Shown: piece by piece, positions 1 to 64,000 of the stretch | Layout: each line of letters starts with the position of its first letter | How positions within the stretch are numbered: the first letter of the stretch is position 1 | Assembly: GCF_000374545.1 (NCBI RefSeq) | Contig: NZ_KB894596.1 | Location: 1 to 64,000 of the forward strand | From: Anaeromusa acidaminophila DSM 3853 | GTDB lineage: Bacteria > Bacillota > Negativicutes > Anaeromusales > Anaeromusaceae | Length of the DNA: 64,000 nucleotides | Direction: 5' to 3' | Made by a program: the position numbers and the translations under genes | Notes under the pieces: generated by a model | What the model saw: the letters and a program-made list of their open reading frames with translations, nothing else | What the model was told of the DNA's origin: nothing | The model's database searches: none

Positions 1-2
1 CT

Positions 3-257
3 AGAATGAAAAACGCGGGTCTTCAACGCTCCATGTCAAAGAAGGGGTGCTCTCCAGACAACTCTGCTTGTGAAGGTCTGTTTGGACGTTTGAAAAATGA
101 AATGTTCTATAATCGTAACTGGTCCGGTGTAAGCATTCATCAGTTTATCGAAATCCTTAACAACTACTTAATCTGGTACAATGAAACAAGGATTAAAACG
201 TCACTGGGAAATAGAAGTCCATTGGAGTACCGACGAAGTCTTGGATTGGTTGCTTAG
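3..257 (+). CDS. IS3-family transposase OrfB, C-terminal part (5' end outside window)
   Basis: The reading frame is open from the first bases, so the gene begins before the window. About 85 residues remain. They match the end of an IS3/IS150-group integrase core: the motif DNSACEGLFGRLKNE carries the last catalytic Glu of the DDE triad, followed by the typical WYNETRIKTSLG and SPLEYR tail. It would encode the strand-transfer half of a two-frame transposase. The bases after the stop (258-285, GTGTCCAAGATATCGTCC onward) resemble an IS150-type terminal repeat, so the element may end there, just before an IS256 copy. Whether the full element is intact cannot be judged. Confidence 0.8.
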   Translation, partial: RMKNAGLQRSMSKKGCSPDNSACEGLFGRLKNEMFYNRNWSGVSIHQFIEILNNYLIWYNETRIKTSLGNRSPLEYRRSLGLVA

Positions 258-297
258 GGTGTCCAAGATATCGTCCGCACCCCCTAAGGTAGAATAA

Positions 298-1606
298 GTT
301 TCGCAAATTGGAAAAAGAAAAAGGACATGAAAGCAGCTCGATGGAAGAATAAAGTTACCACACCCATTCATCGAAAGGAGCTGCAAACATGTCTAATAAA
401 ATTATACAGTTGAACGAGGATGCCATCAAGGGAGAACTAAAGGAATTGGTTCGTAACAGCGTGGAAGAAACGCTGAACAATCTCTTAGATCAAGAAGCAA
501 AAGAGCTAACGCAAGCGGCGAAATATGAACGAACCCAAGTCCGCCAAGGGTATCGATCCGGTCATTACAGCCGAAATCTAACAACGACCTCTGGTGATGT
601 AACCTTAAAAGTACCCAAATTAAAGGGCGTTCCCTTTGAAACTGCCATTATTGAGCGATACCGCCGCCGCGAAAGTTCAGTAGAAGAGGCGTTAATCGAA
701 ATGTATCTAGCTGGCGTTTCCGTCCGCCGGATTGAAGATATTACCGAAGCCTTATGGGGCAGCAAAGTCTCGCCGTCTACCATCAGCGAATTGAATAAGA
801 AAGCCTACGTGCACATTGAGGAGTGGCGAAATCGCCCGTTACATGGCGGACGATATCCGTATGTGTATGTAGACGGCATTTATTTGCGCCGCAACTGGGG
901 CGGAGAATATGAAAACATCAGCATTCTTGTTGCTATCGGCGTAAATGAAGATGGCTACCGCGAGGTTTTGGGAGCTTCTGAAGGTATGAAAGAAGACACA
1001 GCTAGTTGGATGGAATTCTTCAAATGGCTCAAAGGTCGGGGACTAGATGGAGTTAAACTTATCATAGGAGATAAATGCTTAGGTATGCTTGGGGCGGCAA
1101 ACGAGGTGTTCCCTGACGCCAAATACCAACGTTGTACAGTTCATTTTTACCGAAACGTATTCTCCGTAGTGCCTCGCTCAAAAGGAAAATTAGTAGCCAA
1201 AATGCTTAAAGCCATTCATGCTCAAGAAAACAAAGAAGCCGCTCGAGAAAAAGCAAAACAAGTGGCGCAAACGCTCCGCGAAATGAAGTTGAAAGAAGCG
1301 GCTGCTAAAGTGGAAGCCAGCATAGAAGAAACACTGACCTATATGGGCTTTCCCTCAGAACATTGGATAAAAATCCGTACCAACAATGTGATCGAGCGCC
1401 TAAACCGAGAAATTCGAAGGCGAACAAGAGTCGTCGGAACCTTTCCAGACGGCAATTCGGCATTGATGCTTGTTTGCGCTCGTCTTCGCCATGTTGCCGG
1501 AACCCAATGGGGCAGTAAAAAATATATGAGCATGAAGCATTTTGAGCCATCTTACTCAGAAGAGTAACTCGGTTTCCCTAGAGCTGCAAAAACGAATTTG
1601 CGAAAC
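298..1606 (+). mobile_element. IS256-family insertion sequence with perfect 12-bp terminal inverted repeats
   Basis: GTTTCGCAAATT at 298-309 and its exact reverse complement at 1595-1606 bracket a full-length IS256-type transposase. The right end continues into GATCTTGACGG, like the TTGAC-containing outer ends of many IS256 members, so the true termini may lie slightly outside these repeats. The 8 bases outside each repeat (TAGAATAA and GATCTTGA) do not match, so no target duplication is seen at these limits. The element sits directly behind an IS3-type transposase end. Confidence 0.75.
389..1567 (+). CDS. IS256-family (mutator-type) transposase
   Basis: This 392-residue DDE transposase catalyses cut-and-paste or copy-out movement of the surrounding element. 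Visible family marks are the YVDGIYL segment (first Asp), IGDKCLGML with the following VFPDAKYQRCTVHFYRN block (second Asp and the C-x2-H motif), and TNNVIERLNREIRRR near the end with the catalytic Glu. The length is normal for the family and no frameshift is seen, so it is probably functional. The start follows GAAAGGAGCTGCAAAC, a strong ribosome binding site. Its right-hand neighbour is a host sigma factor gene. Confidence 0.93.
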   Translation: MSNKIIQLNEDAIKGELKELVRNSVEETLNNLLDQEAKELTQAAKYERTQVRQGYRSGHYSRNLTTTSGDVTLKVPKLKGVPFETAIIERYRRRESSVEEALIEMYLAGVSVRRIEDITEALWGSKVSPSTISELNKKAYVHIEEWRNRPLHGGRYPYVYVDGIYLRRNWGGEYENISILVAIGVNEDGYREVLGASEGMKEDTASWMEFFKWLKGRGLDGVKLIIGDKCLGMLGAANEVFPDAKYQRCTVHFYRNVFSVVPRSKGKLVAKMLKAIHAQENKEAAREKAKQVAQTLREMKLKEAAAKVEASIEETLTYMGFPSEHWIKIRTNNVIERLNREIRRRTRVVGTFPDGNSALMLVCARLRHVAGTQWGSKKYMSMKHFEPSYSEE

Positions 1607-1872
1607 GATCTTGACGGTACCGATTTTTCTATGGTTGGCTTCAATGATTAATGGTGAATTTTAGGTAATTGCTAAAAAATATAGGGGGTTGGCAGGAATT
1701 TGAAAATGAGAATGGTATAGTTAACCGTGAACTCAATATATTGGACAGGTAACATTCAAAGCTCAATGGCAGAAATAAGTATTGCTAGTTGATTACGTAG
1801 TTGATTGTGGAATGCTGCTGCTTTCAGTGAACTAAAATAGAACTTTTATAATCTGTGCCAAGGAGGTGCCTT

Positions 1873-2448
1873 ATGGAGCCGAAAAATCCTGATTTTACCG
1901 CTATATACCAAGAGTTTGCAAAACCAATAGAACGGTATTTGCTTAGGTTTTTGGAGCCTAGAGAAGCTGAAGAAGTTACACAAGAGGTTTTTTTAAAAGT
2001 AAATTCAAGCTTGGCAGACTTTCGGCATGAGGCAAAACTTTCTACGTGGATCTATAAGATTGCTACTAATATGGCGATCGATCGACTAAAAAAGGCTTCT
2101 TATCGCTTTGAGACAAAACAAATTTCGCTGCAAGAATCGGAGCGAAGTGTGCCAATGGAAGCGCAACATGCGAATTCAGTGGAGTCAAATACAATTCATA
2201 AAGAAATGAATCAGTGCATTCGAGGCGTTATTGATAAATTGCCGGAGAACTACCGGATGGTAATCGTATTAAGTGAGTTAGGGGGATTTTCAAATCAAGA
2301 GATTTCCGAGGTGTTGGGATTGAGCGTTGGCGTTGTGAAAACGCATCTTCATCGAGGCAAGACGCGGCTTAAAGAAGAGCTTATAAAGGCCTGTGACTTT
2401 TCTTGGGATGAAAGAAATGAATTTTCCTGTGATCCCAAAAGAGGATGA
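1873..2448 (+). CDS. ECF-type RNA polymerase sigma factor (sigma-70 family)
   Basis: A 191-residue group IV sigma factor. Region 2 spans about residues 10-80 (REAEEVTQEVFLKV and LSTWIYKIATNMAIDRLKK) and region 4 about 115-175 (GGFSNQEISEVLGLSVGVVKTH, a helix-turn-helix that would read the -35 element). The ATG at 1873 is chosen because AAGGAGGTGCCTT lies just before it; the upstream GTG at 1855 would place that ribosome site inside the gene. No anti-sigma gene lies next to it. A terminator separates it from the following AhpD-like and DGC genes, which are plausible but unproven targets. Confidence 0.9.
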   Translation: MEPKNPDFTAIYQEFAKPIERYLLRFLEPREAEEVTQEVFLKVNSSLADFRHEAKLSTWIYKIATNMAIDRLKKASYRFETKQISLQESERSVPMEAQHANSVESNTIHKEMNQCIRGVIDKLPENYRMVIVLSELGGFSNQEISEVLGLSVGVVKTHLHRGKTRLKEELIKACDFSWDERNEFSCDPKRG

Positions 2449-2466
2449 ATTGTTTTCAGTGCTTAT

Positions 2467-2509
2467 AAAATACCGTCTGTCTTATAAAGGCAAGCGGTAT
2501 TTTTTTTGT
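2467..2509 (+). terminator. Rho-independent terminator after the ECF sigma gene
   Basis: A 9-bp perfect stem (AAAATACCG at 2467-2475 with CGGTATTTT at 2495-2503) is followed by a T-run. It separates the sigma factor from the AhpD-like gene. Confidence 0.8.
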
Positions 2510-2566
2510 TCAAGTGTATCTTTTTTGGTCTATTTCTCGTCTATATAAGAAAAGGAGGTGTAATAT

Positions 2567-2836
2567 ATGGCTATTTCTGAACAAGTTCGTTCTTTAATCT
2601 CTATTGGTGTTTCTGTAGGAGTTAATTGCCAGCCTTGTTTGCAGTACCACGTTGCAAAAGCAAAGGAAAACGGAATTGACGAGAGTGACATCCTTGAGGC
2701 GATTGCAGCAGGCAAGGCAGTGCGAAAGGGCGCAGCTTATAAAATGGATGAATATATTAAAGTAATTGCTGGAAAAAGCGCAACAGGAACGGCAGAGCGG
2801 GAATTGCTTGCTAGCCATAGTTGCTGCAAAAGCTAA
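2567..2836 (+). CDS. AhpD-like / carboxymuconolactone decarboxylase-family small protein
   Basis: An 89-residue helical protein with the AhpD-type redox motif NCQPCLQYH (CxxC plus downstream His) near residues 24-32 and the family pattern DILEAIAAGKAVRKGAA. Family members act as thiol-disulfide or peroxidase partners; the Cys pair suggests redox rather than decarboxylase activity. The C-terminus has an extra HSCCKS that could bind metal. The ribosome site GAAAAGGAGGTG precedes the ATG. It leads a tight run of cysteine-rich genes (spacing 31 bp to the DGC protein). The substrate is unknown. Confidence 0.8.
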   Translation: MAISEQVRSLISIGVSVGVNCQPCLQYHVAKAKENGIDESDILEAIAAGKAVRKGAAYKMDEYIKVIAGKSATGTAERELLASHSCCKS

Positions 2837-2867
2837 AGAAACCATTGGATAAGAAAGGGGGATATAG

Positions 2868-3221
2868 ATGTTAGGAGAAGAGAATAATGAGTTGGTTTTG
2901 CTTTTTGCATGCGCGGGAGGCTCTAACGTAGGACAACTGGCAAATGAAGCGGGGAAAGCCTTGACGATGGAAGGCAAAGGAAAGCTATTTTGTTTAGCTG
3001 GAATTGGCGGACAGGTAGAAGGGATTGTAACGGCAGCAAAAGAGGCGAAGCAAGTGATCGCTATTGATGGATGTAGCGTTCGATGTGCAGGAAAAACTCT
3101 TGAAAAAGCCGGAGTTGTGGTCCATCGTCATACTGTGCTGACAGAAGTTGGTTTTGAAAAAAATAGCAACTTATCGGTTAGTGATGAGGAAATTGCAAAG
3201 GCCAAGATGTATATTGAGTAG
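2868..3221 (+). CDS. DGC-domain putative zinc-binding protein (first copy)
   Basis: A 117-residue protein with the cysteine pattern of DGC-domain proteins: FACAGGSNVGQLANEAG at the N-terminus, FCLAGIGG near residue 43, and IDGCSVRCAG (the DGC motif) near residue 67. The family is predicted to bind zinc and its biochemistry is unknown. The start is preceded by GAAAGGGGG. It sits between the AhpD-like gene and a cysteine-rich membrane peptide, so a metal- or thiol-related role is likely but inferred. Confidence 0.78.
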   Translation: MLGEENNELVLLFACAGGSNVGQLANEAGKALTMEGKGKLFCLAGIGGQVEGIVTAAKEAKQVIAIDGCSVRCAGKTLEKAGVVVHRHTVLTEVGFEKNSNLSVSDEEIAKAKMYIE

Positions 3222-3248
3222 TTTGAAGCGAGTAAAGAGGTGAATCGA

Positions 3249-3455
3249 ATGTGGTGGAATTCAGCGAGTTGTCTGAACGGAAGTGAATGGTTGTTTTGTT
3301 TCGCTGTGATGCTGGTGGTCGCAATGTTTTTTATGGGTGTTTGCTTTTTCTTTAGAAAGAGAATGGGTATGCTGTGTTGCTGCGGTTCCAATGCTCGTTC
3401 GCATTGCGGCGGTTTTTCTAAACTAGATACAAAAGACAATGACCAAGGAAAATAG
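3249..3455 (+). CDS. small cysteine-rich single-pass membrane protein, unknown function
   Basis: A 68-residue product. Residues about 12-36 form one strongly hydrophobic segment (LFCFAVMLVVAMFFMGVCFFF), followed by RKR, then a CCC cluster at 43-45 and another Cys at 53. The layout suggests an inner-membrane peptide with a cytosolic Cys cluster able to bind a thiophilic metal or metalloid. The ATG at 3249 fits AAGAGG 8 bases upstream; the GTG at 3240 overlaps that site. I do not recognise a named family. It lies between two DGC genes and is probably cotranscribed with them. Confidence 0.6.
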   Translation: MWWNSASCLNGSEWLFCFAVMLVVAMFFMGVCFFFRKRMGMLCCCGSNARSHCGGFSKLDTKDNDQGK

Positions 3456-3478
3456 TTGGAGCTTAAGGAGGCTGTTGT

Positions 3479-3967
3479 ATGGGCGCTTGCCATGCGGGAA
3501 ATAGCAATGTACGGGTTTGTCCGGAAGGAGCTCGATATGTTGAGAAAAAGATGGAAGGAGAACCCAAGATAGCCATAATGGCCTGTGAGGGAGGCTGCAT
3601 CAAAGGTGAAGTCGCTAGGGTAGCTGCCAATATAGTAGCGTATCAACGAGCCAGAGAAGAAACGATTAGGATTTGTTTAGGAGATGCAATGACAGGGGAG
3701 TCTGGTTTTAGAACTATAATTGAAAGAGCTCCTCGCGTGCTTGTTATTGAAGGCTGCTTCTTGCATTGTGGAACCAAAATGATACAAATGCGTCTTCCAA
3801 GTTTTTCTCCTACCATAGTTGAAGCAACAACTTTGTATGATTTCGACAGAGAAAAATATTTTGAAATACTTGATCTTCCTCGGGAGCAGATTGAAGGTTT
3901 CGCCGTGCAGGTTGCTTCTCATGTTCAAGACGTGCTTGCAGAAAAGAGGCACAGAAGCGATTCTTAA
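3479..3967 (+). CDS. DGC-domain putative zinc-binding protein (second copy)
   Basis: A 162-residue protein related to the gene at 2868 but longer at both ends. Cys positions are conserved in style: GACHAGN, RVCPEGARYVEKK, MACEGGCIKGEVAR, RICLGDAM and the DGC-like IEGCFLHCGTKM. The second half (DFDREKYFEILDLPREQ) may be an added helical region. The ribosome site TTAAGGAGGC precedes the ATG by a normal distance. It is the last gene of the cluster, ended by a strong terminator. The family has no established reaction. Confidence 0.75.
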   Translation: MGACHAGNSNVRVCPEGARYVEKKMEGEPKIAIMACEGGCIKGEVARVAANIVAYQRAREETIRICLGDAMTGESGFRTIIERAPRVLVIEGCFLHCGTKMIQMRLPSFSPTIVEATTLYDFDREKYFEILDLPREQIEGFAVQVASHVQDVLAEKRHRSDS

Positions 3968-3996
3968 GCGCTTTGTAAAGTATACAGTAAAATTAA

Positions 3997-4040
3997 AAAG
4001 CGATCTCTTGCGGCAGTGGGCAAGAGATCGCTTTGCTTTT
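3997..4040 (+). terminator. strong Rho-independent terminator
   Basis: A 15-bp perfect stem (3997-4011 with 4020-4034, core GCGATCTCTTGC) and an 8-nt loop, followed by TTTGCTTTTT. It ends the AhpD-like/DGC cluster and faces the convergent arsM gene. Confidence 0.85.
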
Positions 4041-4132
4041 TATGAGGCTATATGGTGCTAATGAAAAAAGGACACGTCATGCAGTTTGTTGGGAGAATAA
4101 AATTATCGTGGAAGAAATGCTAAACAATAAAC

Positions 4133-4942
4133 TTATTTTGAAGAAGGTTTACTTGCGCGGATAAAAGCGCTTGCAATCGAATTTTCAAGATTTGCTTGTT
4201 CATCTGTAGTTAGTCCTGAATATATATCACTGGCGATTTCGGAAAACTCATAGGTTTGTGTAATTTCAACGTCAACTTTTTCGAAGCCTGCTTTGAGTAG
4301 TTTGTTTTGGTACTCTGAAATTGTCATAGCGCCGGAAATACAACCGGCCCAAGCTAAGAGATTTTTTCTTATCTTCTCGGGTAATTCGCGAAGAATTACA
4401 ATGTCAGAAACGGCAAAACGTCCTTCGGGCTTCAATACTCGGAATGCTTCTTTGAGGACCTTGTCTTTATCGCCAGAAAGATTGATTACACAATTGGATA
4501 TTATTACATCAACCGTGCTGTTTGGGAGGGGGATTTCTTCAATATGACCTTTGAGAAATTCTGCATTTGTAAGACCAGATAACTCTCGGTTCTTTTCTGC
4601 AACTTCCAGCATTTCATCGGTCATATCAAGGCCGTACGCTTTTCCGGTTGGCCCTACTCGTTTAGCAGAAAGTAATACATCGAGACCGGCTCCGCTGCCT
4701 AAATCTAGCACTGTTTCACCTTCATGAAGTTCAGTGAGAGCAGTTGGGTTGCCACATCCAAACGAAGAAGCGAGTATATCTTCGGGCAATTCGCTTACTT
4801 CTAAATGTGAATATAAGTTGCTTGTTATTTGACTTGTACCGCCGGTGCCACCACAACAAGAAGAACTATTGGCGCCGCAGCCAGTTCTGCTTTGAATGGC
4901 CTCTGCATATTTTTTCTTAACCGTTTGCCTGATCTTATTCAT
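4133..4942 (-). CDS. arsM: arsenite S-adenosylmethionine methyltransferase ArsM
   Basis: Cytosolic enzyme that methylates As(III) with SAM. The SAM site is [18 protein letters not shown], then [10 protein letters not shown]. The three conserved arsenic-binding cysteines are visible as [16 protein letters not shown] and [10 protein letters not shown], so activity is expected. The N-terminus also has a Cys-rich [11 protein letters not shown]. The ATG at 4942 is chosen over the longer frame because AAAGGAGGGTCAAGTA precedes it. The start overlaps the 3' end of the marR gene by 8 bases, so both are cotranscribed and probably arsenite-controlled. Confidence 0.92.
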
Positions 4943-5435
4943 TACTTGACCCTCCTTTAACTTGTCTAGAGATTGAGTCTTCGATCTTGGTATCAAACAT
5001 GGTGCTTTCCGTAATCGCTTTTAATAAATGCGGGAGAGCTTCATAGACTACGCTTCTAGTTTCGCTAGGAATTGAGTCGATAATTTTCGAGTAATATGCC
5101 TCCAGACTTTCATTGATTGAAGTAAATACGTTACGACCCTTGTCTGTTAATTCGATGGTTACATATCGGCGATCTTCAGGATTTTCCTTTCGATGTACCA
5201 AGTTGCCTTTAACCATGCTCTCAAGAGTGCGACTTACAGTGCTTCGGTCAAGATTCAGCAATTTTGCGCATTCGTTTGCTGCCATTTCTCCAGCGTTGCC
5301 TATTTCAATTAAGGCGTGACATTGTGTAAGTGTGACTCCACAGCAAGAAGTTTCTTTTTTTTGCAGATATCCTTGTTTTCTTAATGACACTCTTATGATG
5401 TCTCTAAGTAACATAGCTCCTTGTTTCGAATCCAT
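4935..5435 (-). CDS. MarR-family regulator, probable arsenic-responsive repressor of arsM
   Basis: A 166-residue winged helix-turn-helix protein. The recognition region is [24 protein letters not shown] and the wing is [19 protein letters not shown]. An unusual [11 protein letters not shown] puts Cys at 31, 32 and 39 just before the DNA-binding domain, a good geometry for three-coordinate As(III). The ribosome site GAAAGGAGC precedes the ATG. It is the first gene of a two-gene operon with arsM, and an imperfect palindrome covers its promoter, suggesting autoregulation. The arsenic-sensing role is inferred from context and cysteines. Confidence 0.85.
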
Positions 5436-5468
5436 AGTAAGCTCCTTTCATTAAAACTTGTTAGAATA

Positions 5469-5498
5469 ATTGTAACATGCACTGATTGCAAAATACAA
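5469..5498 (-). promoter_or_regulatory. promoter and candidate operator of marR-arsM
   Basis: On the minus strand TTGTAT (5493-5498) and TACAAT (5469-5474) are spaced 18 bp as -35 and -10. The same stretch is an imperfect 29-bp palindrome, TTGTATTTTGCA-N5-TGCATGTTACAA (9 of 12 arm positions pair), so a bound MarR dimer would block polymerase. Confidence 0.55.
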
Positions 5499-5691
5499 CT
5501 ATATTTATAAAGAGCTTGCAAGCAAAATCTAAATACCTATTCAATACAGAGAATATCTGGATTTGGCGTAAACCTGTTTTGAATTGACAAATCAGAAAAA
5601 AGAAAATATGATTAAAATTGAATATAAGCATACAAAGGGATTAATAAACGTAGCTTTGCATAGGACCTAAACAATAGAGAGGATGCTTTAT

Positions 5692-7281
5692 ATGCTTTTA
5701 GAGGAAAAACTACCCCCAAAGTATGTGTTGCTTCATGGGAATATTATTACCATGGATGATGCTAATTCAAAAGCAGAAGCAGTTGCGATAGATAATGGTC
5801 AAATTGTTTGTGTTGGCTCATTAAGCGATATGAAAAAATTTTTAGAGCAAGGCTGGCCCTATTATGATGTTGGTGGGAAGACCGTTATACCAGGCTTTAT
5901 CGACTGCCATAGTCATTTGGATCTTACGGGAATCATGCAAAGCGGATATCAAGTTGATGAAATCTCAACCATTAGCGAACTGATACTAATGATTCGCCAA
6001 CTTGCGAGTACAATACCGGAGGGGCAAACCATACTTCTTTTTGGCTTGGATGAAACCAAGCTTAAAGAGAGAAGAGTGCCGGGCAAGGATGACCTGGATC
6101 AAGCGTCGATACGGCATCCCATTGTCTTATTGCATTATACTTGGCATCAAACATTTTTAAATTCTACCGCTTTGCAACGATTTCAAATTACGTCAGGGCA
6201 ACTGGGGGCAGTTGCAGATAACGGAGAATTGACTGGGGTTCTAAAAGACCCGGTTGCGTTTGAGGTTAATAGCGCTGTTATTAAGGAAATTCCGGAAGAA
6301 ACAATTGAAAAAGGAATCGTTCAAGTAGTTGAAAAAGCACTACGGCATGGCCTTACAACCATCCATACTATGCAAGGTGCTATGGGATTAGATCAACTAA
6401 CAGAGCTGATGCTTCGTTTGCAAGAAAAGCTACCGATTCATCTTCTCTTTTGGGAGCAATCCAACAATGTTGAACGAGCAATAAAAAATAAGCTTTCGAG
6501 AATTGGTGGTTGTGGCTCTATGCAGGCCGATGGAGAGGTCGGCAGCAATACCGCTGCGGTTTTTGAAAATAGTACAGAGCGAATAGTGCATAGAGGATTG
6601 CTGAATTATTCTCAGGACTACTGGGATAAGTTGATCTTGGAAGCGCATAGAAATCGTTTGCAATTTGCAGCTCATGCCGAAGGAGAAGCAGGAATTGAAG
6701 CGGTACTAAGCGCTTTGGAAAAAGCGCAGAAAGCCTATCAGCGAGCAAATTCCAGACATCGAATTGAGCATATGGAGCTGCCAACATTAGAACAATTAAA
6801 CCGTATGTCTCAAATTGATGTTCTTGCCTCTATGCAACCTGCTTTCGCCAATGTAAAACCGAGTGAATTTAGAAAACTGCTCCGTGAGTATGGGGAGCAA
6901 AGAATGAGGTATTTCAACCCGTTAAAGAGCGTTTGCAGGCTCGGAATTAAGCTGGTAGGAGGCTCTGATAGCCCGGTGACGCCCTATGATCCGTTGTGGG
7001 GCATTCATTGCGCGTTGAATCATCCGGTTAAAGAGGAACGCCTTTCGGTATGGGAAGCGCTACGGATGTTTACTATTTGTGCAGCTTATAGTGGCTTTGA
7101 AGAAAATTTGAAGGGCACCATTGAAGAAGGAAAATTAGCCGACTTAGTAATTCTTTCAGCAAATCCTTTTCAAGTTAAACCAGAGGAATTTTGGCAATCT
7201 GTCAAAGTGACAGCTATATTGGTAAAAGAAAAATTATATCGTGCACAAAGCGATGGCGGCATGGAGCTGACATCAATTTAA
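5692..7281 (+). CDS. YtcJ-like metal-dependent amidohydrolase
   Basis: A 529-residue enzyme of the amidohydrolase superfamily (YtcJ/exoenzyme-regulatory type). Metal-site marks are FIDCHSHLDL (HxH at residues 73/75), AAHAEGEAG, SRHRIEHMELP and GGSDSPVTPYDPLWGI; the C-terminus has the usual TIEEGKLADLVIL. It would hydrolyse a C-N bond of an unknown amide. The ATG at 5692 is preferred because GAGAGG ends 9 bases before it; the ATG at 5683 has no spacing. A TauE/SafE transporter starts 20 bases downstream, so the two probably form an operon. Confidence 0.85.
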   Translation: MLLEEKLPPKYVLLHGNIITMDDANSKAEAVAIDNGQIVCVGSLSDMKKFLEQGWPYYDVGGKTVIPGFIDCHSHLDLTGIMQSGYQVDEISTISELILMIRQLASTIPEGQTILLFGLDETKLKERRVPGKDDLDQASIRHPIVLLHYTWHQTFLNSTALQRFQITSGQLGAVADNGELTGVLKDPVAFEVNSAVIKEIPEETIEKGIVQVVEKALRHGLTTIHTMQGAMGLDQLTELMLRLQEKLPIHLLFWEQSNNVERAIKNKLSRIGGCGSMQADGEVGSNTAAVFENSTERIVHRGLLNYSQDYWDKLILEAHRNRLQFAAHAEGEAGIEAVLSALEKAQKAYQRANSRHRIEHMELPTLEQLNRMSQIDVLASMQPAFANVKPSEFRKLLREYGEQRMRYFNPLKSVCRLGIKLVGGSDSPVTPYDPLWGIHCALNHPVKEERLSVWEALRMFTICAAYSGFEENLKGTIEEGKLADLVILSANPFQVKPEEFWQSVKVTAILVKEKLYRAQSDGGMELTSI

Positions 7282-7301
7282 CGTTGAGAGGATGTGAAAT
7301 T

Positions 7302-8033
7302 ATGGAAGTTATAGTTGCCGGCTTGTTTGTGTTGGCAATTCTTTCTGGTATGTTGGGACTAGGCGTTGCTTTTGCAGCAGTACCTTTTTTGAGCTTTTTC
7401 ATGCAAGACTTGGTGCATCAAGTTCAACCGATCAGCCTGTTGTTAAATGGTGTAACGGCGTTGTTTGCAGTTGCCGGTTTTGCGAGCAGCGGCTATGTGG
7501 TGTGGAAAAAAGCATTTACACTGGCTCTTGTGACAACGTTGTTTGCTCCAGTTGGGTCATGGCTGGTTCAGTTTGTGCCACAAAGCTATATTTGGTATAT
7601 ATACTTGGCTGCGGTATCTTTCTTGGTGTATCGACTGTTTCGGAAGGCGCAAGCCGCAACGGAAAAAGAGAATTTTAAGTTAGTATTGATACTGGCAGTT
7701 CCTATTTCTATACTAAGCGGATTTTTAGGTGTTGGCCCTGGATTTTTGCTAATGCCGACGCTCATCCTATTAGGATTTCAAGCGAAGCAAGCGGCGGGAA
7801 TCAATGCGTTTGCAGTTACACCGCCTTCATTTTCTGCACTAATCCCGCATTGGCAAACCGCGCAATTTGACGTAGAGCTCGTAACGTATTTGGTTATTGC
7901 AGGAGCGGTTGGCTCTTTTATTGGCGCAAAGGTTACCAGTGTTTTCTTACCTAGTGATCGGTTGAAACAGCTTTTCGGTATCCTGATTATCGTAATGACT
8001 GGGTATAAAGTGTATCGCTTTATTTGTGGGTGA
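7302..8033 (+). CDS. TauE/SafE-family membrane transporter (first copy)
   Basis: A 243-residue integral membrane protein with about seven to eight hydrophobic segments and the two-repeat layout of the family: SGMLGLGVAFAAVPF near the N-terminus and SGFLGVGPGFLLMPTLILLG in the second half. Relatives export sulfite, sulfoacetate or other organic anions. ATG 7302 is chosen because GAGAGGATG lies just upstream; an earlier in-frame start would lie inside the amidohydrolase gene. Its substrate may be a product of the upstream amidohydrolase (inference). Confidence 0.85.
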   Translation: MEVIVAGLFVLAILSGMLGLGVAFAAVPFLSFFMQDLVHQVQPISLLLNGVTALFAVAGFASSGYVVWKKAFTLALVTTLFAPVGSWLVQFVPQSYIWYIYLAAVSFLVYRLFRKAQAATEKENFKLVLILAVPISILSGFLGVGPGFLLMPTLILLGFQAKQAAGINAFAVTPPSFSALIPHWQTAQFDVELVTYLVIAGAVGSFIGAKVTSVFLPSDRLKQLFGILIIVMTGYKVYRFICG

Positions 8034-8083
8034 GGTGGTCTGAACGCTCTATAGTATTGAGCCATAGAATGGTGAAAATGCTA

Positions 8084-8112
8084 TTGACAAAGGCCATAAG
8101 GAACAGTACCAT
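8084..8112 (+). promoter_or_regulatory. promoter of arsRDA
   Basis: Consensus TTGACA (8084-8089), a 17-bp spacer and TACCAT (8107-8112). Just downstream TATTC-N8-GAATA (about 8119-8136) is a short inverted repeat that could be the ArsR operator. Confidence 0.6.
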
Positions 8113-8152
8113 ATGATTGTATTCGGTTTTGTGAATATAAAAGGAGGTTCAA

Positions 8153-8536
8153 ATGCTAGAAGTTCTAAAAGCCCTCGGTGACGAGAGTCGACTGCGGATT
8201 GTCCATCTTTTATTGCAGGGGCCGTTGTGCGTATGTGAGCTTGAATATGTACTGGCAATGAGCCAAACGAATGTATCGAGGCACTTGGCGAAATTAAAGC
8301 AGGCCAAAATCGTACAGAACGTTAAACAAGGGCAATGGGTTAATTACCAGATGGATGAAACTTTTCTAGCCAATGAAAGCGCGCTAATCGAATATTTAAA
8401 AGAAAAATTTCTTAGCAATGCGTCATTTCAAGAAGATTTGTCTTCCTTATTGAATCATCAAGTGGAGTGGGACAATTGTTTGAGTCCCTCCAGGAAGTAT
8501 TTACAAGAAAAATCAAATCATAAAGGAGCTGTCTAA
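8153..8536 (+). CDS. arsR: ArsR-family metalloregulator, first copy (arsenite-type)
   Basis: A 127-residue SmtB/ArsR winged-helix repressor. The arsenic-site signature LCVCELE has Cys at 26 and 28 in the first part of the DNA-binding domain, and MSQTNVSRHLAKLKQAKIV is the recognition helix. Arsenite binding to these cysteines would release DNA. It is preceded by AAAAGGAGGTTCAA and heads the operon arsR-arsD-arsA with a 2-bp gap to arsD. A close paralogue lies at 13903. Confidence 0.93.
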   Translation: MLEVLKALGDESRLRIVHLLLQGPLCVCELEYVLAMSQTNVSRHLAKLKQAKIVQNVKQGQWVNYQMDETFLANESALIEYLKEKFLSNASFQEDLSSLLNHQVEWDNCLSPSRKYLQEKSNHKGAV

Positions 8537-8538
8537 GC

Positions 8539-8910
8539 ATGAAAAAAATTACTTTTTTTGAGCCTGCTATGTGTTGTTCCACCGGTGTTTGCGGTCCGAG
8601 CGTCAATCCGGAGTTGCTGCGGGTGTCAACTATGCTGGACTTGTTGGCTAAAAAAGGCGTAACCGTAGAACGGTTCAACCTTTCCACGGTTCCTCAAGCT
8701 TTTGTGGAGAACAAAGAAATCAGTCAATTGTTACAGGAAAAAGGGGTAGAAGCATTGCCTGCCATTTATGTAGATGGCGAGCTTAAGCAAACCGGCGGCT
8801 ATCCAGCAACAGCGGAAGTGGCAGCTTGGTTTGGCCTGCAGGAAAGCGATCTGCAACCGGCGAAAAAGACGTCGTCATCTTGCTGCTGCGGTGACGGAGG
8901 ATGTTGTTAA
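8539..8910 (+). CDS. arsD: ArsD arsenite metallochaperone
   Basis: A 123-residue protein that delivers As(III) to ArsA and can act as a weak repressor. The thioredoxin-like core starts MKKITFFEPAMCCSTGVCGPSV, with the chaperone cysteines at 12, 13 and 18 all present. The tail is Cys-rich (SSCCCGDGGCC), as in ArsD proteins with extra vicinal pairs. It is translationally coupled: its stop TAA shares one base with the arsA ATG. Confidence 0.95.
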   Translation: MKKITFFEPAMCCSTGVCGPSVNPELLRVSTMLDLLAKKGVTVERFNLSTVPQAFVENKEISQLLQEKGVEALPAIYVDGELKQTGGYPATAEVAAWFGLQESDLQPAKKTSSSCCCGDGGCC

Positions 8911-10676
8911 TGAAGAGCTTTCCTTTATATCAGGCCAACGTAGCAACGGGGCTCAAGTATTTGTTCTTTACCGGCAAAGGCGGCGTAGGTAAGACGTCAA
9001 CCGCTTGCGCTACGGCGGTATCCTTAGCTGACGCTGGCAAAAAGGTGCTGCTGGTTAGCACCGATCCGGCGTCCAACCTACAGGATGTATTTGGACGTGA
9101 TTTGGATGGCAAGGGAGTTGCTATTGACGAAGTACCTGGCTTGGTAGTAGCCAACTTGAATCCGGAAGAAGCGGCCCGTGAGTATCGGGAATCTGTCATT
9201 GGACCTTATCGGGGTAAATTGCCGGACTCGGTGCTTAAAAACATGGAAGAGCAGCTGTCTGGATCTTGTACCGTCGAAATTGCCGCCTTTAATGAGTTTT
9301 CTCGCTTCATTACTGATGAGGCATTGCAGCAAAAGTACGATCATATTTTGTTTGACACGGCGCCTACGGGACATACGCTGCGGATGCTGCAGCTTCCTTC
9401 GGCTTGGAGTTCCTTTATCAGCGAGAGCACACACGGAGCCTCCTGCTTGGGTCAGTTGGCCGGCTTAGAAGAGCAAAAGGATATGTATAAGCAGGCGGTT
9501 GCTACGTTGGCAGACGGCAAATTGACTGCGCTAGTGCTGGTCACCAGGCCGGAAGAGTCGCCCCTTAAAGAGGCGGCGCGTTCATCCATGGAACTGCGTG
9601 ATTTGGGTATTAAAAACCAATTGCTGGTGGTAAATGGCTTAGTTGCCGATGATATGGTGGCGGATGAACTGGCGCAAGCTATGCAAAGCAAGCAACAAGA
9701 GGCTTTAACGTCCATGCCGGAAGAATTGGCAGGCATTCCTCCTTACAGCATTCCTCTGCGTGCTTATAATGTAACGGGTCTGGAGAACATTCGCGCGATG
9801 CTCAAGCCAGAGCAGCCTATGACAGCGAGTGAAGAGGCGGTAGAACGTTTGCATAATTTGCCGGCTTTACGTACGCTGGTGGACGAATTGCATAAAACTG
9901 GTAAAAAAGTTATTTTTACCATGGGCAAAGGCGGTGTCGGCAAAACAACGCTGGCAGCGGCTATCGCACTAGGCTTGGCCCAAAAAGGAGCCAAGGTGCA
10001 GCTTACGACAACTGATCCGGCGGCGCATTTGGAGTTTGTCTTAAGCAAAGCGAAAGGCATTACCCTCAGTCATATTGATGAAGAAAAAGAGCTGGATGCA
10101 TATCGCCAGGAAGTATTAGCGCGTGCGGCGGAAACCATGGGTGGCGACGATCTGGCTTATATCGAGGAAGACCTTCGTTCTCCGTGTACGCAGGAAATTG
10201 CCGTTTTTCGCGCTTTTGCCGAAATTGTGGCGAAAGCAGGCGACGAAGTGGTTGTTATTGATACGGCTCCCACCGGTCATACGCTGTTGCTCTTGGACGC
10301 GACGCAAAGCTATCATCATGAAGTTGAGCGCACGCAAGGGCAAGAAACGCCGCTATCAGTGCAGCAGTTGCTGCCGCGGCTGCGCAACGAAGCGGAAACG
10401 GAAGTGGTTATCGTTACGCTTCCCGAAGCGACGCCGGTTTTTGAAGCGGAGCGTTTATCCGATGACCTGGCGCGCGCCGGTATTCATAACAACTGGTGGA
10501 TTGTGAATGCCAGCTTCCGGGCGACCAATACGACGCATCCCTTGCTGCGGGCCAGAGCGTTATCAGAAGCCGCTTGGATTGAGCGGGTAGCGGCGCGCTC
10601 GAAGGGGCATTATGCGGTTATTCCTTGGGAAAAACGAGAACTAAAAGATGAAGTACTGTTGGAGTTGCTCCAATAA
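8910..10676 (+). CDS. arsA: ArsA arsenite-translocating ATPase
   Basis: A 588-residue duplicated ATPase that powers arsenite export by a membrane permease. Two P-loops are visible (FTGKGGVGKTS near residue 22 and FTMGKGGVGKTT near 335) and two copies of the switch motif DTAPTGHT. Candidate metalloid cysteines lie in SGSCTVEIAAF, GASCLGQLAG and SPCTQEIAVF. ATG 8910 is used because GGAGG ends 9 bases upstream. No arsB or acr3 permease follows or occurs elsewhere in the window, so the partner must be encoded elsewhere. Confidence 0.95.
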   Translation: MKSFPLYQANVATGLKYLFFTGKGGVGKTSTACATAVSLADAGKKVLLVSTDPASNLQDVFGRDLDGKGVAIDEVPGLVVANLNPEEAAREYRESVIGPYRGKLPDSVLKNMEEQLSGSCTVEIAAFNEFSRFITDEALQQKYDHILFDTAPTGHTLRMLQLPSAWSSFISESTHGASCLGQLAGLEEQKDMYKQAVATLADGKLTALVLVTRPEESPLKEAARSSMELRDLGIKNQLLVVNGLVADDMVADELAQAMQSKQQEALTSMPEELAGIPPYSIPLRAYNVTGLENIRAMLKPEQPMTASEEAVERLHNLPALRTLVDELHKTGKKVIFTMGKGGVGKTTLAAAIALGLAQKGAKVQLTTTDPAAHLEFVLSKAKGITLSHIDEEKELDAYRQEVLARAAETMGGDDLAYIEEDLRSPCTQEIAVFRAFAEIVAKAGDEVVVIDTAPTGHTLLLLDATQSYHHEVERTQGQETPLSVQQLLPRLRNEAETEVVIVTLPEATPVFEAERLSDDLARAGIHNNWWIVNASFRATNTTHPLLRARALSEAAWIERVAARSKGHYAVIPWEKRELKDEVLLELLQ

Positions 10677-10678
10677 TC

Positions 10679-10722
10679 AAAAGAGCGGTATGTCGTAGCT
10701 ACGGACATACCGCTCTTTTTCC
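10679..10722 (+). terminator. terminator of arsRDA
   Basis: A 16-bp perfect stem (10679-10694 with 10704-10719, core GAGCGGTATGTC) ending in a T-run. It begins almost at the arsA stop codon. Confidence 0.88.
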
Positions 10723-10821
10723 AAAGAAGCTTAATCTTCATTTAACAATGCAGTTATAGCCAATTGGTTTTCTGTGCGCTATGCTGAACTATGATTACGA
10801 TGCTAATGGAGGAGCTTTTTG

Positions 10822-12501
10822 ATGAAGATTCTTATTATTGGCGGCGTTGCAGCAGGTACTTCTGCTGCAGCGAAGGCTAGACGCAACAATGAGACGGCGG
10901 AAATCAAGATTTTCGATCAAGATGAAGACATGTCTTACTCAGTATGCGGTTTACCCTATTATATCGGAACGGAAGTGAAAACAAGAGAGGAACTAGTTCC
11001 GAGAGACGCTGCTTTTTTTAAGAAAAAATACAATGTGGACGTATATATGGGGCATCAGGCAGTAGCCATTGATATAGCGAACAAAGTGATTATCGTGAAA
11101 AATCTTCGCTCGCAAGAGCAATTCGAAGAAGCCTATGATCGATTGATTTTGGCAACGGGTGCCAGCGTGCGAATTCCCTCCATTCCTGGAATCGAAAAAG
11201 AAAATGTATTTTCTCTTCGTAATGTACGCAGTGCTGACCGAATTAGAGCCTATGTACTAGAACAGCAGCCCCAAAGAGCTGTGGTTGTTGGCTCTGGATT
11301 TATCGGGTTAGAAGTCGCCGAAAACCTAAAGGCCAGGGGACTAGAAGTAACCATAGTGGAAATGGCATCGCAAGTCATGCCGGCGCTAGATGCGGATATG
11401 GCTATATATGTAGAAGCGGAGCTGCGCAAGAAAGGCGTGTCGGTTATTACCGAAGATTCGGTGGTTTGTTTTGAAGGCAAGGATCGAGTTAAGCAAGTCG
11501 TGTTAAAAAGCGGCGAAAAAGTAACTGTTGATATGGTGATTGTAGCGGCAGGCGTGCAACCGAATGTCTCTTTGGCGCAACAAGCTGGGGTTAAGCTTGG
11601 TGTTACCGGCGCAATTGAGGTGAATGCAAAAATGCAAACAAGCGCGCTGGATGTGTATGCTTGCGGCGATTGTGCGGAAGGGTTTTCTTTATTGACTCAA
11701 GCTCCCTTCTATCGCCCGATGGGATCTACTGCGAATAAAATGGGACGGATTGCTGGTGATCAGGCAACTGGAGGAATGCTGGAATTCCGCGGCGTTTTGG
11801 GAACGGGCATTGTAAAAATATTCGATTTGACGGTGGCGCACACTGGCATGAGTGAGCAGCAAGCTCGTAAGGAAGGCTATGCTGTTGTTGTGTGTCATAA
11901 TATAAAGCCGGATAAGCCAGAGTACTTTCATGGACAGGAAATGGTCATTAAAGGGATAGCTGACGAAACGACAGGGCGCCTTCTAGGGGTTCAGATTGTG
12001 GGAAAAAGCGGTGTCGATAAACGTATGGATGTATTTGTGACCGCCATTAGCTTTGGAGCGCATGTAGAAGACTTATTTCATCTGGATTTAGCCTATGCGC
12101 CGCCTTTTTCTACGACGAAAGATCCAGTTTTATATACCGGCATGATTTTGGATAATGCCATTTCCCGAGGGCGAAAGCTGATAACCAGTGAAGAATTGGC
12201 GCGCAAACAGCAAAGTGGCGCGGAAGTCATTGTGATTGATGCCAGAGCAGCAGGGCAATATGAAAAAGACCATGTGCAAGAGGCTTTGAATATTCCTCAA
12301 GAAAAGCTAAGGGAAGCGGCAGAAGCATTAGATAAAACAAAGATGATTGTGACATATTGCAATAAAGGCGTAACAGGCAATGCGGCACAAAACATATTGC
12401 TGAACCGAGGCTTTGCACAGGTGTATAATCTGTCCGGCGGCCATAAACAGTATCAGAGAATACAACAACACCTCAGCCGGCAAGAAGACCCGGGAAAATA
12501 A
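10822..12501 (+). CDS. CoA-disulfide / persulfide reductase with C-terminal rhodanese domain
   Basis: A 559-residue FAD/NAD(P)H oxidoreductase fused to rhodanese. The N-terminal FAD motif is IIGGVAAGTSAAAKARR; SYSVCGLPYY places the single active Cys at residue 42 as in CoA disulfide reductases; VVVGSGFIGLEVAENL is the NAD(P)H motif; VYACGDCAE binds FAD. The last about 110 residues are rhodanese with active-site TYCNKGVTGNAA. This layout matches CoADR-RHD/NADH-dependent persulfide reductases that reduce CoA or small-thiol persulfides. The start follows GGAGGAGC. It is upstream of a broken DUF2703 gene. Confidence 0.88.
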   Translation: MKILIIGGVAAGTSAAAKARRNNETAEIKIFDQDEDMSYSVCGLPYYIGTEVKTREELVPRDAAFFKKKYNVDVYMGHQAVAIDIANKVIIVKNLRSQEQFEEAYDRLILATGASVRIPSIPGIEKENVFSLRNVRSADRIRAYVLEQQPQRAVVVGSGFIGLEVAENLKARGLEVTIVEMASQVMPALDADMAIYVEAELRKKGVSVITEDSVVCFEGKDRVKQVVLKSGEKVTVDMVIVAAGVQPNVSLAQQAGVKLGVTGAIEVNAKMQTSALDVYACGDCAEGFSLLTQAPFYRPMGSTANKMGRIAGDQATGGMLEFRGVLGTGIVKIFDLTVAHTGMSEQQARKEGYAVVVCHNIKPDKPEYFHGQEMVIKGIADETTGRLLGVQIVGKSGVDKRMDVFVTAISFGAHVEDLFHLDLAYAPPFSTTKDPVLYTGMILDNAISRGRKLITSEELARKQQSGAEVIVIDARAAGQYEKDHVQEALNIPQEKLREAAEALDKTKMIVTYCNKGVTGNAAQNILLNRGFAQVYNLSGGHKQYQRIQQHLSRQEDPGK

Positions 12502-12520
12502 TTCGCCAGGAGGGAATTCA

Positions 12521-12672
12521 ATGAGTGAGGGTAAGCCTCGGTTTTGCTGCAGCAGCGGCGAGTGCTGTTCGCCTGCGCAAGAAAGCAAGCAGGTGATATC
12601 AATTTTCTCTACCTGGACCTTAGCGTGTGTCAGCGCTGCCAAGGAGCGGAGCAAACGCTAACTCTTTGTTAG
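12521..12672 (+). pseudogene. frameshifted, truncated DUF2703 protein remnant
   Basis: A good ribosome site (CCAGGAGGG) and ATG open a 46-codon frame beginning MSEGKPRFCCSSGECCS and ending at 12661 in a tail without family resemblance. In the +2 frame, from about 12597 to 12672, the DNA reads INFLYLDLSVCQRCQGAEQTL, the start of the DUF2703 core (hydrophobic LYLDL then CxRCxG). An indel near 12585-12605 thus splits the gene, and it stops soon after with no further homologous sequence, so the rest is lost. The family is cysteine-rich and uncharacterised. The short frame may still yield a Cys-rich peptide. Confidence 0.65.
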
Positions 12673-12720
12673 AAACTATAAAGAAGGATGTTCGGGAGTA
12701 GTTTGAGGAGGGCTTCTGAC

Positions 12721-13818
12721 ATGTGTAAAAAAGGGTATATTCGACTAGATACGGGAGAAGAAACAATTTTTTTACCGTTACGGTCAGATGTTAAGAAAAT
12801 TTATATTGAAGTGACAACTAGCTGCAATTTTAATTGCATTACCTGCATTCGCCATTCTTGGAGTGACGAGGAAGCCTCCTTGTCTTGGCATGACTTTTTA
12901 GAGGTAGTAACGCAACTCAAGGAATTTCCAGAGCTTCAAAGTGTTCACTTGGGAGGGTTTGGAGAACCTATGATACATCCCAATATTTCAGATATGATTC
13001 GTCTACTTCATGCTCAAGGATACCAAACCGAAATGATTAGTAATGGGTCGCTATTGACGCCGGCTATGTGCGAGAACCTTTTAGACGCAGGTTTGGACTG
13101 GCTATTTGTATCGTTAGATGGATCTGATTCGGGAAGTTATGCGGCAATGAGGCCAGGGGCAGACTATACAGAAGTAGTAAGTAACTTAGTGTGGTTGCAA
13201 AATGAAAAGAAAAAGCGTCGCCAGTTAACACCTTTCTTAGGTGTAGAATTCGTCGCGACAAAAAGTAATTTCTCCCATTTGCCTCAACTTCGACGGGTGT
13301 GCGATAAATTAGGCGTGAGCCGATTGGTGGTAACTCATGTCTTGCCCTATCATGAAAGCATGAAAGATGAAATTCTCTATGATCAACAACGAACTTGGGA
13401 AGAATTTGGTTCCGAAGCTCCTCAATTGTCGGTTAAAACAGGATTGCCTTTAGAATTACGTACAGAGAGGAATTGCCGTTTTGTTGAAGGGAAATCCTTC
13501 GTAATTACTGCCGCAGGAAAAGTGGCTCCCTGTTATGCTTTTATGCATGAGTATGATTGCTATGTTCTGGGACGAAAAAAAAGGATGAAGCCATATCATA
13601 TTGGCGATATCCGTGAAAATACGCTAGCAGAGCTTTGGCAGAAAGAAGAGTATGTGCGATTTCGGTGGGCGGTGCGAAATTCTCTTTTTCCTTCCTGCGT
13701 AGACTGCCTCCAAGCGGATGGATGTGTCTATTTGCTAGATAACCAAGGAGACTGCTGGGGGAATGAACCTTCCTGCGGCGACTGCTTATGGGCAAGAAAG
13801 CTCATCGTATGTCCATAG
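12721..13818 (+). CDS. radical SAM/SPASM protein, resembling tungsten-cofactor oxidoreductase maturase
   Basis: A 365-residue radical SAM enzyme. The cluster motif SCNFNCITC gives CxxxCxxC at residues 35, 39 and 42; LGGFGEP is the SAM-binding GGE-type motif. The C-terminal SPASM region has many cysteines (NCRFVEGKSF, VAPCYAF, FPSCVDCLQADGC, GDCWGNEPSCGDCLWA) for auxiliary clusters. The GDCWGN...SCGDCLWA end recalls the W-dependent aldehyde oxidoreductase maturase family, but this is from memory. No aldehyde ferredoxin oxidoreductase gene is in the window. ATG 12721 follows GAGGAGGG. Confidence 0.72.
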   Translation: MCKKGYIRLDTGEETIFLPLRSDVKKIYIEVTTSCNFNCITCIRHSWSDEEASLSWHDFLEVVTQLKEFPELQSVHLGGFGEPMIHPNISDMIRLLHAQGYQTEMISNGSLLTPAMCENLLDAGLDWLFVSLDGSDSGSYAAMRPGADYTEVVSNLVWLQNEKKKRRQLTPFLGVEFVATKSNFSHLPQLRRVCDKLGVSRLVVTHVLPYHESMKDEILYDQQRTWEEFGSEAPQLSVKTGLPLELRTERNCRFVEGKSFVITAAGKVAPCYAFMHEYDCYVLGRKKRMKPYHIGDIRENTLAELWQKEEYVRFRWAVRNSLFPSCVDCLQADGCVYLLDNQGDCWGNEPSCGDCLWARKLIVCP

Positions 13819-13831
13819 GGCGGGAGAAGGA

Positions 13832-13860
13832 TTGAAAAAAGACTTGGAACGGAATATTAT
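13832..13860 (+). promoter_or_regulatory. promoter of the second arsR
   Basis: TTGAAA (13832-13837), a 17-bp spacer and TATTAT (13855-13860). The imperfect ATTC-N11-GAAT repeat just downstream (about 13869-13887) could be an operator. Confidence 0.5.
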
Positions 13861-13902
13861 GTAGTTAGATTCCATTATGATATGAATTCCAAGGAGAGTA
13901 AT

Positions 13903-14277
13903 ATGATTGAAATAATGAAAGCCTTAGCCGACGAAAACCGGCTAAGGATAGTTCATCTGTTGTTACAAGAACAACTTTGTGTTTGTGAGCTTGAATATGT
14001 TTTGCAGATGAGCCAGACGAATGTATCTCGACACTTAGCAAAGTTGAAGAATGCCGGGATTGTTCAAAGCTTTAAGCAGGCCCAATGGATCAACTATAAG
14101 ATTGCTCCAGCATTTCTAACCGAGGAGAAACTATTGGCTTCTTATTTGCAGGAAAGACTTGCTCAAGAACGTATTTGCCAAGGGGATCTGGAAGCGCTTA
14201 AGCGTCATCAAAGTGAATGGCAAGGCTGCATTGCACCGTCACGAAAAATATTGCAGCAAAAACGAGAAAATAGTTAA
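13903..14277 (+). CDS. ArsR-family metalloregulator, second copy
   Basis: A 124-residue ArsR repressor closely similar to the one at 8153 through most of its length. It has the same Cys pair in LCVCELEYV (26, 28) and almost the same recognition helix MSQTNVSRHLAKLK. ATG 13903 is chosen because AAGGAGAG precedes it by a normal gap. No resistance gene follows; the next gene, 143 bp away, is a glutathione peroxidase. It could be a duplicate acting on the radical SAM/CoADR region or a trans regulator of the arsRDA promoter. Confidence 0.9.
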   Translation: MIEIMKALADENRLRIVHLLLQEQLCVCELEYVLQMSQTNVSRHLAKLKNAGIVQSFKQAQWINYKIAPAFLTEEKLLASYLQERLAQERICQGDLEALKRHQSEWQGCIAPSRKILQQKRENS

Positions 14278-14420
14278 ACGGTTATCAACTTCATGACGAA
14301 AAAGTTTCACCGTTGTTATTTCAAAATGTGATAGATGTGGTTTTTGGGGACGGAACAATGATAAGTATAAGAAGCCTTTTAGGCAATATAGTCTTACAGT
14401 GAATGAAAGGAGTAATGAAG

Positions 14421-14906
14421 ATGGGACTTTATGATATTCATGTTCGAACCATTGAAGGTAATGAGCAGTCTATGGCCGAGTATAAGAATAAAGTTTTATT
14501 AATCGTCAACACTGCTAGTAAGTGTGGTTTTACTCCGCAGTACAGAGAACTGGAAGAGCTATATCAACTATATAAGCAGGAAGATTTTATCGTATTAGGC
14601 TTTCCTTGTAACCAGTTTTTGAAGCAAGAACCAGGCAGTAATACGGAAATACAGACGTTTTGTCAGTTGAATTATGGTGTTAGTTTTCCGATGTTTGAAA
14701 AAATCAAGGTAAGAGGTAACGACGCTCATCCTTTGTTCAAATATTTAACGGAGCAGGCGCCTGGGTGGTTCGGAGATGCGGTGAAATGGAATTTCACTAA
14801 GTTTTTAGTTGACCGTCAAGGTAAGGTAATAAATCGTTACGCTCCCACCACAAATCCGAGAGAAATTGCGCCGGATATAGAAAAATTAATAAAAAATGAA
14901 GAGTAA
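14421..14906 (+). CDS. glutathione-peroxidase-family thiol peroxidase (Cys type)
   Basis: A 161-residue GPx-fold enzyme that reduces peroxides, most likely with thioredoxin rather than glutathione in an anaerobe. The peroxidatic Cys is at residue 35 in NTASKCGFTPQY (a TGT codon, not selenocysteine). The partner residues lie in GFPCNQF (Gln, and possibly the resolving Cys) and VKWNFTKFL (Trp/Asn). ATG 14421 is preferred over 14403 and 14415 because AAAGGAG ends 8 bases before it. It fits the oxidative/thiol stress theme of the neighbourhood. Confidence 0.92.
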   Translation: MGLYDIHVRTIEGNEQSMAEYKNKVLLIVNTASKCGFTPQYRELEELYQLYKQEDFIVLGFPCNQFLKQEPGSNTEIQTFCQLNYGVSFPMFEKIKVRGNDAHPLFKYLTEQAPGWFGDAVKWNFTKFLVDRQGKVINRYAPTTNPREIAPDIEKLIKNEE

Positions 14907-14924
14907 TATGGGAAGTTCCGTTGT

Positions 14925-14956
14925 TCGCCTAGGCATTAGCCCTAGGCGATTTTTTC
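14925..14956 (+). terminator. terminator after glutathione peroxidase gene
   Basis: Stem TCGCCTAGG (14925-14933) with CCTAGGCGA (14941-14949), then a T-run. Confidence 0.8.
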
Positions 14957-15167
14957 TTATGTGCGTAAGCATTTTGCTCAAGCCACGTCAGTAAGAATTG
15001 GGCTATGTATGTCGTAAAACGAAGGGCCAAGCAGGAGAATTTAGAAAGCGAGAGAATGTTATTAATAAAGAATCGTAAGAAAAATGTATTGTTGAATTCC
15101 GGATAGACCTAATAGGGAAAATAGATACTGGCAATTTAGAATGCAAGTATAAGGAAGGTGATTGCTT

Positions 15168-15437
15168 ATGAAAGATATTACGGTGCTTATAACAGATTGG
15201 TGTCCTCATTGCAAAAGAGCAATTAACTGGATTGATGAGGTAAAACAGGAAAATCCCAAATATAAAGAGATCAAAGTAGAAATTATTGATGAAGAAAAAA
15301 CGCCCGAAATGGCCAAGCAATACGATTACTATTATGTGCCAACGTACTTTGTAGGAACGCGTAAAGTCTTTGAAGGCGGTACTACGAAAGAGATTGTGCG
15401 CAAAGTGTTTGAAGAGGCTAGTGATATGGAAGCTTAG
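15168..15437 (+). CDS. glutaredoxin/thioredoxin-like protein (CPHC)
   Basis: An 89-residue thioredoxin-fold protein with the redox motif WCPHC (Cys 12 and 15), the cis-Pro loop YYVPTYFVGT and a C-terminal helix. It would act as a dithiol reductant or carrier in the cytosol. ATG 15168 is used because AAGGAAGG lies 9 bases upstream; the TTG at 15162 is less well placed. It precedes fumC by 52 bp and may be cotranscribed with it. Confidence 0.87.
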   Translation: MKDITVLITDWCPHCKRAINWIDEVKQENPKYKEIKVEIIDEEKTPEMAKQYDYYYVPTYFVGTRKVFEGGTTKEIVRKVFEEASDMEA

Positions 15438-15489
15438 CTCTGAAAATGGGGTCATTTTGAATACCTTGCATGGAAAAGGAGGAATTGTT

Positions 15490-16878
15490 ATGGAATACCG
15501 CATAGAAAAGGACTCGATTGGAGAAATAAAAGTGCCTGTTGATAAACTATGGGGGGCTCAGACACAGCGGAGTTTTGAAAATTTTCGTATCGGTACTGAA
15601 AAAATTCCGATGGAGTTGGTCGAAGTATTTGGCGTGCTGAAACGAGCTGCCGCGGCTGTAAATAAGGAGCTAGGCTTGCTGGATGAAGTTAGAGCCGACG
15701 CGATTATTGCAGCTTGCGATGAATTGCTAGAGGGTAAACTGGAAGGAAACTTCCCTTTATCCGTATGGCAAACAGGCAGCGGTACCCAATTTAATATGAA
15801 TATTAATGAAGTGCTGGCCCATCGGGCTGAACAAATTTTAGCGGCCAAGGGGCAAAAAATAAAAGTGCATCCTAATGACCATGTGAATCGTTCACAAAGC
15901 TCTAATGATATTTTTCCTACCTCCTTGCATGTGGCTGGGTTGACGCTGATTCGCAAGCAATTGTTACCGGCGCTAGAGGCATTATTGCATACGTTGCAGT
16001 GCAAATCGGAAGAATATAACAGCATCATAAAAATAGGGCGGACGCACTTAATGGATGCGACGCCGTTGACGCTCGGACAGGAAATTAGCGGCTGGGCGGG
16101 GATGCTAGAGCGAAATCAAACGATGCTTATTACAGGCCTTGATTTTTTACGCAAGTTGGCTATGGGCGGGACGGCGGTAGGGACGGGAATTAATTCGCAT
16201 CCTGACTTTGCGGTTGCCATTGCAGCTGAAATCAGTCGGCTTACGGGAGAGCATTTTGAGACGTCGCCCAATAAATTTCATGCGCTTACCAGTAAAGATG
16301 AAATGGTGGCCGTACATGGCTTATTGAAAGCCTTAGCCGCGGATTTGATGAAGATTGCGAATGATGTCCGATGGTTGGCCAGCGGACCGCGATGCGGCAT
16401 TGGTGAAATTACGATTCCGTCCAATGAACCAGGAAGTTCAATAATGCCCTCCAAAGTGAACCCTACCCAGGCAGAAGCGTTGACGATGGTAGTCACGCAA
16501 ATTTTTGGCAATGATACTACAGTGTCTTTTGCGGCGAGCCAGGGAAATTTTCAGCTAAATGTATTTATGCCGGTTATTGCGTACAATTTTATACAGTCCG
16601 TTCGGCTGCTTAGTGACGCTATGAATTCTTTTAACGAAAAGTGTGCAGTGGGGATTGAGCCTAATTTGAAAAAAATTGATCATAATTTAAATCAATCCTT
16701 AATCTTGATTACCGGCTTAGTTCCTCTGATTGGCTATGATAAAGCGGCTGAAATTGCAAAGAAGGCGTTTCGCGAAAATATCACCTTAAAAGAGGCGGCT
16801 ATGGCGACTGGCTATGTGAGTGAAGCGGATTACGATTTGCATATGGACCCTTCTAAATTGATAACGGCGCATAGTTAG
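15490..16878 (+). CDS. fumC: class II fumarate hydratase
   Basis: A 462-residue iron-independent fumarase interconverting fumarate and malate. Family marks are LWGAQTQRS near the start, GSGTQFNMNINEV, HVNRSQSSNDIFPT, GRTHLMDATPLTLGQE and the signature GSSIMPSKVNP that carries the catalytic Ser loop. Full length. The start follows AAAGGAGG. The oxygen-stable class II type fits the neighbouring thiol/peroxide genes. The fumarase signature and full-length similarity outweigh aspartase or argininosuccinate lyase as alternatives. Confidence 0.94.
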   Translation: MEYRIEKDSIGEIKVPVDKLWGAQTQRSFENFRIGTEKIPMELVEVFGVLKRAAAAVNKELGLLDEVRADAIIAACDELLEGKLEGNFPLSVWQTGSGTQFNMNINEVLAHRAEQILAAKGQKIKVHPNDHVNRSQSSNDIFPTSLHVAGLTLIRKQLLPALEALLHTLQCKSEEYNSIIKIGRTHLMDATPLTLGQEISGWAGMLERNQTMLITGLDFLRKLAMGGTAVGTGINSHPDFAVAIAAEISRLTGEHFETSPNKFHALTSKDEMVAVHGLLKALAADLMKIANDVRWLASGPRCGIGEITIPSNEPGSSIMPSKVNPTQAEALTMVVTQIFGNDTTVSFAASQGNFQLNVFMPVIAYNFIQSVRLLSDAMNSFNEKCAVGIEPNLKKIDHNLNQSLILITGLVPLIGYDKAAEIAKKAFRENITLKEAAMATGYVSEADYDLHMDPSKLITAHS

Positions 16879-16944
16879 AACCTACTTCTACCATCGTATA
16901 GCCGATTAACTATAGCAAAGAAAGTTGAATGATGGATTGTTGGG

Positions 16945-16988
16945 TAACAGCTCCTAGTATAAAAAGGCTAGGAGCTGTTATTGTTTTG
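16945..16988 (+). terminator. terminator after fumC
   Basis: A 13-bp perfect stem TAACAGCTCCTAG (16945-16957) with CTAGGAGCTGTTA (16968-16980), then TTGTTTTG. Confidence 0.8.
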
Positions 16989-17124
16989 CAATTTGAGCTA
17001 AACGCGAGGAACTATAAATAAAAAACACAGTAAAATATGTAAGTCTTAGCTAAGTTTGTAAATTGGTCGATATAAGGTATGTCAGATTGACCAGGAGATT
17101 CTTATTAAATGGAGATAGCGGCCA

Positions 17125-19026
17125 ATGAAACAATATGAAGGCAAAAAACTAATGGTATTTTTGACAGGAACGCTGTTGGCATTGTTTTTTTTCCTACCTG
17201 TCGGTATAACGGCGCCTATGCTCGATTCGGGTAAAACAGACCCAATCATCCTAGCTTTTAATGGTTACAAAATCACGAGGTATGATGTTCAAATTAAGGT
17301 TCAGGAAAATAATTTCTTGGATGTTACAGAGAATATAACGGCTCAATTTGAGGAGCCAAAGCATGGGATCTATCGAAATATTCCGCTTGTCCATAAAGTC
17401 CGCGAACCTATGAACCAAGAAACGGTTGCTTATACACAAAAAGCGAAAATAAGTAATCTATTGGTAATGGACGGTCTTACCGGACAAACCGTGCCAATCA
17501 ACCAAGAAAATAAGTCCGGGCAGTTGGCGCTCAAAATTGGAGATGCTTCGCAAACCTTCACTGGCGAAAAAACATATTGCATTCGCTATACATATTCAGT
17601 CAACAGTGACGGCGGTAAATCATTTAACGAGCTGTACTACAACTTGATTGGCGATGGCTGGGATACTTATATTGGCAATGTCAGTTTTGCCATTGAAATG
17701 CCTAAAGCATTTGATCCGAAAAACATCGTCTTTATGCTTGGCGCAAAGGATGCAGGCAGCCGAGTCAACTATCAAGTGGAAGACAATAGAATAACAGGTA
17801 AAGTCAATAGCGTCTTGGCTAGAGGAGAAGGACTGACGATTCGACTAGCGTTGCCGCAAGGGTATTTTCGCAGAAGTACCGATGACCATAGCGCTATTTG
17901 GAAGGGGATCTTGGCAGGCTTAATATTGGTGAGCTTGCTGCTATTTTTCCTGGTTGGCCGAAATTCTCGCCTCCAGAGGGAGGGGGCACTTCCTTTGCCG
18001 CTGACTTTCACTCCGGCTGAAGCCGGTTATGTTTTGGGCGGAGATGCTGCCAAGAGGGGCAGAACCGCGTTGCTGTTATATTGGGCTGATAAAGGATATT
18101 TGTGTTTTGAGAAGAACGGACAAGATGACGTTACTCTGGTCAAACTAAAAGATGCGGATGCAGGGTTGAAACCGTATGAGCAAACCCTCTTTAACGCCCT
18201 ATTTGTAAATGGCGATAAGGTTACAGCTGAACAGCTGAAAACGCAGGTTGCTGGTGTGCTGTTCCAAACAGAACGGGAACTGCAAGACTATTTTTCCGTA
18301 CCGGAACGGCGGATATATACAGTGCCAAGCAGCAAAGCTCGAGGTGTTTGCTATTTGCTTACCTTATTGGGCATGGTGATATTTTCCGCTAAAATTTACG
18401 GTGATGTATATTCGTGGACCGATTTGCTTACGAGTATGGTATTGGTAGGAGTTTGGGCGTTTGTTCTCTTTCCGTTTATCCTGTTTGTTGATTATTACGC
18501 ACGTAAAAATGGCACGGGAGCAATGAAGGGGTTGCTGATTAATAGCATTGGCTTTTTGCTGATGCTTGGCGTGCTTTTGGGACTAGCCTCGTATGCGGAT
18601 GCATTGGATCAGGAAAGCTGGCTTATTGTAGCGGTTATGGGCGTAAGCGGTTTTTGCGGCGCTTTTATGAAAAAACGCACTGCGTTTGGAAATATGTTGC
18701 TTAGCCAGGTTCTTAGACTTAAAAAGCAGATGGGAACCGGCGATCTTGCTACTTGGCAAACATCTGAGCCATTTTATTCATTGCTGCCGTATGCCTATAT
18801 GTTTAACATTTCCAAGGAATGGGGGACTCTTTTTGAGCGAATTGAGCTTCAGCCGCCTGAATGGTTTAAGGGCCAGATGTCGGATCTGTACGTTGCCTTA
18901 TCTTTTAGCAATATAGTTAATGAACAACTCAGCTTGTTTGAAAGTAACATGACGTATTCTGAGTCCTCTGACGGCAGCGGAGGGGGAGGAGGAGGGACTG
19001 GCGGAGGCGGCGGAGGAAGCTGGTAA
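17125..19026 (+). CDS. DUF2207-domain membrane protein
   Basis: A 633-residue predicted membrane protein. A signal/anchor segment spans residues about 9-30 (LMVFLTGTLLALFFFLPVG). The extracytoplasmic DUF2207 region follows, with YDVQIKVQENNFLDVTENIT and HGIYRNIPL; then a membrane segment near 260-278 and two or three more near 410-510. The extreme C-terminus is a Gly-rich tail ending in SW, typical of these proteins. The function of the family is unknown; a cell-envelope role is likely. A small membrane protein follows after 38 bp, probably in the same operon. Confidence 0.85.
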   Translation: MKQYEGKKLMVFLTGTLLALFFFLPVGITAPMLDSGKTDPIILAFNGYKITRYDVQIKVQENNFLDVTENITAQFEEPKHGIYRNIPLVHKVREPMNQETVAYTQKAKISNLLVMDGLTGQTVPINQENKSGQLALKIGDASQTFTGEKTYCIRYTYSVNSDGGKSFNELYYNLIGDGWDTYIGNVSFAIEMPKAFDPKNIVFMLGAKDAGSRVNYQVEDNRITGKVNSVLARGEGLTIRLALPQGYFRRSTDDHSAIWKGILAGLILVSLLLFFLVGRNSRLQREGALPLPLTFTPAEAGYVLGGDAAKRGRTALLLYWADKGYLCFEKNGQDDVTLVKLKDADAGLKPYEQTLFNALFVNGDKVTAEQLKTQVAGVLFQTERELQDYFSVPERRIYTVPSSKARGVCYLLTLLGMVIFSAKIYGDVYSWTDLLTSMVLVGVWAFVLFPFILFVDYYARKNGTGAMKGLLINSIGFLLMLGVLLGLASYADALDQESWLIVAVMGVSGFCGAFMKKRTAFGNMLLSQVLRLKKQMGTGDLATWQTSEPFYSLLPYAYMFNISKEWGTLFERIELQPPEWFKGQMSDLYVALSFSNIVNEQLSLFESNMTYSESSDGSGGGGGGTGGGGGGSW

Positions 19027-19064
19027 GCAAGTGTATTGCAAAAAAAGTTTGGGAGGTTGTAGCA

Positions 19065-19709
19065 ATGCAAAACTATAAGCAAGCCTACCTTATGATCTGG
19101 ATTCTTGTTCTAGTATTATTCGGGGCTAGCTTGCGCGCCGTCAACGCTGGCGGCGATTCCATCCGGTTTATGGGAGCGAAGTTGAACTTGGCTAGCGGCT
19201 CGACATATCAGCTTTACAAGGTAACCGATACGTTGGCATTCGAACTAGGCCGGCAGCAACTATCTCTCGTCAGTTATGAAAAAACATCCGGTTTATATTC
19301 GTTAGCAGGCGACTATCAACATGCGGCAGTCGATGCTGCGGGCAGCGTATTTTTGATATCCGCAGACTACTTGAAGGATGATTATATCTACACATCGTAT
19401 CCTATAGGTCGTACTAGCGTGGTCAATATCAAAACTGGCGAGAAGCTAGGGCCCTTGGTAAAGCCTTCTTCCTCTTCCGCAGAGTATAAACCAGTGGATG
19501 CGGGGCAGCTTCCTGAATACCGTCAACGTGGTCTTGTGTTGGATGAATCCTATAAAATCACGCCGGATCAGGTTAAAGCAAACTATTTACCGCTCAATAC
19601 ATATAGTGAGAAACTATTCATGGTACAAGCGGCTTTTGGCTTGATATTCACTTTGCTGACGCTCGGCGGTATTCCGCTGGTGATTTCCAGGTTAAAGCGA
19701 AGCGGATAA
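19065..19709 (+). CDS. hypothetical membrane-anchored protein downstream of DUF2207 gene
   Basis: A 214-residue protein I do not recognise. It has an N-terminal hydrophobic segment (LMIWILVLVLFGASL, residues 9-23), an exposed central domain with regular beta-like hydrophobic patterning, and a second membrane segment near residues 187-206 (AAFGLIFTLLTLGGIPLVI), ending in basic RLKRSG. The ribosome site GGGAGG precedes the ATG. The spacing suggests an operon with the DUF2207 protein, so the two may form an envelope complex (inference). Confidence 0.6.
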   Translation: MQNYKQAYLMIWILVLVLFGASLRAVNAGGDSIRFMGAKLNLASGSTYQLYKVTDTLAFELGRQQLSLVSYEKTSGLYSLAGDYQHAAVDAAGSVFLISADYLKDDYIYTSYPIGRTSVVNIKTGEKLGPLVKPSSSSAEYKPVDAGQLPEYRQRGLVLDESYKITPDQVKANYLPLNTYSEKLFMVQAAFGLIFTLLTLGGIPLVISRLKRSG

Positions 19710-19747
19710 TGAAGTTGTGCAGCGGTCTCTCAATTAGATAAAAGATA

Positions 19748-19815
19748 AAAACGCGCCTTATAAAGACTTTAGAAAGAATGAATTTTCTTGGTTAAAGTCG
19801 TATAAGGCGCGTTTT
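19748..19815. terminator. long hairpin, terminator-like, between membrane-protein genes and tetR
   Basis: AAAACGCGCCTTATA (19748-19762) pairs exactly with 19801-19815. Inside it GACTTTA and TAAAGTC extend the stem, leaving a loop of about 20 nt. It ends in TTTTATGATTT. It is unusually long for a simple terminator and lies 19 bp before the tetR promoter. Confidence 0.65.
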
Positions 19816-19833
19816 ATGATTTGTAATATGGCA

Positions 19834-19882
19834 TTGACAGGTAAACGATCGTTAACTAAAATAAAAGTAAACGTTCGTTTAC
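19834..19882 (+). promoter_or_regulatory. tetR promoter with twin operators
   Basis: TTGACA (19834-19839), a 17-bp spacer and TAAAAT (19857-19862). Operator 1, GTAAACGATCGTTAAC (19841-19856), fills the spacer. Operator 2, GTAAACGTTCGTTTAC (19867-19882), lies just after the -10 and has perfect 7-bp arms. This arrangement implies autorepression by the TetR protein encoded next. Confidence 0.8.
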
Positions 19883-19902
19883 TAAACGAGGAGGGCTTTT
19901 CA

Positions 19903-20529
19903 ATGGCCGACACCAAAGTGAATATTTTACATACGGCGCTTCGGTTGTTCGCGCGGGATGGCTATGAGGCTGCTTCGGTTAGCGACATTGCCGGAGCGCT
20001 TGGTATGACCAAAGGCGCTTTGTACAAGCATTATAAGAATAAGCGAGAAATATTCAACAGCATTGTGGAGCGTATGTATCAAGTGGATGCAGAGAGAGCG
20101 AAAACATATGAAGTGCCGGAAGAAACCTTTGCGCGATCGCCGTCTGCTTATCGCCAGGTCGCTATGGATAAAATCAAGATTTTTATCAATGCGCAGTTTC
20201 ATTTTTGGACGGAGGATGAATTTGCCAGTAGTTTTCGGAAGATGCTAATCCTAGAACAATATAGAAATCCAGAGATAATGGAACTGTACCAAAAATGTCT
20301 TTTAAGCGGACCGATTAGCTATATGGAAGACGTATTCCGTGAAATGATGGAAGAACACAGTGCTTGGAGTAAAAGCGATCCTAAGCAGCTGGCCCTCGCT
20401 TTTTATGCGCCTTTTTATTTATTGCTAAGCATGTCTGATGCAACATCTGATAAAAAAGAGGCAGCGGAACTATTAGCAACCCATATAGAACGATTTATAG
20501 AAAAAAACTTCCCTGAAAGGCGTAGCTGA
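19903..20529 (+). CDS. TetR/AcrR-family transcriptional regulator
   Basis: A 208-residue repressor. The N-terminal domain has the standard helix-turn-helix ALRLFARDGYEAASV...GALGMTKGALYKHYKNKREIF; the remainder is an all-helical ligand domain. ATG 19903 is chosen because GAGGAGGGC lies just upstream and because the promoter and twin operators lie before it; an upstream start at 19816 would include them. The methyltransferase gene 62 bp downstream is the likely co-regulated target. The ligand is unknown. Confidence 0.9.
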   Translation: MADTKVNILHTALRLFARDGYEAASVSDIAGALGMTKGALYKHYKNKREIFNSIVERMYQVDAERAKTYEVPEETFARSPSAYRQVAMDKIKIFINAQFHFWTEDEFASSFRKMLILEQYRNPEIMELYQKCLLSGPISYMEDVFREMMEEHSAWSKSDPKQLALAFYAPFYLLLSMSDATSDKKEAAELLATHIERFIEKNFPERRS

Positions 20530-20591
20530 AAGCTGCTGGATGAGCCAACGAATGAAACCCAAGAAAATTGCACGGATAAGGAGCATATACC

Positions 20592-21359
20592 ATGGAAAAC
20601 GGAAGCATTCACGAATTTGACTTTACCCTCATTAATGAATTTTTTACAGGGTTAGAACGGCAAGGCCCGGGCAGTGCGGAGGAAACCCTTAAGGCATTAA
20701 GCTTTATCGGCCCTCTTTCCAGCAAAGCAAAAATAGCCGATTTGGGTTGTGGCACAGGATTTCAAACCATGGTGCTGGCGCAACATACACAGGCGGAGAT
20801 TACCGCGTTGGATCTGTATGCAGGATCCATTGATAAGCTGAACGCAACAGCAGGAAAGCTCGGCTTGCAAAACCGGGTCAAAGGCATAGTCGGTTCAATG
20901 GATAATTTGCCATTTCAGAAAGAAGAATTTGATCTTATCTGGTCTGAAGGGGCGATTGGTAATATCGGTTTTGAAAAAGGATTGAATCATTGGAAGAAGT
21001 TCCTTAAAAAGGGTGGTTATCTAGCTGTATCTTATGAGTCCTGGTTTACGGAGGAACGCCCTTCTGAAATTGAAAAGTGGTGGGTGGATGCGGTTCCGGA
21101 AATCGCAACCATAGGGCATACGGTTTCTGTTATGCAAAAAACAGGGTATATCCCGGTGGCCGTCTTTGTACTGCCGGAATCTTGTTGGCTAGAGCATTAT
21201 TTTATTCCGCAAAAAGCGCGACAAGAGGAATTCTTAAAAATCCATGCAGGCAATAAAACGGTTGAAAATATGATTGCATTTATGAGGCGCGAGGCGGAGT
21301 TGTATTTGAAATATAAGCAGTATTACGGCTATGTATTTTATCTTGGGAAAAAGATATAG
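20592..21359 (+). CDS. class I SAM-dependent methyltransferase
   Basis: A 255-residue Rossmann-fold methyltransferase. Motif I is [16 protein letters not shown] (about residue 49), motif [14 protein letters not shown], and [17 protein letters not shown] is motif IV/post-IV. The region around residues 170-230 is substrate-specific and aromatic-rich. The substrate is not evident; such proteins act on small molecules. The ribosome site AAGGAG precedes ATG 20592. It follows tetR closely and is probably cotranscribed and repressed by it, which suggests a drug- or metabolite-modifying role (inference). Confidence 0.82.
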
Positions 21360-21565
21360 AATAGGAAGGGCGGATGGCTGTCAAACTTTATTGCTACAAT
21401 AAAGTTTGGTCGCCGTCTCGGTTGTTTCGAGAGAGACAATGGAGGAAGTCTATCTATGTTATAATACTAAATAGCCGCTGACGTAGAGCAGGGGGATGCT
21501 GTAATGGTTTAGGTTTGCTGGGAAACAACATTTTTACTCTAGGCTTACTGCGAGGAGTCGTGCAT

Positions 21566-22366
21566 ATGAAAAAGCATTATACGATTGGTGAAACGGCAAA
21601 GCTGCTTGGGGTTACAACGCAAACCTTGAGGCATTACGAAAAAATAGGCATCTTAGGGCCAACGCATATTGACGCCCAAACTGGCTACCGATACTATGAA
21701 TTCAATCAATTCCATATGATTGATCGCATTAAATATTTGCAATACCTAGGTCTGTCTTTAGGAGAGATTGGTTCCATTCTCAAAAAGGGTACTGTTGACG
21801 GCTTGTTGCCAGCCCTTGAAGAGCAGTGGCAGCAAGCTAATCGAGAAATGGAAGCCGTTCGCGCTCGCATTAAGGATGTGGAATGGTACATTGATTACTT
21901 TACTTATTTGAGCAAAATGGATGCGGCCAAAGTCTTGTATCGCATGCATTTGGAGACGAGGCATTTAATTCAAGTGCCTTGTTATGAACAGGATGAGCTG
22001 GCAGATATGGAGATTCGTCTGGCGGAAGCGCGGAGCCAAGAAAAGCTGCATGCTTTATCCTACCGGCGTCAGTACGGGTATGAGTTGGCAACGAAGGCTT
22101 TGTTTGAACGACGATTTAAACCTAAAAATTACTTCATCTACATAAAAAGTAGGCCTCCTTTTTTTACTCCGTATTACAAGGAATTACCGGCAGGCGAGTA
22201 TTTATGCTTTCGGACTAAATTGCTGCAGGAAGCTTGGGATACGACTATTTTGAAGAAATTTTTTGATTCAATTCCTCGTCCGACAACAACCATTGCCTTG
22301 GAGTTTGAGGATAATTTAGTAGAATTTATGAATGCTGATTATGAAGTGCAAATGTTATTGGAATAA
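21566..22366 (+). CDS. MerR-family regulator with effector-binding domain
   Basis: A 266-residue regulator. The N-terminal MerR helix-turn-helix reads YTIGETAKLLGVTTQTLRHYEKIGIL, then GYRYYEFNQFHMIDRIKYLQYLGLSLGEI and a coiled-coil dimer helix (residues about 75-125). The C-terminal about 140 residues look like a GyrI/BltR-type ligand-binding domain (FIYIKSRPPFFTPYY and AGEYLCFRTKL). ATG 21566 is chosen from CGAGGAG just upstream. MerR proteins of this type sense cationic drugs and activate effluxers, but no such transporter is adjacent. Confidence 0.87.
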   Translation: MKKHYTIGETAKLLGVTTQTLRHYEKIGILGPTHIDAQTGYRYYEFNQFHMIDRIKYLQYLGLSLGEIGSILKKGTVDGLLPALEEQWQQANREMEAVRARIKDVEWYIDYFTYLSKMDAAKVLYRMHLETRHLIQVPCYEQDELADMEIRLAEARSQEKLHALSYRRQYGYELATKALFERRFKPKNYFIYIKSRPPFFTPYYKELPAGEYLCFRTKLLQEAWDTTILKKFFDSIPRPTTTIALEFEDNLVEFMNADYEVQMLLE

Positions 22367-22409
22367 GGGCTACTTGCGTTGTTTATCGCCGGGCCTATGT
22401 AATAAGTGA

Positions 22410-22460
22410 GAAACCTTGTGGCTGCTGCTATTTTGTAGAAGCCGCAGGGTTTCTTTTTGT
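22410..22460 (+). terminator. terminator after merR-type gene
   Basis: Stem GAAACCTTGTGGCT (22410-22423) with AGCCGCAGGGTTTC (22440-22453), allowing mismatches and G-U pairs, then TTTTTGTTTT. Confidence 0.7.
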
Positions 22461-22571
22461 TTTAATGATGCGTATTATTCTGTTTTGTCAGAAAGTTAGC
22501 GTTGACTTTTTTCTAGGAATAAGGTTTATGCTTGAGGCTGTAAGTAACTCGACGATTAGGGAGGAATCTTG

Positions 22572-23756
22572 TTGAAAGACAAAGAAGTACGCCGGGAAAC
22601 ACATATTCTGTACACGGGCAGTGAAACTACGCTGCCGGTTGAACGGCCGGAAACACCGCCTATTTATCATTCTACAGCCAATATTATTTGCGATATGGAC
22701 GATTATGATTTTGCCAGCGGCGGCGGGAAGTATTACTACTGCCGGACGGCCAATCCCAATCGTGACGGCGTAGCCGAAGCAATATCCTATCTGGAGCGAG
22801 GCGAGGCGTCTCTCGTTTGCGCATCTGGAATGGCGGCTATTTCCACTGCGCTAGTCTCGTTGGTAAAGGCTGGCGATCATATTGTGGCCAGTCGCTCGAT
22901 TTATGGAGAGACAATAGAGCTTTTTGATCGTGTGCTGACTAAACTGGGAGTGGTAATAACGTACGCCGATTTTACGAAAACAGAGCAAGTAGAGAAGGCT
23001 ATACAAGAAAACACCACGATATTATATACGGAAATCATTGCCAATCCTTTAATTGAGGTCATTGATCTTGATGCAATTTCAGCGATTGGACATCGTGCAG
23101 GAGCAATGGTGTTGGTGGATAGTACCTTTACAACTCCGTTTGCGATTCGGCCTCTTGAACATGGCGCTGATATTGTATTGCACAGTTTGACCAAATATTT
23201 CGGCGGACACAGTGATATTACAGCCGGTTCGATTACTGGTTCGCAGAAAGTCATTAAAAAAATATATGGCGACTTTTTGTTGTTAGGCGGGTGCCTGGAC
23301 CCTAATAGCGCCTGGTTGATGCTGCGCAGCATTCGCACGATGGAAATGCGGGTGAAGAAGCAATTTGAAAATGCGAAGAAAATTGCGGAAGCCCTTGATG
23401 CGGACGCTCATGTACGGTATGTGAACTACCCGACGCTTTCGAATCATCCGCAAAGAGAACTGGCGAATCGGCTGATGCCGCAAGGCTGCGGGGCCATGCT
23501 AAGTTTTCGGGTGGAAGATGACCGCGAGAAAGTCAATGAATTTATGCATCGCTTGCAATTGGTGAAATACTTAGGCACCTTGGGCGGTTACCGCACGACG
23601 ATTGCTCATCCGGCTACGGCTTTCCGCAATGAGTTTACACCGCAGCAGTTGAAAGATATGGGCATGGAAGAAGGCTTGATTCGTATTTCCGCGGGCGCTG
23701 AAGCGACGGACGATTTAATTGCCGATTTTAAACAAGCTTTGACGGTGTTTGCATAA
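22572..23756 (+). CDS. PLP-dependent C-S lyase/transsulfuration enzyme (methionine gamma-lyase-like)
   Basis: A 394-residue Cys/Met-metabolism PLP enzyme. Visible marks are YYYCRTANPNRDGVAEAISYLE (substrate/phosphate region), CASGMAAISTAL (PLP phosphate), LVDSTFTTPF and the Schiff-base lysine in LHSLTKYFGGHSDITAG. The C-terminus has TLGGYRTTIAHPAT. It could be methionine gamma-lyase, cystathionine gamma-lyase or a synthase; sequence alone does not separate these. TTG 22572 (or TTG 22569) starts the gene after GGGAGG. A BCCT transporter starts 24 bp downstream, so the pair probably imports and cleaves one sulfur compound. Confidence 0.82.
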   Translation: MKDKEVRRETHILYTGSETTLPVERPETPPIYHSTANIICDMDDYDFASGGGKYYYCRTANPNRDGVAEAISYLERGEASLVCASGMAAISTALVSLVKAGDHIVASRSIYGETIELFDRVLTKLGVVITYADFTKTEQVEKAIQENTTILYTEIIANPLIEVIDLDAISAIGHRAGAMVLVDSTFTTPFAIRPLEHGADIVLHSLTKYFGGHSDITAGSITGSQKVIKKIYGDFLLLGGCLDPNSAWLMLRSIRTMEMRVKKQFENAKKIAEALDADAHVRYVNYPTLSNHPQRELANRLMPQGCGAMLSFRVEDDREKVNEFMHRLQLVKYLGTLGGYRTTIAHPATAFRNEFTPQQLKDMGMEEGLIRISAGAEATDDLIADFKQALTVFA

Positions 23757-23780
23757 GCGTAAGGAAGAAGGGGGCGCAGC

Positions 23781-25352
23781 ATGTTTAAGAATATTAATTT
23801 GCCAATCGCCTTACTGGCGGTAGGATTGTTGATTGCCATGGTGATTCCGATGGCGTTGTATCCAGACGCCAGTGCGGCGGTTATTAATATCTTTTATTCG
23901 ATTATGACGCTGAACTTACCCTGGTTGTTTTTACTGATTGCTTTTTTGAGTGCAGTCTTCGCTGTTTTTATCATGTTTTCCAAGTATGGAGATATTCGGC
24001 TGGGCGGGGCTGAGGCGAAGCCGCATTATCCCTTTTTCACTTGGGCGGCAATGAATATGTGTTCCGCTGCCGGAGCTGGAATCTTGATTTTCGGCATGGT
24101 GGAATGGATGTACTATGTGAAAACGCCTCCATTCGGTCTGGAACCTATGTCCATTCAGGCATATGAATATGCATCGGCGTATGGCATGTTTCACTGGGGC
24201 TTTTCCGCTTGGGCGATTTACCTTCCGGCATCGTTGGCTTTAGGCTATATCTTTTGGAACAAAAAAGCCGATTCTTTAAATCTTTCGGATTTGTGTCAAT
24301 CGGTGCTGAAGGGTGAAAGCTTGCCGGTGCGTGTATTGCGTACTTGTATTGACGGCGTTGTGGCTTTCGGCTATATTGGCGGTTTAGTGTGCACCGTAGG
24401 CTTGGGAACCGCCATCTTGGCGGAACTGCTCGGGCATTTGCTGGGAATGCCGGTAACCTTTGAATTGCGTATTGGCGTTATCTTGGTATTCTTCTTGTTT
24501 TTTCTTCTATCGACCTCAAAGAGTATTGCCAAGGGAATCGGCATTATTAGTGATTTTAATGTGAAATTGGCGATTGCATTTTTCTTGTTTGTATTTCTCG
24601 TAGGGCCGAAATCTTTCATTTTGAATAACTTCGTCATGGCGATAGGGACGAATATTCGCGAATTTGTTCATATGAGTTTTAATACGGACTCGATTGCGCA
24701 AACTGGTTTTATTCAAGAGTGGACGGTCTTTTATTGGGCCTGGTACGTGGGCTGCACCATTTCGGATGGTCTTTGGCTGGCTCGAGTTTCTTATGGACGG
24801 ACCTTCCGCGAAATTGCGATTGTTCGCTGCATCTGGACTTCCTTGGCGTGTTGGCTGGCCTTTGCCGTACTAGGAAACTATGGTATCAGTCTTGAATTAA
24901 GCGGTGCGCTTAATTTATCGCAACTTGTAGCGGAAAGCGGGAATAATGCTGCGGTGTTAGCGGTCTTGAAAACACTACCTTTTTCTGGATTGGCAATTAC
25001 CGTGTACATGGCGGTTGTGTTTATTACGCTAGCGTGCGGCGCTACTGCTGCTTCGACTGTTGTTTCGATGCTTACCTCGAAAAACCTGAAAAGCGAAGAA
25101 GAACCAGCAAGCTGGTATAAAGTTTTTTGGGCGTGCTTGGTCTTGCTGTTGCCGGTAAGTATCTTGTTTTTAGAGCACATGGTACCCGGGTTAAATGTTT
25201 TAAAAACAATTCAGTCGGTTACTACTGTGTTTGCGATCCCCATGCTGTTTGTCATTGCTTTATTGTTGTGGACGTTCTACAAAACCTTGAAAGCGGATAT
25301 TGAACGTCGCAATATCCCCGTTGCAAAAAGTAAACTCATTAAATGGAACTAG
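23781..25352 (+). CDS. BCCT-family secondary transporter with altered substrate box
   Basis: A 523-residue, about 12-helix transporter of the betaine/choline/carnitine family. Shared landmarks are FGMVEWMYY, MFHWGFSAWAIYLP and WTVFYWAWYVG...LARVSYGRTFRE. In known betaine or carnitine carriers the last motif carries extra Trp/Tyr residues forming an aromatic box for the trimethylammonium group. Here the segment reads WAWYVGCTISDGLWLA, with small and polar residues instead. So the substrate is probably not a quaternary amine. The neighbour C-S lyase points to methionine or another S-amino compound (inference). Confidence 0.85.
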   Translation: MFKNINLPIALLAVGLLIAMVIPMALYPDASAAVINIFYSIMTLNLPWLFLLIAFLSAVFAVFIMFSKYGDIRLGGAEAKPHYPFFTWAAMNMCSAAGAGILIFGMVEWMYYVKTPPFGLEPMSIQAYEYASAYGMFHWGFSAWAIYLPASLALGYIFWNKKADSLNLSDLCQSVLKGESLPVRVLRTCIDGVVAFGYIGGLVCTVGLGTAILAELLGHLLGMPVTFELRIGVILVFFLFFLLSTSKSIAKGIGIISDFNVKLAIAFFLFVFLVGPKSFILNNFVMAIGTNIREFVHMSFNTDSIAQTGFIQEWTVFYWAWYVGCTISDGLWLARVSYGRTFREIAIVRCIWTSLACWLAFAVLGNYGISLELSGALNLSQLVAESGNNAAVLAVLKTLPFSGLAITVYMAVVFITLACGATAASTVVSMLTSKNLKSEEEPASWYKVFWACLVLLLPVSILFLEHMVPGLNVLKTIQSVTTVFAIPMLFVIALLLWTFYKTLKADIERRNIPVAKSKLIKWN

Positions 25353-25374
25353 GCTTTCCTCTTAGGTAGTGAAG

Positions 25375-25420
25375 AGCCAGTATATACGAAGGAATTTTCG
25401 TATATACTGGCTTTCTTGTT
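25375..25420 (+). terminator. terminator after BCCT gene
   Basis: A 16-bp perfect stem AGCCAGTATATACGAA (25375-25390) with 25397-25412, then TTCTTGTTTTC. Confidence 0.85.
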
Positions 25421-25463
25421 TTCTTTTAGCAAAGGGGTATTATGGGCGTTTCAAAAAGAGTTG

Positions 25464-25511
25464 TTGACAATGCGAAGGTACCTTGCTATTATAAAAACAA
25501 AGGTACCTTCG
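25464..25511 (+). promoter_or_regulatory. promoter with twin GGTACC-centred operators for His-rich marR
   Basis: TTGACA (25464-25469), a 17-bp spacer and TATTAT (25487-25492). The spacer contains GCGAAGGTACCTTGC (25472-25486). CAAAGGTACCTTCG (25498-25511) lies after the -10. The two palindromes share AAGGTACCTT with centres 25 bp apart. Autorepression is expected. Confidence 0.75.
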
Positions 25512-25537
25512 TAAAATAATTCAAAGGGGAAATGAAA

Positions 25538-26113
25538 ATGAAGAAACCAGAAACACTTACAGAGCACTTTATTGTCCTTAGCCATTTGATGATGCATCGT
25601 CATCATCACCGGAAAGGGCCTGCTATGCACAGCCCATTTCGAGGACAAGGTAGAATCTTGTCGCTTTTGCAGATGGAACCGGAAATGAGCCAAAAGAAGC
25701 TATCCTTCTTATTGGGAACTCGGCCGCAATCCATCGGGGAATTGCTAGCCAAGCTAGAGCAAAATGGACTGGTTGTGCGCAAGCCTTCCGAGGAAGACCG
25801 GCGTTCGATGATTGTGCAATTGACGGAAAAAGGAAAAGAAGAGGCTGTTTCGGAAGAAAGCCTTCATGAGTACGAGAAGAAAGCCGATGAAATCTTCAAC
25901 TGTCTTACCGAAGAAGAGCAAAATCATCTAAAAAGCTATCTGGAACGAGTGATTTCAAGCCTCAAGGAAACTATGGGAGACGAAGGCGAATTCATGGAAC
26001 GCCACATGCATCATCATGGTCATTGCATGGGCGGACACGGTCATCACGGGAGACCTCATGGCGGTCCTCATGGACACCACGGTCATCATGAAGAATCCGA
26101 AGACGACGAATAA
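25538..26113 (+). CDS. MarR-family regulator with His-rich termini
   Basis: A 191-residue winged helix-turn-helix repressor. DNA-binding helices are MSQKKLSFLLGTRPQSIGELLAKLEQNGL and the wing is RKPSEEDRRSMIVQLTEKGK. The N-terminus has MMHRHHHRKGPAMH, and the last about 40 residues are a His/Gly run (HMHHHGHCMGGHGHHG and more) ending acidic, which suggests nickel, zinc or copper binding. ATG 25538 is chosen over 25532 because AAAGGGGA then sits at normal spacing. It is followed after 38 bp by a small Cys-rich protein in the same transcript. Confidence 0.87.
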   Translation: MKKPETLTEHFIVLSHLMMHRHHHRKGPAMHSPFRGQGRILSLLQMEPEMSQKKLSFLLGTRPQSIGELLAKLEQNGLVVRKPSEEDRRSMIVQLTEKGKEEAVSEESLHEYEKKADEIFNCLTEEEQNHLKSYLERVISSLKETMGDEGEFMERHMHHHGHCMGGHGHHGRPHGGPHGHHGHHEESEDDE

Positions 26114-26151
26114 GCGTTAGCTGCAAGCTGCGTAGAAAGGGGGCGGACGAT

Positions 26152-26409
26152 ATGGGCTTGTTAAAGCGTTTGGCTTATCTCTTATCCGTAAGACAGGGCG
26201 GACATCGAGGGCGTCATGGCGGAAAGTTCCACAAGCGACACCGGGGAAGGACCGTAGTGTCGACACCGAACGCTGTGTTGGTTTCTAGTGAACTCCAAGC
26301 TGAAGTTTGCCCTATGTGCAAAAATCATTGCAGTCTTGCTACGCCAAAATGTGATAAAGGAAAGACTTATGCCCAAGAACAGCAAATCCAGGTTAAAGGC
26401 ATATCATAG
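26152..26409 (+). CDS. small basic protein with Cys4 C-terminal motif, unknown function
   Basis: An 85-residue protein without a family I can name. The first 35 residues are basic and His/Gly-rich (GGHRGRHGGKFHKRHRGR). The second half holds EVCPMCKNHCSLATPKCDKG with Cys 53, 56, 60 and 67, a possible metal or cluster site. It follows the His-rich MarR gene with a GAAAGGGGGCGG ribosome site, so it is under the same operator. It may be a metal-binding or sensor partner of that regulator (inference). Confidence 0.6.
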   Translation: MGLLKRLAYLLSVRQGGHRGRHGGKFHKRHRGRTVVSTPNAVLVSSELQAEVCPMCKNHCSLATPKCDKGKTYAQEQQIQVKGIS

Positions 26410-26430
26410 CTAAATGCAACTAAAAATAGG

Positions 26431-26462
26431 AAGGCTTTCGAGATATTCGAAGGCCTTTTTGT
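26431..26462 (+). terminator. terminator after the MarR/Cys-rich pair
   Basis: Stem AAGGCTTTCGA (26431-26441) pairs with TTCGAAGGCCTT (26446-26457) with one G-U, then TTTTGTTG. Confidence 0.65.
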
Positions 26463-26543
26463 TGTTGATGGGGTATAATTAAGATATCCAATCTTAAATT
26501 GACGATTGTGGTACTGCAGATCGTTACTGAAAAGGAGGTCGGG

Positions 26544-26864
26544 ATGAGCACTTCTTTGGATTTTATTGAATACGTTTGTGAGCAAATTGCAGGAGTCGGC
26601 CCAATTCGCTATCGAAAGATGTTCGGAGAGTACATGGTGTATGTGAATAATAAACCCATCCTGCTGGTGTGCGATGATACGGTATTTGTGAAGCTTCTTC
26701 CCTGTTTGGATGAAGTCATGCGCGATGCGGATAAGGGAATTCCGTATAAGGGAGCCAAGGAGCACTATATTTTGGACATTGATAATGCAAGTCTTAGCAA
26801 AGAAGTGATTACCATTTTGGAACCCATAACGGCAGTACCAAAACCGAGAAAGAAGAAACAATAA
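26544..26864 (+). CDS. TfoX/Sxy N-terminal domain protein
   Basis: A 106-residue stand-alone TfoX N-terminal domain: FIEYVCEQIAGVGPIRYRKMFGEYMVYVNNKPILLVCDDTVFVK is characteristic, ending in a basic PKPRKKKQ tail. In Gammaproteobacteria the full protein regulates competence; single-domain Firmicutes versions have no proven role. ATG 26544 follows AAAAGGAGG. It is a single-gene unit facing the convergent aldolase gene. Confidence 0.82.
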   Translation: MSTSLDFIEYVCEQIAGVGPIRYRKMFGEYMVYVNNKPILLVCDDTVFVKLLPCLDEVMRDADKGIPYKGAKEHYILDIDNASLSKEVITILEPITAVPKPRKKKQ

Positions 26865-26916
26865 AAGAAACGGAGCTTTATCCAGGCTGTTGCACAAGGT
26901 TGCACGTGCGGAGTTG

Positions 26917-26966
26917 AAAGCGCCAATGTGTACGAAAAGAATGCGTACACATTGGCGCTTTTTTTT
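26917..26966. terminator. bidirectional terminator hairpin (copy 1 of a repeated hairpin)
   Basis: An 18-bp perfect stem AAAGCGCCAATGTGTACG (26917-26934) with 26944-26961, then T-run on the plus strand. It lies between the convergent tfoX-like and aldolase genes. A near copy is at 29836-29883. Confidence 0.8.
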
Positions 26967-27007
26967 CGTTCGCAAAGAGGAACAAGATAATATGGTTCTG
27001 GCGTAAG

Positions 27008-28060
27008 TCAGTCTGAAGAACAAGAGTTATGCTGGTTTATTATTTTAGTGAAATCTTCTTTGAAAGAGCGAATGGCTTCTTCCTTGGTAGCCCATGACGT
27101 ACAAAAACGAATACAGGTATGTTCGCTATCAGGCTTGCTCCAGATAGAGGTAATATACTTTTGAGATATCGCGTCCACTAACCAGTTAGGAAATATGGGG
27201 AATAGCTGGTTAGAATGAGGTTCAGCAATAAAATCGAAACCGGCATCCTCGAAAATTTCCTTCAGCAAATAGGCCATTTTATTTGTGTGCGCTCCCAATT
27301 TGAAATATAAATCATCCTTGAATAGCTCTTCAAATTGCATACCAAGAAGCCATCCTTTTGCTGAAATGGCGCCACGTTGCTTCATATTGAAGCGGAAATC
27401 TTTTTTTAAAAAATCATTAATAATGACCAAAGCCTCTCCGAATAAAGCTCCCGCTTTTGTTCCGCCAATATAGAACGCATCGACAAGTTTTGGCAAATCG
27501 GCAATGGTAATGTCATTTTCTCGAGCGGTTAAGCCCATTGCTAGCCTAGCCCCATCTAAATAGAGCAACAGATTGTTTTCCTTGCAATAGGTAGAAAGCG
27601 CTTCGAGCTCTGCTTTAAAGTAGATGGTGCCAACCTCGGTCGGATTGGAAATAAAGACAATTTTAGGTTGTACCCAATGCTCATCTTGATGTTGGTCAAG
27701 AACGGGCTGAATTAGTTCCGGCGTCAGTTTGCCATTAGGGGTTACAATATCAAGGATTTTATGCCCGCTGGCTTCGATAGCTCCTGTTTCGTGAATATTA
27801 ATATGACCGAAATCTGCAGAGATGACAGCTTGGTAGGGCCTTAGAGAATGGGAAAGAAATGTCAAATTAGCAATCGTTCCGCCAGGAAGAAAGTGGATAT
27901 CCGCATTTTCGTATTGAATAACATTTCGAATCAAAGCTTTTGCATTTTCGCAATGCGAATCCATGCCGTATCCGTCGTTTTGCTCTAGACCGGAAGCAAC
28001 AATCGCTTTTAGGATATTGGAATGAGCGCTTTCACTATAATCGTTTTTGAAACTATACAT
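27008..28060 (-). CDS. low-specificity threonine aldolase-like PLP enzyme
   Basis: A 350-residue fold-type I PLP enzyme of the beta-eliminating lyase/threonine aldolase group. Marks are NDYSESAHSNILKAI and NDGYGMD at the start, FLPGGTIANLTFLSHSLRP (PLP pocket), LLYLDGARLAMGL, and the lysine motif FYIGGTKAGALFGEAL. It would split threonine or allo-threonine to glycine and acetaldehyde, or act on a related beta-hydroxy amino acid. The ribosome site GAAGGGGG precedes the ATG. It is divergent from a MocR regulator that probably controls it. Confidence 0.87.
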   Translation of the reverse strand: MYSFKNDYSESAHSNILKAIVASGLEQNDGYGMDSHCENAKALIRNVIQYENADIHFLPGGTIANLTFLSHSLRPYQAVISADFGHINIHETGAIEASGHKILDIVTPNGKLTPELIQPVLDQHQDEHWVQPKIVFISNPTEVGTIYFKAELEALSTYCKENNLLLYLDGARLAMGLTARENDITIADLPKLVDAFYIGGTKAGALFGEALVIINDFLKKDFRFNMKQRGAISAKGWLLGMQFEELFKDDLYFKLGAHTNKMAYLLKEIFEDAGFDFIAEPHSNQLFPIFPNWLVDAISQKYITSIWSKPDSEHTCIRFCTSWATKEEAIRSFKEDFTKIINQHNSCSSD

Positions 28061-28206
28061 TGGATAATCCCCCTTCGAAAATAAGTTGTTGGATGGGTAA
28101 ACTGTTTTATTGCTGTAACACCATAACCTCCTGTGGTTGAAGCCTCTTGGCTTGTATACTCTTCATGATCCTGATAATGATTGAATTGTTATCAGCTTTG
28201 GCATAG

Positions 28207-28256
28207 TATAATAATAAGGCTGCTATATGTATAACAGTCAATGTGGATGTATAACA
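28207..28256 (+). promoter_or_regulatory. mocR promoter -10 and direct-repeat operator
   Basis: TATAAT at 28207-28212 is the likely -10. Just downstream ATGTATAACA occurs twice (28227-28236 and 28247-28256), start to start exactly 20 bp, or two helical turns. Direct repeats are the usual binding pattern of MocR/GabR/PdxR regulators. Confidence 0.6.
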
Positions 28257-28278
28257 CTAAGGCGTCTGGAGGAAAGCG

Positions 28279-29769
28279 TTGAATATATCGATTGATCGAC
28301 ATGCAAAAACGTCTATTCAAGAACAGATTAAGCTCGAAATTGCCCAGCGCATTCGTTCGGGCCTGTTGGAAGAAGATTGTGCGCTCCCGTCGGTTCGAGA
28401 GCTAGCACATGGTTTGGATATAAGTTTGGTTACCGCACATAGGGTATATAAAGCACTTGAGAAAGATGGATTAATTAGAACCATTCGCGGAAAAGGAACG
28501 TTTGTAAAAGGCCATAGCGCTATACAAAATGGCGTTCCGCAAGATAATGACCAAAGCGGTGTTTCTCCGTACAATTGGCATGTATCAATTCAAGATTATC
28601 TTCCGCGGGCAAGCTTTTGGAGCCAGAGCAGCGTAAGACTTCCTTCTCAATTTCTGGATATGGCTACCGCTTCTATACATCATTCCTTATTTCCCGTTAC
28701 CATGTTGCAAGAGTCCATACAAGAAGCGCTACAGAAATACCCTCAAGCGCTTGGAAGCCGCTCCCCATACCAAGGAGATCCGGAGCTGCTAAAGCAAATT
28801 TGCAACTATTTAGCAAGCCAGGGAATACCAACTCAGCCGCATCAACTGTTGGTTACCAATGGGACCCAACAAGGAATCGATTTATTTGCTAGGACGTTTT
28901 TAGGCCCCAAGGATGTTGTGGCTATGGAAACTCCCTGTTTTTCCGGCGCTATTGATGCATTTCGTTTTAGTCACGCCGTAATTCAGCCAATACCCATTGA
29001 CGACGAGGGAATCCGAATTGACATACTAGAAGAGCTTGCAACACAAACAAAAATTAAAGCCATATACACAGTACCAACATACCAAAACCCAACCGGCGCA
29101 ATCATGTCGCTTCGACGTCGCAAAGACCTGCTTGAGTTTGCGGAAAATAATAATATTCTGATCCTCGAAGACGATCCCCATAGAGAGCTAGCGTTTTCCA
29201 ATAGTCTTTCCGCCATGAAAACACCTCCGACACTTACCTCATTAGATCGCTCTGGACGAGTAATTTACCTCAAAGGATTTAGCAAATTTCTTTTTCCAGG
29301 ACTTAGATTGGGAGTTATGGTGGCCCATGGGACTATATTTAATCGATTGCTGGCGGCAAAATCGATTTCTGATCTGGGATCGCCCTTGTGGCTTCAAAAA
29401 GCGCTTGTTCCGCTCTTTGCCAATCCACAGCTGGTCACTTTTATAAAAAACTTGAACCAGAAATTAACGGCTCGAAGCAGCTTGGTTAGTAAGAGTCTTA
29501 CTGAGAAGCTTCCTCCGGGCTTTAAATTTAAAAAAATCTGTGGGGGAATGTATCTTTGGCTCACGTTGCCACCAGAAATATCTGCCGATGACTTGCTTAG
29601 TACGGCTCATAACCAGGGGATTCACTATTTGCCCGGTTCTATTTTTTACCCTGGGGAGCCGGAACTCAATCATTTGCGAATCTGCTGGACGAATCTTTCC
29701 GATGCAGATCTACCTAAAGCACTGGATATACTTTGCAAGATACTTAACCAGGCCATCGTAAATCCATAA
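28279..29769 (+). CDS. MocR-type GntR/aminotransferase fusion regulator
   Basis: A 496-residue fusion. The N-terminal GntR winged helix (residues 1-75) reads SIQEQIKLEIAQRIRSG...LPSVRELAHGLDISLVTAHRVYKAL. The rest is a class I aminotransferase-like PLP domain with YQGDPELLKQIC, YQNPTGAIMSLRRRKDLL and the PLP lysine in YLKGFSKFLFPGLRLG. Members sense PLP adducts of amino acids rather than catalyse. The TTG start at 28279 follows CTGGAGGA. Its divergent neighbour is a PLP aldolase, a natural target. A direct repeat sits before the gene. Confidence 0.9.
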   Translation: MNISIDRHAKTSIQEQIKLEIAQRIRSGLLEEDCALPSVRELAHGLDISLVTAHRVYKALEKDGLIRTIRGKGTFVKGHSAIQNGVPQDNDQSGVSPYNWHVSIQDYLPRASFWSQSSVRLPSQFLDMATASIHHSLFPVTMLQESIQEALQKYPQALGSRSPYQGDPELLKQICNYLASQGIPTQPHQLLVTNGTQQGIDLFARTFLGPKDVVAMETPCFSGAIDAFRFSHAVIQPIPIDDEGIRIDILEELATQTKIKAIYTVPTYQNPTGAIMSLRRRKDLLEFAENNNILILEDDPHRELAFSNSLSAMKTPPTLTSLDRSGRVIYLKGFSKFLFPGLRLGVMVAHGTIFNRLLAAKSISDLGSPLWLQKALVPLFANPQLVTFIKNLNQKLTARSSLVSKSLTEKLPPGFKFKKICGGMYLWLTLPPEISADDLLSTAHNQGIHYLPGSIFYPGEPELNHLRICWTNLSDADLPKALDILCKILNQAIVNP

Positions 29770-29835
29770 GTGGTATTTTGGAAAACTCAGTATGAGCTCG
29801 CGAACCGCTTGGGAATTATCATAAAGAACATAAGG

Positions 29836-29883
29836 AAGCGCCAATGCGTACGGAAAAAATCCGTATGTATTGGCGCTTTTTTG
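29836..29883. terminator. terminator hairpin (copy 2 of repeated hairpin)
   Basis: Stem AAGCGCCAATGCGTACGG (29836-29853) with 29861-29878 (G-U pairs), then TTTTTTG. It is nearly the same sequence as the hairpin at 26917-26966. Confidence 0.78.
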
Positions 29884-30001
29884 TATAACTGGAAGAAAAA
29901 AGCAGGAAATTGAAGAAAAACAAGAGAAGCTCCTAACATAACTTCATCGTGATATAGGTTGATTGGTAAGAGCTTGAATTTCTAAGGAGGGGATAGCGTT
30001 T

Positions 30002-31123
30002 ATGCAAAAAGACTTTCATTATGATGTCGTGTATGTACTGGCGAAATGGGCCGGTTTTAATGATTCGGAGGCATACACGGTAGCCTATGCCTCGCAATAT
30101 GTTGATGATGCCAATAATAGCGGACATATTGAATTTTATACGGGAGAATCCTATACAAGAACGAGCTCGGCGCATGAAACCTATGATGTAAAGGACAACG
30201 CTGATAATACAGAAAATCACAATGTTTGGCTGCCGTTTCACTTTTTGCCGGGTTACTGCGGAGAAACAAAGGACGTGCTGGTCGCAAAAGATTTGTTTGA
30301 AAGAGTAGTGTGCACGCCTGATAGTTTTGTTGCACGAGAAATGCTGCAGGATGTGATTCGGAGCCGAGATGAAAGTTATGGACTTCACCGTTTTGGCATC
30401 GCTATACATACTTATGCCGACACGTGGGCGCATCGTGGTTTTGCAGGCGTTAGCAACCGTATCAATAAAGTAGCAGAAATCGTTAGTGCGGTAGATGAAA
30501 AAGACAAGGAGCTGTTATCGCTAAAGGATGAGTTTCTGAGGCAATTTCCTAAATTGATACCGGTTGGGCACGGAACTGCCCTGCATTATCCGGACCTTCC
30601 GTACGTGAAGGAATGGAAGTTTGTTTTTGAAGAAGATCGTGAGCGTGGAGAGCAGACGTATAATAACACCGATGCATTTATTGAGGCGGCAGATTTCCTG
30701 CTCCGGTTAATGCGTTTGTTTTTGGGCGTGCGCGCCAATACGATCGTGTTAGCAGATAATGTAGAAAACCTATATGGTGATATTGAAGCGTTAGCGGGTG
30801 AGCAAAGAGATTTTTTGAGAAGAATCTTTAATGAGAATAACGATGATAATGGTGACGTGCGTCATGAAAAGTGGCTTGAATTATCATCAAACGGAAGTAT
30901 TCAGGGCGTAGGCAAAATACCGGACTACGCTCCGAAAGGGATTGGTTCTTGGAAATATGAAGCCTTGAATACGGTAAACGAAATCGATGGGGAAGAAGAG
31001 AGATTCACTTTTACAGATGAATTTTTCACATCAGACTGGAAAAAGTTTCACGATGCTCTTCAAATCCAGCGGCAATATATATTGCTAAAGCTTCTTCCAA
31101 AGTACGGAATATGTGTATCGTGA
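30002..31123 (+). CDS. DUF6765-family protein of unknown function
   Basis: A 373-residue soluble protein beginning MQKDFHYDVVYVLAKWAGF, the opening I associate with DUF6765. There are many conserved His/Asp positions (DFHYD, SAHETYD, FHFLPG, GIAIHTYADTWAHRGFAG), a pattern suggesting a metal-dependent phosphohydrolase or zinc phospholipase C-like fold. That is inference only. The ribosome site TAAGGAGGGG precedes the ATG. It stands alone; no obvious partner gene. Confidence 0.65.
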   Translation: MQKDFHYDVVYVLAKWAGFNDSEAYTVAYASQYVDDANNSGHIEFYTGESYTRTSSAHETYDVKDNADNTENHNVWLPFHFLPGYCGETKDVLVAKDLFERVVCTPDSFVAREMLQDVIRSRDESYGLHRFGIAIHTYADTWAHRGFAGVSNRINKVAEIVSAVDEKDKELLSLKDEFLRQFPKLIPVGHGTALHYPDLPYVKEWKFVFEEDRERGEQTYNNTDAFIEAADFLLRLMRLFLGVRANTIVLADNVENLYGDIEALAGEQRDFLRRIFNENNDDNGDVRHEKWLELSSNGSIQGVGKIPDYAPKGIGSWKYEALNTVNEIDGEEERFTFTDEFFTSDWKKFHDALQIQRQYILLKLLPKYGICVS

Positions 31124-31244
31124 CTGGTAGCCGGGAAGAAAGACATGGAAAAGATTTAATGCTGAAAAAGTGAAAGTTGAAAGGCTGCCTATGCGGCGAA
31201 TAGAAAGATTTGATGGAGTTCCGTGTGGAATAATAGCAAGAAGT

Positions 31245-32603
31245 TGATAAAAAAGGAACGTCCCCACTGTCTGCTCCTTGCTTCTGGAAAACTTTAAAGA
31301 ATCCTTGGGAACATTAACCGAATAAGCAAATATGTTGCAAGGAGGGTTACAATGGAAGACTATCAGTTAACGTTTGAAGATATTGAGCGTATAAATACGC
31401 TGGCTATACAGCCAGGACGTACAGCATATGTTGATGAATGTGGTAACTTTGGCTTTGACTTTAGAAAAGACGGTGTTTCTACACACTATATTGTTTGTGC
31501 AGTTATAGTTAATAATGAGAATATACTTGAAATTGAGAAGAAAGTTAATGAAATACGCAAGCTTAATTTTTCAAACAACGAAATGAAGTCTAGTTCGATT
31601 GGCAATAAGCATTCTCGAAGAGCTAAAATTTTAACCGAATTGCTGCTCGTTGATTTTTCGCTTATTATACTTATTGCGGATAAGCAAGCATTTTATAATG
31701 ATTCTCCTCTTACAGAATATAAAGGCACTTTTGTGAAATTCCTTCATCAGAAACTGTATGAGTCCATGTATACTTGTTATCCGAAGCTGAAAATTGTCGA
31801 GGATGAATACGGGAGTTCGGAGTTTCAATCAGAATTCAAGAAATATGTTTGTAAAAACAGACCGACTCCAAATCTGTTTAACGAATATGATTTTGATTAT
31901 TTCGATAGCCGCAAATGTAATATAGTACAAATTGCGGACATTATTGCTGGATCTACCATGCAGCATATTATTGATGTAACGGCACCTGACGTACTTAAAA
32001 TATTCAAAGGAAAAATCATAGAGATTATCAATTTCCCTAAGTCCTTTATTCCCTATAAGGCTGGAGAGAATGCAGATACATCGTTCGACAAACAGATTTA
32101 CATGTTAGCGGACCAGTGTGCGACAGCCTACATTGACAGCAACAAAAATTCTAACGAAGAAGACGTTCGATTGCGCATTTTGTTCTTGAAAAAATTGCTA
32201 TTTACAGTGCGCAATATCAATGACTCTATATATATCCACTCAAGTGAAATAACCAAAATGCTGTCCAATATTTTGGAACAGAAGGTTACGCGTGACTATC
32301 TTTATCGTCGAATTGTAGCACCGCTAAGAGACGCAGATGTACTAATTTCGAGTAGTTCGCATGGATATAAAATTCCCACTTGCGTCGATGATATATACAC
32401 CTATATTAATCAAACAAGTGGAATTATTAGTCCTATGCTTAGCCGAATTGAAAAATGTCGCTCGCTTATAAAAAAGCAGACTGACGGCAAGCTGGATATA
32501 CTGGATGGCCCGGCATTGACTAAGTTTAAACGCTATTTTGGGGATTATTAAAAATATTATCACTTTCACTTTATAGGATAGAAGGGACGTTCCTTTTTTG
32601 TCA
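31245..32603. repeat. 20-bp inverted repeats framing a single DUF3800 gene
   Basis: TGATAAAAAAGGAACGTCCC at 31245-31264 and its inverted counterpart at 32584-32603 agree at 19 of 20 positions. The 1.36-kb segment between them holds only the DUF3800 gene. No transposase is inside. It could be a transposon-derived or trans-mobilised cassette. Confidence 0.7.
31352..32551 (+). CDS. DUF3800-domain protein
   Basis: A 399-residue protein. The N-terminal DUF3800 domain has AYVDECGNFGFDF (first acidic motif), KSSSIGNKHSRRAKIL, IVEDEYGSSEFQ and IVQIADIIAGSTMQH, consistent with an RNase H-like nuclease fold with acidic active residues. The C-terminal about 130 residues (HSSEITKMLSNILEQKVTRDYLYRRIVAPLRDADVLISSSSHGYKIP) look like a winged-helix element. 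It is AT-rich compared with neighbours and framed by inverted repeats, both signs of transfer. DUF3800 proteins often occur in mobile or defence settings; its role here is unknown. Confidence 0.78.
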   Translation: MEDYQLTFEDIERINTLAIQPGRTAYVDECGNFGFDFRKDGVSTHYIVCAVIVNNENILEIEKKVNEIRKLNFSNNEMKSSSIGNKHSRRAKILTELLLVDFSLIILIADKQAFYNDSPLTEYKGTFVKFLHQKLYESMYTCYPKLKIVEDEYGSSEFQSEFKKYVCKNRPTPNLFNEYDFDYFDSRKCNIVQIADIIAGSTMQHIIDVTAPDVLKIFKGKIIEIINFPKSFIPYKAGENADTSFDKQIYMLADQCATAYIDSNKNSNEEDVRLRILFLKKLLFTVRNINDSIYIHSSEITKMLSNILEQKVTRDYLYRRIVAPLRDADVLISSSSHGYKIPTCVDDIYTYINQTSGIISPMLSRIEKCRSLIKKQTDGKLDILDGPALTKFKRYFGDY

Positions 32604-32737
32604 TGCTTTTTCAAAGTGATAGCAATTATGATGAATCGGAACTGTGCGTGGAAGTGGCCAAGTTGCCGCAAAACGCACTCGCGGAGATAGATGCCGGCCA
32701 TGCGCTACGGCTACCAAAGGCCCTTCTAACATACTGA
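32603..32737 (+). CDS. 44-codon ORF, possible gene remnant at the cassette edge
   Basis: An open frame starts at an ATG overlapping the last base of the right inverted repeat. It reads 44 residues containing ELCVEVAKLPQNALAEIDAG and ends LPKALLTY just before a hairpin. Local composition is more GC-rich and codon-like than the intergenic norm. No clear ribosome site is visible, so it may be the 3' end of a gene cut by insertion of the cassette. I do not recognise it. Confidence 0.3.
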   Translation: MLFQSDSNYDESELCVEVAKLPQNALAEIDAGHALRLPKALLTY

Positions 32738-32741
32738 TAAA

Positions 32742-32788
32742 CGGCAGGCTGTGTGAAACGTAACCTTCACATGGCCTGTCGCGTTTTA
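32742..32788 (+). terminator. terminator-like hairpin in the 32.55-32.99 kb gap
   Basis: GGCAGGCTGTGTGAA (32743-32757) pairs with TTCACATGGCCTGTC (32766-32780), with a mismatch and G-U pairs, followed by GCGTTTTACT. The rest of the 441-bp gap holds the inverted repeat end and the 44-codon ORF; nothing else was recognised. Confidence 0.55.
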
Positions 32789-32992
32789 CTATATTGCTAA
32801 GCTAGCTGGGAGATGTGAATGCTAGAAGATGACATTAGATGCGAATAAACAAAGAAGCAGGAGTTTGAGGGAAAATAGGAGAAGCATTGTTAAAAACTAT
32901 GTCTCGCTAGCTTGCTTGATCAATTTTCACAGTGGAGTAAACGGAGGCTAATATGCGCTGCGTTGATGTAACAATTTGTAAAGGGGACGCTT

Positions 32993-33934
32993 ATGGAGTC
33001 TTTTTATCTGGTACTTACACAGTTGGAAATTTTTACAGTGATGATTATCATTGGCGTTATTGGGATAAAAACAAAAGTTATAAACGAGAATTGTCTGGGG
33101 TATTTATCCAGGTTGATCATGCGCTTAATTCTTCCCATTATGATTTTTCACAAGTCAATCAATGGAGCGACCCGCAACGACATTCTTTTTTCTTTTATAG
33201 AGGTTCTTTCATCTGCTATTTTCATGTTTGGAGTGCTGTTTATTACAGGCTTTCTTCTTAAACGGGTCTTTTCTTTGCATGGAAATTATGGACGCATCTT
33301 TCATGCTTCAACCATGTTTGGGAATGTAGGCTTTATTGGAATTCCTTTGATTTTAGGCGTTTTGCCGGAGCGTGGCATGCTGTATATGGCGCTTTTTACT
33401 ATCGTGGATCAGATGTTGCTTTGGAGTGTTGGATTTCATCTGACGTTGCCAAAGGAAAAACTGGCTCATAATTCGTTAACGGCGAATCTTAAAAATTTGG
33501 CAAATCCAGCCATGATCGGGATTCTTTTGGCTATTCTTTTTATAATCATGGAATGGAAGCTGCCTGTTACATTAAACAAGGCTCTCGGAGCGGTTGGGGA
33601 TATGACAACGCCACTGTCACTGATTTATATTGGGGGAACTTTTTGTTTTTGCAATGTAAGGAGATTTTTGACAAAGATAGAATACTATTCGATTGTTGTT
33701 GTAAAAATGATAGCGGTTCCGTTGGGAATATTTTCGGTGCTGCGGCTGTTCCAGGTTCAACCGGAAATTATTACATTTATTACGTTGCTTGCGGGAATGC
33801 CAAGTATGACCGCCATTGCCATGTTTGCAAGGACGAATGAATCCGATGAGGAGTGCGCTGTTGGCGCTATCATGATGACGACCATTCTTTGCTTGGTTAC
33901 CTTACCGCTGGTTGCTTATCTTACGAGTTGCTAA
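32993..33934 (+). CDS. AEC-family (auxin efflux carrier-type) transporter
   Basis: A 313-residue membrane protein with about ten hydrophobic segments in two five-helix halves. Typical marks are the cross-over motifs MFGNVGFIGIPLILGVL in the first half and LLAGMPSMTAIAMFARTNESDEE near the end. Bacterial members carry malate, other carboxylates or amino acids. The ribosome site AAAGGGGACG precedes ATG 32993. It is a single-gene unit ended by a strong terminator; the substrate cannot be inferred. Confidence 0.88.
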   Translation: MESFYLVLTQLEIFTVMIIIGVIGIKTKVINENCLGYLSRLIMRLILPIMIFHKSINGATRNDILFSFIEVLSSAIFMFGVLFITGFLLKRVFSLHGNYGRIFHASTMFGNVGFIGIPLILGVLPERGMLYMALFTIVDQMLLWSVGFHLTLPKEKLAHNSLTANLKNLANPAMIGILLAILFIIMEWKLPVTLNKALGAVGDMTTPLSLIYIGGTFCFCNVRRFLTKIEYYSIVVVKMIAVPLGIFSVLRLFQVQPEIITFITLLAGMPSMTAIAMFARTNESDEECAVGAIMMTTILCLVTLPLVAYLTSC

Positions 33935-33947
33935 CTTATAATAATAA

Positions 33948-33999
33948 TGAAACAACGAAGTCTAGATGAATTTTTTCTAGACTTCGTTGTTTCACTTTT
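33948..33999. terminator. bidirectional terminator between AEC and trmO genes
   Basis: An 18-bp perfect stem (33948-33965 with 33977-33994, core AACAACGAAGTCTAG). It serves the two convergent genes. Confidence 0.85.
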
Positions 34000-34020
34000 A
34001 TATGCATTTACGGAGTAGCT

Positions 34021-34497
34021 TTACCTTTTAAACCGTCCGTCATCCTTTACCGTATACATTTTATGGATTGAGTGCTGAAACCAACCAATTTTCTCCACCT
34101 GTCGGTGATCAAACTCACCTATATAAGGTTTTATATCCAAGATAGGCGTTTGATCTAAAATATCAATATCTTCAATATATAGAAGGTTTCCTTCGACCCC
34201 TTTAAGACGCACCACTGAAAAGCCGATTGGATTGGGTCTAGCTGGAGAGCGAGTGGCAAAAATTCCATGCAAACAATCATCTAAAAACGGTTTTACTAGC
34301 AATTTTGCTTCTTTTATTTGATGAAAATGATATAGCAAAATTAAATGAGAAAATCCATCTATGTCTTTTAACCCGTCGATATACTGGTTGTAAACTTCAA
34401 TAATCGCCTTACTGCCAACGGAAGCGGTTGCCTGGATGGGTGTTCCTTCTGGTTTAGAAAAAGCGGAATGGACAATACCTATCGGACAGACTTGCAT
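34021..34497 (-). CDS. TrmO/TsaA-like tRNA-t6A37 methyltransferase domain protein
   Basis: A 158-residue single-domain member of the YaeB/TrmO family, which N6-methylates t6A37 of tRNA-Thr with SAM. Marks are PIGIVHSAFSKPEGTPIQ, GFSHLILLYHFH, FATRSPARPNPIGFSVVRL and DIKPYIGEFD, a near complete consensus. ATG 34497 is chosen because AAAGGAG lies 8 bases upstream. Some family members act on other substrates, so the exact target is an inference. Confidence 0.88.
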   Translation of the reverse strand: MQVCPIGIVHSAFSKPEGTPIQATASVGSKAIIEVYNQYIDGLKDIDGFSHLILLYHFHQIKEAKLLVKPFLDDCLHGIFATRSPARPNPIGFSVVRLKGVEGNLLYIEDIDILDQTPILDIKPYIGEFDHRQVEKIGWFQHSIHKMYTVKDDGRFKR

Positions 34498-34586
34498 ATT
34501 CTTAACTCCTTTTTTCATGAATATAGAAAACTACAATTTGTGCAAGCTGTAATGATTTATAGAAAAATGAATAAGCATTATTGATT

Positions 34587-35132
34587 TTAGGAGCAACTGG
34601 AGCAATCACTCGTGAGTGGAATTCCTTTTTTTCGAAAACGGGGAACAGGGTATGAGGCCGGAACCGTCTCAATTTGACGTAATTTCTCAATATAGTGTTG
34701 GGGAAGTTTGTGGGCGATGGCGCCTTGAATAATAAGATCCAGGTATTCGGAGCTGGGCTTTTTTTGTTCTCTAAGTTCGGCTTTTTTGTACAAGGTTGTC
34801 TCTACGCATTCGTTCTTTTCGGTAAATACTTCAACAGGGTAATGAAAATATTCTCCGGTTCCGTCCAAACGAACGTCTTGAAAGGTATCTAGCTGGTCCC
34901 ATTCATAGGCCGTAAGTTGATATAGGACTCCCCAAACTTTGGAAGTTTTGTCGGGAACGACCGTTTCTATAGCGCCGTCCCAGACGGCAGAATGTCCATG
35001 AAAGCTTATGACGTGATTTTTTAGGCGAGCAAGACCTACCATGTGAGCACCTTTTAAAATGGAGCGCATGGTAGATTGGTGAAGGTGTATGCCGTAGGCA
35101 AAATAAAGGCGTGGAGAGATTGGCGTAGACAT
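34587..35132 (-). CDS. gamma-glutamylcyclotransferase-like (GGCT/AIG2) protein
   Basis: A 181-residue protein with the fold's opening motif YFAYGIHLHQSTM (the usual form is YFAYGSNL), GHSAVWDGAIETVVPDKTSKVWGVLYQLTAYEWDQLDTFQ (barrel plus catalytic-Glu region) and a C-terminal helical tail. It may release 5-oxoproline from a gamma-glutamyl compound. The change of Ser-Asn to Ile-His in the substrate loop is unusual and may alter specificity. The C-terminus ends SDCSSCS. The ribosome site AAAGGAGG precedes the ATG. Confidence 0.78.
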   Translation of the reverse strand: MSTPISPRLYFAYGIHLHQSTMRSILKGAHMVGLARLKNHVISFHGHSAVWDGAIETVVPDKTSKVWGVLYQLTAYEWDQLDTFQDVRLDGTGEYFHYPVEVFTEKNECVETTLYKKAELREQKKPSSEYLDLIIQGAIAHKLPQHYIEKLRQIETVPASYPVPRFRKKGIPLTSDCSSCS

Positions 35133-35190
35133 GAGAAAAACCTCCTTTTAATGGTTACTATAAATTGGCACATTGGTAATAAATGGTGAA

Positions 35191-35228
35191 AATAAAAATG
35201 CCCTAACCGAAAGAATTCGGTTAGGGCA
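35191..35228 (-). terminator. terminator of the hydroxyacid dehydrogenase-fosX operon
   Basis: On the minus strand a 12-bp perfect stem TGCCCTAACCGA (35217-35228 with 35199-35210) is followed by TTTTTATTTT. It lies downstream of fosX. Confidence 0.8.
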
Positions 35229-35344
35229 TCATAGCCTCTGACTTCATAAGTAAACGCAATTTTTTATAGTATAACATGAACTATGACGGTTTACCATGTT
35301 GATTTATACGGATGGTTTCTTGAATGTATGGATCAAAATATAGA

Positions 35345-35746
35345 TTATTGGTTATATCGATCCAAGCGTTGCGAAAGTGTTCCAGTATGCAGCTCAAACA
35401 AATGATTGTCGAAGTCATAAAAATATAAGGAACGTCCTTCGCCGTCCACGCGCGGACGCGGCGGTTTGAAATCAAGTCCCAGCTTGCGAATGCGCTCTTG
35501 ATAGGTCTCGAAATCAGCTTCTGATATTTTAAAAGCGACATGGTTGTAAGTGCGAGTGGGGAGGGATTCCCCCTCCATAACGGCGATCCATTGGTTTCCA
35601 ACCATGAAGAATTTTTCTTTTGATACGGAAAAGGTGGCGTCTCCGCTAGCGTAAACTTCTTCGGCGTCAAAGATTTCTTTGAAAAAGGTAGTGGCAAGCT
35701 TCAGGTCTTTAACGATGAACGTGATATGGCTGATGCCTTCAATCAT
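35345..35746 (-). CDS. fosX: FosX-type fosfomycin hydrolase (VOC family)
   Basis: A 133-residue metalloenzyme that opens the fosfomycin epoxide with water. The protein aligns with FosX from end to end: metal ligands His7 (GISHITFIV), His69 (RTYNHVAF) and Glu118 (NHLFELHTG), and the general base Glu44 in SVSKEKFF are all in place. So activity is likely. Its ATG overlaps the stop of the upstream dehydrogenase gene by 4 bases (ATGA), so the two are translationally coupled. It ends at a terminator. Confidence 0.92.
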   Translation of the reverse strand: MIEGISHITFIVKDLKLATTFFKEIFDAEEVYASGDATFSVSKEKFFMVGNQWIAVMEGESLPTRTYNHVAFKISEADFETYQERIRKLGLDFKPPRPRVDGEGRSLYFYDFDNHLFELHTGTLSQRLDRYNQ

Positions 35747-36732
35747 GGGAGTTCCTCCGATTCATTTGTTTTGTCTGTATCGCAGGCTACGAGCTGATTG
35801 AGCTTGCTTTCCGGCTCTTCGCCGTTGGCTACGCGGTTTATATTGCGGATAAAGAAGTCATAGCGTTTCTTGTGAAATTTGCGGCCATCGGGTAAGCCTG
35901 CCGTGTGGGGCGTAAGAATCACATTATCCAAAGTTCGAAGTTCGCTGGACATTGGGAGCGGCTCCGATTCAAACACATCGAGGCATGCGCCCAGTATGTC
36001 TCGATTTTTTAATGCGTCGATTAGGTCGCTTTCTTTGACGATTCCCCCGCGGGCAGTATTGATAAAAAGAGCGGTTTGCTTCATTTGCTGGAAGACGGTC
36101 TTGTTAAATAAGTGTCTGGTTTGCTGTGTTAGAGGTACATGCACGCTTATGATATCCGCTGTGCTGATGAGGGTATCAAAATCCGTTATTTTTACCAAGT
36201 CATCAGAGGTTACAGCTGGATTTCTAACACAAGCCAGCACGTTCATATCCAAGGATTTGCAAAATGAGGCCACTTTTTTGCCGATGGCGCCCAAGCCGAC
36301 AATTCCTATCGTTTTGCCAGCTAGTTCGCTTCCGGTATAGTTCAGTTGACTTTCATCCAGTTTGTTCTTCATGAAGGCGTCAAGAAACGGTATGTTTTTA
36401 TAGTAAGACAATAGCGACGCCAGGACATGTTCTGCTACGGCCTGCGCGTTTACGCCAGCGGCGTTGGCGGCCCAAATGCCAAGCTTTGTGCAGGCGTCAA
36501 CATCTACATTGTCATAGCCAGCGCCGGTTTGTACCAGTTTCAAATGGGGAGCGGCAGAAAGCAGACTGTGGTCTACTTTGATATGCTCCGGTATGAGTAC
36601 CTGGCAGTCTTTTATGTGCTGCAGTACGTATTCTCCTGGCGGGACAATCACAACGTCCCAGTTTTCGGGAAAGTGATTTGTAACGGTTGTTTTTGAGGTT
36701 TCGCTAAAATTTCCAACGATGAGAACTTTCAT
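35743..36732 (-). CDS. D-isomer-specific 2-hydroxyacid dehydrogenase
   Basis: A 329-residue NAD(P)-dependent dehydrogenase of the phosphoglycerate/formate dehydrogenase type. The Rossmann motif is TIGIVGLGAIGKKVASFCKSL; the catalytic Arg/Glu/His are seen in NTARGGIVKESDL, DVFESEPLP and LTPHTAGLP. It would reduce a 2-oxo acid or oxidise a D-2-hydroxyacid. ATG 36732 is chosen because GGAAAGGCGG precedes it. It is coupled to fosX, an unusual partner, suggesting a phosphonate or glyoxalase-type substrate (inference). Confidence 0.87.
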   Translation of the reverse strand: MKVLIVGNFSETSKTTVTNHFPENWDVVIVPPGEYVLQHIKDCQVLIPEHIKVDHSLLSAAPHLKLVQTGAGYDNVDVDACTKLGIWAANAAGVNAQAVAEHVLASLLSYYKNIPFLDAFMKNKLDESQLNYTGSELAGKTIGIVGLGAIGKKVASFCKSLDMNVLACVRNPAVTSDDLVKITDFDTLISTADIISVHVPLTQQTRHLFNKTVFQQMKQTALFINTARGGIVKESDLIDALKNRDILGACLDVFESEPLPMSSELRTLDNVILTPHTAGLPDGRKFHKKRYDFFIRNINRVANGEEPESKLNQLVACDTDKTNESEELP

Positions 36733-36802
36733 GGTGAAACCGCCTTTCCAGCTTACACAGCAAGAAATAATGAGAGCCGCTTTTTTGTTTTCTATTGAAA
36801 AT

Positions 36803-36831
36803 TTGACCGTCGTCATTATTAATGATAATTT
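36803..36831 (+). promoter_or_regulatory. probable promoter of the PAS-protein gene
   Basis: TTGACC (36803-36808), a 17-bp spacer and TAATTT (36826-36831), about 90 bp before the start codon. Confidence 0.45.
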
Positions 36832-36922
36832 TAAACATAGCGGATTACCAGCCTTTTATCTTACGTACAGGAATGAGTTGCTGAAAAACTGTCTTTTGGC
36901 AATGTTGCTAGGAGGAAAAAAC

Positions 36923-37267
36923 ATGGAACTTGAAAAAATTAAGACCTGTATTTTAAACAGCATCCCTTATCCGATTTTATTTGTTAATTGCGACCATATC
37001 ATAATGTATATGAATGATGCCGCCCAATATCATTATCATAAAGAACGAGGCTATGAAAATCTGCTGGGCAAGTCGTTATTTGCTTGTCACAATGAAAAGT
37101 CAAAACAAAAAATATTAGAAGCCTTTGATAAGATTAAAAACCATGGAAATGAAGTTTTCATTGGCGTAGGCATAAAAAACCAGAGGATCTATATGAATCC
37201 GGTGCGTGATGAGCAAGGCGAGTTAATCGGTTATTTTGAACGATATGAGCTGAATCTGGAAAAATAA
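36923..37267 (+). CDS. single PAS-domain protein
   Basis: A 114-residue protein that is almost only a PAS domain: CILNSIPYPILFVNCDHIIMYMNDAA, LLGKSLFACHNEKSKQKILEAF and NQRIYMNPVRDEQGELIGYFERYE. It lacks an output domain, so it may act as a small-ligand or redox sensor for another protein. ATG 36923 follows AGGAGGAAAAA. A TauE/SafE transporter follows after 137 bp; co-regulation is possible but not shown. Confidence 0.78.
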   Translation: MELEKIKTCILNSIPYPILFVNCDHIIMYMNDAAQYHYHKERGYENLLGKSLFACHNEKSKQKILEAFDKIKNHGNEVFIGVGIKNQRIYMNPVRDEQGELIGYFERYELNLEK

Positions 37268-37404
37268 TGGAGATCACGGAGGCTTTTTCGAAACAGCAAG
37301 GTGAGCGGATAAGCAAGTGAAGCACAATGATTTATTATCAGTATTGTCAACTCCTGCCTTGGAGAGTATACTGGCAGCAGTATGAAAAAAAGGGGGGCTG
37401 CGCG

Positions 37405-38145
37405 TTGACTATGACAGCGATTTATTTATGTTTGACCGTAATCTTTGCTTCGACGGTGCAAGCGGTTAGCGGCTTTGGTTTTAATATCGTTGGCGCGCCT
37501 CTTTTGATGCTGTTTATTGCCCCTAAGCAGGTGATTAGTTTAACGATTTTCGGCGCTCTGATCTTAAATCTTATGGTCATTCATAAGACGCGAGGGCAGG
37601 GAGATTTCTATTTGATTTTACCTATGTTTGCTGCTAGCATTGTGGGGGTTCTTCCAGGCGTGTATTTCCTGAATCTGGTTGATGGAGCAATGCTTAAAGT
37701 AGTGGTGGGAACCATCGTAATCCTCATGTCGATTGCACTGGCTGCTAATTTTTCAGTGCAGATTCGGCGTCAACGCATTGCTTCTATTATCGCCGGGGGT
37801 ATCGGCGGTTTTATGGGCGGGGCGACAAGTATGAGCGGGCCGGTAGTGGCGATGTTTCTCATGAATCAAAAGCAGGATAAGGTTGCATTTCGAGCCAATT
37901 TGGTGCGCTTCTTTTGCTTGAATAATATTGTTATCTTGGGAACCATGTATGTCATGGGGGTTATGGATGTAGAGGTATTACCGTTGATTAGTTATATTGT
38001 TCCAGGCGTTCTTATTGGTACCTGGCTGGGGGAAAAGGCGTTTCATCGCGTTTCTCCCGCCGCTTTTCGGCAAGTGGTTATTATGGTGCTCATTAGCTGC
38101 GGTTTGATGAGCGTGGGGCCGGAGGTAGTTAAGCATTTTCTTTAA
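37405..38145 (+). CDS. TauE/SafE-family membrane transporter (second copy)
   Basis: A 246-residue integral membrane protein with about eight hydrophobic segments and the family's repeat motifs (QAVSGFGFNIVGAPLLML and GGIGGFMGGATSMSGPVVAMFL). It is a probable anion exporter or importer for sulfite-like or organic acids. TTG 37405 is chosen because AGGGGGG ends 7 bases before it; ATG 37411 is an alternative. It is only distantly similar to the copy at 7302. The downstream terminator makes it the last gene of its unit. Confidence 0.83.
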   Translation: MTMTAIYLCLTVIFASTVQAVSGFGFNIVGAPLLMLFIAPKQVISLTIFGALILNLMVIHKTRGQGDFYLILPMFAASIVGVLPGVYFLNLVDGAMLKVVVGTIVILMSIALAANFSVQIRRQRIASIIAGGIGGFMGGATSMSGPVVAMFLMNQKQDKVAFRANLVRFFCLNNIVILGTMYVMGVMDVEVLPLISYIVPGVLIGTWLGEKAFHRVSPAAFRQVVIMVLISCGLMSVGPEVVKHFL

Positions 38146-38173
38146 AACCGTCTTGAATAATGGATTTACTAGC

Positions 38174-38222
38174 AAAAGAAAAGAACGGCAGCACAACGTG
38201 CTTCCGTTCTTTTCTTTTGTAA
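38174..38222 (+). terminator. terminator after second TauE/SafE gene
   Basis: A 15-bp stem AAAAGAAAAGAACGG (38174-38188) with 38204-38218, continued by AGCAC/GTGCT inside, then T-rich sequence. Confidence 0.82.
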
Positions 38223-38381
38223 ATGGAGAAAGCAAGTAAGCAGGAATTTCGCAAAGAGAATTAGAAATAATTGCCAAAACGGACTAGGGTGTGCAAAAAC
38301 CTCTTGCGAGCATAGTGATCAAGTGGACCGGCTGTTTTAATTGGTCAGAAACGAGTCCTATAACGACAAGGAGGTAGTAGT

Positions 38382-39065
38382 ATGAGAAAAATCATGACAT
38401 TGGCTGTTATCGTTTCGGTACTATTTGTTCTGGCGGGCTGTGGCGGAAGTGATAAAACGAGTACGTCCTCATCGAACCAGTCTACGGCTAAACAGGAGTC
38501 GGCTGCGGACCTGTTGGCTAAGGGCAAAAACCTTCCCGGCCTTACCTATGATTACATCATAAAAGCGAAAGAAGGTCCCGCCATGAATGGCAAGGTTTGG
38601 CTGGCCGGCAAGAAAATGAAAACGGAAGCTACTATGGAAAATCAAAAGATAATTACGTTTTTGGATGGGGATGCTAATGTAATCTATAATTACATGCCTA
38701 GCCAGGCCAGGATTATGAAGATTCCTTTTGATCCGACGAAAGCAGCCAAATCGCCTGACCAGTACAGCCAAGAGACAGATGCAGCTAAGGTGAAAATCTT
38801 GGAAACTGTTAGCTATGATGGCGTACCGTGCAAGGTCTTGCTGAGGGAGGAGAAAGCGGGTCAAAGTCAGGTCAAAATGTGGGTGCGCGAGGACTATGGC
38901 ATTCCTGCCAAAGTTGAAGTGACAGAAGGCGGAATCCTGCAGATGACTGCTGAATACAAAAATATAAAAGTGGGGTCTGTGCCGCCGGAAACATTCGCCT
39001 TGCCCCAAGGCGTCCCGGTTATCGATATGGGCGAAATGATGAAGCAAATACCGGTGAAGCCGTAG
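38382..39065 (+). CDS. lipoprotein with LolA-like/outer-membrane-lipoprotein-sorting fold
   Basis: A 227-residue exported lipoprotein. The signal peptide ends in a lipobox, FVLAGCGGS (Cys at about residue 20), followed by a Ser/Thr/Gln linker. The mature part (LTYDYIIKAKEGPAMNGKVWLAGKKMKTEATM, VIYNYMPSQARIMKI and YGIPAKVEV) has the repeating strands of LolA/LolB-like proteins. A lipid- or hydrophobic-ligand binding role fits a diderm cell. The ribosome site CAAGGAGG precedes the ATG. It is a single-gene unit. Confidence 0.75.
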   Translation: MRKIMTLAVIVSVLFVLAGCGGSDKTSTSSSNQSTAKQESAADLLAKGKNLPGLTYDYIIKAKEGPAMNGKVWLAGKKMKTEATMENQKIITFLDGDANVIYNYMPSQARIMKIPFDPTKAAKSPDQYSQETDAAKVKILETVSYDGVPCKVLLREEKAGQSQVKMWVREDYGIPAKVEVTEGGILQMTAEYKNIKVGSVPPETFALPQGVPVIDMGEMMKQIPVKP

Positions 39066-39144
39066 AATGGGCATTGATAAACTAAAGCAATTGGTTAATT
39101 TTACGTAGCGACTTTTAGTTAGACTTAAAGAACACAAACCAATG

Positions 39145-39191
39145 AAAAACCGCTTGATGTTGCTTTCGCGTCTACAACAAGCGGTTTTTTA
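39145..39191 (+). terminator. terminator after lipoprotein gene
   Basis: AAAAACCGCTTG (39145-39156) pairs with CAAGCGGTTTTT (39178-39189); GTTG/CAAC lies inside; followed by T. Confidence 0.78.
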
Positions 39192-39275
39192 GGCCTTACA
39201 GTGCAATTAATACTGCGATGAAAAGATGTTATAGTAGGAAACGTTTTGGAGTGCGAAGACGACTGGAGGAAAACC

Positions 39276-40463
39276 ATGAATCAGAGCTTGCAAGTGCAAT
39301 TTTGCGGAATACAGCTAGAAAATCCTTGTTTGCTTTCTTCGGCTTCGCCAACGCAAAGCAAAGAAGGAATTGCGAAAGCGTTTAAGCTGGGATGGGCCGG
39401 GGCGGTAACCAAAACTTGTATTCCTGATGAGCTAATCACGCCTGATGCTCCGAATCGATTTGCAGTATTGCGGAACAAGGATCGAGAGATTATGGGGTTT
39501 GAAAACCTCGAAGGTATGACGCAAAAACCGGTAGCGTATTGGGAACAGGCTATACATGAGCTGAAGAAAGAGTTTCCTTCTAAAGTGGTTGTTGCCAGTA
39601 TGATGGCGGACGCCAATCTAGAAGCATGGCGAAATCTTGCGCGGCGCCTGGAACATGCGGGGGCGGACGCGGTGGAGTTAAATCTGTCTTGTCCTCATTT
39701 TCGCTTAGCGGACCAGATGGGGGCGGCTGTGGGCAAGGACGAAGAAAAGGCAGCTGCCATCGTCGCTTGTGTAAAAAAAGAGGTAAAAATTCCTGTTTTA
39801 GCTAAATTGACGCCGAATGTCAGCAGTATTCAGGATGTGGCAGCGGCGGTGGTCAAGGCAGGAGCCGACGGTATAGTGGCAATTAATACCGTGCAAGCGC
39901 TTTTAGGCGTAGATATTGATACCTTGGAACCATTGCCGGCAGTTAATGGGTATAGTGCATTTGGGGGTTATTCAGGTATTTCGGTTAAACCCATTAGCTT
40001 ACGATGTGTGGCGCAAATCGCGCAGATCGCTGATGTTCCGATTCATGGCGTAGGAGGAATTACAGCTTGGCATGATGTCATAGAGTATATGGCTGTAGGA
40101 GCTAGCTGCGTCCAGGTTTGTACAGCGGTAATGTTGAATGGGTATTCTATTATCACGCCGTTATTACGCGGTTTGGAAGAATATGTGCAAAAAAAAGGCC
40201 TGCATAGTTTGCAGGAAATTATCGGGGCGGCAATACCGAAATTAATTGCGCGCGAGCAATTAAATATGAATTGGGACGTGCGCTCAACAGTGGTTGCTCC
40301 GGAAGATTGCGTGCAGTGCGCGAAATGTATGGTGGCTTGTCAGGAGAGCGGCAAGGCGGCGATTAACTTTGTTGATCAAAAAGTGACCGTTGATCTGCAG
40401 CGTTGCGATGGTTGTTCTCTCTGCACTCATGTGTGTCCTTGCGGTGTGTTGGCGTTGCGGTAG
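39276..40463 (+). CDS. PreA-like dihydropyrimidine/dihydroorotate dehydrogenase with ferredoxin domain
   Basis: A 395-residue flavoprotein. Residues 1-310 are a DHOD-type FMN barrel (LELNLSCPHF-like VELNLSCPHF, VLAKLTPNVSSIQDVA, GIVAINTVQ and HGVGGITAWHDVIEYMAVGA). The C-terminus has two 4Fe-4S motifs, CVQCAKCMVAC and CDGCSLCTHVCPC. This matches the PreA subunit of NAD-dependent dihydropyrimidine dehydrogenase. The usual partner PreT is not adjacent, so its electron donor and substrate (uracil/thymine or another ring) are uncertain. ATG 39276 follows TGGAGGAAAA. Confidence 0.82.
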   Translation: MNQSLQVQFCGIQLENPCLLSSASPTQSKEGIAKAFKLGWAGAVTKTCIPDELITPDAPNRFAVLRNKDREIMGFENLEGMTQKPVAYWEQAIHELKKEFPSKVVVASMMADANLEAWRNLARRLEHAGADAVELNLSCPHFRLADQMGAAVGKDEEKAAAIVACVKKEVKIPVLAKLTPNVSSIQDVAAAVVKAGADGIVAINTVQALLGVDIDTLEPLPAVNGYSAFGGYSGISVKPISLRCVAQIAQIADVPIHGVGGITAWHDVIEYMAVGASCVQVCTAVMLNGYSIITPLLRGLEEYVQKKGLHSLQEIIGAAIPKLIAREQLNMNWDVRSTVVAPEDCVQCAKCMVACQESGKAAINFVDQKVTVDLQRCDGCSLCTHVCPCGVLALR

Positions 40464-40522
40464 AAAAATATTGCGCAATTTTTCTTCTGAAATTGGAAAT
40501 GGTGAAAAGGAGCTGGAGTGCT

Positions 40523-41155
40523 ATGTTGGATATTTTAGGCACTGCATGGTTTATTGGAGCTATTTCCTTTTTAGTGGGTTTTATTGGCCCCATTTTGTTT
40601 TCAACCAGCAATTTGGGGCCTTTGCTGGGCCTTTTTATAACGGGACCCCTTGGCTTTCTCATGGGAGGGGTTATTGGTTTTTGGCGCTTGATTGCGAATC
40701 CCAGGCGCAATTTGAAGCGAAGCGATTGGGGGACTTTTTTTGTCCTGTGGCTGCTTATGTTGGGATGGTATGGCTTGTTCTGTTGGTTTGGCTTTTTTGC
40801 AATCTGGTGCATCGCAATTTTGCAGGTGGTTTGTGCCGTAAGAACTGCTTTTTTGTATTGGCGGCGAAACCAGGGAAGCTGGCTTGCCAAGCAACAGCGT
40901 TTTTATGTATGGTTGGCGGCAGCGCTGTTGCTGGTTGTCACCGAACTTTTCCCTCCGGTGACACATCCGTGGTGGGCAAAGCCTCATGACGGATACTTAC
41001 CGGAATTGCCTTTAGTTGCTTATGTTGGAGATGAAAGAATGAATGCGAGCCGTAAGGTGCCGCAACTGGCGATTGATCGTCCGCAATTGTTGATTTTTTG
41101 GGCAGGGATTATGACGGCGGCAGTTATTGGAAGCTATGGGAGAAGCAATGAATAA
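40523..41155 (+). CDS. hypothetical integral membrane protein
   Basis: A 210-residue protein with about six hydrophobic segments (residues 5-28, 32-55, 68-100, 120-142 and 190-205). Aromatic content is high (GWYGLFCWFGFFAIWC). I recognise no family. ATG 40523 follows AAAAGGAGCTGGAG. It begins 59 bp after the PreA-like gene, so cotranscription is likely. It faces the convergent LysR gene with only 10 bp between stops. Confidence 0.6.
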   Translation: MLDILGTAWFIGAISFLVGFIGPILFSTSNLGPLLGLFITGPLGFLMGGVIGFWRLIANPRRNLKRSDWGTFFVLWLLMLGWYGLFCWFGFFAIWCIAILQVVCAVRTAFLYWRRNQGSWLAKQQRFYVWLAAALLLVVTELFPPVTHPWWAKPHDGYLPELPLVAYVGDERMNASRKVPQLAIDRPQLLIFWAGIMTAAVIGSYGRSNE

Positions 41156-41165
41156 AATGCAGCCC

Positions 41166-42035
41166 CTAAGACGTGGAAGTTTTTGCACCGTCTTGGAGAA
41201 GTGAGAGCAGGCTCGCAACCGCGCGGGACTGCTTTTTGTTTTTATGGAAGGCGGTCCAGATACTGAAGGTAGAGCGGGGCACATTGGCAAATTCCAGAAG
41301 CGTGCCAGACTCCAGCAGCTCTCGTACCAAAAGCAAGGGCATGGCGCCGCAGCCAAGACCTTGAAGAATGGCATTTTTCATGGCTTCTGATTCACTATAT
41401 TCGATGGTGGCTTTGACTCCTTTTTGTCCCAATGTTTTTTCATAGAGCTGATAAAACAGCCCTCCGGCGCGATAGGAAAGCAATGGATAATCGGCAAGAC
41501 GAGAGCTGTGCTGATGTTCTTCCAGCAGCTTGGGGTGTATGACCCAAACCAGCTCTTCTTCAGACAACTTGAAGCCGGTTAACGAGGGGGATGTGTTTTC
41601 GTTTTGAATGAAACCTAAATCGAAGCGATTTTCAAGGATTCCTTCTTCTACTTCTGACGCATTAGCGCAAAGCTCCAACGATACGGAGCATTGGGGAGAT
41701 TGTTGCTGAAATTTCTTAAGAAAGGGCAGCATTAAGTGGTTGATCATAGCAGCGGAAATGCCCAGATTGATCTGGCTGGGATGAAGGCTCAAGGCTTGTT
41801 CTGCTTCGGCATAGGCGCTCATCAGCTTTTCAGCATAGGAAATGAGTTCGCGACCTGCCGCTGTGATAAAAAGCTTTTTGCCAACTCGCTCGAAGAGGAG
41901 AACCCCAAAATGCTGCTCCAAGGCGCGGATTTGTCCGGTGACCGCGGGCTGGGTAAAATTTAGACGGGATGCTGCTTGGGTCATGTTGCCCAATTTAGCG
42001 ACCGTCAAAAAGGTCTGGAAAAGCTGAATGTCCAT
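41166..42035 (-). CDS. LysR-family transcriptional regulator
   Basis: A 289-residue LysR activator/repressor. The N-terminal helix-turn-helix is MDIQLFQTFLTVAKLGNMTQAASRLNFTQPAVTGQIRALE; the rest is a two-lobed ligand domain. ATG 42035 is preferred over the longer frame because AGGAGGC lies just upstream. It is divergent from a 52-codon membrane-peptide gene, which may be a target, as may the convergent PreA-like unit. The inducer is unknown. Confidence 0.9.
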   Translation of the reverse strand: MDIQLFQTFLTVAKLGNMTQAASRLNFTQPAVTGQIRALEQHFGVLLFERVGKKLFITAAGRELISYAEKLMSAYAEAEQALSLHPSQINLGISAAMINHLMLPFLKKFQQQSPQCSVSLELCANASEVEEGILENRFDLGFIQNENTSPSLTGFKLSEEELVWVIHPKLLEEHQHSSRLADYPLLSYRAGGLFYQLYEKTLGQKGVKATIEYSESEAMKNAILQGLGCGAMPLLLVRELLESGTLLEFANVPRSTFSIWTAFHKNKKQSRAVASLLSLLQDGAKTSTS

Positions 42036-42282
42036 CGGGCGCCTCCTAGGTAAACGTACTCTAAAGCTTAATATACGCAATGATTCGGGTGTATTCCTTC
42101 TGCTAGGACGATATTATAAGCAAGAAAGTCGGATTCGATTGCTGGGGACTTGGGCGAGCGCTTATAAGGAACGCTTATGGATACGATAATTACTGCCAAT
42201 TTCACAAAACAAGCGTCAAGACTTACACTATAAGTGAACCAGGAACAATGGATGTTGGGTTTTGCAAAGGGAGGGATTTTCC

Positions 42283-42441
42283 ATGGGAGTGGTAGTAAGC
42301 GCATTATTAATGCTGAGTGTGTACGTCGCTTTTCGCGTGTTTGTTTGGGAAGCTCTTGGAGCTTCACAAAAGCAAGAAGCGGAAACTCGTCGTTTAACGC
42401 GGATGAGACAGGCAATGCAGTCCGTTCATACAGCCGGGTAA
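42283..42441 (+). CDS. 52-residue single-pass membrane peptide
   Basis: A short gene with a strong ribosome site (AAAGGGAGGG 7 bases before ATG). The product has one hydrophobic helix (residues 2-20, GVVVSALLMLSVYVAFRVFV) followed by a charged, amphipathic tail rich in Arg/Gln/Glu (QKQEAETRRLTRMRQAMQ). A terminator follows 25 bp after the stop. No family recognised. Small size, a clean expression context and a divergent LysR make it a plausible real gene, for example a membrane-tethered regulator. Confidence 0.6.
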   Translation: MGVVVSALLMLSVYVAFRVFVWEALGASQKQEAETRRLTRMRQAMQSVHTAG

Positions 42442-42466
42442 GTTGAAAAAGTATATCGTATCATGC

Positions 42467-42503
42467 AAAAGACCTTGAGGCTAGGCGCTTCAAGGTCTTT
42501 TGT
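42467..42503 (+). terminator. terminator after the small membrane peptide gene
   Basis: AAAAGACCTTGA (42467-42478) pairs perfectly with TCAAGGTCTTTT (42490-42501), then TGTAC. Confidence 0.8.
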
Positions 42504-42676
42504 ACGTAAGGCCGCGTTTTGTCGGCAAAGAAGAGTGATGGCGGGAAAATTAAAGGAAATGATATATTAATGCGAGAATAATTGTTATTAAGAAAAATAA
42601 AACTGTCTTAAATTCAAGGTGAAACAGAGATGGATGCATGCGACAGCAGGCAATTTTATAGTAGAGAGGGCTATGT

Positions 42677-44086
42677 ATGAGTGAGGAAGCCGGTAAGGAA
42701 CTCGATTTGAATGCGACACTGGCGGAATTAGTATCGGCTATTATTCGGCCGGGAATTACTTTTGCTGAAATGTACCAAATCGTCTTGCAAAAATCACAGG
42801 CCCTGACTGAAAGTCAGCATGGCTTTGTTTCTTCTATTGATCCTAAAACGAATGCCCATGTTAGTGATACATTGACAGAAATGCGTAAGGATGTTTGTTC
42901 CGTGAGCTCCGCGTTATATTCGCTTCCGGAGGGGCCGCATCATTTTTACCATGGTCTATGGGGGCATTCCTTGAATACGCGAGAAGCCTATTTTACGAAC
43001 CATCCTGGGGAGCATCCGGCAGCGAGAGGCTTGCCGGAAGGACATGTGCCGTTGATAAATTTTTTATCGGCGCCTGTTATGTTTGCAGGGGAATTATTGG
43101 GGCAAATTGCTTTAGCGAATTCTTCACGAGATTATACGCAAGAAGACCTTGAAGTCATTTCAAAGATAGGTAAAGTATATGCCATAGTGCTCCATAACAA
43201 GCAGCAGGAAAATGAACTGCGCAATAGCGAAGAGCGTTTTCGCCTGATGATCGACGGCGCGCCCTTTCCGATTGTTGTCTGTGGGTTGGAGGAATATTCG
43301 ATTCTCTATAGCAATCAGTTGGCTGCAAGTTTTTTTAACATATCGCAAGAAGAGGCGATGCTTTTAAAAATCACTGATTTTTATGTGGTGCAGAAGGAAC
43401 GTTTAAAAATGTTTGCTGAATTGCGGAAGCAAGGAAGGGTATTAGGGCGGGAACTGCAGCTCAAGAACCGTAAGGGTCAAATTTTTTGGGTCATTGTATC
43501 GGCGGTAAAAATGGAGTGGTTTGGCAAGCCGGTGGTCATGGTAGCGATTAATGATATTAGCGCTCGCAAAAAGATGGAAGAAGAATTACAGCGTTTAGCA
43601 ACGACCGATACATTGACAGGCATTTTGAATCGACGGCAGTTTTTCATTTTAGCCGAGCAGGAAGTAGAGCGTTCACGCCGCTATGGCAGAACCTTGGCCT
43701 TGCTTTTATATGATATTGATCATTTTAAGCAAGTAAACGATACTTTTGGGCATCAGGCAGGCGATGTTGTTTTGCGAGAACTTGCCAAACTTGTGCATGA
43801 GCAGTTGCGAAGAAATGACATTGAAGGGCGCGTGGGGGGAGAAGAATTTGCTGTTTTATTGCCGGAAACAACAATTTCTGAGGCTGTAGTGTTGGCAGAA
43901 CGCATCCGGGGAATTATTGAGAACTTTGCTATTAACATAGGAGAAACGTCTTTGCATATAACCGCAAGCTTTGGCGTGACTGCTGTTAAAGAGACCGATG
44001 TAGCCTTAGATTCGATTTATAAAAGAGCGGATAGCGCCTTGTATGAGGCAAAAAATGCCGGACGGAATCGCGTCGGCAGAAAGTGA
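42677..44086 (+). CDS. GAF-PAS-GGDEF diguanylate cyclase
   Basis: A 469-residue cytosolic signalling enzyme making cyclic di-GMP. A GAF-like domain spans about residues 20-175 (SQHGFVSSIDPKTNAHV and INFLSAPVMFAGELLGQIALAN), a PAS domain about 185-305 (RFRLMIDGAPFPIVVCGLEEYSILY), and the GGDEF domain about 310-469 with TDTLTGILNRRQFF, DIDHFKQVNDTFGHQAGD and the active loop RVGGEEFAVLLPE. The catalytic GGEEF is intact. No RxxD inhibitory site is obvious. It is a single-gene unit; the sensed ligand is unknown. Confidence 0.92.
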   Translation: MSEEAGKELDLNATLAELVSAIIRPGITFAEMYQIVLQKSQALTESQHGFVSSIDPKTNAHVSDTLTEMRKDVCSVSSALYSLPEGPHHFYHGLWGHSLNTREAYFTNHPGEHPAARGLPEGHVPLINFLSAPVMFAGELLGQIALANSSRDYTQEDLEVISKIGKVYAIVLHNKQQENELRNSEERFRLMIDGAPFPIVVCGLEEYSILYSNQLAASFFNISQEEAMLLKITDFYVVQKERLKMFAELRKQGRVLGRELQLKNRKGQIFWVIVSAVKMEWFGKPVVMVAINDISARKKMEEELQRLATTDTLTGILNRRQFFILAEQEVERSRRYGRTLALLLYDIDHFKQVNDTFGHQAGDVVLRELAKLVHEQLRRNDIEGRVGGEEFAVLLPETTISEAVVLAERIRGIIENFAINIGETSLHITASFGVTAVKETDVALDSIYKRADSALYEAKNAGRNRVGRK

Positions 44087-44106
44087 AAACAAAATACGTA
44101 AAAACC

Positions 44107-44136
44107 TTGAAGCGAACATTTGTTCTGTGATACAAT
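44107..44136 (+). promoter_or_regulatory. probable promoter of the radical SAM-DUF4130 pair
   Basis: TTGAAG (44107-44112), an 18-bp spacer and TACAAT (44131-44136), shortly before the start codon. Confidence 0.5.
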
Positions 44137-44173
44137 GCAGATAAGGATGTGAGTGGAAAAGGAAGTGGCGCTA

Positions 44174-45508
44174 GTGGACGTGTTCGAAAAGCTGAAAATC
44201 TTAACCGATGCAGCTAAATATGATGTTGCCTGCACGTCCAGCGGCGTGAATAAGCGAGCGCAAGCCGGGCAAATAGGGAGCGCTGCCGCCGCTGGCATCT
44301 GTCATAGTTTTTCCGCAGACGGGCGCTGTATTTCTCTTTTGAAAGTGCTGCAGACCAATGTGTGTATCTATGACTGCCAATATTGCGTCAATCGCTGTTC
44401 GAACGATACGCCGCGTACTTTTTTTACGCCGCGGGAACTTGCGGAATTGACGATTAACTTTTACCGGCGCAATTATATTGAAGGCTTATTTGTCAGCTCC
44501 GGCGTCATCAAAAACCCGGACTATACTTGCGAACAGTTAATTGCAACGCTGCGCATTTTGAGGGAGGAATATCGTTTTCATGGGTACATCCATGCCAAAG
44601 CTATTCCGGGCGCCGATCATCGTTTGACCGATCAATTGGGATTGTTGGCGGATCGAATGAGCATCAATATAGAACTGCCATCGCAGCGGAGTCTGGAACT
44701 GTTAGCTCCCAATAAGTCAAAACAGGCGATTTTAGCGCCTATGAAGCATATTAAAGAACGAATTCTGGAAAATACCACTGACATTGTCAAATATCGTCAT
44801 GCTCCTAAGTTTGCTCCGGCAGGGCAGAGTACGCAGATGATTGTGGGAGCGACGCCGGATACGGATCGGCAGATTCTTAATTTGACAGAAGGTCTGTACA
44901 AGTCCTATCGGCTGAAGCGCGTATTTTTTTCCGCCTATATGCCGGTAAATGAGACGGCGTTGCTGCCAGCGTTAGATACGAAACCGCCGTTATGGCGGGA
45001 GCACCGGTTGTATCAGGCGGATTGGCTTTTGCGGTTTTACAATTTTACGGCGCAAGAACTCTTGGATGAGGACAATCCTAATTTCAATCCTTTTTTGGAC
45101 CCCAAATGCCAATGGGCGCTGCAGCATCCGGAATGTTTTCCGGTAGATGTTAACCGGGCTAGCTACAAAGAACTTTTGCGGGTGCCGGGCATTGGCGTGA
45201 TTAGCGCGAAACGGATTGTGGCGTCGCGACGAACCGTGGTTTTGCGTCTTGAAGGGCTTAAAAAGCTTGGGGTAGTGTTAAAACGCGCGCAGTATTTTAT
45301 TACTTGCGGCGGTGTAGGCGCTGCCGAATTGCGAGCTAAGCGTTCACAAGTCGTGCAAGCGCTGTTGACCGATTCGGAAGGAAGAAGCGTGCGGCGAGAA
45401 ACGGCTTTAGGGGAACAACAACTGTCATTGTTTGCTGCACCGGAAGAACGCGGCGAAAGAGAGGCTAGAGGGGAGGCGTTTTTGTCATGTATGCGCGCCC
45501 TGAGCTGA
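44174..45508 (+). CDS. putative DNA modification/repair radical SAM protein
   Basis: A 444-residue radical SAM enzyme with CIYDCQYC (CxxxCxxC at residues 64, 68, 71) and extra cysteines early (YDVACTSSG, GICHSF). The C-terminal section has a helix-hairpin-helix motif, NRASYKELLRVPGIGVISAKRIV, for DNA contact. It matches the family that always travels with a DUF4130 partner and is assigned to DNA metabolism only by context. GTG 44174 is chosen because the protein then begins like its relatives and AAAAGGAA is upstream; GTG 44153 or 44165 are possible. It overlaps the partner gene by 22 bp. Confidence 0.82.
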   Translation: MDVFEKLKILTDAAKYDVACTSSGVNKRAQAGQIGSAAAAGICHSFSADGRCISLLKVLQTNVCIYDCQYCVNRCSNDTPRTFFTPRELAELTINFYRRNYIEGLFVSSGVIKNPDYTCEQLIATLRILREEYRFHGYIHAKAIPGADHRLTDQLGLLADRMSINIELPSQRSLELLAPNKSKQAILAPMKHIKERILENTTDIVKYRHAPKFAPAGQSTQMIVGATPDTDRQILNLTEGLYKSYRLKRVFFSAYMPVNETALLPALDTKPPLWREHRLYQADWLLRFYNFTAQELLDEDNPNFNPFLDPKCQWALQHPECFPVDVNRASYKELLRVPGIGVISAKRIVASRRTVVLRLEGLKKLGVVLKRAQYFITCGGVGAAELRAKRSQVVQALLTDSEGRSVRRETALGEQQLSLFAAPEERGEREARGEAFLSCMRALS

Positions 45509-46311
45509 TCTATCGGTATGACGGTACACTAGACGGGTTGCTTTGTTGCGTATTTGAAAGCTACGCTCAAAAAGAATTGCCAGGGGATATTGTGATACAG
45601 GGAGAAGCGGTAGAAACGCTGCTTTTTGAAGGAAAAGCCATTCCAACGGATCTGGAAAAGGCGCGGCGGGTTCGTGTATCGATCCCGCAGAAAATTTCTC
45701 CAGAAGCTTGGGAGTTTGTACAAAAAGCGTTTCTTACCTGTTTGCCTCGCAAGGAAGTTCATTTGCTGCTTTTTTTACGATTGGGATATCGGCATGGCGC
45801 AGAAATAATGCAGATGCTGGCGAATGATACAGTCCATACGCTGTTCAAAGCCGTGCGCCATTTAGAGCGCGAAAGCCATCTGTTTAAAGGGTTTATTCGC
45901 TTTGTGGCTGGTAATGGCGTACTAACCGCCCAAATTGAGCCGAAGAATTTTGTTTTGCCGTTGCTGGCGGAACACTTTTGCCAGCGTTTCCCAGAAGAGC
46001 GTTTTCTGATTCATGATCAAAGCCATGGTGTGGCGCTGGCATACCAGCCATATCAGTATCGGATTTGTCCGGTAGAAGAATTGGAGCTCCCGGCTCCGGA
46101 TGCAGAAGAACAAAATTATCAAGAGTTATGGCAACTGTTTTATAAAAGCATTGAAATCAAGGCGCGTCATAATCCACTTTGCCGTAGGACGCAAATGCCG
46201 CAACGATATTGGAAAAACATGACGGAAATGGTTGAGGAGCTTGCTAAATTGCCGGGAAGCGGCAAGGCTGCAAAGCAACTTTTTCAAGAACCTCTTCACC
46301 GTTTAACATGA
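45487..46311 (+). CDS. DUF4130 / TIGR03915-type DNA metabolism protein (radical SAM partner)
   Basis: A 274-residue protein that begins with YRYDGTLDGLLCCVFESY and contains the DUF4130 core (HLERESHLFKGFIRF, RFPEERFLIHDQSHGVALAYQPYQ), related in outline to uracil-DNA glycosylase fusions in other bacteria. The C-terminus has RRTQMPQRYWKNMTEM. It is translationally coupled to the radical SAM gene, with GGGGAGG as ribosome site. The two proteins are expected to act together on DNA, but no reaction is established. Confidence 0.83.
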   Translation: MYARPELIYRYDGTLDGLLCCVFESYAQKELPGDIVIQGEAVETLLFEGKAIPTDLEKARRVRVSIPQKISPEAWEFVQKAFLTCLPRKEVHLLLFLRLGYRHGAEIMQMLANDTVHTLFKAVRHLERESHLFKGFIRFVAGNGVLTAQIEPKNFVLPLLAEHFCQRFPEERFLIHDQSHGVALAYQPYQYRICPVEELELPAPDAEEQNYQELWQLFYKSIEIKARHNPLCRRTQMPQRYWKNMTEMVEELAKLPGSGKAAKQLFQEPLHRLT

Positions 46312-46318
46312 TGCTTTT

Positions 46319-46346
46319 TTTAACCGCGTAAGCGGTTTTTTCTTTT
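46319..46346 (+). terminator. terminator after the DUF4130 gene
   Basis: A short stem AACCGC/GCGGTT (46322-46327 with 46332-46337), with flanking A/T pairs, followed by TTTTTCTTTTT. Confidence 0.7.
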
Positions 46347-46472
46347 TGTAAATAAATTTGCAACTTGTGACAAAAGCGAAAGGATTTGAGAAAGATACTG
46401 CGAATAAGTACAACATCCTAATGTTATGTTATATTTACAGGAGCCACAAACCAAATAAAGGAGGGTGAAGGA

Positions 46473-47756
46473 ATGGAAAACATGGGTGCTGCAATGGGCG
46501 AAAAGCCCACAAAACAGCGGGTTATTCTTGTCTTGATTTTGTTAGTTACCCTATTGATTGCCTATCTAGACCGAGTCAATGTTTCCGTACTGTTGGCGGA
46601 TAATACGTTTCTTAGCGACATGGGCATCAAAGGACAGCCTGTGCAGATGGGCTTGCTTATGACCTTATTTTTAATTGCTTATGGTATTTCCAATGTTTTT
46701 CTCAGCCCCATTGGAGACTACTTGGGACCTCGAAAAGCTATGTGCTTATCCATCTTGTTGTGGTGCTTGTCATTGTTCATTGGCGGCATTGCGGCAACCT
46801 TCACCATTATGCTGGCAGCTCGGGTTATTCTTGGTATCGGTGAAGGCATGCATTGGCCCATGCAGAGCAAGTACGTCAAAAACTGGTTTCCTCCCCATGA
46901 AAGGGGCAAGGCGAACGCTGTGTGGGTTGTCGGGTTGATGGCTGGACCGGCGTTGGCTATGCCATTTTTGACCTGGGCTATTCAGTCGTTTGGCTGGCGT
47001 ACGAGCTTCTTCATCCTTGTTGGCTTTGGTTTGCTGCCATTGATCCTGCTGTGGTTTTATACGACTGATCATCCGCATCAGCATAAAGGTGCTAACCAGG
47101 CGGAGCGCGATTTGATTGAAGAAGGCCAAAAGGCTGAAAAAGAGCTAGAGGCGCAAGCCGGGCATAGTACGTTATGGGATAATATGAAAGCTTTTATATT
47201 CAATTATCGCTTTTGGCTGGTTACGTTGTATTATTTTTGCTTGGCTTCGATTTTTTGGGGAACCATGGCGTGGCTGCCTTCGTATCTCAAAGTGGCGCGT
47301 GGCTTTTCTTGGGCGGCTATGGGCGCTTGGTCGTCGCTTCCTTATGTTCTCGGCATTGTCAGTGTTTTGGCGTCGGGCTATATTTCAGACAAAATTGGTC
47401 GGCGTGCGCCTCTGTGCTTTGTATCCATGCTTGGCGCGGCGGCAGGTATCTATTTCGGCGCCTATGCACCGGATAACACAACCGCTGCATTGTTGATTTC
47501 CATAGGAATTGCTTCCATTGGTCTGGGGATTGCCCCGGCTTGGGCGATGGTGCAGCATATTGTACCCGGCAAGGCTATCGGAGCTGGCGCTGGTATGATG
47601 AATGGCGTTTCTAACGGCGGCTCGGCTTTTTCGCCGGTTCTTATCGGTTTCTTTATTAGCGCTTCCGGCAGCTATGTTGGCGGGTTGATGTTCTTGGTCG
47701 GCTTAGGAATGCTGGCAGCTTGTTGTGCAGCTGTATTGGCATACCAAAAATATTAA
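46473..47756 (+). CDS. MFS transporter, anion:cation symporter type
   Basis: A 427-residue, 12-helix major facilitator protein. Marks are YLDRVNVSV in helix 1, the loop GDYLGPRKAM (motif A), RVILGIGEGMHWPMQSKYVKNWFPPHERGKANA (family-specific central motif) and SGYISDKIGRRAP. This pattern is that of the ACS family carrying glucarate, galactonate, phthalate or similar organic anions. The substrate cannot be chosen from sequence. The start follows AAAGGAGGGTG. It lies directly upstream of the biotin genes but is separated by a terminator. Confidence 0.87.
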   Translation: MENMGAAMGEKPTKQRVILVLILLVTLLIAYLDRVNVSVLLADNTFLSDMGIKGQPVQMGLLMTLFLIAYGISNVFLSPIGDYLGPRKAMCLSILLWCLSLFIGGIAATFTIMLAARVILGIGEGMHWPMQSKYVKNWFPPHERGKANAVWVVGLMAGPALAMPFLTWAIQSFGWRTSFFILVGFGLLPLILLWFYTTDHPHQHKGANQAERDLIEEGQKAEKELEAQAGHSTLWDNMKAFIFNYRFWLVTLYYFCLASIFWGTMAWLPSYLKVARGFSWAAMGAWSSLPYVLGIVSVLASGYISDKIGRRAPLCFVSMLGAAAGIYFGAYAPDNTTAALLISIGIASIGLGIAPAWAMVQHIVPGKAIGAGAGMMNGVSNGGSAFSPVLIGFFISASGSYVGGLMFLVGLGMLAACCAAVLAYQKY

Positions 47757-47770
47757 AACGATAAAGATAG

Positions 47771-47806
47771 CGCCCGGTTCTTTAAGAACCGGGCGTTGTT
47801 TTTTTG
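47771..47806 (+). terminator. terminator after MFS gene
   Basis: A perfect 10-bp stem CGCCCGGTTC (47771-47780) with GAACCGGGCG (47786-47795), then TTGTTTTTTTG. Confidence 0.85.
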
Positions 47807-47818
47807 CCGGTTGTTTAA

Positions 47819-47850
47819 TTGTTAACCAGCAGAGCGGATGTGGTTTACTT
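47819..47850 (+). promoter_or_regulatory. BirA-type biotin operator over the -35 of the bioB operon
   Basis: TTGTTAACC-N14-GGTTTACTT (47819-47850) fits the BirA consensus TTGTAAACC-N14/16-GGTTTACAA closely. A promoter is formed by TTTACT (47844-47849) inside the right half site and TATGAT (47867-47872) with a 17-bp spacer, so BirA-biotinyl-AMP would block initiation. Confidence 0.8.
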
Positions 47851-47911
47851 TTGGCGAAAAATGCGATATGATAAAGGCAAACGTCAATACGACGTTATTT
47901 TTTTATCGATA

Positions 47912-47943
47912 AAGTTAACTTTGCTTTTCGAAAGGGTTAACCA
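47912..47943 (+). promoter_or_regulatory. second BirA-like site overlapping the bioB ribosome site
   Basis: AAGTTAACT-N14-GGTTAACCA ends at the base before the ATG. It keeps both GTTAAC cores and the N14 spacing but has a weaker left half. The ribosome site AAAGGG lies within it. Confidence 0.55.
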
Positions 47944-48927
47944 ATGAAAACAAATGCATCAGAGATTATCCGCTTAGGGGAACAGGTATTGACTGGGCGT
48001 CAATTAAGCGGCGAAGAAGCGTTAGCTTTGACCCGTATTGATGTGACCGATATTCCTCTTTTGGCGGCGTATGCCCATAAAGTTCGACAAGCGTTTGGCG
48101 GGAACCATGTGGATATGTGCGGCGTTTTGAGCGCGCGGACGGGGCAGTGTTCGGAAGACTGCAAGTTTTGTTCACAGTCGATTCATTACAGTACTCAAGT
48201 AGCGCCGCATGCGTTGTTGCCAATCGCTCAATTGGTTGAAGAAGCAAAGGCTGCGGAACAAGCAGGGGCCAAACGCATTAGTTTAGTTACCAGCGGCAAG
48301 GGCATGGAAGGGGATGCTGATTTTGAGGCCATTATATTACGCATCCAAGCGATTGCTGCAGAGACGAAGCTGCAAGTGTGCGCTAATCTAGGAACGTTGA
48401 ATCGGCAGCAAGCAATGCGGCTTCGCGATGCGGGCGTACGGCGCTATGCGCATAATTTGGAAACAAGCGTACGGTTTTATCCAGATATATGTACGACGCA
48501 TCCTTATCAAGAGCGGGCGGCTACACTGGCTGCGGCGAAAGAAGCGGGGCTGGAACTTTGCTCTGGAGGTATCATTGGGTTGGGCGAGGATTGGCAGGAT
48601 CGCATCGACTTAGCGCTGGCTTTACGTGAGTTTGCAGTCCAGTCAGTGCCTATTAATATCTTGAATCCCATTCCGGGAACGCCGCTAAGTGAACAGAAAC
48701 CCTTGCCGGTATTAGAAATTTTACACACGATTGCGTTATTTCGTTTGCTGTTGCCAGAGCCGATTGTGCGTCCTGCAGGAGGGCGCGAAATCAATTTGCG
48801 AGATATGCAGGGAGCAGCGATGTTGGCAGGAGCCAATGGGTTGATTGTGGGGCATTATTTGACTTTTTCCGGGCGCAATACGGCTGCTGATTTTCAAATG
48901 GCGGCTGATGCGCAATTGAAGCCATGA
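47944..48927 (+). CDS. bioB: biotin synthase-like radical SAM enzyme, divergent paralogue
   Basis: A 327-residue BioB-family protein, which would insert sulfur into dethiobiotin. The radical SAM cluster CSEDCKFC has Cys 69, 73 and 76. For the auxiliary cluster, two of three Cys ligands are present (146 in LQVCANLG and 206 in ELCSGGIIGLGE) with the Arg of AGGREINLR. The ligand matching E. coli Cys97 is Ser113 (KRISLVTSG), and the Asn before HN is Ala (YAHNLETS). These are unusual and may mean altered chemistry. It is preceded by two BirA-type sites and is followed by a conventional BioB 25 bp downstream. Confidence 0.85.
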   Translation: MKTNASEIIRLGEQVLTGRQLSGEEALALTRIDVTDIPLLAAYAHKVRQAFGGNHVDMCGVLSARTGQCSEDCKFCSQSIHYSTQVAPHALLPIAQLVEEAKAAEQAGAKRISLVTSGKGMEGDADFEAIILRIQAIAAETKLQVCANLGTLNRQQAMRLRDAGVRRYAHNLETSVRFYPDICTTHPYQERAATLAAAKEAGLELCSGGIIGLGEDWQDRIDLALALREFAVQSVPINILNPIPGTPLSEQKPLPVLEILHTIALFRLLLPEPIVRPAGGREINLRDMQGAAMLAGANGLIVGHYLTFSGRNTAADFQMAADAQLKP

Positions 48928-48952
48928 AATACTAAAACGAAGAGGTGCAAAG

Positions 48953-49948
48953 ATGAGTTATGATTTGATTTTTTCACTGGGAAAGAAAGTGTTGGCTGGC
49001 GAGGAACTGACTTTCGAAGAGGCCTTGTCCTTGAGTCAAATCGAGGAAGAAGATATTCCTTTGCTGTTAGCCGTAGCTAATAAAGTGCGTGAACAATTTA
49101 CGGGCAAAGCCGTGGATACTTGTGAAATCGTAAATGCCCGTTCCGGCAACTGCTCCGAAGACTGCAAATTTTGTGCGCAGTCAGCGCATCATGAAGTAAA
49201 GTTTGAAGCTTATCCTTTAATGAAAGAAGAAGATATTGTGGCTGCGGCTAAAAAAGCCGAACAAGACGGCGCCTACCGATTTTGTATTGTGACGGCCGGC
49301 TGTGGCATGGACGGCGATAAGGATTTTGAGAAAATATTAGGAGCCATTCGGCGTATTGGCAAGGAAACCAAATTGAATCGTTGCTGTTCTTTGGGGATCC
49401 TAGAGGCGGAACATGTTGCCGCCTTGAAAGAAGCGGGGATTACGCGCTACCACCACAACCTGGAAGCTAGCGAAAGCTATTTTTCTGAAATTTGTTCTAC
49501 TCATACTTATGAAGAGCGCATAGAGACCATCAAGCGAGTAAAGGAAGCGGGTCTGCAGAGCTGTTCCGGAGGAATTATTGGCATGGGCGAGTCTTGGAGG
49601 CAGAGGGTGGAACTTGCCTTTGCTCTAAAAGAGCTGGATGTGGATTCGGTGCCTGTCAATGTATTGAATGCCGTGCCGGGAACCGCTTTGGCGCAGCAAA
49701 AAAGACTGCAGCCACTCGAAATTTTACAAGCTTTTGCCATTTTTCGTATGGTGCTGCCTAAAAAAATCATCCGTTATGCAGGTGGTCGGGAACACAATCT
49801 AGGAGAGCTGGTGCCGCTAGGATTCTTGTCCGGTATTAACGGTATGCTGTTGGGCAATTACTTAACTACGTCCGGCCGCGGTCCGGAGCAAGACTTAAAA
49901 ACGGTAAACGGCTTGGGCCTTAGCCCGTTGTCGTTGGAAGAACGCTGA
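48953..49948 (+). CDS. bioB: biotin synthase BioB (conventional cysteine set)
   Basis: A 331-residue radical SAM enzyme. Cluster motif CSEDCKFCAQSAHH (Cys 67, 71, 74). All auxiliary-cluster cysteines of BioB are present: 111 (YRFCIVTAG), 144 or 145 (NRCCSLG) and 204 (LQSCSGGIIGMGE), plus the Arg in YAGGREHNLG. Extra cysteines at 117 and 144/145 are notable, since anaerobe-type BioBs can hold a different auxiliary cluster. ATG 48953 follows AAGAGGTGC. It is the second gene of the BirA-controlled operon; no other bio genes are in the window. Confidence 0.92.
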   Translation: MSYDLIFSLGKKVLAGEELTFEEALSLSQIEEEDIPLLLAVANKVREQFTGKAVDTCEIVNARSGNCSEDCKFCAQSAHHEVKFEAYPLMKEEDIVAAAKKAEQDGAYRFCIVTAGCGMDGDKDFEKILGAIRRIGKETKLNRCCSLGILEAEHVAALKEAGITRYHHNLEASESYFSEICSTHTYEERIETIKRVKEAGLQSCSGGIIGMGESWRQRVELAFALKELDVDSVPVNVLNAVPGTALAQQKRLQPLEILQAFAIFRMVLPKKIIRYAGGREHNLGELVPLGFLSGINGMLLGNYLTTSGRGPEQDLKTVNGLGLSPLSLEER

Positions 49949-49965
49949 TAGAAAAATTCGTACTG

Positions 49966-49996
49966 AAAGACCGCGCAGGCGGTCTTTTCTTTTTGC
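49966..49996 (+). terminator. terminator of the bioB operon
   Basis: AAAGACCGC (49966-49974) pairs with GCGGTCTTT (49979-49987) around a GCAG loop, then TCTTTTTG. Confidence 0.82.
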
Positions 49997-50096
49997 AGCA
50001 GGGGGCGTAATCAGCGAGAAATGGCAGGAATCTTGAAGGAATTTGAAGAATTGAATAGTAATAAAATTAAAATCTGGGCGAAAAGAGGAAGTATGC

Positions 50097-50681
50097 ATGT
50101 CGGTGCCGGAAAAAAAGAGAGTCGTTGTAGCTATGAGCGGAGCCAGCGGAGTGGTTCTGGGAATTGAAATTCTACGGGTGCTGAGAGAAATCCCTGCGTA
50201 TGAGACGCATGTCGTGCTTTCGCGGGGAGCGGAGCTGACCATTGCCGCAGAGACGGAGCATACGGTAGAGGAAGTGCTGCAATGGGCTGACTATGTATAT
50301 GACAATAGCAATGTGGGGGCGCGTATCGCCAGCGGCACTTTTAAGACGGAAGGCATGCTTGTGGTACCTTGCAGTATGAAAACGGTTGCCGGTATTGCCA
50401 GCGGTTATTCGGATAATCTGCTCTTACGCGCAGCGGATGTTACTCTTAAAGAGCGGCGGCCGCTAATTTTAGCGCCGCGGGAAAGTCCATTGGGGATTAT
50501 TCATTTGCGGAATTTGTTGGCGGTAGCGGAGGCTGGGGCGCTTCTTTTGCCTCCGGTTGTTTCTTATTACCAGAAGCCAAAGAGCCTTGCAGATATGAAT
50601 CGGCAGATTGCCGGGAAAATTCTCGACAAGTTGGGGATTGAAACACCTGGTTTTCGGCGCTGGGGTGACGCAGAACAATAG
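50097..50681 (+). CDS. ubiX: UbiX-family flavin prenyltransferase
   Basis: A 194-residue flavoprotein that attaches a dimethylallyl group to FMN to make prenyl-FMN, the cofactor of UbiD-type decarboxylases. Marks are VAMSGASGVVLGIEILR (FMN phosphate), VVPCSMKTVAGIASGYSDNLLLRAADVTLKERRPLILAPRE (active site) and MNRQIAGKILDKLGI. Length is full. ATG 50097 follows AAGAGGAAG. No ubiD-like gene is adjacent, so its client enzyme lies elsewhere. It is a lone gene before the nuo promoter region. Confidence 0.93.
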   Translation: MSVPEKKRVVVAMSGASGVVLGIEILRVLREIPAYETHVVLSRGAELTIAAETEHTVEEVLQWADYVYDNSNVGARIASGTFKTEGMLVVPCSMKTVAGIASGYSDNLLLRAADVTLKERRPLILAPRESPLGIIHLRNLLAVAEAGALLLPPVVSYYQKPKSLADMNRQIAGKILDKLGIETPGFRRWGDAEQ

Positions 50682-50718
50682 TAAATAAGAAAAACTGTCA
50701 TGAATTAGTTCCTATTTA

Positions 50719-50747
50719 TTGGAAAATTCTGTTCTTGATGATATACT
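50719..50747 (+). promoter_or_regulatory. candidate promoter in the ubiX-nuoA gap
   Basis: TTGGAA (50719-50724), a 17-bp spacer and TATACT (50742-50747). No coding frame follows it before the terminator at 50838. Confidence 0.45.
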
Positions 50748-50753
50748 ATAACT

Positions 50754-50868
50754 ATACTAATTGCTGTACAATCGGATACTGAAAAACTGAAGCGAATTTT
50801 TCTAAAAATAGAGGCATTCGCAAGAAGTTACACTGCGAAACGATGCTATTTTTAGGCATCGTTTTTTA
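50754..50868 (+). ncRNA. candidate small RNA of about 115 nt
   Basis: A promoter at 50719-50747 and a terminator at 50838-50867 bracket a non-coding stretch. It could fold with GCGAATTTTT...AAAAATAGAGGCATTCGC (stems GCGAAT/ATTCGC and TTTTT/AAAAA). No known RNA family is recognised, and the terminator could equally serve ubiX. Confidence 0.3.
50838..50868 (+). terminator. terminator between ubiX and the nuo promoter
   Basis: AAACGATGC (50838-50846) pairs with GCATCGTTT (50856-50864), followed by TTTAG. Confidence 0.8.
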
Positions 50869-51007
50869 GTTTCATAAGGCAGTAAATGCTTTTGCAATAA
50901 AAGAAACTGTGATGAAATATTACAATAATAACCGGTTCGTGATTTTGAAAGGCTATTTTTTGCTAAAAAGTGTTATTTTCAGAATTATTATTGAAAACTA
51001 ATTAAAA

Positions 51008-51036
51008 TTGACACTATGAGCAAGGAAGTCTAAAAT
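51008..51036 (+). promoter_or_regulatory. consensus promoter of the nuo operon
   Basis: TTGACA (51008-51013), exactly 17 bp, TAAAAT (51031-51036). The expected start near 51043 gives a leader of about 115 nt. Between ubiX and here the 478-bp gap holds the candidate small RNA and a TGTGAT-N5-ATTACA palindrome (50908-50924) that may bind a regulator. Confidence 0.75.
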
Positions 51037-51087
51037 ATAAATATCAATAAATGTATACAGAATACTTTTATTTAATTTAAATTAATA

Positions 51088-51135
51088 CGCAAATGTTGCG
51101 ATGTAAGCGGTATCGTTTCATGGCAATCATTTGCG
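51088..51135 (+). promoter_or_regulatory. structured leader hairpin before nuoA
   Basis: CGCAAATG-TTGC (51088-51099) pairs with GCAA-T-CATTTGCG (51123-51135), an imperfect 12-bp stem just upstream of the nuoA ribosome site AGAAGGAGG. It may regulate translation or protect the message. Confidence 0.5.
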
Positions 51136-51159
51136 GAAAAGCAGAAGGAGGATGGTAAG

Positions 51160-51516
51160 ATGTTGCAGGATTTTGGGAATGTCGGTTTGCTGTTAGCGGT
51201 TGCTTTGGTATTTCCTTTGATGGCCTTGGCAACTGCATTTTTCATTCGCCCCAAAAATCCAGGAATGGAGAAGTCCATGCCATATGAATGTGGCGTCGAC
51301 ACAGTAGGGGAGACTTGGATTCAGTTTCGGGCCAGTTATTTCCTTTATGCACTTGTATTTGTCGCTTTTGATATTGAAACTGTATTCTTGTATCTCTGGG
51401 CTATTAAATTCCAGCAGCTAGGCGTTTTCGCCTTTGTAGAGATGTTTATTTTTCTGAGCATTTTGCTGGTTGGTTTAGGGTATGCCTGGAGGAAAGGGGC
51501 TTTGGAATGGAAATGA
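51160..51516 (+). CDS. nuoA: NADH-quinone oxidoreductase subunit A
   Basis: A 118-residue, three-helix membrane subunit of complex [42 protein letters not shown] contains the family's quinone-tunnel loop with the Cys and the D-x-E helix. It is the first gene of an eleven-gene operon nuoABCDHIJKLMN. Its stop overlaps the start of nuoB. Confidence 0.96.
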
Positions 51517-52022
51517 CCAAATTGCAGACGCAGGCGGAGAGAGATCAAGAGCTCTTGCATAAAAATATACTTGTTACCAGTATGGATATGGTTTTGAAAT
51601 GGGCGCGAAGCAATTCTTTGTGGCCATTATCTTCGGGCCTTGCTTGCTGCGCGATTGAGATGATGTCCGCCGCTGCAGCGCGTTTTGACTTGTCTCGTTT
51701 TGGTTATGAGGTGTTTCGGGCGTCACCGCGTCAGGCGGACTTGCTGATTGTTGCCGGCACGCTTACTTGGGCTATGGCTGGACCGCTGAAGCGTCTTTAC
51801 GAACAGATGCCGGAGCCTAAATACGTTATCTCCATGGGCAGTTGTGCGAACTCCGGCGGCCCTTTTGTGGATTCGTACTCCGTAGTACCGGGCGTGGATC
51901 AGATTTTGCCGGTAGACATTTATATTCCTGGTTGTCCGCCTCGGCCGGAAGCGTTAATTCACGGCATGCTGGAGCTGAAACGTAAAATTCGGGACGGAGA
52001 AATTGTGAGGGATAAAGCATGA
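51507..52022 (+). CDS. nuoB: NADH-quinone oxidoreductase subunit B
   Basis: A 171-residue peripheral-arm subunit carrying cluster N2. The ligands are visible: vicinal CysCys in [10 protein letters not shown] (47/48), GSCANSGGP and [15 protein letters not shown] 51507 (or 51513) overlaps nuoA. It binds nuoD, nuoI and nuoH at the quinone site. Stop and nuoC start overlap (ATGA), so translation is coupled. Confidence 0.97.
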
Positions 52023-52495
52023 CGACGACAGAACTGCTGACAGCTATTCAAGCGTGTCATAGCGATTACTGCGAGATCATTGGCGAAGAAAGCCAGCAAG
52101 TGCTACAGGTGGAAGCCGCGCGAGTGGCGGAGCTTATGCTGTGGCTGCGCGATCACGAGGAATACCAGTTTAATATGCTGCGTAATTTGACAGCTGTGGA
52201 TTACGCAGAGCATTTGGACGTGGTTTATCATGTGTATTCCATGGCGCTGCGGCAGATGATTGTAATAAAAACACGTTGTCAGGCGGAAAACTCCGAAGTG
52301 CCGTCGGTGACCTCCGTATGGCCTGCTGCGGATTTTCAGGAGAGAGAAGTTTTTGACTTAATGGGAATTCGCTTTACGGGGCATCCTGACTTACGGCGTA
52401 TTTTGATGCCGGAAGAATACACGGAGCATCCGCTGCGTAAATCTTTTAAGCTGGGCGCTGGCAGCGCCGCAGTGGTACAGAGAGGGTGTAACTGA
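52019..52495 (+). CDS. nuoC: NADH-quinone oxidoreductase subunit C
   Basis: A 158-residue 30-kDa-type subunit of the hydrophilic arm. Family marks are [31 protein letters not shown] and the PROSITE-like block [42 protein letters not shown]. NuoC and NuoD are separate genes, not fused. Stop overlaps nuoD start by one base. Confidence 0.96.
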
Positions 52496-53592
52496 TGGTA
52501 AAAACAGAAACATACACGCTCAATATGGGACCGCAGCATCCTAGTACCCACGGCGTTCTGCAGGTGGTGTTGGAGCTGGACGGCGAAGAAGTGGTGCAGG
52601 CGGTGCCTCATATGGGGTACTTGCATCGCGGTATTGAAAAGCTGGCGGAAAGCCGTACCTATGCGCAATTTATTCCCTATACGGATCGCTTGGATTACGT
52701 TTCTTCCATGTGTAACAATTTAGGCTACTGTCAGACCGTGGAAAAATTGATGGGTCTTGAAATTCCGGAGCGAGCCGAGTATTTGCGTATTATCATGGTG
52801 GAACTCAATCGGATTGCCAGCCATTTGATCTGCATGGGGTCCCTGGCGATTGACCTAGGAGCCTCAACCGGTATGATGTTTGGCTTTCGCGGGCGCGAAC
52901 GCATTTTGGACTTGTTCGATATGGCTTGCGGCGCGCGGCAGACCTATAGCTATATTCGCTTTGGCGGCGTAGCGGCAGACATTCCGGAGGCGTTTGTACC
53001 GGAATTAAGGCGTTTTTTGGCGGATTTTCCGGCTATGATCGAGGAGTATCACGGCCTCTTGACCGGTAACGAGATCCTCTACGAGCGTTTGAAAAACACA
53101 GCTGTCATTTCCGGCGAACGGGCGATTGCCATGGGGCTGACCGGCCCAGCGCTGCGTGCGTCCGGTGTGGCGTATGACCTGCGTAAAATGGAGCCGTATG
53201 GTATTTATGACCGCTTTGATTTTGAAGTTCCCCTGGGAGAAGTAGGGGACAGCTGGGATCGCTATGTGGTGAGAATGGAAGAATTAAAACAAAGCATGCG
53301 GATTGTGGAACAAGCGCTGGAGCAACTGCCGGAAGGGCCTGTGATGGGCAAAGTGCCGAAAGTACTGAAACCGCCGGTGGGGGAAGTGTACCATGCGGTG
53401 GAAAATCCTCGTGGTGAATTGGGATACTATATTGTTAGCGATGGTTCTCCAAAGCCATATCGTATTCATGTGCGTCGGCCTTCGTTCATTAATTTGCAGA
53501 TGCTGAACGAAACTTGCCAGGGCTTGCTGATTGCCGATGTGGTTGCTGTGCTGGCTACGCTGGATTCGCTAATGGGAGAAGTGGACTGCTAG
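52495..53592 (+). CDS. nuoD: NADH-quinone oxidoreductase subunit D
   Basis: A 365-residue 49-kDa-type subunit forming the quinone chamber with NuoB. It opens [23 protein letters not shown] with the conserved His and includes [18 protein letters not shown] and the C-terminal [10 protein letters not shown] and [18 protein letters not shown]. Related to the large subunit of NiFe hydrogenases but without metal cysteines. Confidence 0.97.
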
Positions 53593-53634
53593 TTGGTTCC
53601 ATAGAGAGAAGCACGTAAAGGAGAGGCATAAGGC

Positions 53635-54675
53635 ATGCAAGAAGTAACTGGTTTGTATGTAATCGCGGCATGGCTGCGACAAATTTTAGCAATGTATCTG
53701 CCTGGGCAGCAATGGGTGGATTTGTGCATGAGTTTAGTGGAGATTGGCGCTATCTTTGGCGTTATTTCCTTGTCTGCGGTTGTGCTGGTGTATGCGGAAC
53801 GCAAGATCAGCGCATTTATGCAGCGGCGTTCCGGGCCGAATCGCGTGGGGCCTAAGGGCTTACTGCAGACAACGGCGGATATGATTAAGCTGATGGCAAA
53901 GGAAGACATTATGCCCACTGGCGCTGATAAGTGGATGTGGATGTTGGCGCCGATGCTGCTGTTTTTGCCTGCAGCTATGGGTTATGTGGTATTTCCCTTT
54001 GATGAGCAAGTTATTTTCGCGGATCTGAACATTGGTATTTTTTATTTCATTGCTATTTCTTCTCAATCGGTACTGCCGTTTTTGATGGCAGGCTGGGCTT
54101 CCAACAATAAATATTCCTTGGTTGGCGGCATGCGTACGGTGGCGCAGATGCTGAGCTATGAGGTGCCGATGGTGCTTTCGATTTTGGGCATCGTCATGCT
54201 GACCGGCTCCATGAAGATGAGCTCCATTGTAGCGGCGCAGCAAGACATCTGGTTTGTGGCGCTGCAGCCGATTGCTTTTGTGGTATATGTCATTACGGCT
54301 ACGGCGGAAATCAACCGGGCGCCTTTTGACTTGGTCGAGGGGGAATCCGAGCTTGTAGCAGGACCGTTTACGGAGTACACCGGTATGCGCTGGGCTTTGT
54401 TTTTCCTGGCGGAGTATGCCAATTTGCTTGCGGTTTCTGTTATTGCGACTACGCTGTTCTTGGGCGGTTGGAGCGGCCCCTGGCTTCCTGGGTGGATTTG
54501 GTTTTTGCTGAAAGTGGCCGCAATGATTTTTCTCTTCATGTGGTTTCGCTGGACGTTCCCTCGACTGCGTATTGACCAGTTGCTGGCATTCGGGTGGAAG
54601 CTGCTGTTGCCGCTAGCGCTGTTGAATGTCATTATTACGGGGATCGGCATTTATCTTTCCGAGTTTTTCATTTAG
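53635..54675 (+). CDS. nuoH: NADH-quinone oxidoreductase subunit H
   Basis: A 346-residue, eight-helix membrane subunit linking the quinone site to the proton channels. Marks are [50 protein letters not shown] and the C-terminal [18 protein letters not shown]. It is 42 bp after nuoD, the largest gap within the operon's first half. Confidence 0.96.
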
Positions 54676-54687
54676 GAGGAACCTCTT

Positions 54688-55164
54688 ATGCTTGGTAAAG
54701 GCTTGCTACAGGGAATGGGCATTACCTTGAGGGCGTTTTTCGCCAAAAAGGAAACATTGCAATATCCCGAAGCTAAATTAGTGATGCCGGAACGCTTTCG
54801 GGGCGGCGAACTGGAATTGGACCATAAAAAATGCATTGCCTGCGGGCTGTGCGCGATGGCTTGCCCTAATCATGTAATCAAACTAACTACGAAGATGGAT
54901 GAACAGAAAAAACGTCATCTAGAAACCTATGTCTATCAGTCCGGCTTGTGCTTGTATTGCAATTACTGCATCGAAGCCTGCCCGACAAAAGCGATTTGCT
55001 GGGACAAGAACTATGAAAACTCCCGTTATACGAAAGCGGAATTAGATGTGGACTGTCTGGCTCTTTCAAGGGCGAAGCAACCCGATGAAGTGGCGGAACC
55101 GCCTGTATCTCAGGAGAAAGCGGCGGCTGATGAGGCGTCGTCTAGTCAAGGGAGGGATGCTTGA
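54688..55164 (+). CDS. nuoI: NADH-quinone oxidoreductase subunit I
   Basis: A 158-residue ferredoxin-like subunit holding clusters N6a and N6b: CIACGLCAMACPNHVI and CLYCNYCIEACPTKAI. Its C-terminus is extended with an Ala/Glu-rich tail (QEKAAADEASSSQG). With nuoEFG absent, NuoI is the most likely electron entry point, for a ferredoxin or other donor. Confidence 0.96.
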   Translation: MLGKGLLQGMGITLRAFFAKKETLQYPEAKLVMPERFRGGELELDHKKCIACGLCAMACPNHVIKLTTKMDEQKKRHLETYVYQSGLCLYCNYCIEACPTKAICWDKNYENSRYTKAELDVDCLALSRAKQPDEVAEPPVSQEKAAADEASSSQGRDA

Positions 55165-55676
55165 TGAGTGAATGGGCTTATACGATTGCCTTTTTTGTCT
55201 TTGCATCTATTACCGTGGCTGCGGCGTTTGCGGCTGTAAGTAAAACGAATCTGGTGCATAGCGCGCTGTTTTTGGCATTGTGTTTTATTGGCGTCAGCGG
55301 CTTGTACGTACTGTTGCAGGCGGACTTTATGGCGGCCGTGCAAATCTTGATTTATAACGGCGCTATTGCCATTGTGTTCGTATTGGGGACGATGCTGACA
55401 AGGCGCAGCAGTTACCATGGAACCAATGCAACAGCTCGGGATATTCCTTCGCGTTTGGTGTTGGCGGTTAGCTCTTTGTTTGTCGCCATTACGATGGCGG
55501 TTATTGCAACGACGCCGTGGCGCTACTCCAGTGCGCCGCCGGTGGAAGATACGCCTTCGCTTTTAGGGCAGTTGATCCTTACGGACTATATGGTGGCGAT
55601 GGAAGTGGCGGCCGTCCTTTTGCTGGCGGCGATGATCGGCTCTATTGTTCTGGCAAAAGGAGTGGAGGAAGAATGA
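55164..55676 (+). CDS. nuoJ: NADH-quinone oxidoreductase subunit J
   Basis: A 170-residue, five-helix membrane subunit. ALFLALCFIGVSGLYVLLQADFMAAVQILIYNGAIAIVFVLGTML matches the conserved third-helix region. ATG 55164 follows GGGAGGGATGC and shares a base with the nuoI stop; the TTG at 55161 is less likely. It is coupled to nuoK. Confidence 0.94.
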   Translation: MSEWAYTIAFFVFASITVAAAFAAVSKTNLVHSALFLALCFIGVSGLYVLLQADFMAAVQILIYNGAIAIVFVLGTMLTRRSSYHGTNATARDIPSRLVLAVSSLFVAITMAVIATTPWRYSSAPPVEDTPSLLGQLILTDYMVAMEVAAVLLLAAMIGSIVLAKGVEEE

Positions 55677-55981
55677 TAGGCTTAACGCACTTTTTGGTAG
55701 TGGCAGCCATGGTGTTTGCCATTGGCCTATATGGGCTGCTGACGAAGCGGACGATTATCGGTTTGTTGATGAGCATTGAGCTGATGCTCAATGCGGTAAA
55801 CATTAATTTGATTGCGTTTTCGCGTTTTATTACGCCTGATGCCCTGACAGGGCAGGTGTTTGCTATTTTTACCATTACCGTTGCGGCTGCGGAAGTAGCG
55901 GTGGGGTTGGCCATGGTCTTCCGTGTGTATCATGACCGCAATACGGTGCATGCCGCCAGATTGGACGAGATGCGCTGGTAA
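55673..55981 (+). CDS. nuoK: NADH-quinone oxidoreductase subunit K
   Basis: A 102-residue, three-helix Mrp-like subunit. The two membrane Glu residues are present in LLMSIELMLNAVNINLIAFS and TVAAAEVAVGLAMVF. ATG 55673 overlaps the nuoJ stop by 3 bases, with GGAGGAAG as ribosome site; a longer upstream frame would lie inside nuoJ. Confidence 0.95.
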   Translation: MIGLTHFLVVAAMVFAIGLYGLLTKRTIIGLLMSIELMLNAVNINLIAFSRFITPDALTGQVFAIFTITVAAAEVAVGLAMVFRVYHDRNTVHAARLDEMRW

Positions 55982-56006
55982 GCGAGTATCAGAGAGTAGG
56001 TGAGGA

Positions 56007-57917
56007 ATGTTGTTTATTCAATATGCGTTGCATCATGCCTGGCTGATACCGCTGCTGCCGGCCGCCGCCTTCGTGCTTGTCGGCTTCTTCTTGCGTCGTT
56101 TGCCGACGGTTACGGCAACGGTATCGCTTCTGCTGAACGGCCTGAGCCTTTTGTTGGCGCTGGGCGTTGCTGAAGGCGTAATAAGCCGGGGGATTAGCGT
56201 GGAGCAGCCGCTGCTTCAAAAGGTATCCTGGCTTTCACTGCCAGGTCTTTCCGTGGATATGGGCGTCTATATTGATCCGATTTCCGCCATGATGCTGGTG
56301 GTAGTGACGCTGGTATCGTTTTTGGTGCAGCTGTATTCGATTGGCTATATGCACGGTGAAGAAGGCTTTGGGCGCTTTTTTGCGTATTTGTCGCTGTTTG
56401 CCGCCTCCATGCTGGGGTTGGTTTTGGCGGTGAATTTTGTGCAAATGTTTGTATTCTGGGAATTGGTCGGTCTTTGTTCGTATTTGCTGATTGGTTACTA
56501 TTTCCACAAGATTTCCGCCAGAGAGGCGGCCAAGAAAGCCTTCATTACAACTCGAATTGGCGATTTCGGTCTTTTAATGGGCATTTTGTTTTTGCAAATT
56601 CTCTTTGGAACTCTTGATTTTCAGCAATTGGGCTTGGCGGTGCCGGCGTATGTGGCGCAAAACGGCACGGTTCTCTTGACTGGTGTGGCGTTGTTGATTT
56701 TCATGGGTCCTGTTGGTAAGTCCGGTCAATTTCCACTGCATGTATGGCTGCCGGACGCCATGGAAGGCCCTACGCCGGTTTCGGCTTTGATTCATGCGGC
56801 TACAATGGTGGTCGCGGGCGTATATTTAGTGGCTAGATCATTTTTCTTGTTTAATTTGCTACCGTCGGTAATGGACGCTGTCGCTTGGACAGGGGCTTTT
56901 ACGGCGATTTTTGCAGCAAGCATTGCTTTTACGCAACGCGACATCAAACGCATTTTGGCGTACTCTACCGTTAGTCAGCTTGGCTATATGATGCTGGCTC
57001 TCGGTGTGGGCAGCTTGACGGCGTCCATGTTTCATCTGATGACGCATGCTTTCTTTAAAGCCTTGATGTTTCTGGCGGCTGGCGCAGTACTGCATGGCTT
57101 GCCGAACCGAAATGATATTTTTGAAATGGGCGGCTTGCGGCACAAGATGCCGGTAACCTTTGCCGCTATGACCATTGGCGTGCTGGCCATTTCGGGCATT
57201 CCGCCTTTTGCGGGGTTCTTTTCTAAAGATGAAATTCTCTTGGCGGCATTTGATGTGAGTTTGCCGCTCTTTGCGGTAGCTCTTATTACGTCGTGTATGA
57301 CTTCCTTCTATATGGCGCGGCTGCTCATTGTTGTTTTCTGCGGCCCGGAAAAAAGCGGCAACCATCCTCACGAGGCGCCTCTTTCCATGCGGATTCCGTT
57401 ATTTGTACTTGGCGTGTTAGCGGTGGTAGGCGGTTATGCAGGTTATGCCGGGCATTTTGGAGAGTGGGTGCGCTTTGGCGCAGCTTCCCACGCCGACATT
57501 CACTGGGGAATTGCCGGCGCTTCGACGCTGCTGGCGCTGGCAGCTTTTGGCCTTGCTTGGAAAATTTACGGCAGCGGCTCAAGAAAACCGGCGGAACAAC
57601 TGACTTGGCGTTTTCGCAGCGCCTATAATCTCAGCTTTCATAAATACTATTTGGATGAATGGTATCAATGGTTTAATGAATCTTATTTGGGTGAATTTGC
57701 TCGCAATATGCATTGGATGGAGCGAAACATTATTGACTCGGTCATCAACGGGATTGCAGCAGTGCCTCTTTTTGTGGGGGACAGGCTGCGCAAGATGCAG
57801 ACCGGCAGTTTGCAGCGCTACGGCGTCGTGATGTTTTGCGCGGCGTTGTTGATTGCCGTTAGTCTCCTGGTGCTAAATCCCTTACTAAAAGGCGTCTGGT
57901 TTGGAGGTGCGTGTTAA
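56007..57917 (+). CDS. nuoL: NADH-quinone oxidoreductase subunit L
   Basis: A 636-residue antiporter-like proton-pumping subunit with about 16 helices. Marks are VSFLVQLYSIGYMHGEEGFGRFFAYLSLFAASML, FWELVGLCSYLLIGYY, MGPVGKSGQFPLHVWLPDAMEGPTPVSALIHAATMVVAGVYL and the C-terminal lateral helix region. Key Lys/Glu/His residues of the family are present. Length is normal. Confidence 0.96.
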   Translation: MLFIQYALHHAWLIPLLPAAAFVLVGFFLRRLPTVTATVSLLLNGLSLLLALGVAEGVISRGISVEQPLLQKVSWLSLPGLSVDMGVYIDPISAMMLVVVTLVSFLVQLYSIGYMHGEEGFGRFFAYLSLFAASMLGLVLAVNFVQMFVFWELVGLCSYLLIGYYFHKISAREAAKKAFITTRIGDFGLLMGILFLQILFGTLDFQQLGLAVPAYVAQNGTVLLTGVALLIFMGPVGKSGQFPLHVWLPDAMEGPTPVSALIHAATMVVAGVYLVARSFFLFNLLPSVMDAVAWTGAFTAIFAASIAFTQRDIKRILAYSTVSQLGYMMLALGVGSLTASMFHLMTHAFFKALMFLAAGAVLHGLPNRNDIFEMGGLRHKMPVTFAAMTIGVLAISGIPPFAGFFSKDEILLAAFDVSLPLFAVALITSCMTSFYMARLLIVVFCGPEKSGNHPHEAPLSMRIPLFVLGVLAVVGGYAGYAGHFGEWVRFGAASHADIHWGIAGASTLLALAAFGLAWKIYGSGSRKPAEQLTWRFRSAYNLSFHKYYLDEWYQWFNESYLGEFARNMHWMERNIIDSVINGIAAVPLFVGDRLRKMQTGSLQRYGVVMFCAALLIAVSLLVLNPLLKGVWFGGAC

Positions 57918-57918
57918 C

Positions 57919-59442
57919 ATGGTGAGCTTTCCGTTATTAACGCTGATTCTGTTGACGCCTGTCTGGGGAATTTTGGTGCTTCTTTGCATGCCTAGGGAAG
58001 CCGACCGTATGATTAAGATGGTTTCGGCTGCATCCATGACAGTGGCCTTTGCTTTGACGGTGTATGCATATTGGGCGTACGATGTCGTGCAAGGGGGTAT
58101 GCAGTTTCAAGAAACGGTGCCCTGGATTGCCGAATTAGGCGTAACCTATGCGCTGGGCGTAGACGGCATTTCTTTGCCGCTGCTGCTTTTGACGGTTTTG
58201 GTAGGCCTTTCTACGGTCTTTGTATCCTGGAATGAAAAAGAGCGGCCAAAGGAATTTTTCATTCAACTACTGCTCTTGATAGTAGGCGCTATTGGCGTTT
58301 TCATTTCACGAGATTTGTTTATCTTCCTGCTCTTTTACGAGTTAGGCATTGTGCCGACGTATATCATGGTAGTAGTTTGGGGCTCAGTGAAGCGTGTTTC
58401 TAAAGAGCATGCAGCCATGAAGATGACTATTTATCTGCTGTTGGGCTCGGCATTTATGCTGGCGGGAGTGTTGGCGTTGTACTTAAACGCCTACCCGGAA
58501 GGGCTGCGCACGTTTAGCATGGAAGCTTTAGCACAGGCTCACGCTATGGGGAACTTGTCCGAAAACGTACAAATTGTCGCTTTTTTCCTCTTGCTTTTGG
58601 GCTTTGGTTCTACGCTGGCTATGTGGCCGTTTTACAGCTGGGCGCCGGACGGATATGCCGCCGCGCCGAGCGGTGTGTCGATGCTGCACGCAGGCGTGTT
58701 GAAAAAGGTAGGCGGCTATGGCCTAATTCGCTTGGGTCTGCTGACCTTGCCCTTGGGTGTTAAATTTTGGGCTCCTGTGATTGCTCTAGTGGCGATTATC
58801 AATATTCTCTATGCGGCGATGGTAGCCTTGGCGGAAAAGGACTTGAAGTATATTATTGGATATTCATCCATTTCTCATATGGGCTACATTCTGATCGGCT
58901 TTGCAGCCCTGAATGTAATCAGCATTGATGGTGCTGTGGCCAATATGTTCGCTCATGGCGTCATGTGCGCCTTGTTCTTTGCGATGATTGGACTTGTACA
59001 GGAGCGCACCAATACACGGTTAGTCTCCGAGCTTGGCGGGTTAGCGCATCAAATGCCTCGTGTGGCCGTTGGTTTTATGCTGGCCGGTATGAGTTCTTTG
59101 GGCTTGCCTGGCTTAGCGGGTTTTATCCCTGAGTTTACCATTTTTGTGGGGGCTTTTAAGGAATATCCTGTTTCTACCTTCTTGGCTGTTTCCGGTATTG
59201 TGTTTACGGCGCTGTATATCCTGCGGCTGTTGGCCAATGTGTTGTTTGGGCCGAGACGTGAAGAATTTGACGGTTGCAAGGATGCGACTGGTGTTGAGCT
59301 GGTGCCGTTGGTCCTACTGGGCGCTGCTCTCGTTATTTTCGGCATCTTCCCGCAAATGCTCATGGGCGTAGTGAATAGCGGCATGGAGCCGGCGGCAGCG
59401 CTGCTCCTGAAGCTGCACGCGCTGCAGGGAGGGTTGTTATAA
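57919..59442 (+). CDS. nuoM: NADH-quinone oxidoreductase subunit M
   Basis: A 507-residue antiporter-like subunit. Visible conserved blocks are YALGVDGISLPLLLLTVL, FLLFYELGIVPTYIMVVVWG (with the essential Glu), WPFYSWAPDGYAAAPSGVSMLHAGVLKKVGGYGLIRLGL and KYIIGYSSISHMGYILIG. ATG 57919 lies 11 bases after GGAGG; an upstream TTG at 57901 is poorly placed. Stop and nuoN start overlap by one base. Confidence 0.95.
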   Translation: MVSFPLLTLILLTPVWGILVLLCMPREADRMIKMVSAASMTVAFALTVYAYWAYDVVQGGMQFQETVPWIAELGVTYALGVDGISLPLLLLTVLVGLSTVFVSWNEKERPKEFFIQLLLLIVGAIGVFISRDLFIFLLFYELGIVPTYIMVVVWGSVKRVSKEHAAMKMTIYLLLGSAFMLAGVLALYLNAYPEGLRTFSMEALAQAHAMGNLSENVQIVAFFLLLLGFGSTLAMWPFYSWAPDGYAAAPSGVSMLHAGVLKKVGGYGLIRLGLLTLPLGVKFWAPVIALVAIINILYAAMVALAEKDLKYIIGYSSISHMGYILIGFAALNVISIDGAVANMFAHGVMCALFFAMIGLVQERTNTRLVSELGGLAHQMPRVAVGFMLAGMSSLGLPGLAGFIPEFTIFVGAFKEYPVSTFLAVSGIVFTALYILRLLANVLFGPRREEFDGCKDATGVELVPLVLLGAALVIFGIFPQMLMGVVNSGMEPAAALLLKLHALQGGLL

Positions 59443-60863
59443 TGAATATCGCATTATTAGCTAGTGAAATCTCTGTTGTCGTCCTTGCGTTATTTCTGCT
59501 GGTTTTTGACTTGCTGCTTCCCAAACAGGAAACGCGCCGTAGTTTAGGGTATTTGGCAGTTTGCGGCGTGACAGCCATCCTTGTTTATACTGCTACCCGT
59601 TATGGAGATGCTGCCAGTGTCTATCATGGATTTTTTGTGGTGGACAACTTTGCGCTTTTTTTCAAGCTGCTATTTTTGGCGGCGACCTTGCTGACAATTC
59701 TTTTTTCCTTTGATTACGTGGAAAAAATGACGCGCAGCGGGGGCGAGTTTTATGCCTTGCTGTTGTTTGCCTTGCTGGGGATGATGGTCATGGCGTCGGC
59801 GAGCGACTTGTTGACGCTTTTTGTGGGCTTGGAATTAATGACTATCGTCTTTTACGCCCTCGTCGGCTTTGATCTCAAGAACAAACGTTCCAGCGAAGCC
59901 GGTATCAAGTATATGATTCTTGGCTCGGCGGCCAGCGCTATCTTGCTGTATGGCATGAGCTGGGTGTACGGTTTCACCGGGACGCTGATGCTTAAAGAGA
60001 TTGCTCAGAATGCGGCAGCCACTCCGGCTATGATGCTGGGGATGGGGCTGATGCTGGCGGGGCTTTGTTTTAAGCTTTCAATTGTTCCTTTTCACATGTG
60101 GGCGCCGGATGTATACGAAGGCGCGCCAGTATCGATTACAGCGATGCTCGCCATGGGCTCCAAAGCAGCCGCTTTTGCGGTGCTGCTGCGGATTTTCATT
60201 ACGGCCTTCGGTTCCTTGCAGGCCTACTGGATCACCGTAGTTACCGCGCTGGCGGCTCTTAGCATGGTTGTCGGCATTGTGATTGCGATGTGGCAAAGCA
60301 ATGTAAAGCGTATGCTGGCGTATTCGTCGGTCGCTCAAGCTGGTTATATTCTTTCCGGTTTGCTGGCGGCGGATGTGGCGGGCATTAAAGGCATGCTGTT
60401 CTACGTTGTTTTGTATATGTTTGCCAATGTGGGCGCTTTTGCCGTAGTGACGGCTGTCAGCAATGAAACCGGTTCTGACGAACGGAGCGCGTTCAAGGGG
60501 TTGTCGCAGCGTTCGCCGCTCTTGGCCTTAGTGATGACCTTATCTTTGATGTCTATGGCCGGCTTGCCTCCTATGGCTGGCTTTGTCGGTAAATTATATC
60601 TCTTTATGGCCATTTCGGAGCAAGGGTTCTTTTGGCTGGCTGTGCTGGGTTTTGTGATGTCGATGATCTCCGTGTATTACTATATGCTGGTGGTCAAGGA
60701 GATGTACAGTCCGGCGGCAGAACCGGCAGAGGCTGCGCCTCTGTATTTTAGCGGTACTCTGCGCTTGGCGGCAGTGCTTAGCTTATTTGGTACGATCTTC
60801 TTGGGCGTATACCCAGGGCCGTTGTCGCAATTGGCAGCTGCTGCGGCCAAAGTGTTGTGGTAA
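59442..60863 (+). CDS. nuoN: NADH-quinone oxidoreductase subunit N
   Basis: A 473-residue antiporter-like subunit, the last gene of the operon. Marks are TLFVGLELMTIVFYALVGF, LCFKLSIVPFHMWAPDVYEGAPVSITAMLAMGSKAAAFAVLLRI and VKRMLAYSSVAQAGYILSGLLA. The start shares one base with the nuoM stop. The operon ends at a strong terminator. Three separate pump subunits L, M and N plus HJK give a full proton arm. Confidence 0.96.
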   Translation: MNIALLASEISVVVLALFLLVFDLLLPKQETRRSLGYLAVCGVTAILVYTATRYGDAASVYHGFFVVDNFALFFKLLFLAATLLTILFSFDYVEKMTRSGGEFYALLLFALLGMMVMASASDLLTLFVGLELMTIVFYALVGFDLKNKRSSEAGIKYMILGSAASAILLYGMSWVYGFTGTLMLKEIAQNAAATPAMMLGMGLMLAGLCFKLSIVPFHMWAPDVYEGAPVSITAMLAMGSKAAAFAVLLRIFITAFGSLQAYWITVVTALAALSMVVGIVIAMWQSNVKRMLAYSSVAQAGYILSGLLAADVAGIKGMLFYVVLYMFANVGAFAVVTAVSNETGSDERSAFKGLSQRSPLLALVMTLSLMSMAGLPPMAGFVGKLYLFMAISEQGFFWLAVLGFVMSMISVYYYMLVVKEMYSPAAEPAEAAPLYFSGTLRLAAVLSLFGTIFLGVYPGPLSQLAAAAAKVLW

Positions 60864-60886
60864 TCTTTTAGAATTTCTTAGAAAAG

Positions 60887-60926
60887 AAGCCTGTACCACC
60901 TAAAAGTGGTACAGGCTTTTTCTTTA
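60887..60926 (+). terminator. terminator of the nuo operon
   Basis: A 13-bp perfect stem AAGCCTGTACCAC (60887-60899) with GTGGTACAGGCTT (60906-60918), then TTTTCTTT. Confidence 0.88.
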
Positions 60927-61051
60927 CCAGCGAATTCGTACTTTTCTTAATTGATTTGGCAGGAAAACACAGGGTGCGTGAAGAAGTTAGAAAACTAAGC
61001 CATAGTCTGAATGAAAAGTTTAGACGGAAATACTTAGGGGCGGTGGAAACG

Positions 61052-61942
61052 GTGAAAAAGGTAGTATTTAAGGGAGCTGGGGTTGCGGTAGTCACGCCGT
61101 ATAATGAAACGGGCATTGATTACAAAGCGCTGGCGCAGCTGATCGACTTCAATATTGATAATGGCACTGACGCCATTATCATTTGCGGTACGACCGGAGA
61201 ATCGGCCACGATGACCGATGAAGAACACAAAGAAGCCATTGAATTTACCATTAAACATGTCAACAAACGGGTGCCTGTGATCGCAGGGACCGGCTCCAAT
61301 GATACGATCTACGCGGCGCAGCTGTCGCAGCATGCAGAGGAAGCCGGTGCTGATGCGCTCTTACTAGTGTCGCCATATTACAACAAAACTTCACAGAAAG
61401 GCCTTGTAGAGCATTTTAACTACATTGCTGATCGCGTGAATATCCCGATTATCTTGTACAATGTACCTTCGCGGACTGGTGTGACGATCAAACCGGAAAC
61501 GTATCAGGCTTTGTCTAAACATCCGAATATCGTGGCTACCAAAGAAGCTAGCGGTGATTTTTCCGCCATTTTAAAAACACGAGCTTTGTGCGGCGATGAC
61601 CTGCATATGTATTCCGGCAATGATGATCAGATTGTGCCGATTTTGGCGATGGGCGGCATGGGGGTTATTTCCGTGCTTTCCAATATCATGCCTAAGGAAA
61701 CGCATGAAATCTGTAAGCTTTTCTTTGAAGGGCGTATTCAAGAAAGCAGTGCGCTGCAGATTCGCTTGGCGGATATTATTGATGCGCTATTCGTAGAGGT
61801 GAACCCTATTCCAGTCAAAACCGCGCTGCGGTTGATGGGCTATCCTGTGGGAGAATTACGGCGTCCGCTGACGGATATGGAGCCGAACACCTTAGCGCAG
61901 CTCAAAAAAGCGTTGGCTGCACATGGCTTAACCAAAAATTAA
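61052..61942 (+). CDS. dapA: 4-hydroxy-tetrahydrodipicolinate synthase
   Basis: A 296-residue lysine/diaminopimelate pathway enzyme condensing pyruvate with aspartate semialdehyde. Marks are VAVVTPYNE, CGTTGESATMTDEEH, LYNVPSRTG (catalytic Tyr) and VATKEASGD (Schiff-base Lys), then YSGNDDQIVPILAMGGMGVISVLSN. GTG 61052 is chosen because the protein then starts MKKVVFKGAGVAVVTP like relatives; longer in-frame starts at 60956 and 61043 are possible but poorly placed. It is flanked by terminators, a one-gene unit. Confidence 0.94.
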   Translation: MKKVVFKGAGVAVVTPYNETGIDYKALAQLIDFNIDNGTDAIIICGTTGESATMTDEEHKEAIEFTIKHVNKRVPVIAGTGSNDTIYAAQLSQHAEEAGADALLLVSPYYNKTSQKGLVEHFNYIADRVNIPIILYNVPSRTGVTIKPETYQALSKHPNIVATKEASGDFSAILKTRALCGDDLHMYSGNDDQIVPILAMGGMGVISVLSNIMPKETHEICKLFFEGRIQESSALQIRLADIIDALFVEVNPIPVKTALRLMGYPVGELRRPLTDMEPNTLAQLKKALAAHGLTKN

Positions 61943-61952
61943 AGTTATATTG

Positions 61953-61991
61953 AAAACAGGCCGCCGGAGTTTTCGGCGGCCTGTTTTTTGC
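61953..61991 (+). terminator. terminator after dapA
   Basis: A 14-bp stem AAAACAGGCCGCCG (61953-61966) with 61974-61987, followed by TTTG. Confidence 0.87.
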
Positions 61992-62130
61992 AGTCTTCAG
62001 TTATATTTTTCAGTCACGCTGGTTCTCTTGTTGGTTCTTTCTTATAGGCTTGACTGTATGGCTATTTGGCGCTACACTGAGAGAACTCTCTTTGAAACAA
62101 GTTGGTTTTTTACCGGAAGGAATACGATGC

Positions 62131-62727
62131 ATGGATGAATGGATTACAGTGCTGCAGGAGTGGGGCGTTTGGGGATTGGTGTTGGCTTCGTTTACCGAAG
62201 CCTTTTGCTCACCAGTTTTACCGGATGTAGTATTGATTCCTTTAGCATTAGCGCAGCCGGAGCAGGCGCTTTTTTACGGGTTTATTGCTACGGCGGCTTC
62301 CGTAGCGGGCGGTTTTGTAGGTTATTTCCTGGGGAAACGTCTAGGCGTCAAAGCGGCGAGAAAGCTATTGCCCGAGAGTCAACTCCAACGATTGAAAGAA
62401 GGCGTGGAAGGGAATGCGCTTTGGGCGGTGTTGCTGGCGGTCATGTCGCCGTTTCCCTATAAATGCATTACCATTGCCGCGGGCGCAGTAGGGATGAGGC
62501 TGTCTGTTTTTATGGCCATTTCCGTGTTGGGTCGGACAAAACGCTTCTTTTTGGAGGCGCTGCTCATTTACTGGTATGGTCCGCAAGCTGTAGAATGGCT
62601 GCGCCAGTACGGGGATGGAATGCTGTGGGGCTCAGTAGCGCTAACTGTTTTGGCTGTCGCTGGCTGGTATGTGCGACGGCGTTGGAGGAGACGCCGCGCG
62701 CTGGCTACTAAAGGGGTCATGGAGTAG
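62131..62727 (+). CDS. DedA/VTT-like small membrane protein
   Basis: A 198-residue membrane protein with four to five hydrophobic segments. The SNARE-associated/VTT pattern is seen in ASFTEAFCSPVLPDVVLIPLAL, AGGFVGYFLGKRLGVKAARK and SPFPYKCITIAAGAVGMRLSVFMAISVLGRTKRFF, similar to YqaA-type proteins. Members help flip lipid carriers or maintain membrane polarity. ATG 62131 follows GGAAGGA. The C-terminus is very basic (RRRWRRRRA). It is a single-gene unit convergent with the ABC-F gene. Confidence 0.78.
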   Translation: MDEWITVLQEWGVWGLVLASFTEAFCSPVLPDVVLIPLALAQPEQALFYGFIATAASVAGGFVGYFLGKRLGVKAARKLLPESQLQRLKEGVEGNALWAVLLAVMSPFPYKCITIAAGAVGMRLSVFMAISVLGRTKRFFLEALLIYWYGPQAVEWLRQYGDGMLWGSVALTVLAVAGWYVRRRWRRRRALATKGVME

Positions 62728-62790
62728 CGGGTTGAACAAGAGTCGCGCGAGTGATCTGAGGGCGTAACTGAGGATTGCGGAGTACAAGAT

Positions 62791-62857
62791 AAAGCATAAA
62801 AAAGAACGCATTACAATCTGGAAAGCCAGGCTGTAATGCGTTCTTGCTTTATGCTTT
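62791..62857. terminator. long bidirectional terminator hairpin
   Basis: AAAGCATAAAAAAGAACGCATTACA-side (62791-62815) pairs almost fully with 62831-62857. It covers the last codons and stop of the ABC-F gene and serves the convergent DedA-like gene as well. Confidence 0.75.
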
Positions 62858-64000
62858 AGGGTAGAGAGCGGCGCGTTGTTTTTTCACTTCGCCGTCTTGG
62901 AGATATTCGTCGTAGCTCATGCGACGGTCAATGACGCCGTTAGGAGTAATTTCGATAATGCGGTTGGCAATGGTTTCTACAAATTGATGGTCATGCGAGG
63001 TAAAGAGCATGGTGCCTTCAAACTGCGTCAGACCGCTATTTAATGAGGTGATCGTTTCTAGATCCAGATGGTTGGTGGGTTCGTCCAGGATGAGGACGTT
63101 GGCGCCGCTGACCATCATGCGGGAAAGCATGCAGCGGACTTTCTCACCGCCTGAGAGAACGTTGGCTTCTTTTTGACTTTCCTCGCCGGAGAAAAGCATG
63201 CGTCCCAAGAAGCCGCGGATGAAGGTTTCATCCTGATCACGGGAAAATTGGCGCAGCCAATCTACCAGATTGAGTGTGACGTCGTCAAAGTAGGCGGAGT
63301 TGTCTTTTGGGAAATACGCCTGCGTCGTGGTGACGCCCCACTTGAATTCGCCTTGCTCCGGCTCCAGCTCGCCGGCAAGAATACGGAACAGCGCGGTTTT
63401 AGCAATGGAATCAGGACCGACAAAAGCGATTTTATCGCCTTTGGCAACCAAGAAAGAGACATCGTTCAGTACTTTTTCGCCTTCGACGGTAACACTGATG
63501 CCATCGACGGAGAGGAGCTGAGCCCCTGCTTCACGGTCTGGCTTAAAGGCGATATAGGGGTAGCGTCGCGAGGACGGCTTGATGTCGTCTAACGTCAGTT
63601 TTTCCAACTGCTTTTTCCGTGAAGTGGCCTGTTTGGATTTAGAAGCATTAGCGCTGAAGCGCTGGATGAAGGTTTGGAGGTCCTTCATTTTTTCTTCCTT
63701 TTTCTTGTTGGCGTCTTTAGCCAACTGCAGAGCCAATTGACTGGATTCCAACCAGAAATCGTAGTTGCCTACATAAAGCTGTAGACCTTCGAAGTCCAAA
63801 TCAGCAATATGCGTGCAGACCTGATTGAGAAAGTGACGGTCATGGGAAACCACAATGACGGTATTGGGGAAATCATAGAGGAAGTTTTCGAGCCAGTTGA
63901 TGGACTCGATATCCAAATGGTTGGTAGGTTCGTCCAACAGCAGAATGTCAGGGTTGCCGAAGAGCGCTTGCGCCAACAGAACCCGTACTTTTTCCGCGCC
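62849..64000 (-). CDS. ABC-F ATPase, C-terminal part (start outside window)
   Basis: At least 383 residues of a ribosome-associated duplicated ATPase. The window begins in the first domain's signature (AEKVRVLLAQALF) and Walker B ILLLDEPTNHLD, then the Lys-rich linker (EEKMKDLQTFIQRFSANASKSKQATSRKKQLEK). The second domain has LSGGEKVRCMLSRMM and Walker B VLILDEPTNHLD. Its Walker A reads GPDSIAKTAL, with Ala in place of the Gly before Lys. The pattern is YbiT-like. Such proteins clear stalled or drug-bound ribosomes; which is not clear. Confidence 0.88.
   Translation of the reverse strand, partial: GAEKVRVLLAQALFGNPDILLLDEPTNHLDIESINWLENFLYDFPNTVIVVSHDRHFLNQVCTHIADLDFEGLQLYVGNYDFWLESSQLALQLAKDANKKKEEKMKDLQTFIQRFSANASKSKQATSRKKQLEKLTLDDIKPSSRRYPYIAFKPDREAGAQLLSVDGISVTVEGEKVLNDVSFLVAKGDKIAFVGPDSIAKTALFRILAGELEPEQGEFKWGVTTTQAYFPKDNSAYFDDVTLNLVDWLRQFSRDQDETFIRGFLGRMLFSGEESQKEANVLSGGEKVRCMLSRMMVSGANVLILDEPTNHLDLETITSLNSGLTQFEGTMLFTSHDHQFVETIANRIIEITPNGVIDRRMSYDEYLQDGEVKKQRAALYPKA

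Follow-up and report, generated by a model that had tools for sequence, protein, structure and literature searches.

The question raised by this locus is what an ECF sigma factor, encoded with no anti-sigma gene beside it, might sense and which genes it controls. It was found in the first 64,000 nucleotides of contig NZ_KB894596.1 of Anaeromusa acidaminophila DSM 3853 (here called the window, meaning the whole stretch that was analysed), and it is followed by four small genes that the original prediction described as encoding an AhpD-like protein, two DGC proteins and, between these, a Cys-rich membrane peptide. All of them are real open reading frames, and Pfam confirms the domains of the sigma factor, of the AhpD-like (CMD) protein and of both DGC proteins (Table 1). 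The interpretation that DGC stands for diguanylate cyclase was rejected as a mere name clash, PF08859 being unrelated. The best explanation for the whole, which we favour by a modest degree, is an arsenic-sensing sigma factor that acts as a single protein and induces a set of thiol proteins.

Table 1. Features of the sigma factor locus and of the neighbouring arsenic genes, in window coordinates.
Feature	Position	Strand	Evidence and remarks
ECF sigma factor gene	1873..2448	+	Pfam Sigma70_r2 and Sigma70_r4_2; 191 aa, short C-terminal tail
Codon of C115	2215..2217	+	Invariant in 20/20; lies in the helix that opens region 4 (103-121, AlphaFold)
Tail C174-DFSWDERNEFS-C186	2392..2430	+	C174 and C186 invariant in 20/20
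Terminator-like hairpin with U tract	2467..2503	+	-16.8 kcal/mol, z -5.9 vs shuffles
Predicted sigma-dependent promoter	2515..2543	+	-35 TGTATC 2515-2520, -10 CGTCTA 2538-2543
AhpD-like CMD gene	2567..2836	+	PF02627 42.9 bits, gathering score 23; 89 aa
DGC1 gene	2868..3221	+	PF08859 115.2 bits, gathering score 27; 117 aa
Single-span membrane peptide gene, CCC cluster	3240 (GTG) or 3249 (ATG)..3455	+	Sequence; 71 aa
DGC2 gene	3479..3967	+	PF08859 48.9 bits, gathering score 27; 162 aa
Bidirectional terminator between DGC2 and convergent arsM	3997..4034		15-pair stem, T tracts on both strands; -26.5 kcal/mol, z -6.4
arsM, arsenite methyltransferase	4136..4942	-	NF008823 343 bits, cut-off 263
MarR-family regulator, CC-x6-C motif	4938..5435	-	PF01047
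arsR, arsD, arsA	8153..10676 (arsR 8153, arsD 8539, arsA 8901)	+	Open reading frames and sequence

The four small genes are separated by gaps of only 31, 18 and 23 bases, an operon-like arrangement. The first hairpin ends the sigma transcript and parts the sigma gene from the CMD-DGC operon, and the bidirectional terminator ends the operon ahead of the convergent arsM. The membrane peptide matches no Pfam family, and the later of its two possible starts (ATG) is better placed relative to the ribosome-binding site; analogous small membrane peptides lie 3' of the same promoter at other loci.

The original prediction proposed looking for a shared -35/-10 pair upstream of the CMD gene, and it is indeed there, with the operon promoter consensus TGTATCYTTT-N13-CGTCTA. 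Upstream of CMD it reads TGTATC[CT]TTT or a near variant, a spacer, and CGTCTA or CGTCTT; it is the sole match within the window (0.04 expected), and the same pair precedes CMD at the Negativicutes loci in which CMD comes after sigma. Taking all homologous loci together, the bipartite promoter lies beside the sigma gene at 23 of 24, upstream of CMD, DGC or other first genes, and in the locus that lacks it (L103) the sigma gene is broken, a recombinase-like gene lying within it. A promoter matrix was trained on CMD sites alone, the sites before other first genes being left out of training, and in leave-one-group-out scoring it gave values of 19-33. This matrix recognised the sites before DGC2 in Desulfosporosinus (30.1), before the first gene of the Nitrospirota (29.1) and Deltaproteobacterium (28.8) operons, before DGC1 at L099 (31.4), before a C_GCAxxG_C_C gene at L098 (28.2) and before membrane peptides (27.0, 29.5 and 32.3). 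A looser scan of 360 kb of control DNA returned two matches scoring 21, so the two weak sites among the 23 (L032, 19.0; L037, 18.6) are not significant alone.

The strict form of the pattern was also run over 26 genomes. It marked the sigma locus in 15 of the 17 sigma-bearing genomes, the two misses being small variants, while the 9 sigma-less genomes contained two unrelated-looking matches. A reversed control pattern gave 11 matches across all 26 genomes against 25 for the true pattern, four of the 25 being of the chance-like form GTATC[GA]TTTA; in the host genome, searched by pattern alone, the one further match, at C6, likewise looks like chance. That the operon has its own promoter, present at 23 of the 24 related loci, marks it as a likely target of the sigma factor. 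Judging from the position and co-conservation of the promoter that it is predicted to recognise, the sigma factor very probably regulates the CMD-DGC operon. Two further sites of this type lie away from the usual position. In Sporomusa silvacetica (L029 1519, minus strand) a match scoring 27.8 stands several hundred bases before an MFS-like transporter, a possible further target, and at L097 12900-13542 (G302) second and third CMD copies lie away from sigma, the upstream copy with a sigma-type promoter scoring 23.7.

The next matter is how far this arrangement is conserved. When 380 genomes of the class were searched for DGC2, 10 gave close matches, and a search of the same 380 with the sigma alignment found the sigma factor in 17 (above 230 bits, or as a split gene in G314), all others scoring 126 bits or less. 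The sigma factor is present in all ten genomes with a close DGC2, as against 17 of 380 overall, an association that goes beyond chance. A scan of named genomes adds Sporomusa, Desulfosporosinus, Anaeromyxobacter oryzisoli, Desulfobulbaceae, a Deltaproteobacterium and Nitrospirota (the Sporomusa malonica locus, L030, being the same contig as G297), and in nearly all of these sigma adjoins. The core, that is, sigma beside CMD and/or DGC2, is found in Negativicutes, Desulfosporosinus, Anaeromyxobacter, Desulfobacterota and Nitrospirota. At most Negativicutes loci CMD lies directly 3' of sigma; elsewhere the first operon gene may be DGC1 (L099) or the C_GCAxxG_C_C gene (L098), and the Nitrospirota and Deltaproteobacterium operons have a membrane peptide and then DGC2.

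The idea that the gene order itself is conserved survives only for this core, because the full four-gene order was met outside the window in just one close relative (L020) and is confined to the genus. Similarly, the twin DGC genes are real in the window and are not a conserved trait: a second species of the genus (L021) lacks DGC1 in this operon, and so do most other loci. DGC1 is an optional operon member, and operon content varies around a fixed regulator. The DGC2-like proteins recovered by a wider profile in Desulfobacterota and in two Myxococcota genomes occur mostly without sigma, so the DGC family extends beyond the regulon. No DGC2 was found in the sets of plasmids and viral contigs searched, and those sets thus give no sign of a mobile carrier.

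The sigma factor itself has a conserved feature on which the original prediction was silent. An alignment of 20 orthologues (29-88% identity to the window protein) contains only 13 invariant columns, and three of these are C115, C174 and C186. Region 4 ends near residues 166-170 and the protein stops about 20 residues later; in the AlphaFold model this tail is a beta-hairpin (strands 174-178 and 184-188, pLDDT about 75) with C174 and C186 one on each strand. In ArsR-type sensors, As(III) is commonly bound by three thiolates. Two or all three of the cysteines might just as well form a disulfide or bind zinc. The claim that the gene stands without an anti-sigma partner was borne out, as Pfam reveals no anti-sigma gene in the adjoining open reading frames, and none was recognised at the other loci read.

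The surroundings of the operon, also passed over in the original prediction, are those of an arsenic island. Besides the genes of Table 1, the island downstream of the operon includes an amidohydrolase, a TauE permease and a CoA-disulfide-reductase-like/rhodanese gene, and homologues of arsR, arsD and arsA recur at other sigma loci. When only arsM, arsA, arsD, ACR3 and ArsP are counted (ACR3, ArsP and arsM identities having been checked against curated models), 17 of the 24 sigma loci have an ars gene within 9 kb, compared with none of 20 control segments of 18 kb from the same genomes (Fisher p = 5e-7, a value that overstates independence since the sigma loci are related). The loci nevertheless belong to several families and to more than one phylum. 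At the other seven loci no ars gene was seen in that range. Contig ends truncate some of these, but not every Nitrospirota or Desulfobacterota locus, and the signal is thus possibly broader than arsenic. The conserved promoter and operon, the invariant cysteines and the arsenic neighbourhood are computed observations. The proposal of a dedicated sensing or handling system is supported for a thiophilic metal or metalloid, with arsenic, given this neighbourhood, as the best candidate, and its other branch, thiol oxidation, becomes a rival. It is likely that arsenic or methylarsenic is the signal.

Several regulators of the island also carry cysteine motifs. Two ArsR-type regulators with 'LCVCELEYVL' Cys motifs are present (8153-8536 and 13882-14277), and MarR genes resembling that at 4938-5435, with its CC-x6-C motif, occur near many sigma loci; the window MarR protein could be a further arsenic sensor.

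The mechanism that we propose can be described as follows. The ECF sigma factor would be a one-component regulator that needs no anti-sigma factor, and the thiols of C115, C174 and C186 would form its predicted on-board site, with trivalent arsenic, inorganic or methylated, as the most likely ligand. Occupancy of this site would alter the ability of the sigma factor to work with RNA polymerase, and the active holoenzyme would read the promoter consensus and transcribe CMD, DGC1, the membrane peptide and DGC2. The thiol proteins so produced would hold, relay or reduce protein-bound arsenicals in the neighbourhood of ArsM and the island's efflux genes. That the sigma factor itself does the sensing is, taken as a separate claim, evenly balanced in our view.

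This mechanism has to be weighed against other readings of the same cysteines and neighbours. According to one, C174 and C186 form a disulfide under oxidative or disulfide stress, and the sigma factor then induces an AhpD-like disulfide reductase and a DGC repair set, the system being held in arsenic islands because arsenic causes thiol stress. The AhpD-type CxxCxxxH site of CMD agrees with this, as do the ties of the CMD proteins of ECF41 operons to oxidative stress (PMC3426412). We nevertheless consider it unlikely, given that a third invariant Cys lies outside the tail, that the association with arsenic efflux and methylation genes is dense and specific, that the hosts are anaerobic and that the related SigZ precedes arsM. 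It is also conceivable, if slightly less probable still, that the signal is another thiophilic one (zinc, copper, antimony, mercury, or sulfane/selenium) and that DGC binds that metal or an Fe-S cluster. The sigma loci without ars genes and the cysteine desulfurase or Sec-lyase gene present at two loci speak for such a signal, and so does the Pfam DGC entry, which assigns a likely zinc site from conserved cysteines; the neighbours, however, are arsenic-specific (ACR3, arsM, arsD, ArsP).

Alternatively, the membrane peptide could be a membrane-anchored anti-sigma factor and the sigma factor a conventional, indirectly controlled ECF protein. A small single-span peptide, often with a coiled-coil or SHOCT end, does belong to the regulon at many loci, but it is encoded downstream of the sigma-dependent promoter, is short for the usual anti-sigma domain, is poorly conserved in sequence and goes unrecognised near some sigma genes, and the three invariant Cys are kept in the sigma factor; this makes the anti-sigma role very unlikely. 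Finally, arsenic islands gather many genes, and an IS256 element lies just upstream (389-1567), yet it is hardly credible that the sigma genes merely travel in these islands and control unrelated genes, given that in several phyla the promoter stands next to sigma in front of CMD, DGC1, DGC2, membrane peptide and C_GCAxxG_C_C genes.

The statement that no described pathway has this composition fits the limited literature search made here, whereas the regulatory plan proposed for the sigma factor has precedents in ECF41, CorE and OrbS. ECF41 proteins are anti-sigma-less, have a C-terminal regulator and control a near-single-target regulon with a CMD target gene bearing CxxC (PMC3426412). The window system shares with them the lack of an anti-sigma factor, the CMD target, the conserved promoter and the CGTC of the -10 element; it differs in that ECF41 has a large C-terminal domain, for which the 191-aa window sigma has no comparable extension, and a -35 element reading TGTCACA, where the loci examined here have TGTATC or something close to it. 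In CorE, a Cys-rich C-terminus directly senses metal and copper activates (PMC3107203). CorE/CorE2 (former ECF44, now ECF238) are likewise anti-sigma-less, but the CorE tail has 38 residues and six Cys, four of them invariant, whereas the window sigma has two Cys in the tail and one in region 4. In OrbS (ECF243) a short tail closely follows region 4.2; its Cys detect Fe(II) and serve as an on-board anti-sigma, iron being inhibitory (PMC9023288). A short Cys tail soon after region 4 is common to OrbS and the window sigma; OrbS, however, has four clustered tail Cys and controls siderophore genes. All that is said of ECF287 and ECF288 is that their C-terminus is rich in Cys (PMC8999054), and an overlap with the window sigma is conceivable. 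As regards the target genes, NCBIfam contains a fused ArsM-AhpD family (NF041537, a selenoprotein) in which an arsenite methyltransferase is joined with an AhpD domain; the window instead has arsM and CMD as two genes, with no sign of selenocysteine.

A related family is SigZ (TIGR02959 / PRK09637), a sigma factor reportedly known since 1997. The window sigma scores 120.8 bits with the SigZ model (119.6 in the genome search), below the cut-off of 168.65, and a tree splits the two groups on one branch with 99/100 support. Within the class, 10 genomes encode SigZ proteins that pass the curated cut-off. These proteins belong to a related ECF lineage and share with the window group a Cys at the start of region 4, a Cys tail and a cognate-like downstream promoter, although their tail reads CC-x-x-E-x-D-R-x-G-N instead of C-x-F-x-x-DERN-x-x-x-C and their promoter has TGCG in place of TGTA. 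The promoter found 3' of SigZ genes is TGCG[TA]CC-N-CGTCTTAAT or a near variant, and the gene after it is DUF2703 at eight loci, arsM at two (L153, L154, L155, L156, L158, L159, L160, L161, L162 and L168 for these ten) and a permease at one. A DUF2703 gene is arsenate-induced in a Rhodococcus ars cluster (PMC6514093). The promoters before DUF2703 or arsM suggest that SigZ has to do with arsenic, a link for which no paper was found in the open-access literature searched.

A broader and more tentative idea is that the window sigma and SigZ form one clan that binds trivalent arsenic through an on-board thiol site. Known arsenic regulators are mostly ArsR-type repressors, with a few two-component systems, and we know of no sigma factor that senses arsenic directly; if the clan reading is true, these would be the first, and they would control an undescribed arsenic-handling route in which CMD, DGC, DUF2703 and C_GCAxxG_C_C serve as the thiol proteins. 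Placing the arsenic site within the sigma factor would be a regulatory solution of another kind, and such a protein could go straight into a biosensor. The promoter provides a direct route to regulon lists. The results also give a lead on what SigZ does, and on the DGC, DUF2703 and C_GCAxxG_C_C families, about whose roles the literature searched says little or nothing.

With respect to the operon proteins, the CMD of the window has its CxxCxxxH site as CQPCLQYH, and its C-terminus contains Cys; most homologues have the same motif, and a C-terminal tail with 2-6 Cys is present in 20 of 20 aligned. DGC1 is a four-Cys version of DGC (Cys near 15, 42, 69 and 73), and an alignment of 15 DGC2 proteins reveals six conserved Cys (14, 36, 40, 66, 93 and 97). 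In the AlphaFold model of DGC2 (pLDDT 85), Cys 36, 40, 66, 93 and 97 lie at the ends of three consecutive strands, which is the usual position of the active edge in Rossmann-like folds, and these five residues may therefore form one shared site. Fold comparisons that bear on a phosphatase or arsenate reductase (LMW-PTP/ArsC) fold for DGC2 gave weak, generic Rossmann-like matches (best Foldseek E 2e-3, TM 0.42; VIA Z < 8, with ties among many unrelated Rossmann-like folds), and we make no claim for such a fold; a sequence search returned no solved structure of a DGC protein. The specific chemistry suggested above for DGC and CMD, namely binding, relay or reduction of thiol-bound arsenicals, is doubtful in its detail.

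Other genes of the window can be mentioned briefly. The contig edge upstream of sigma (1-1567) holds a fragment of an IS3-like transposase and, at 389-1567, an intact gene for an IS256-family transposase. Within the arsenic island, 12688-13818 encodes a radical-SAM maturase of a tungsten-cofactor oxidoreductase (TIGR04317, 385 bits, cut-off 380), and a TIGR04317 maturase gene lies directly upstream of sigma in three other genomes (L031, 6653-7741; L026; L095). Farther along the window, two biotin-synthase-like radical-SAM genes stand in tandem at 47944-48927 and 48953-49948.
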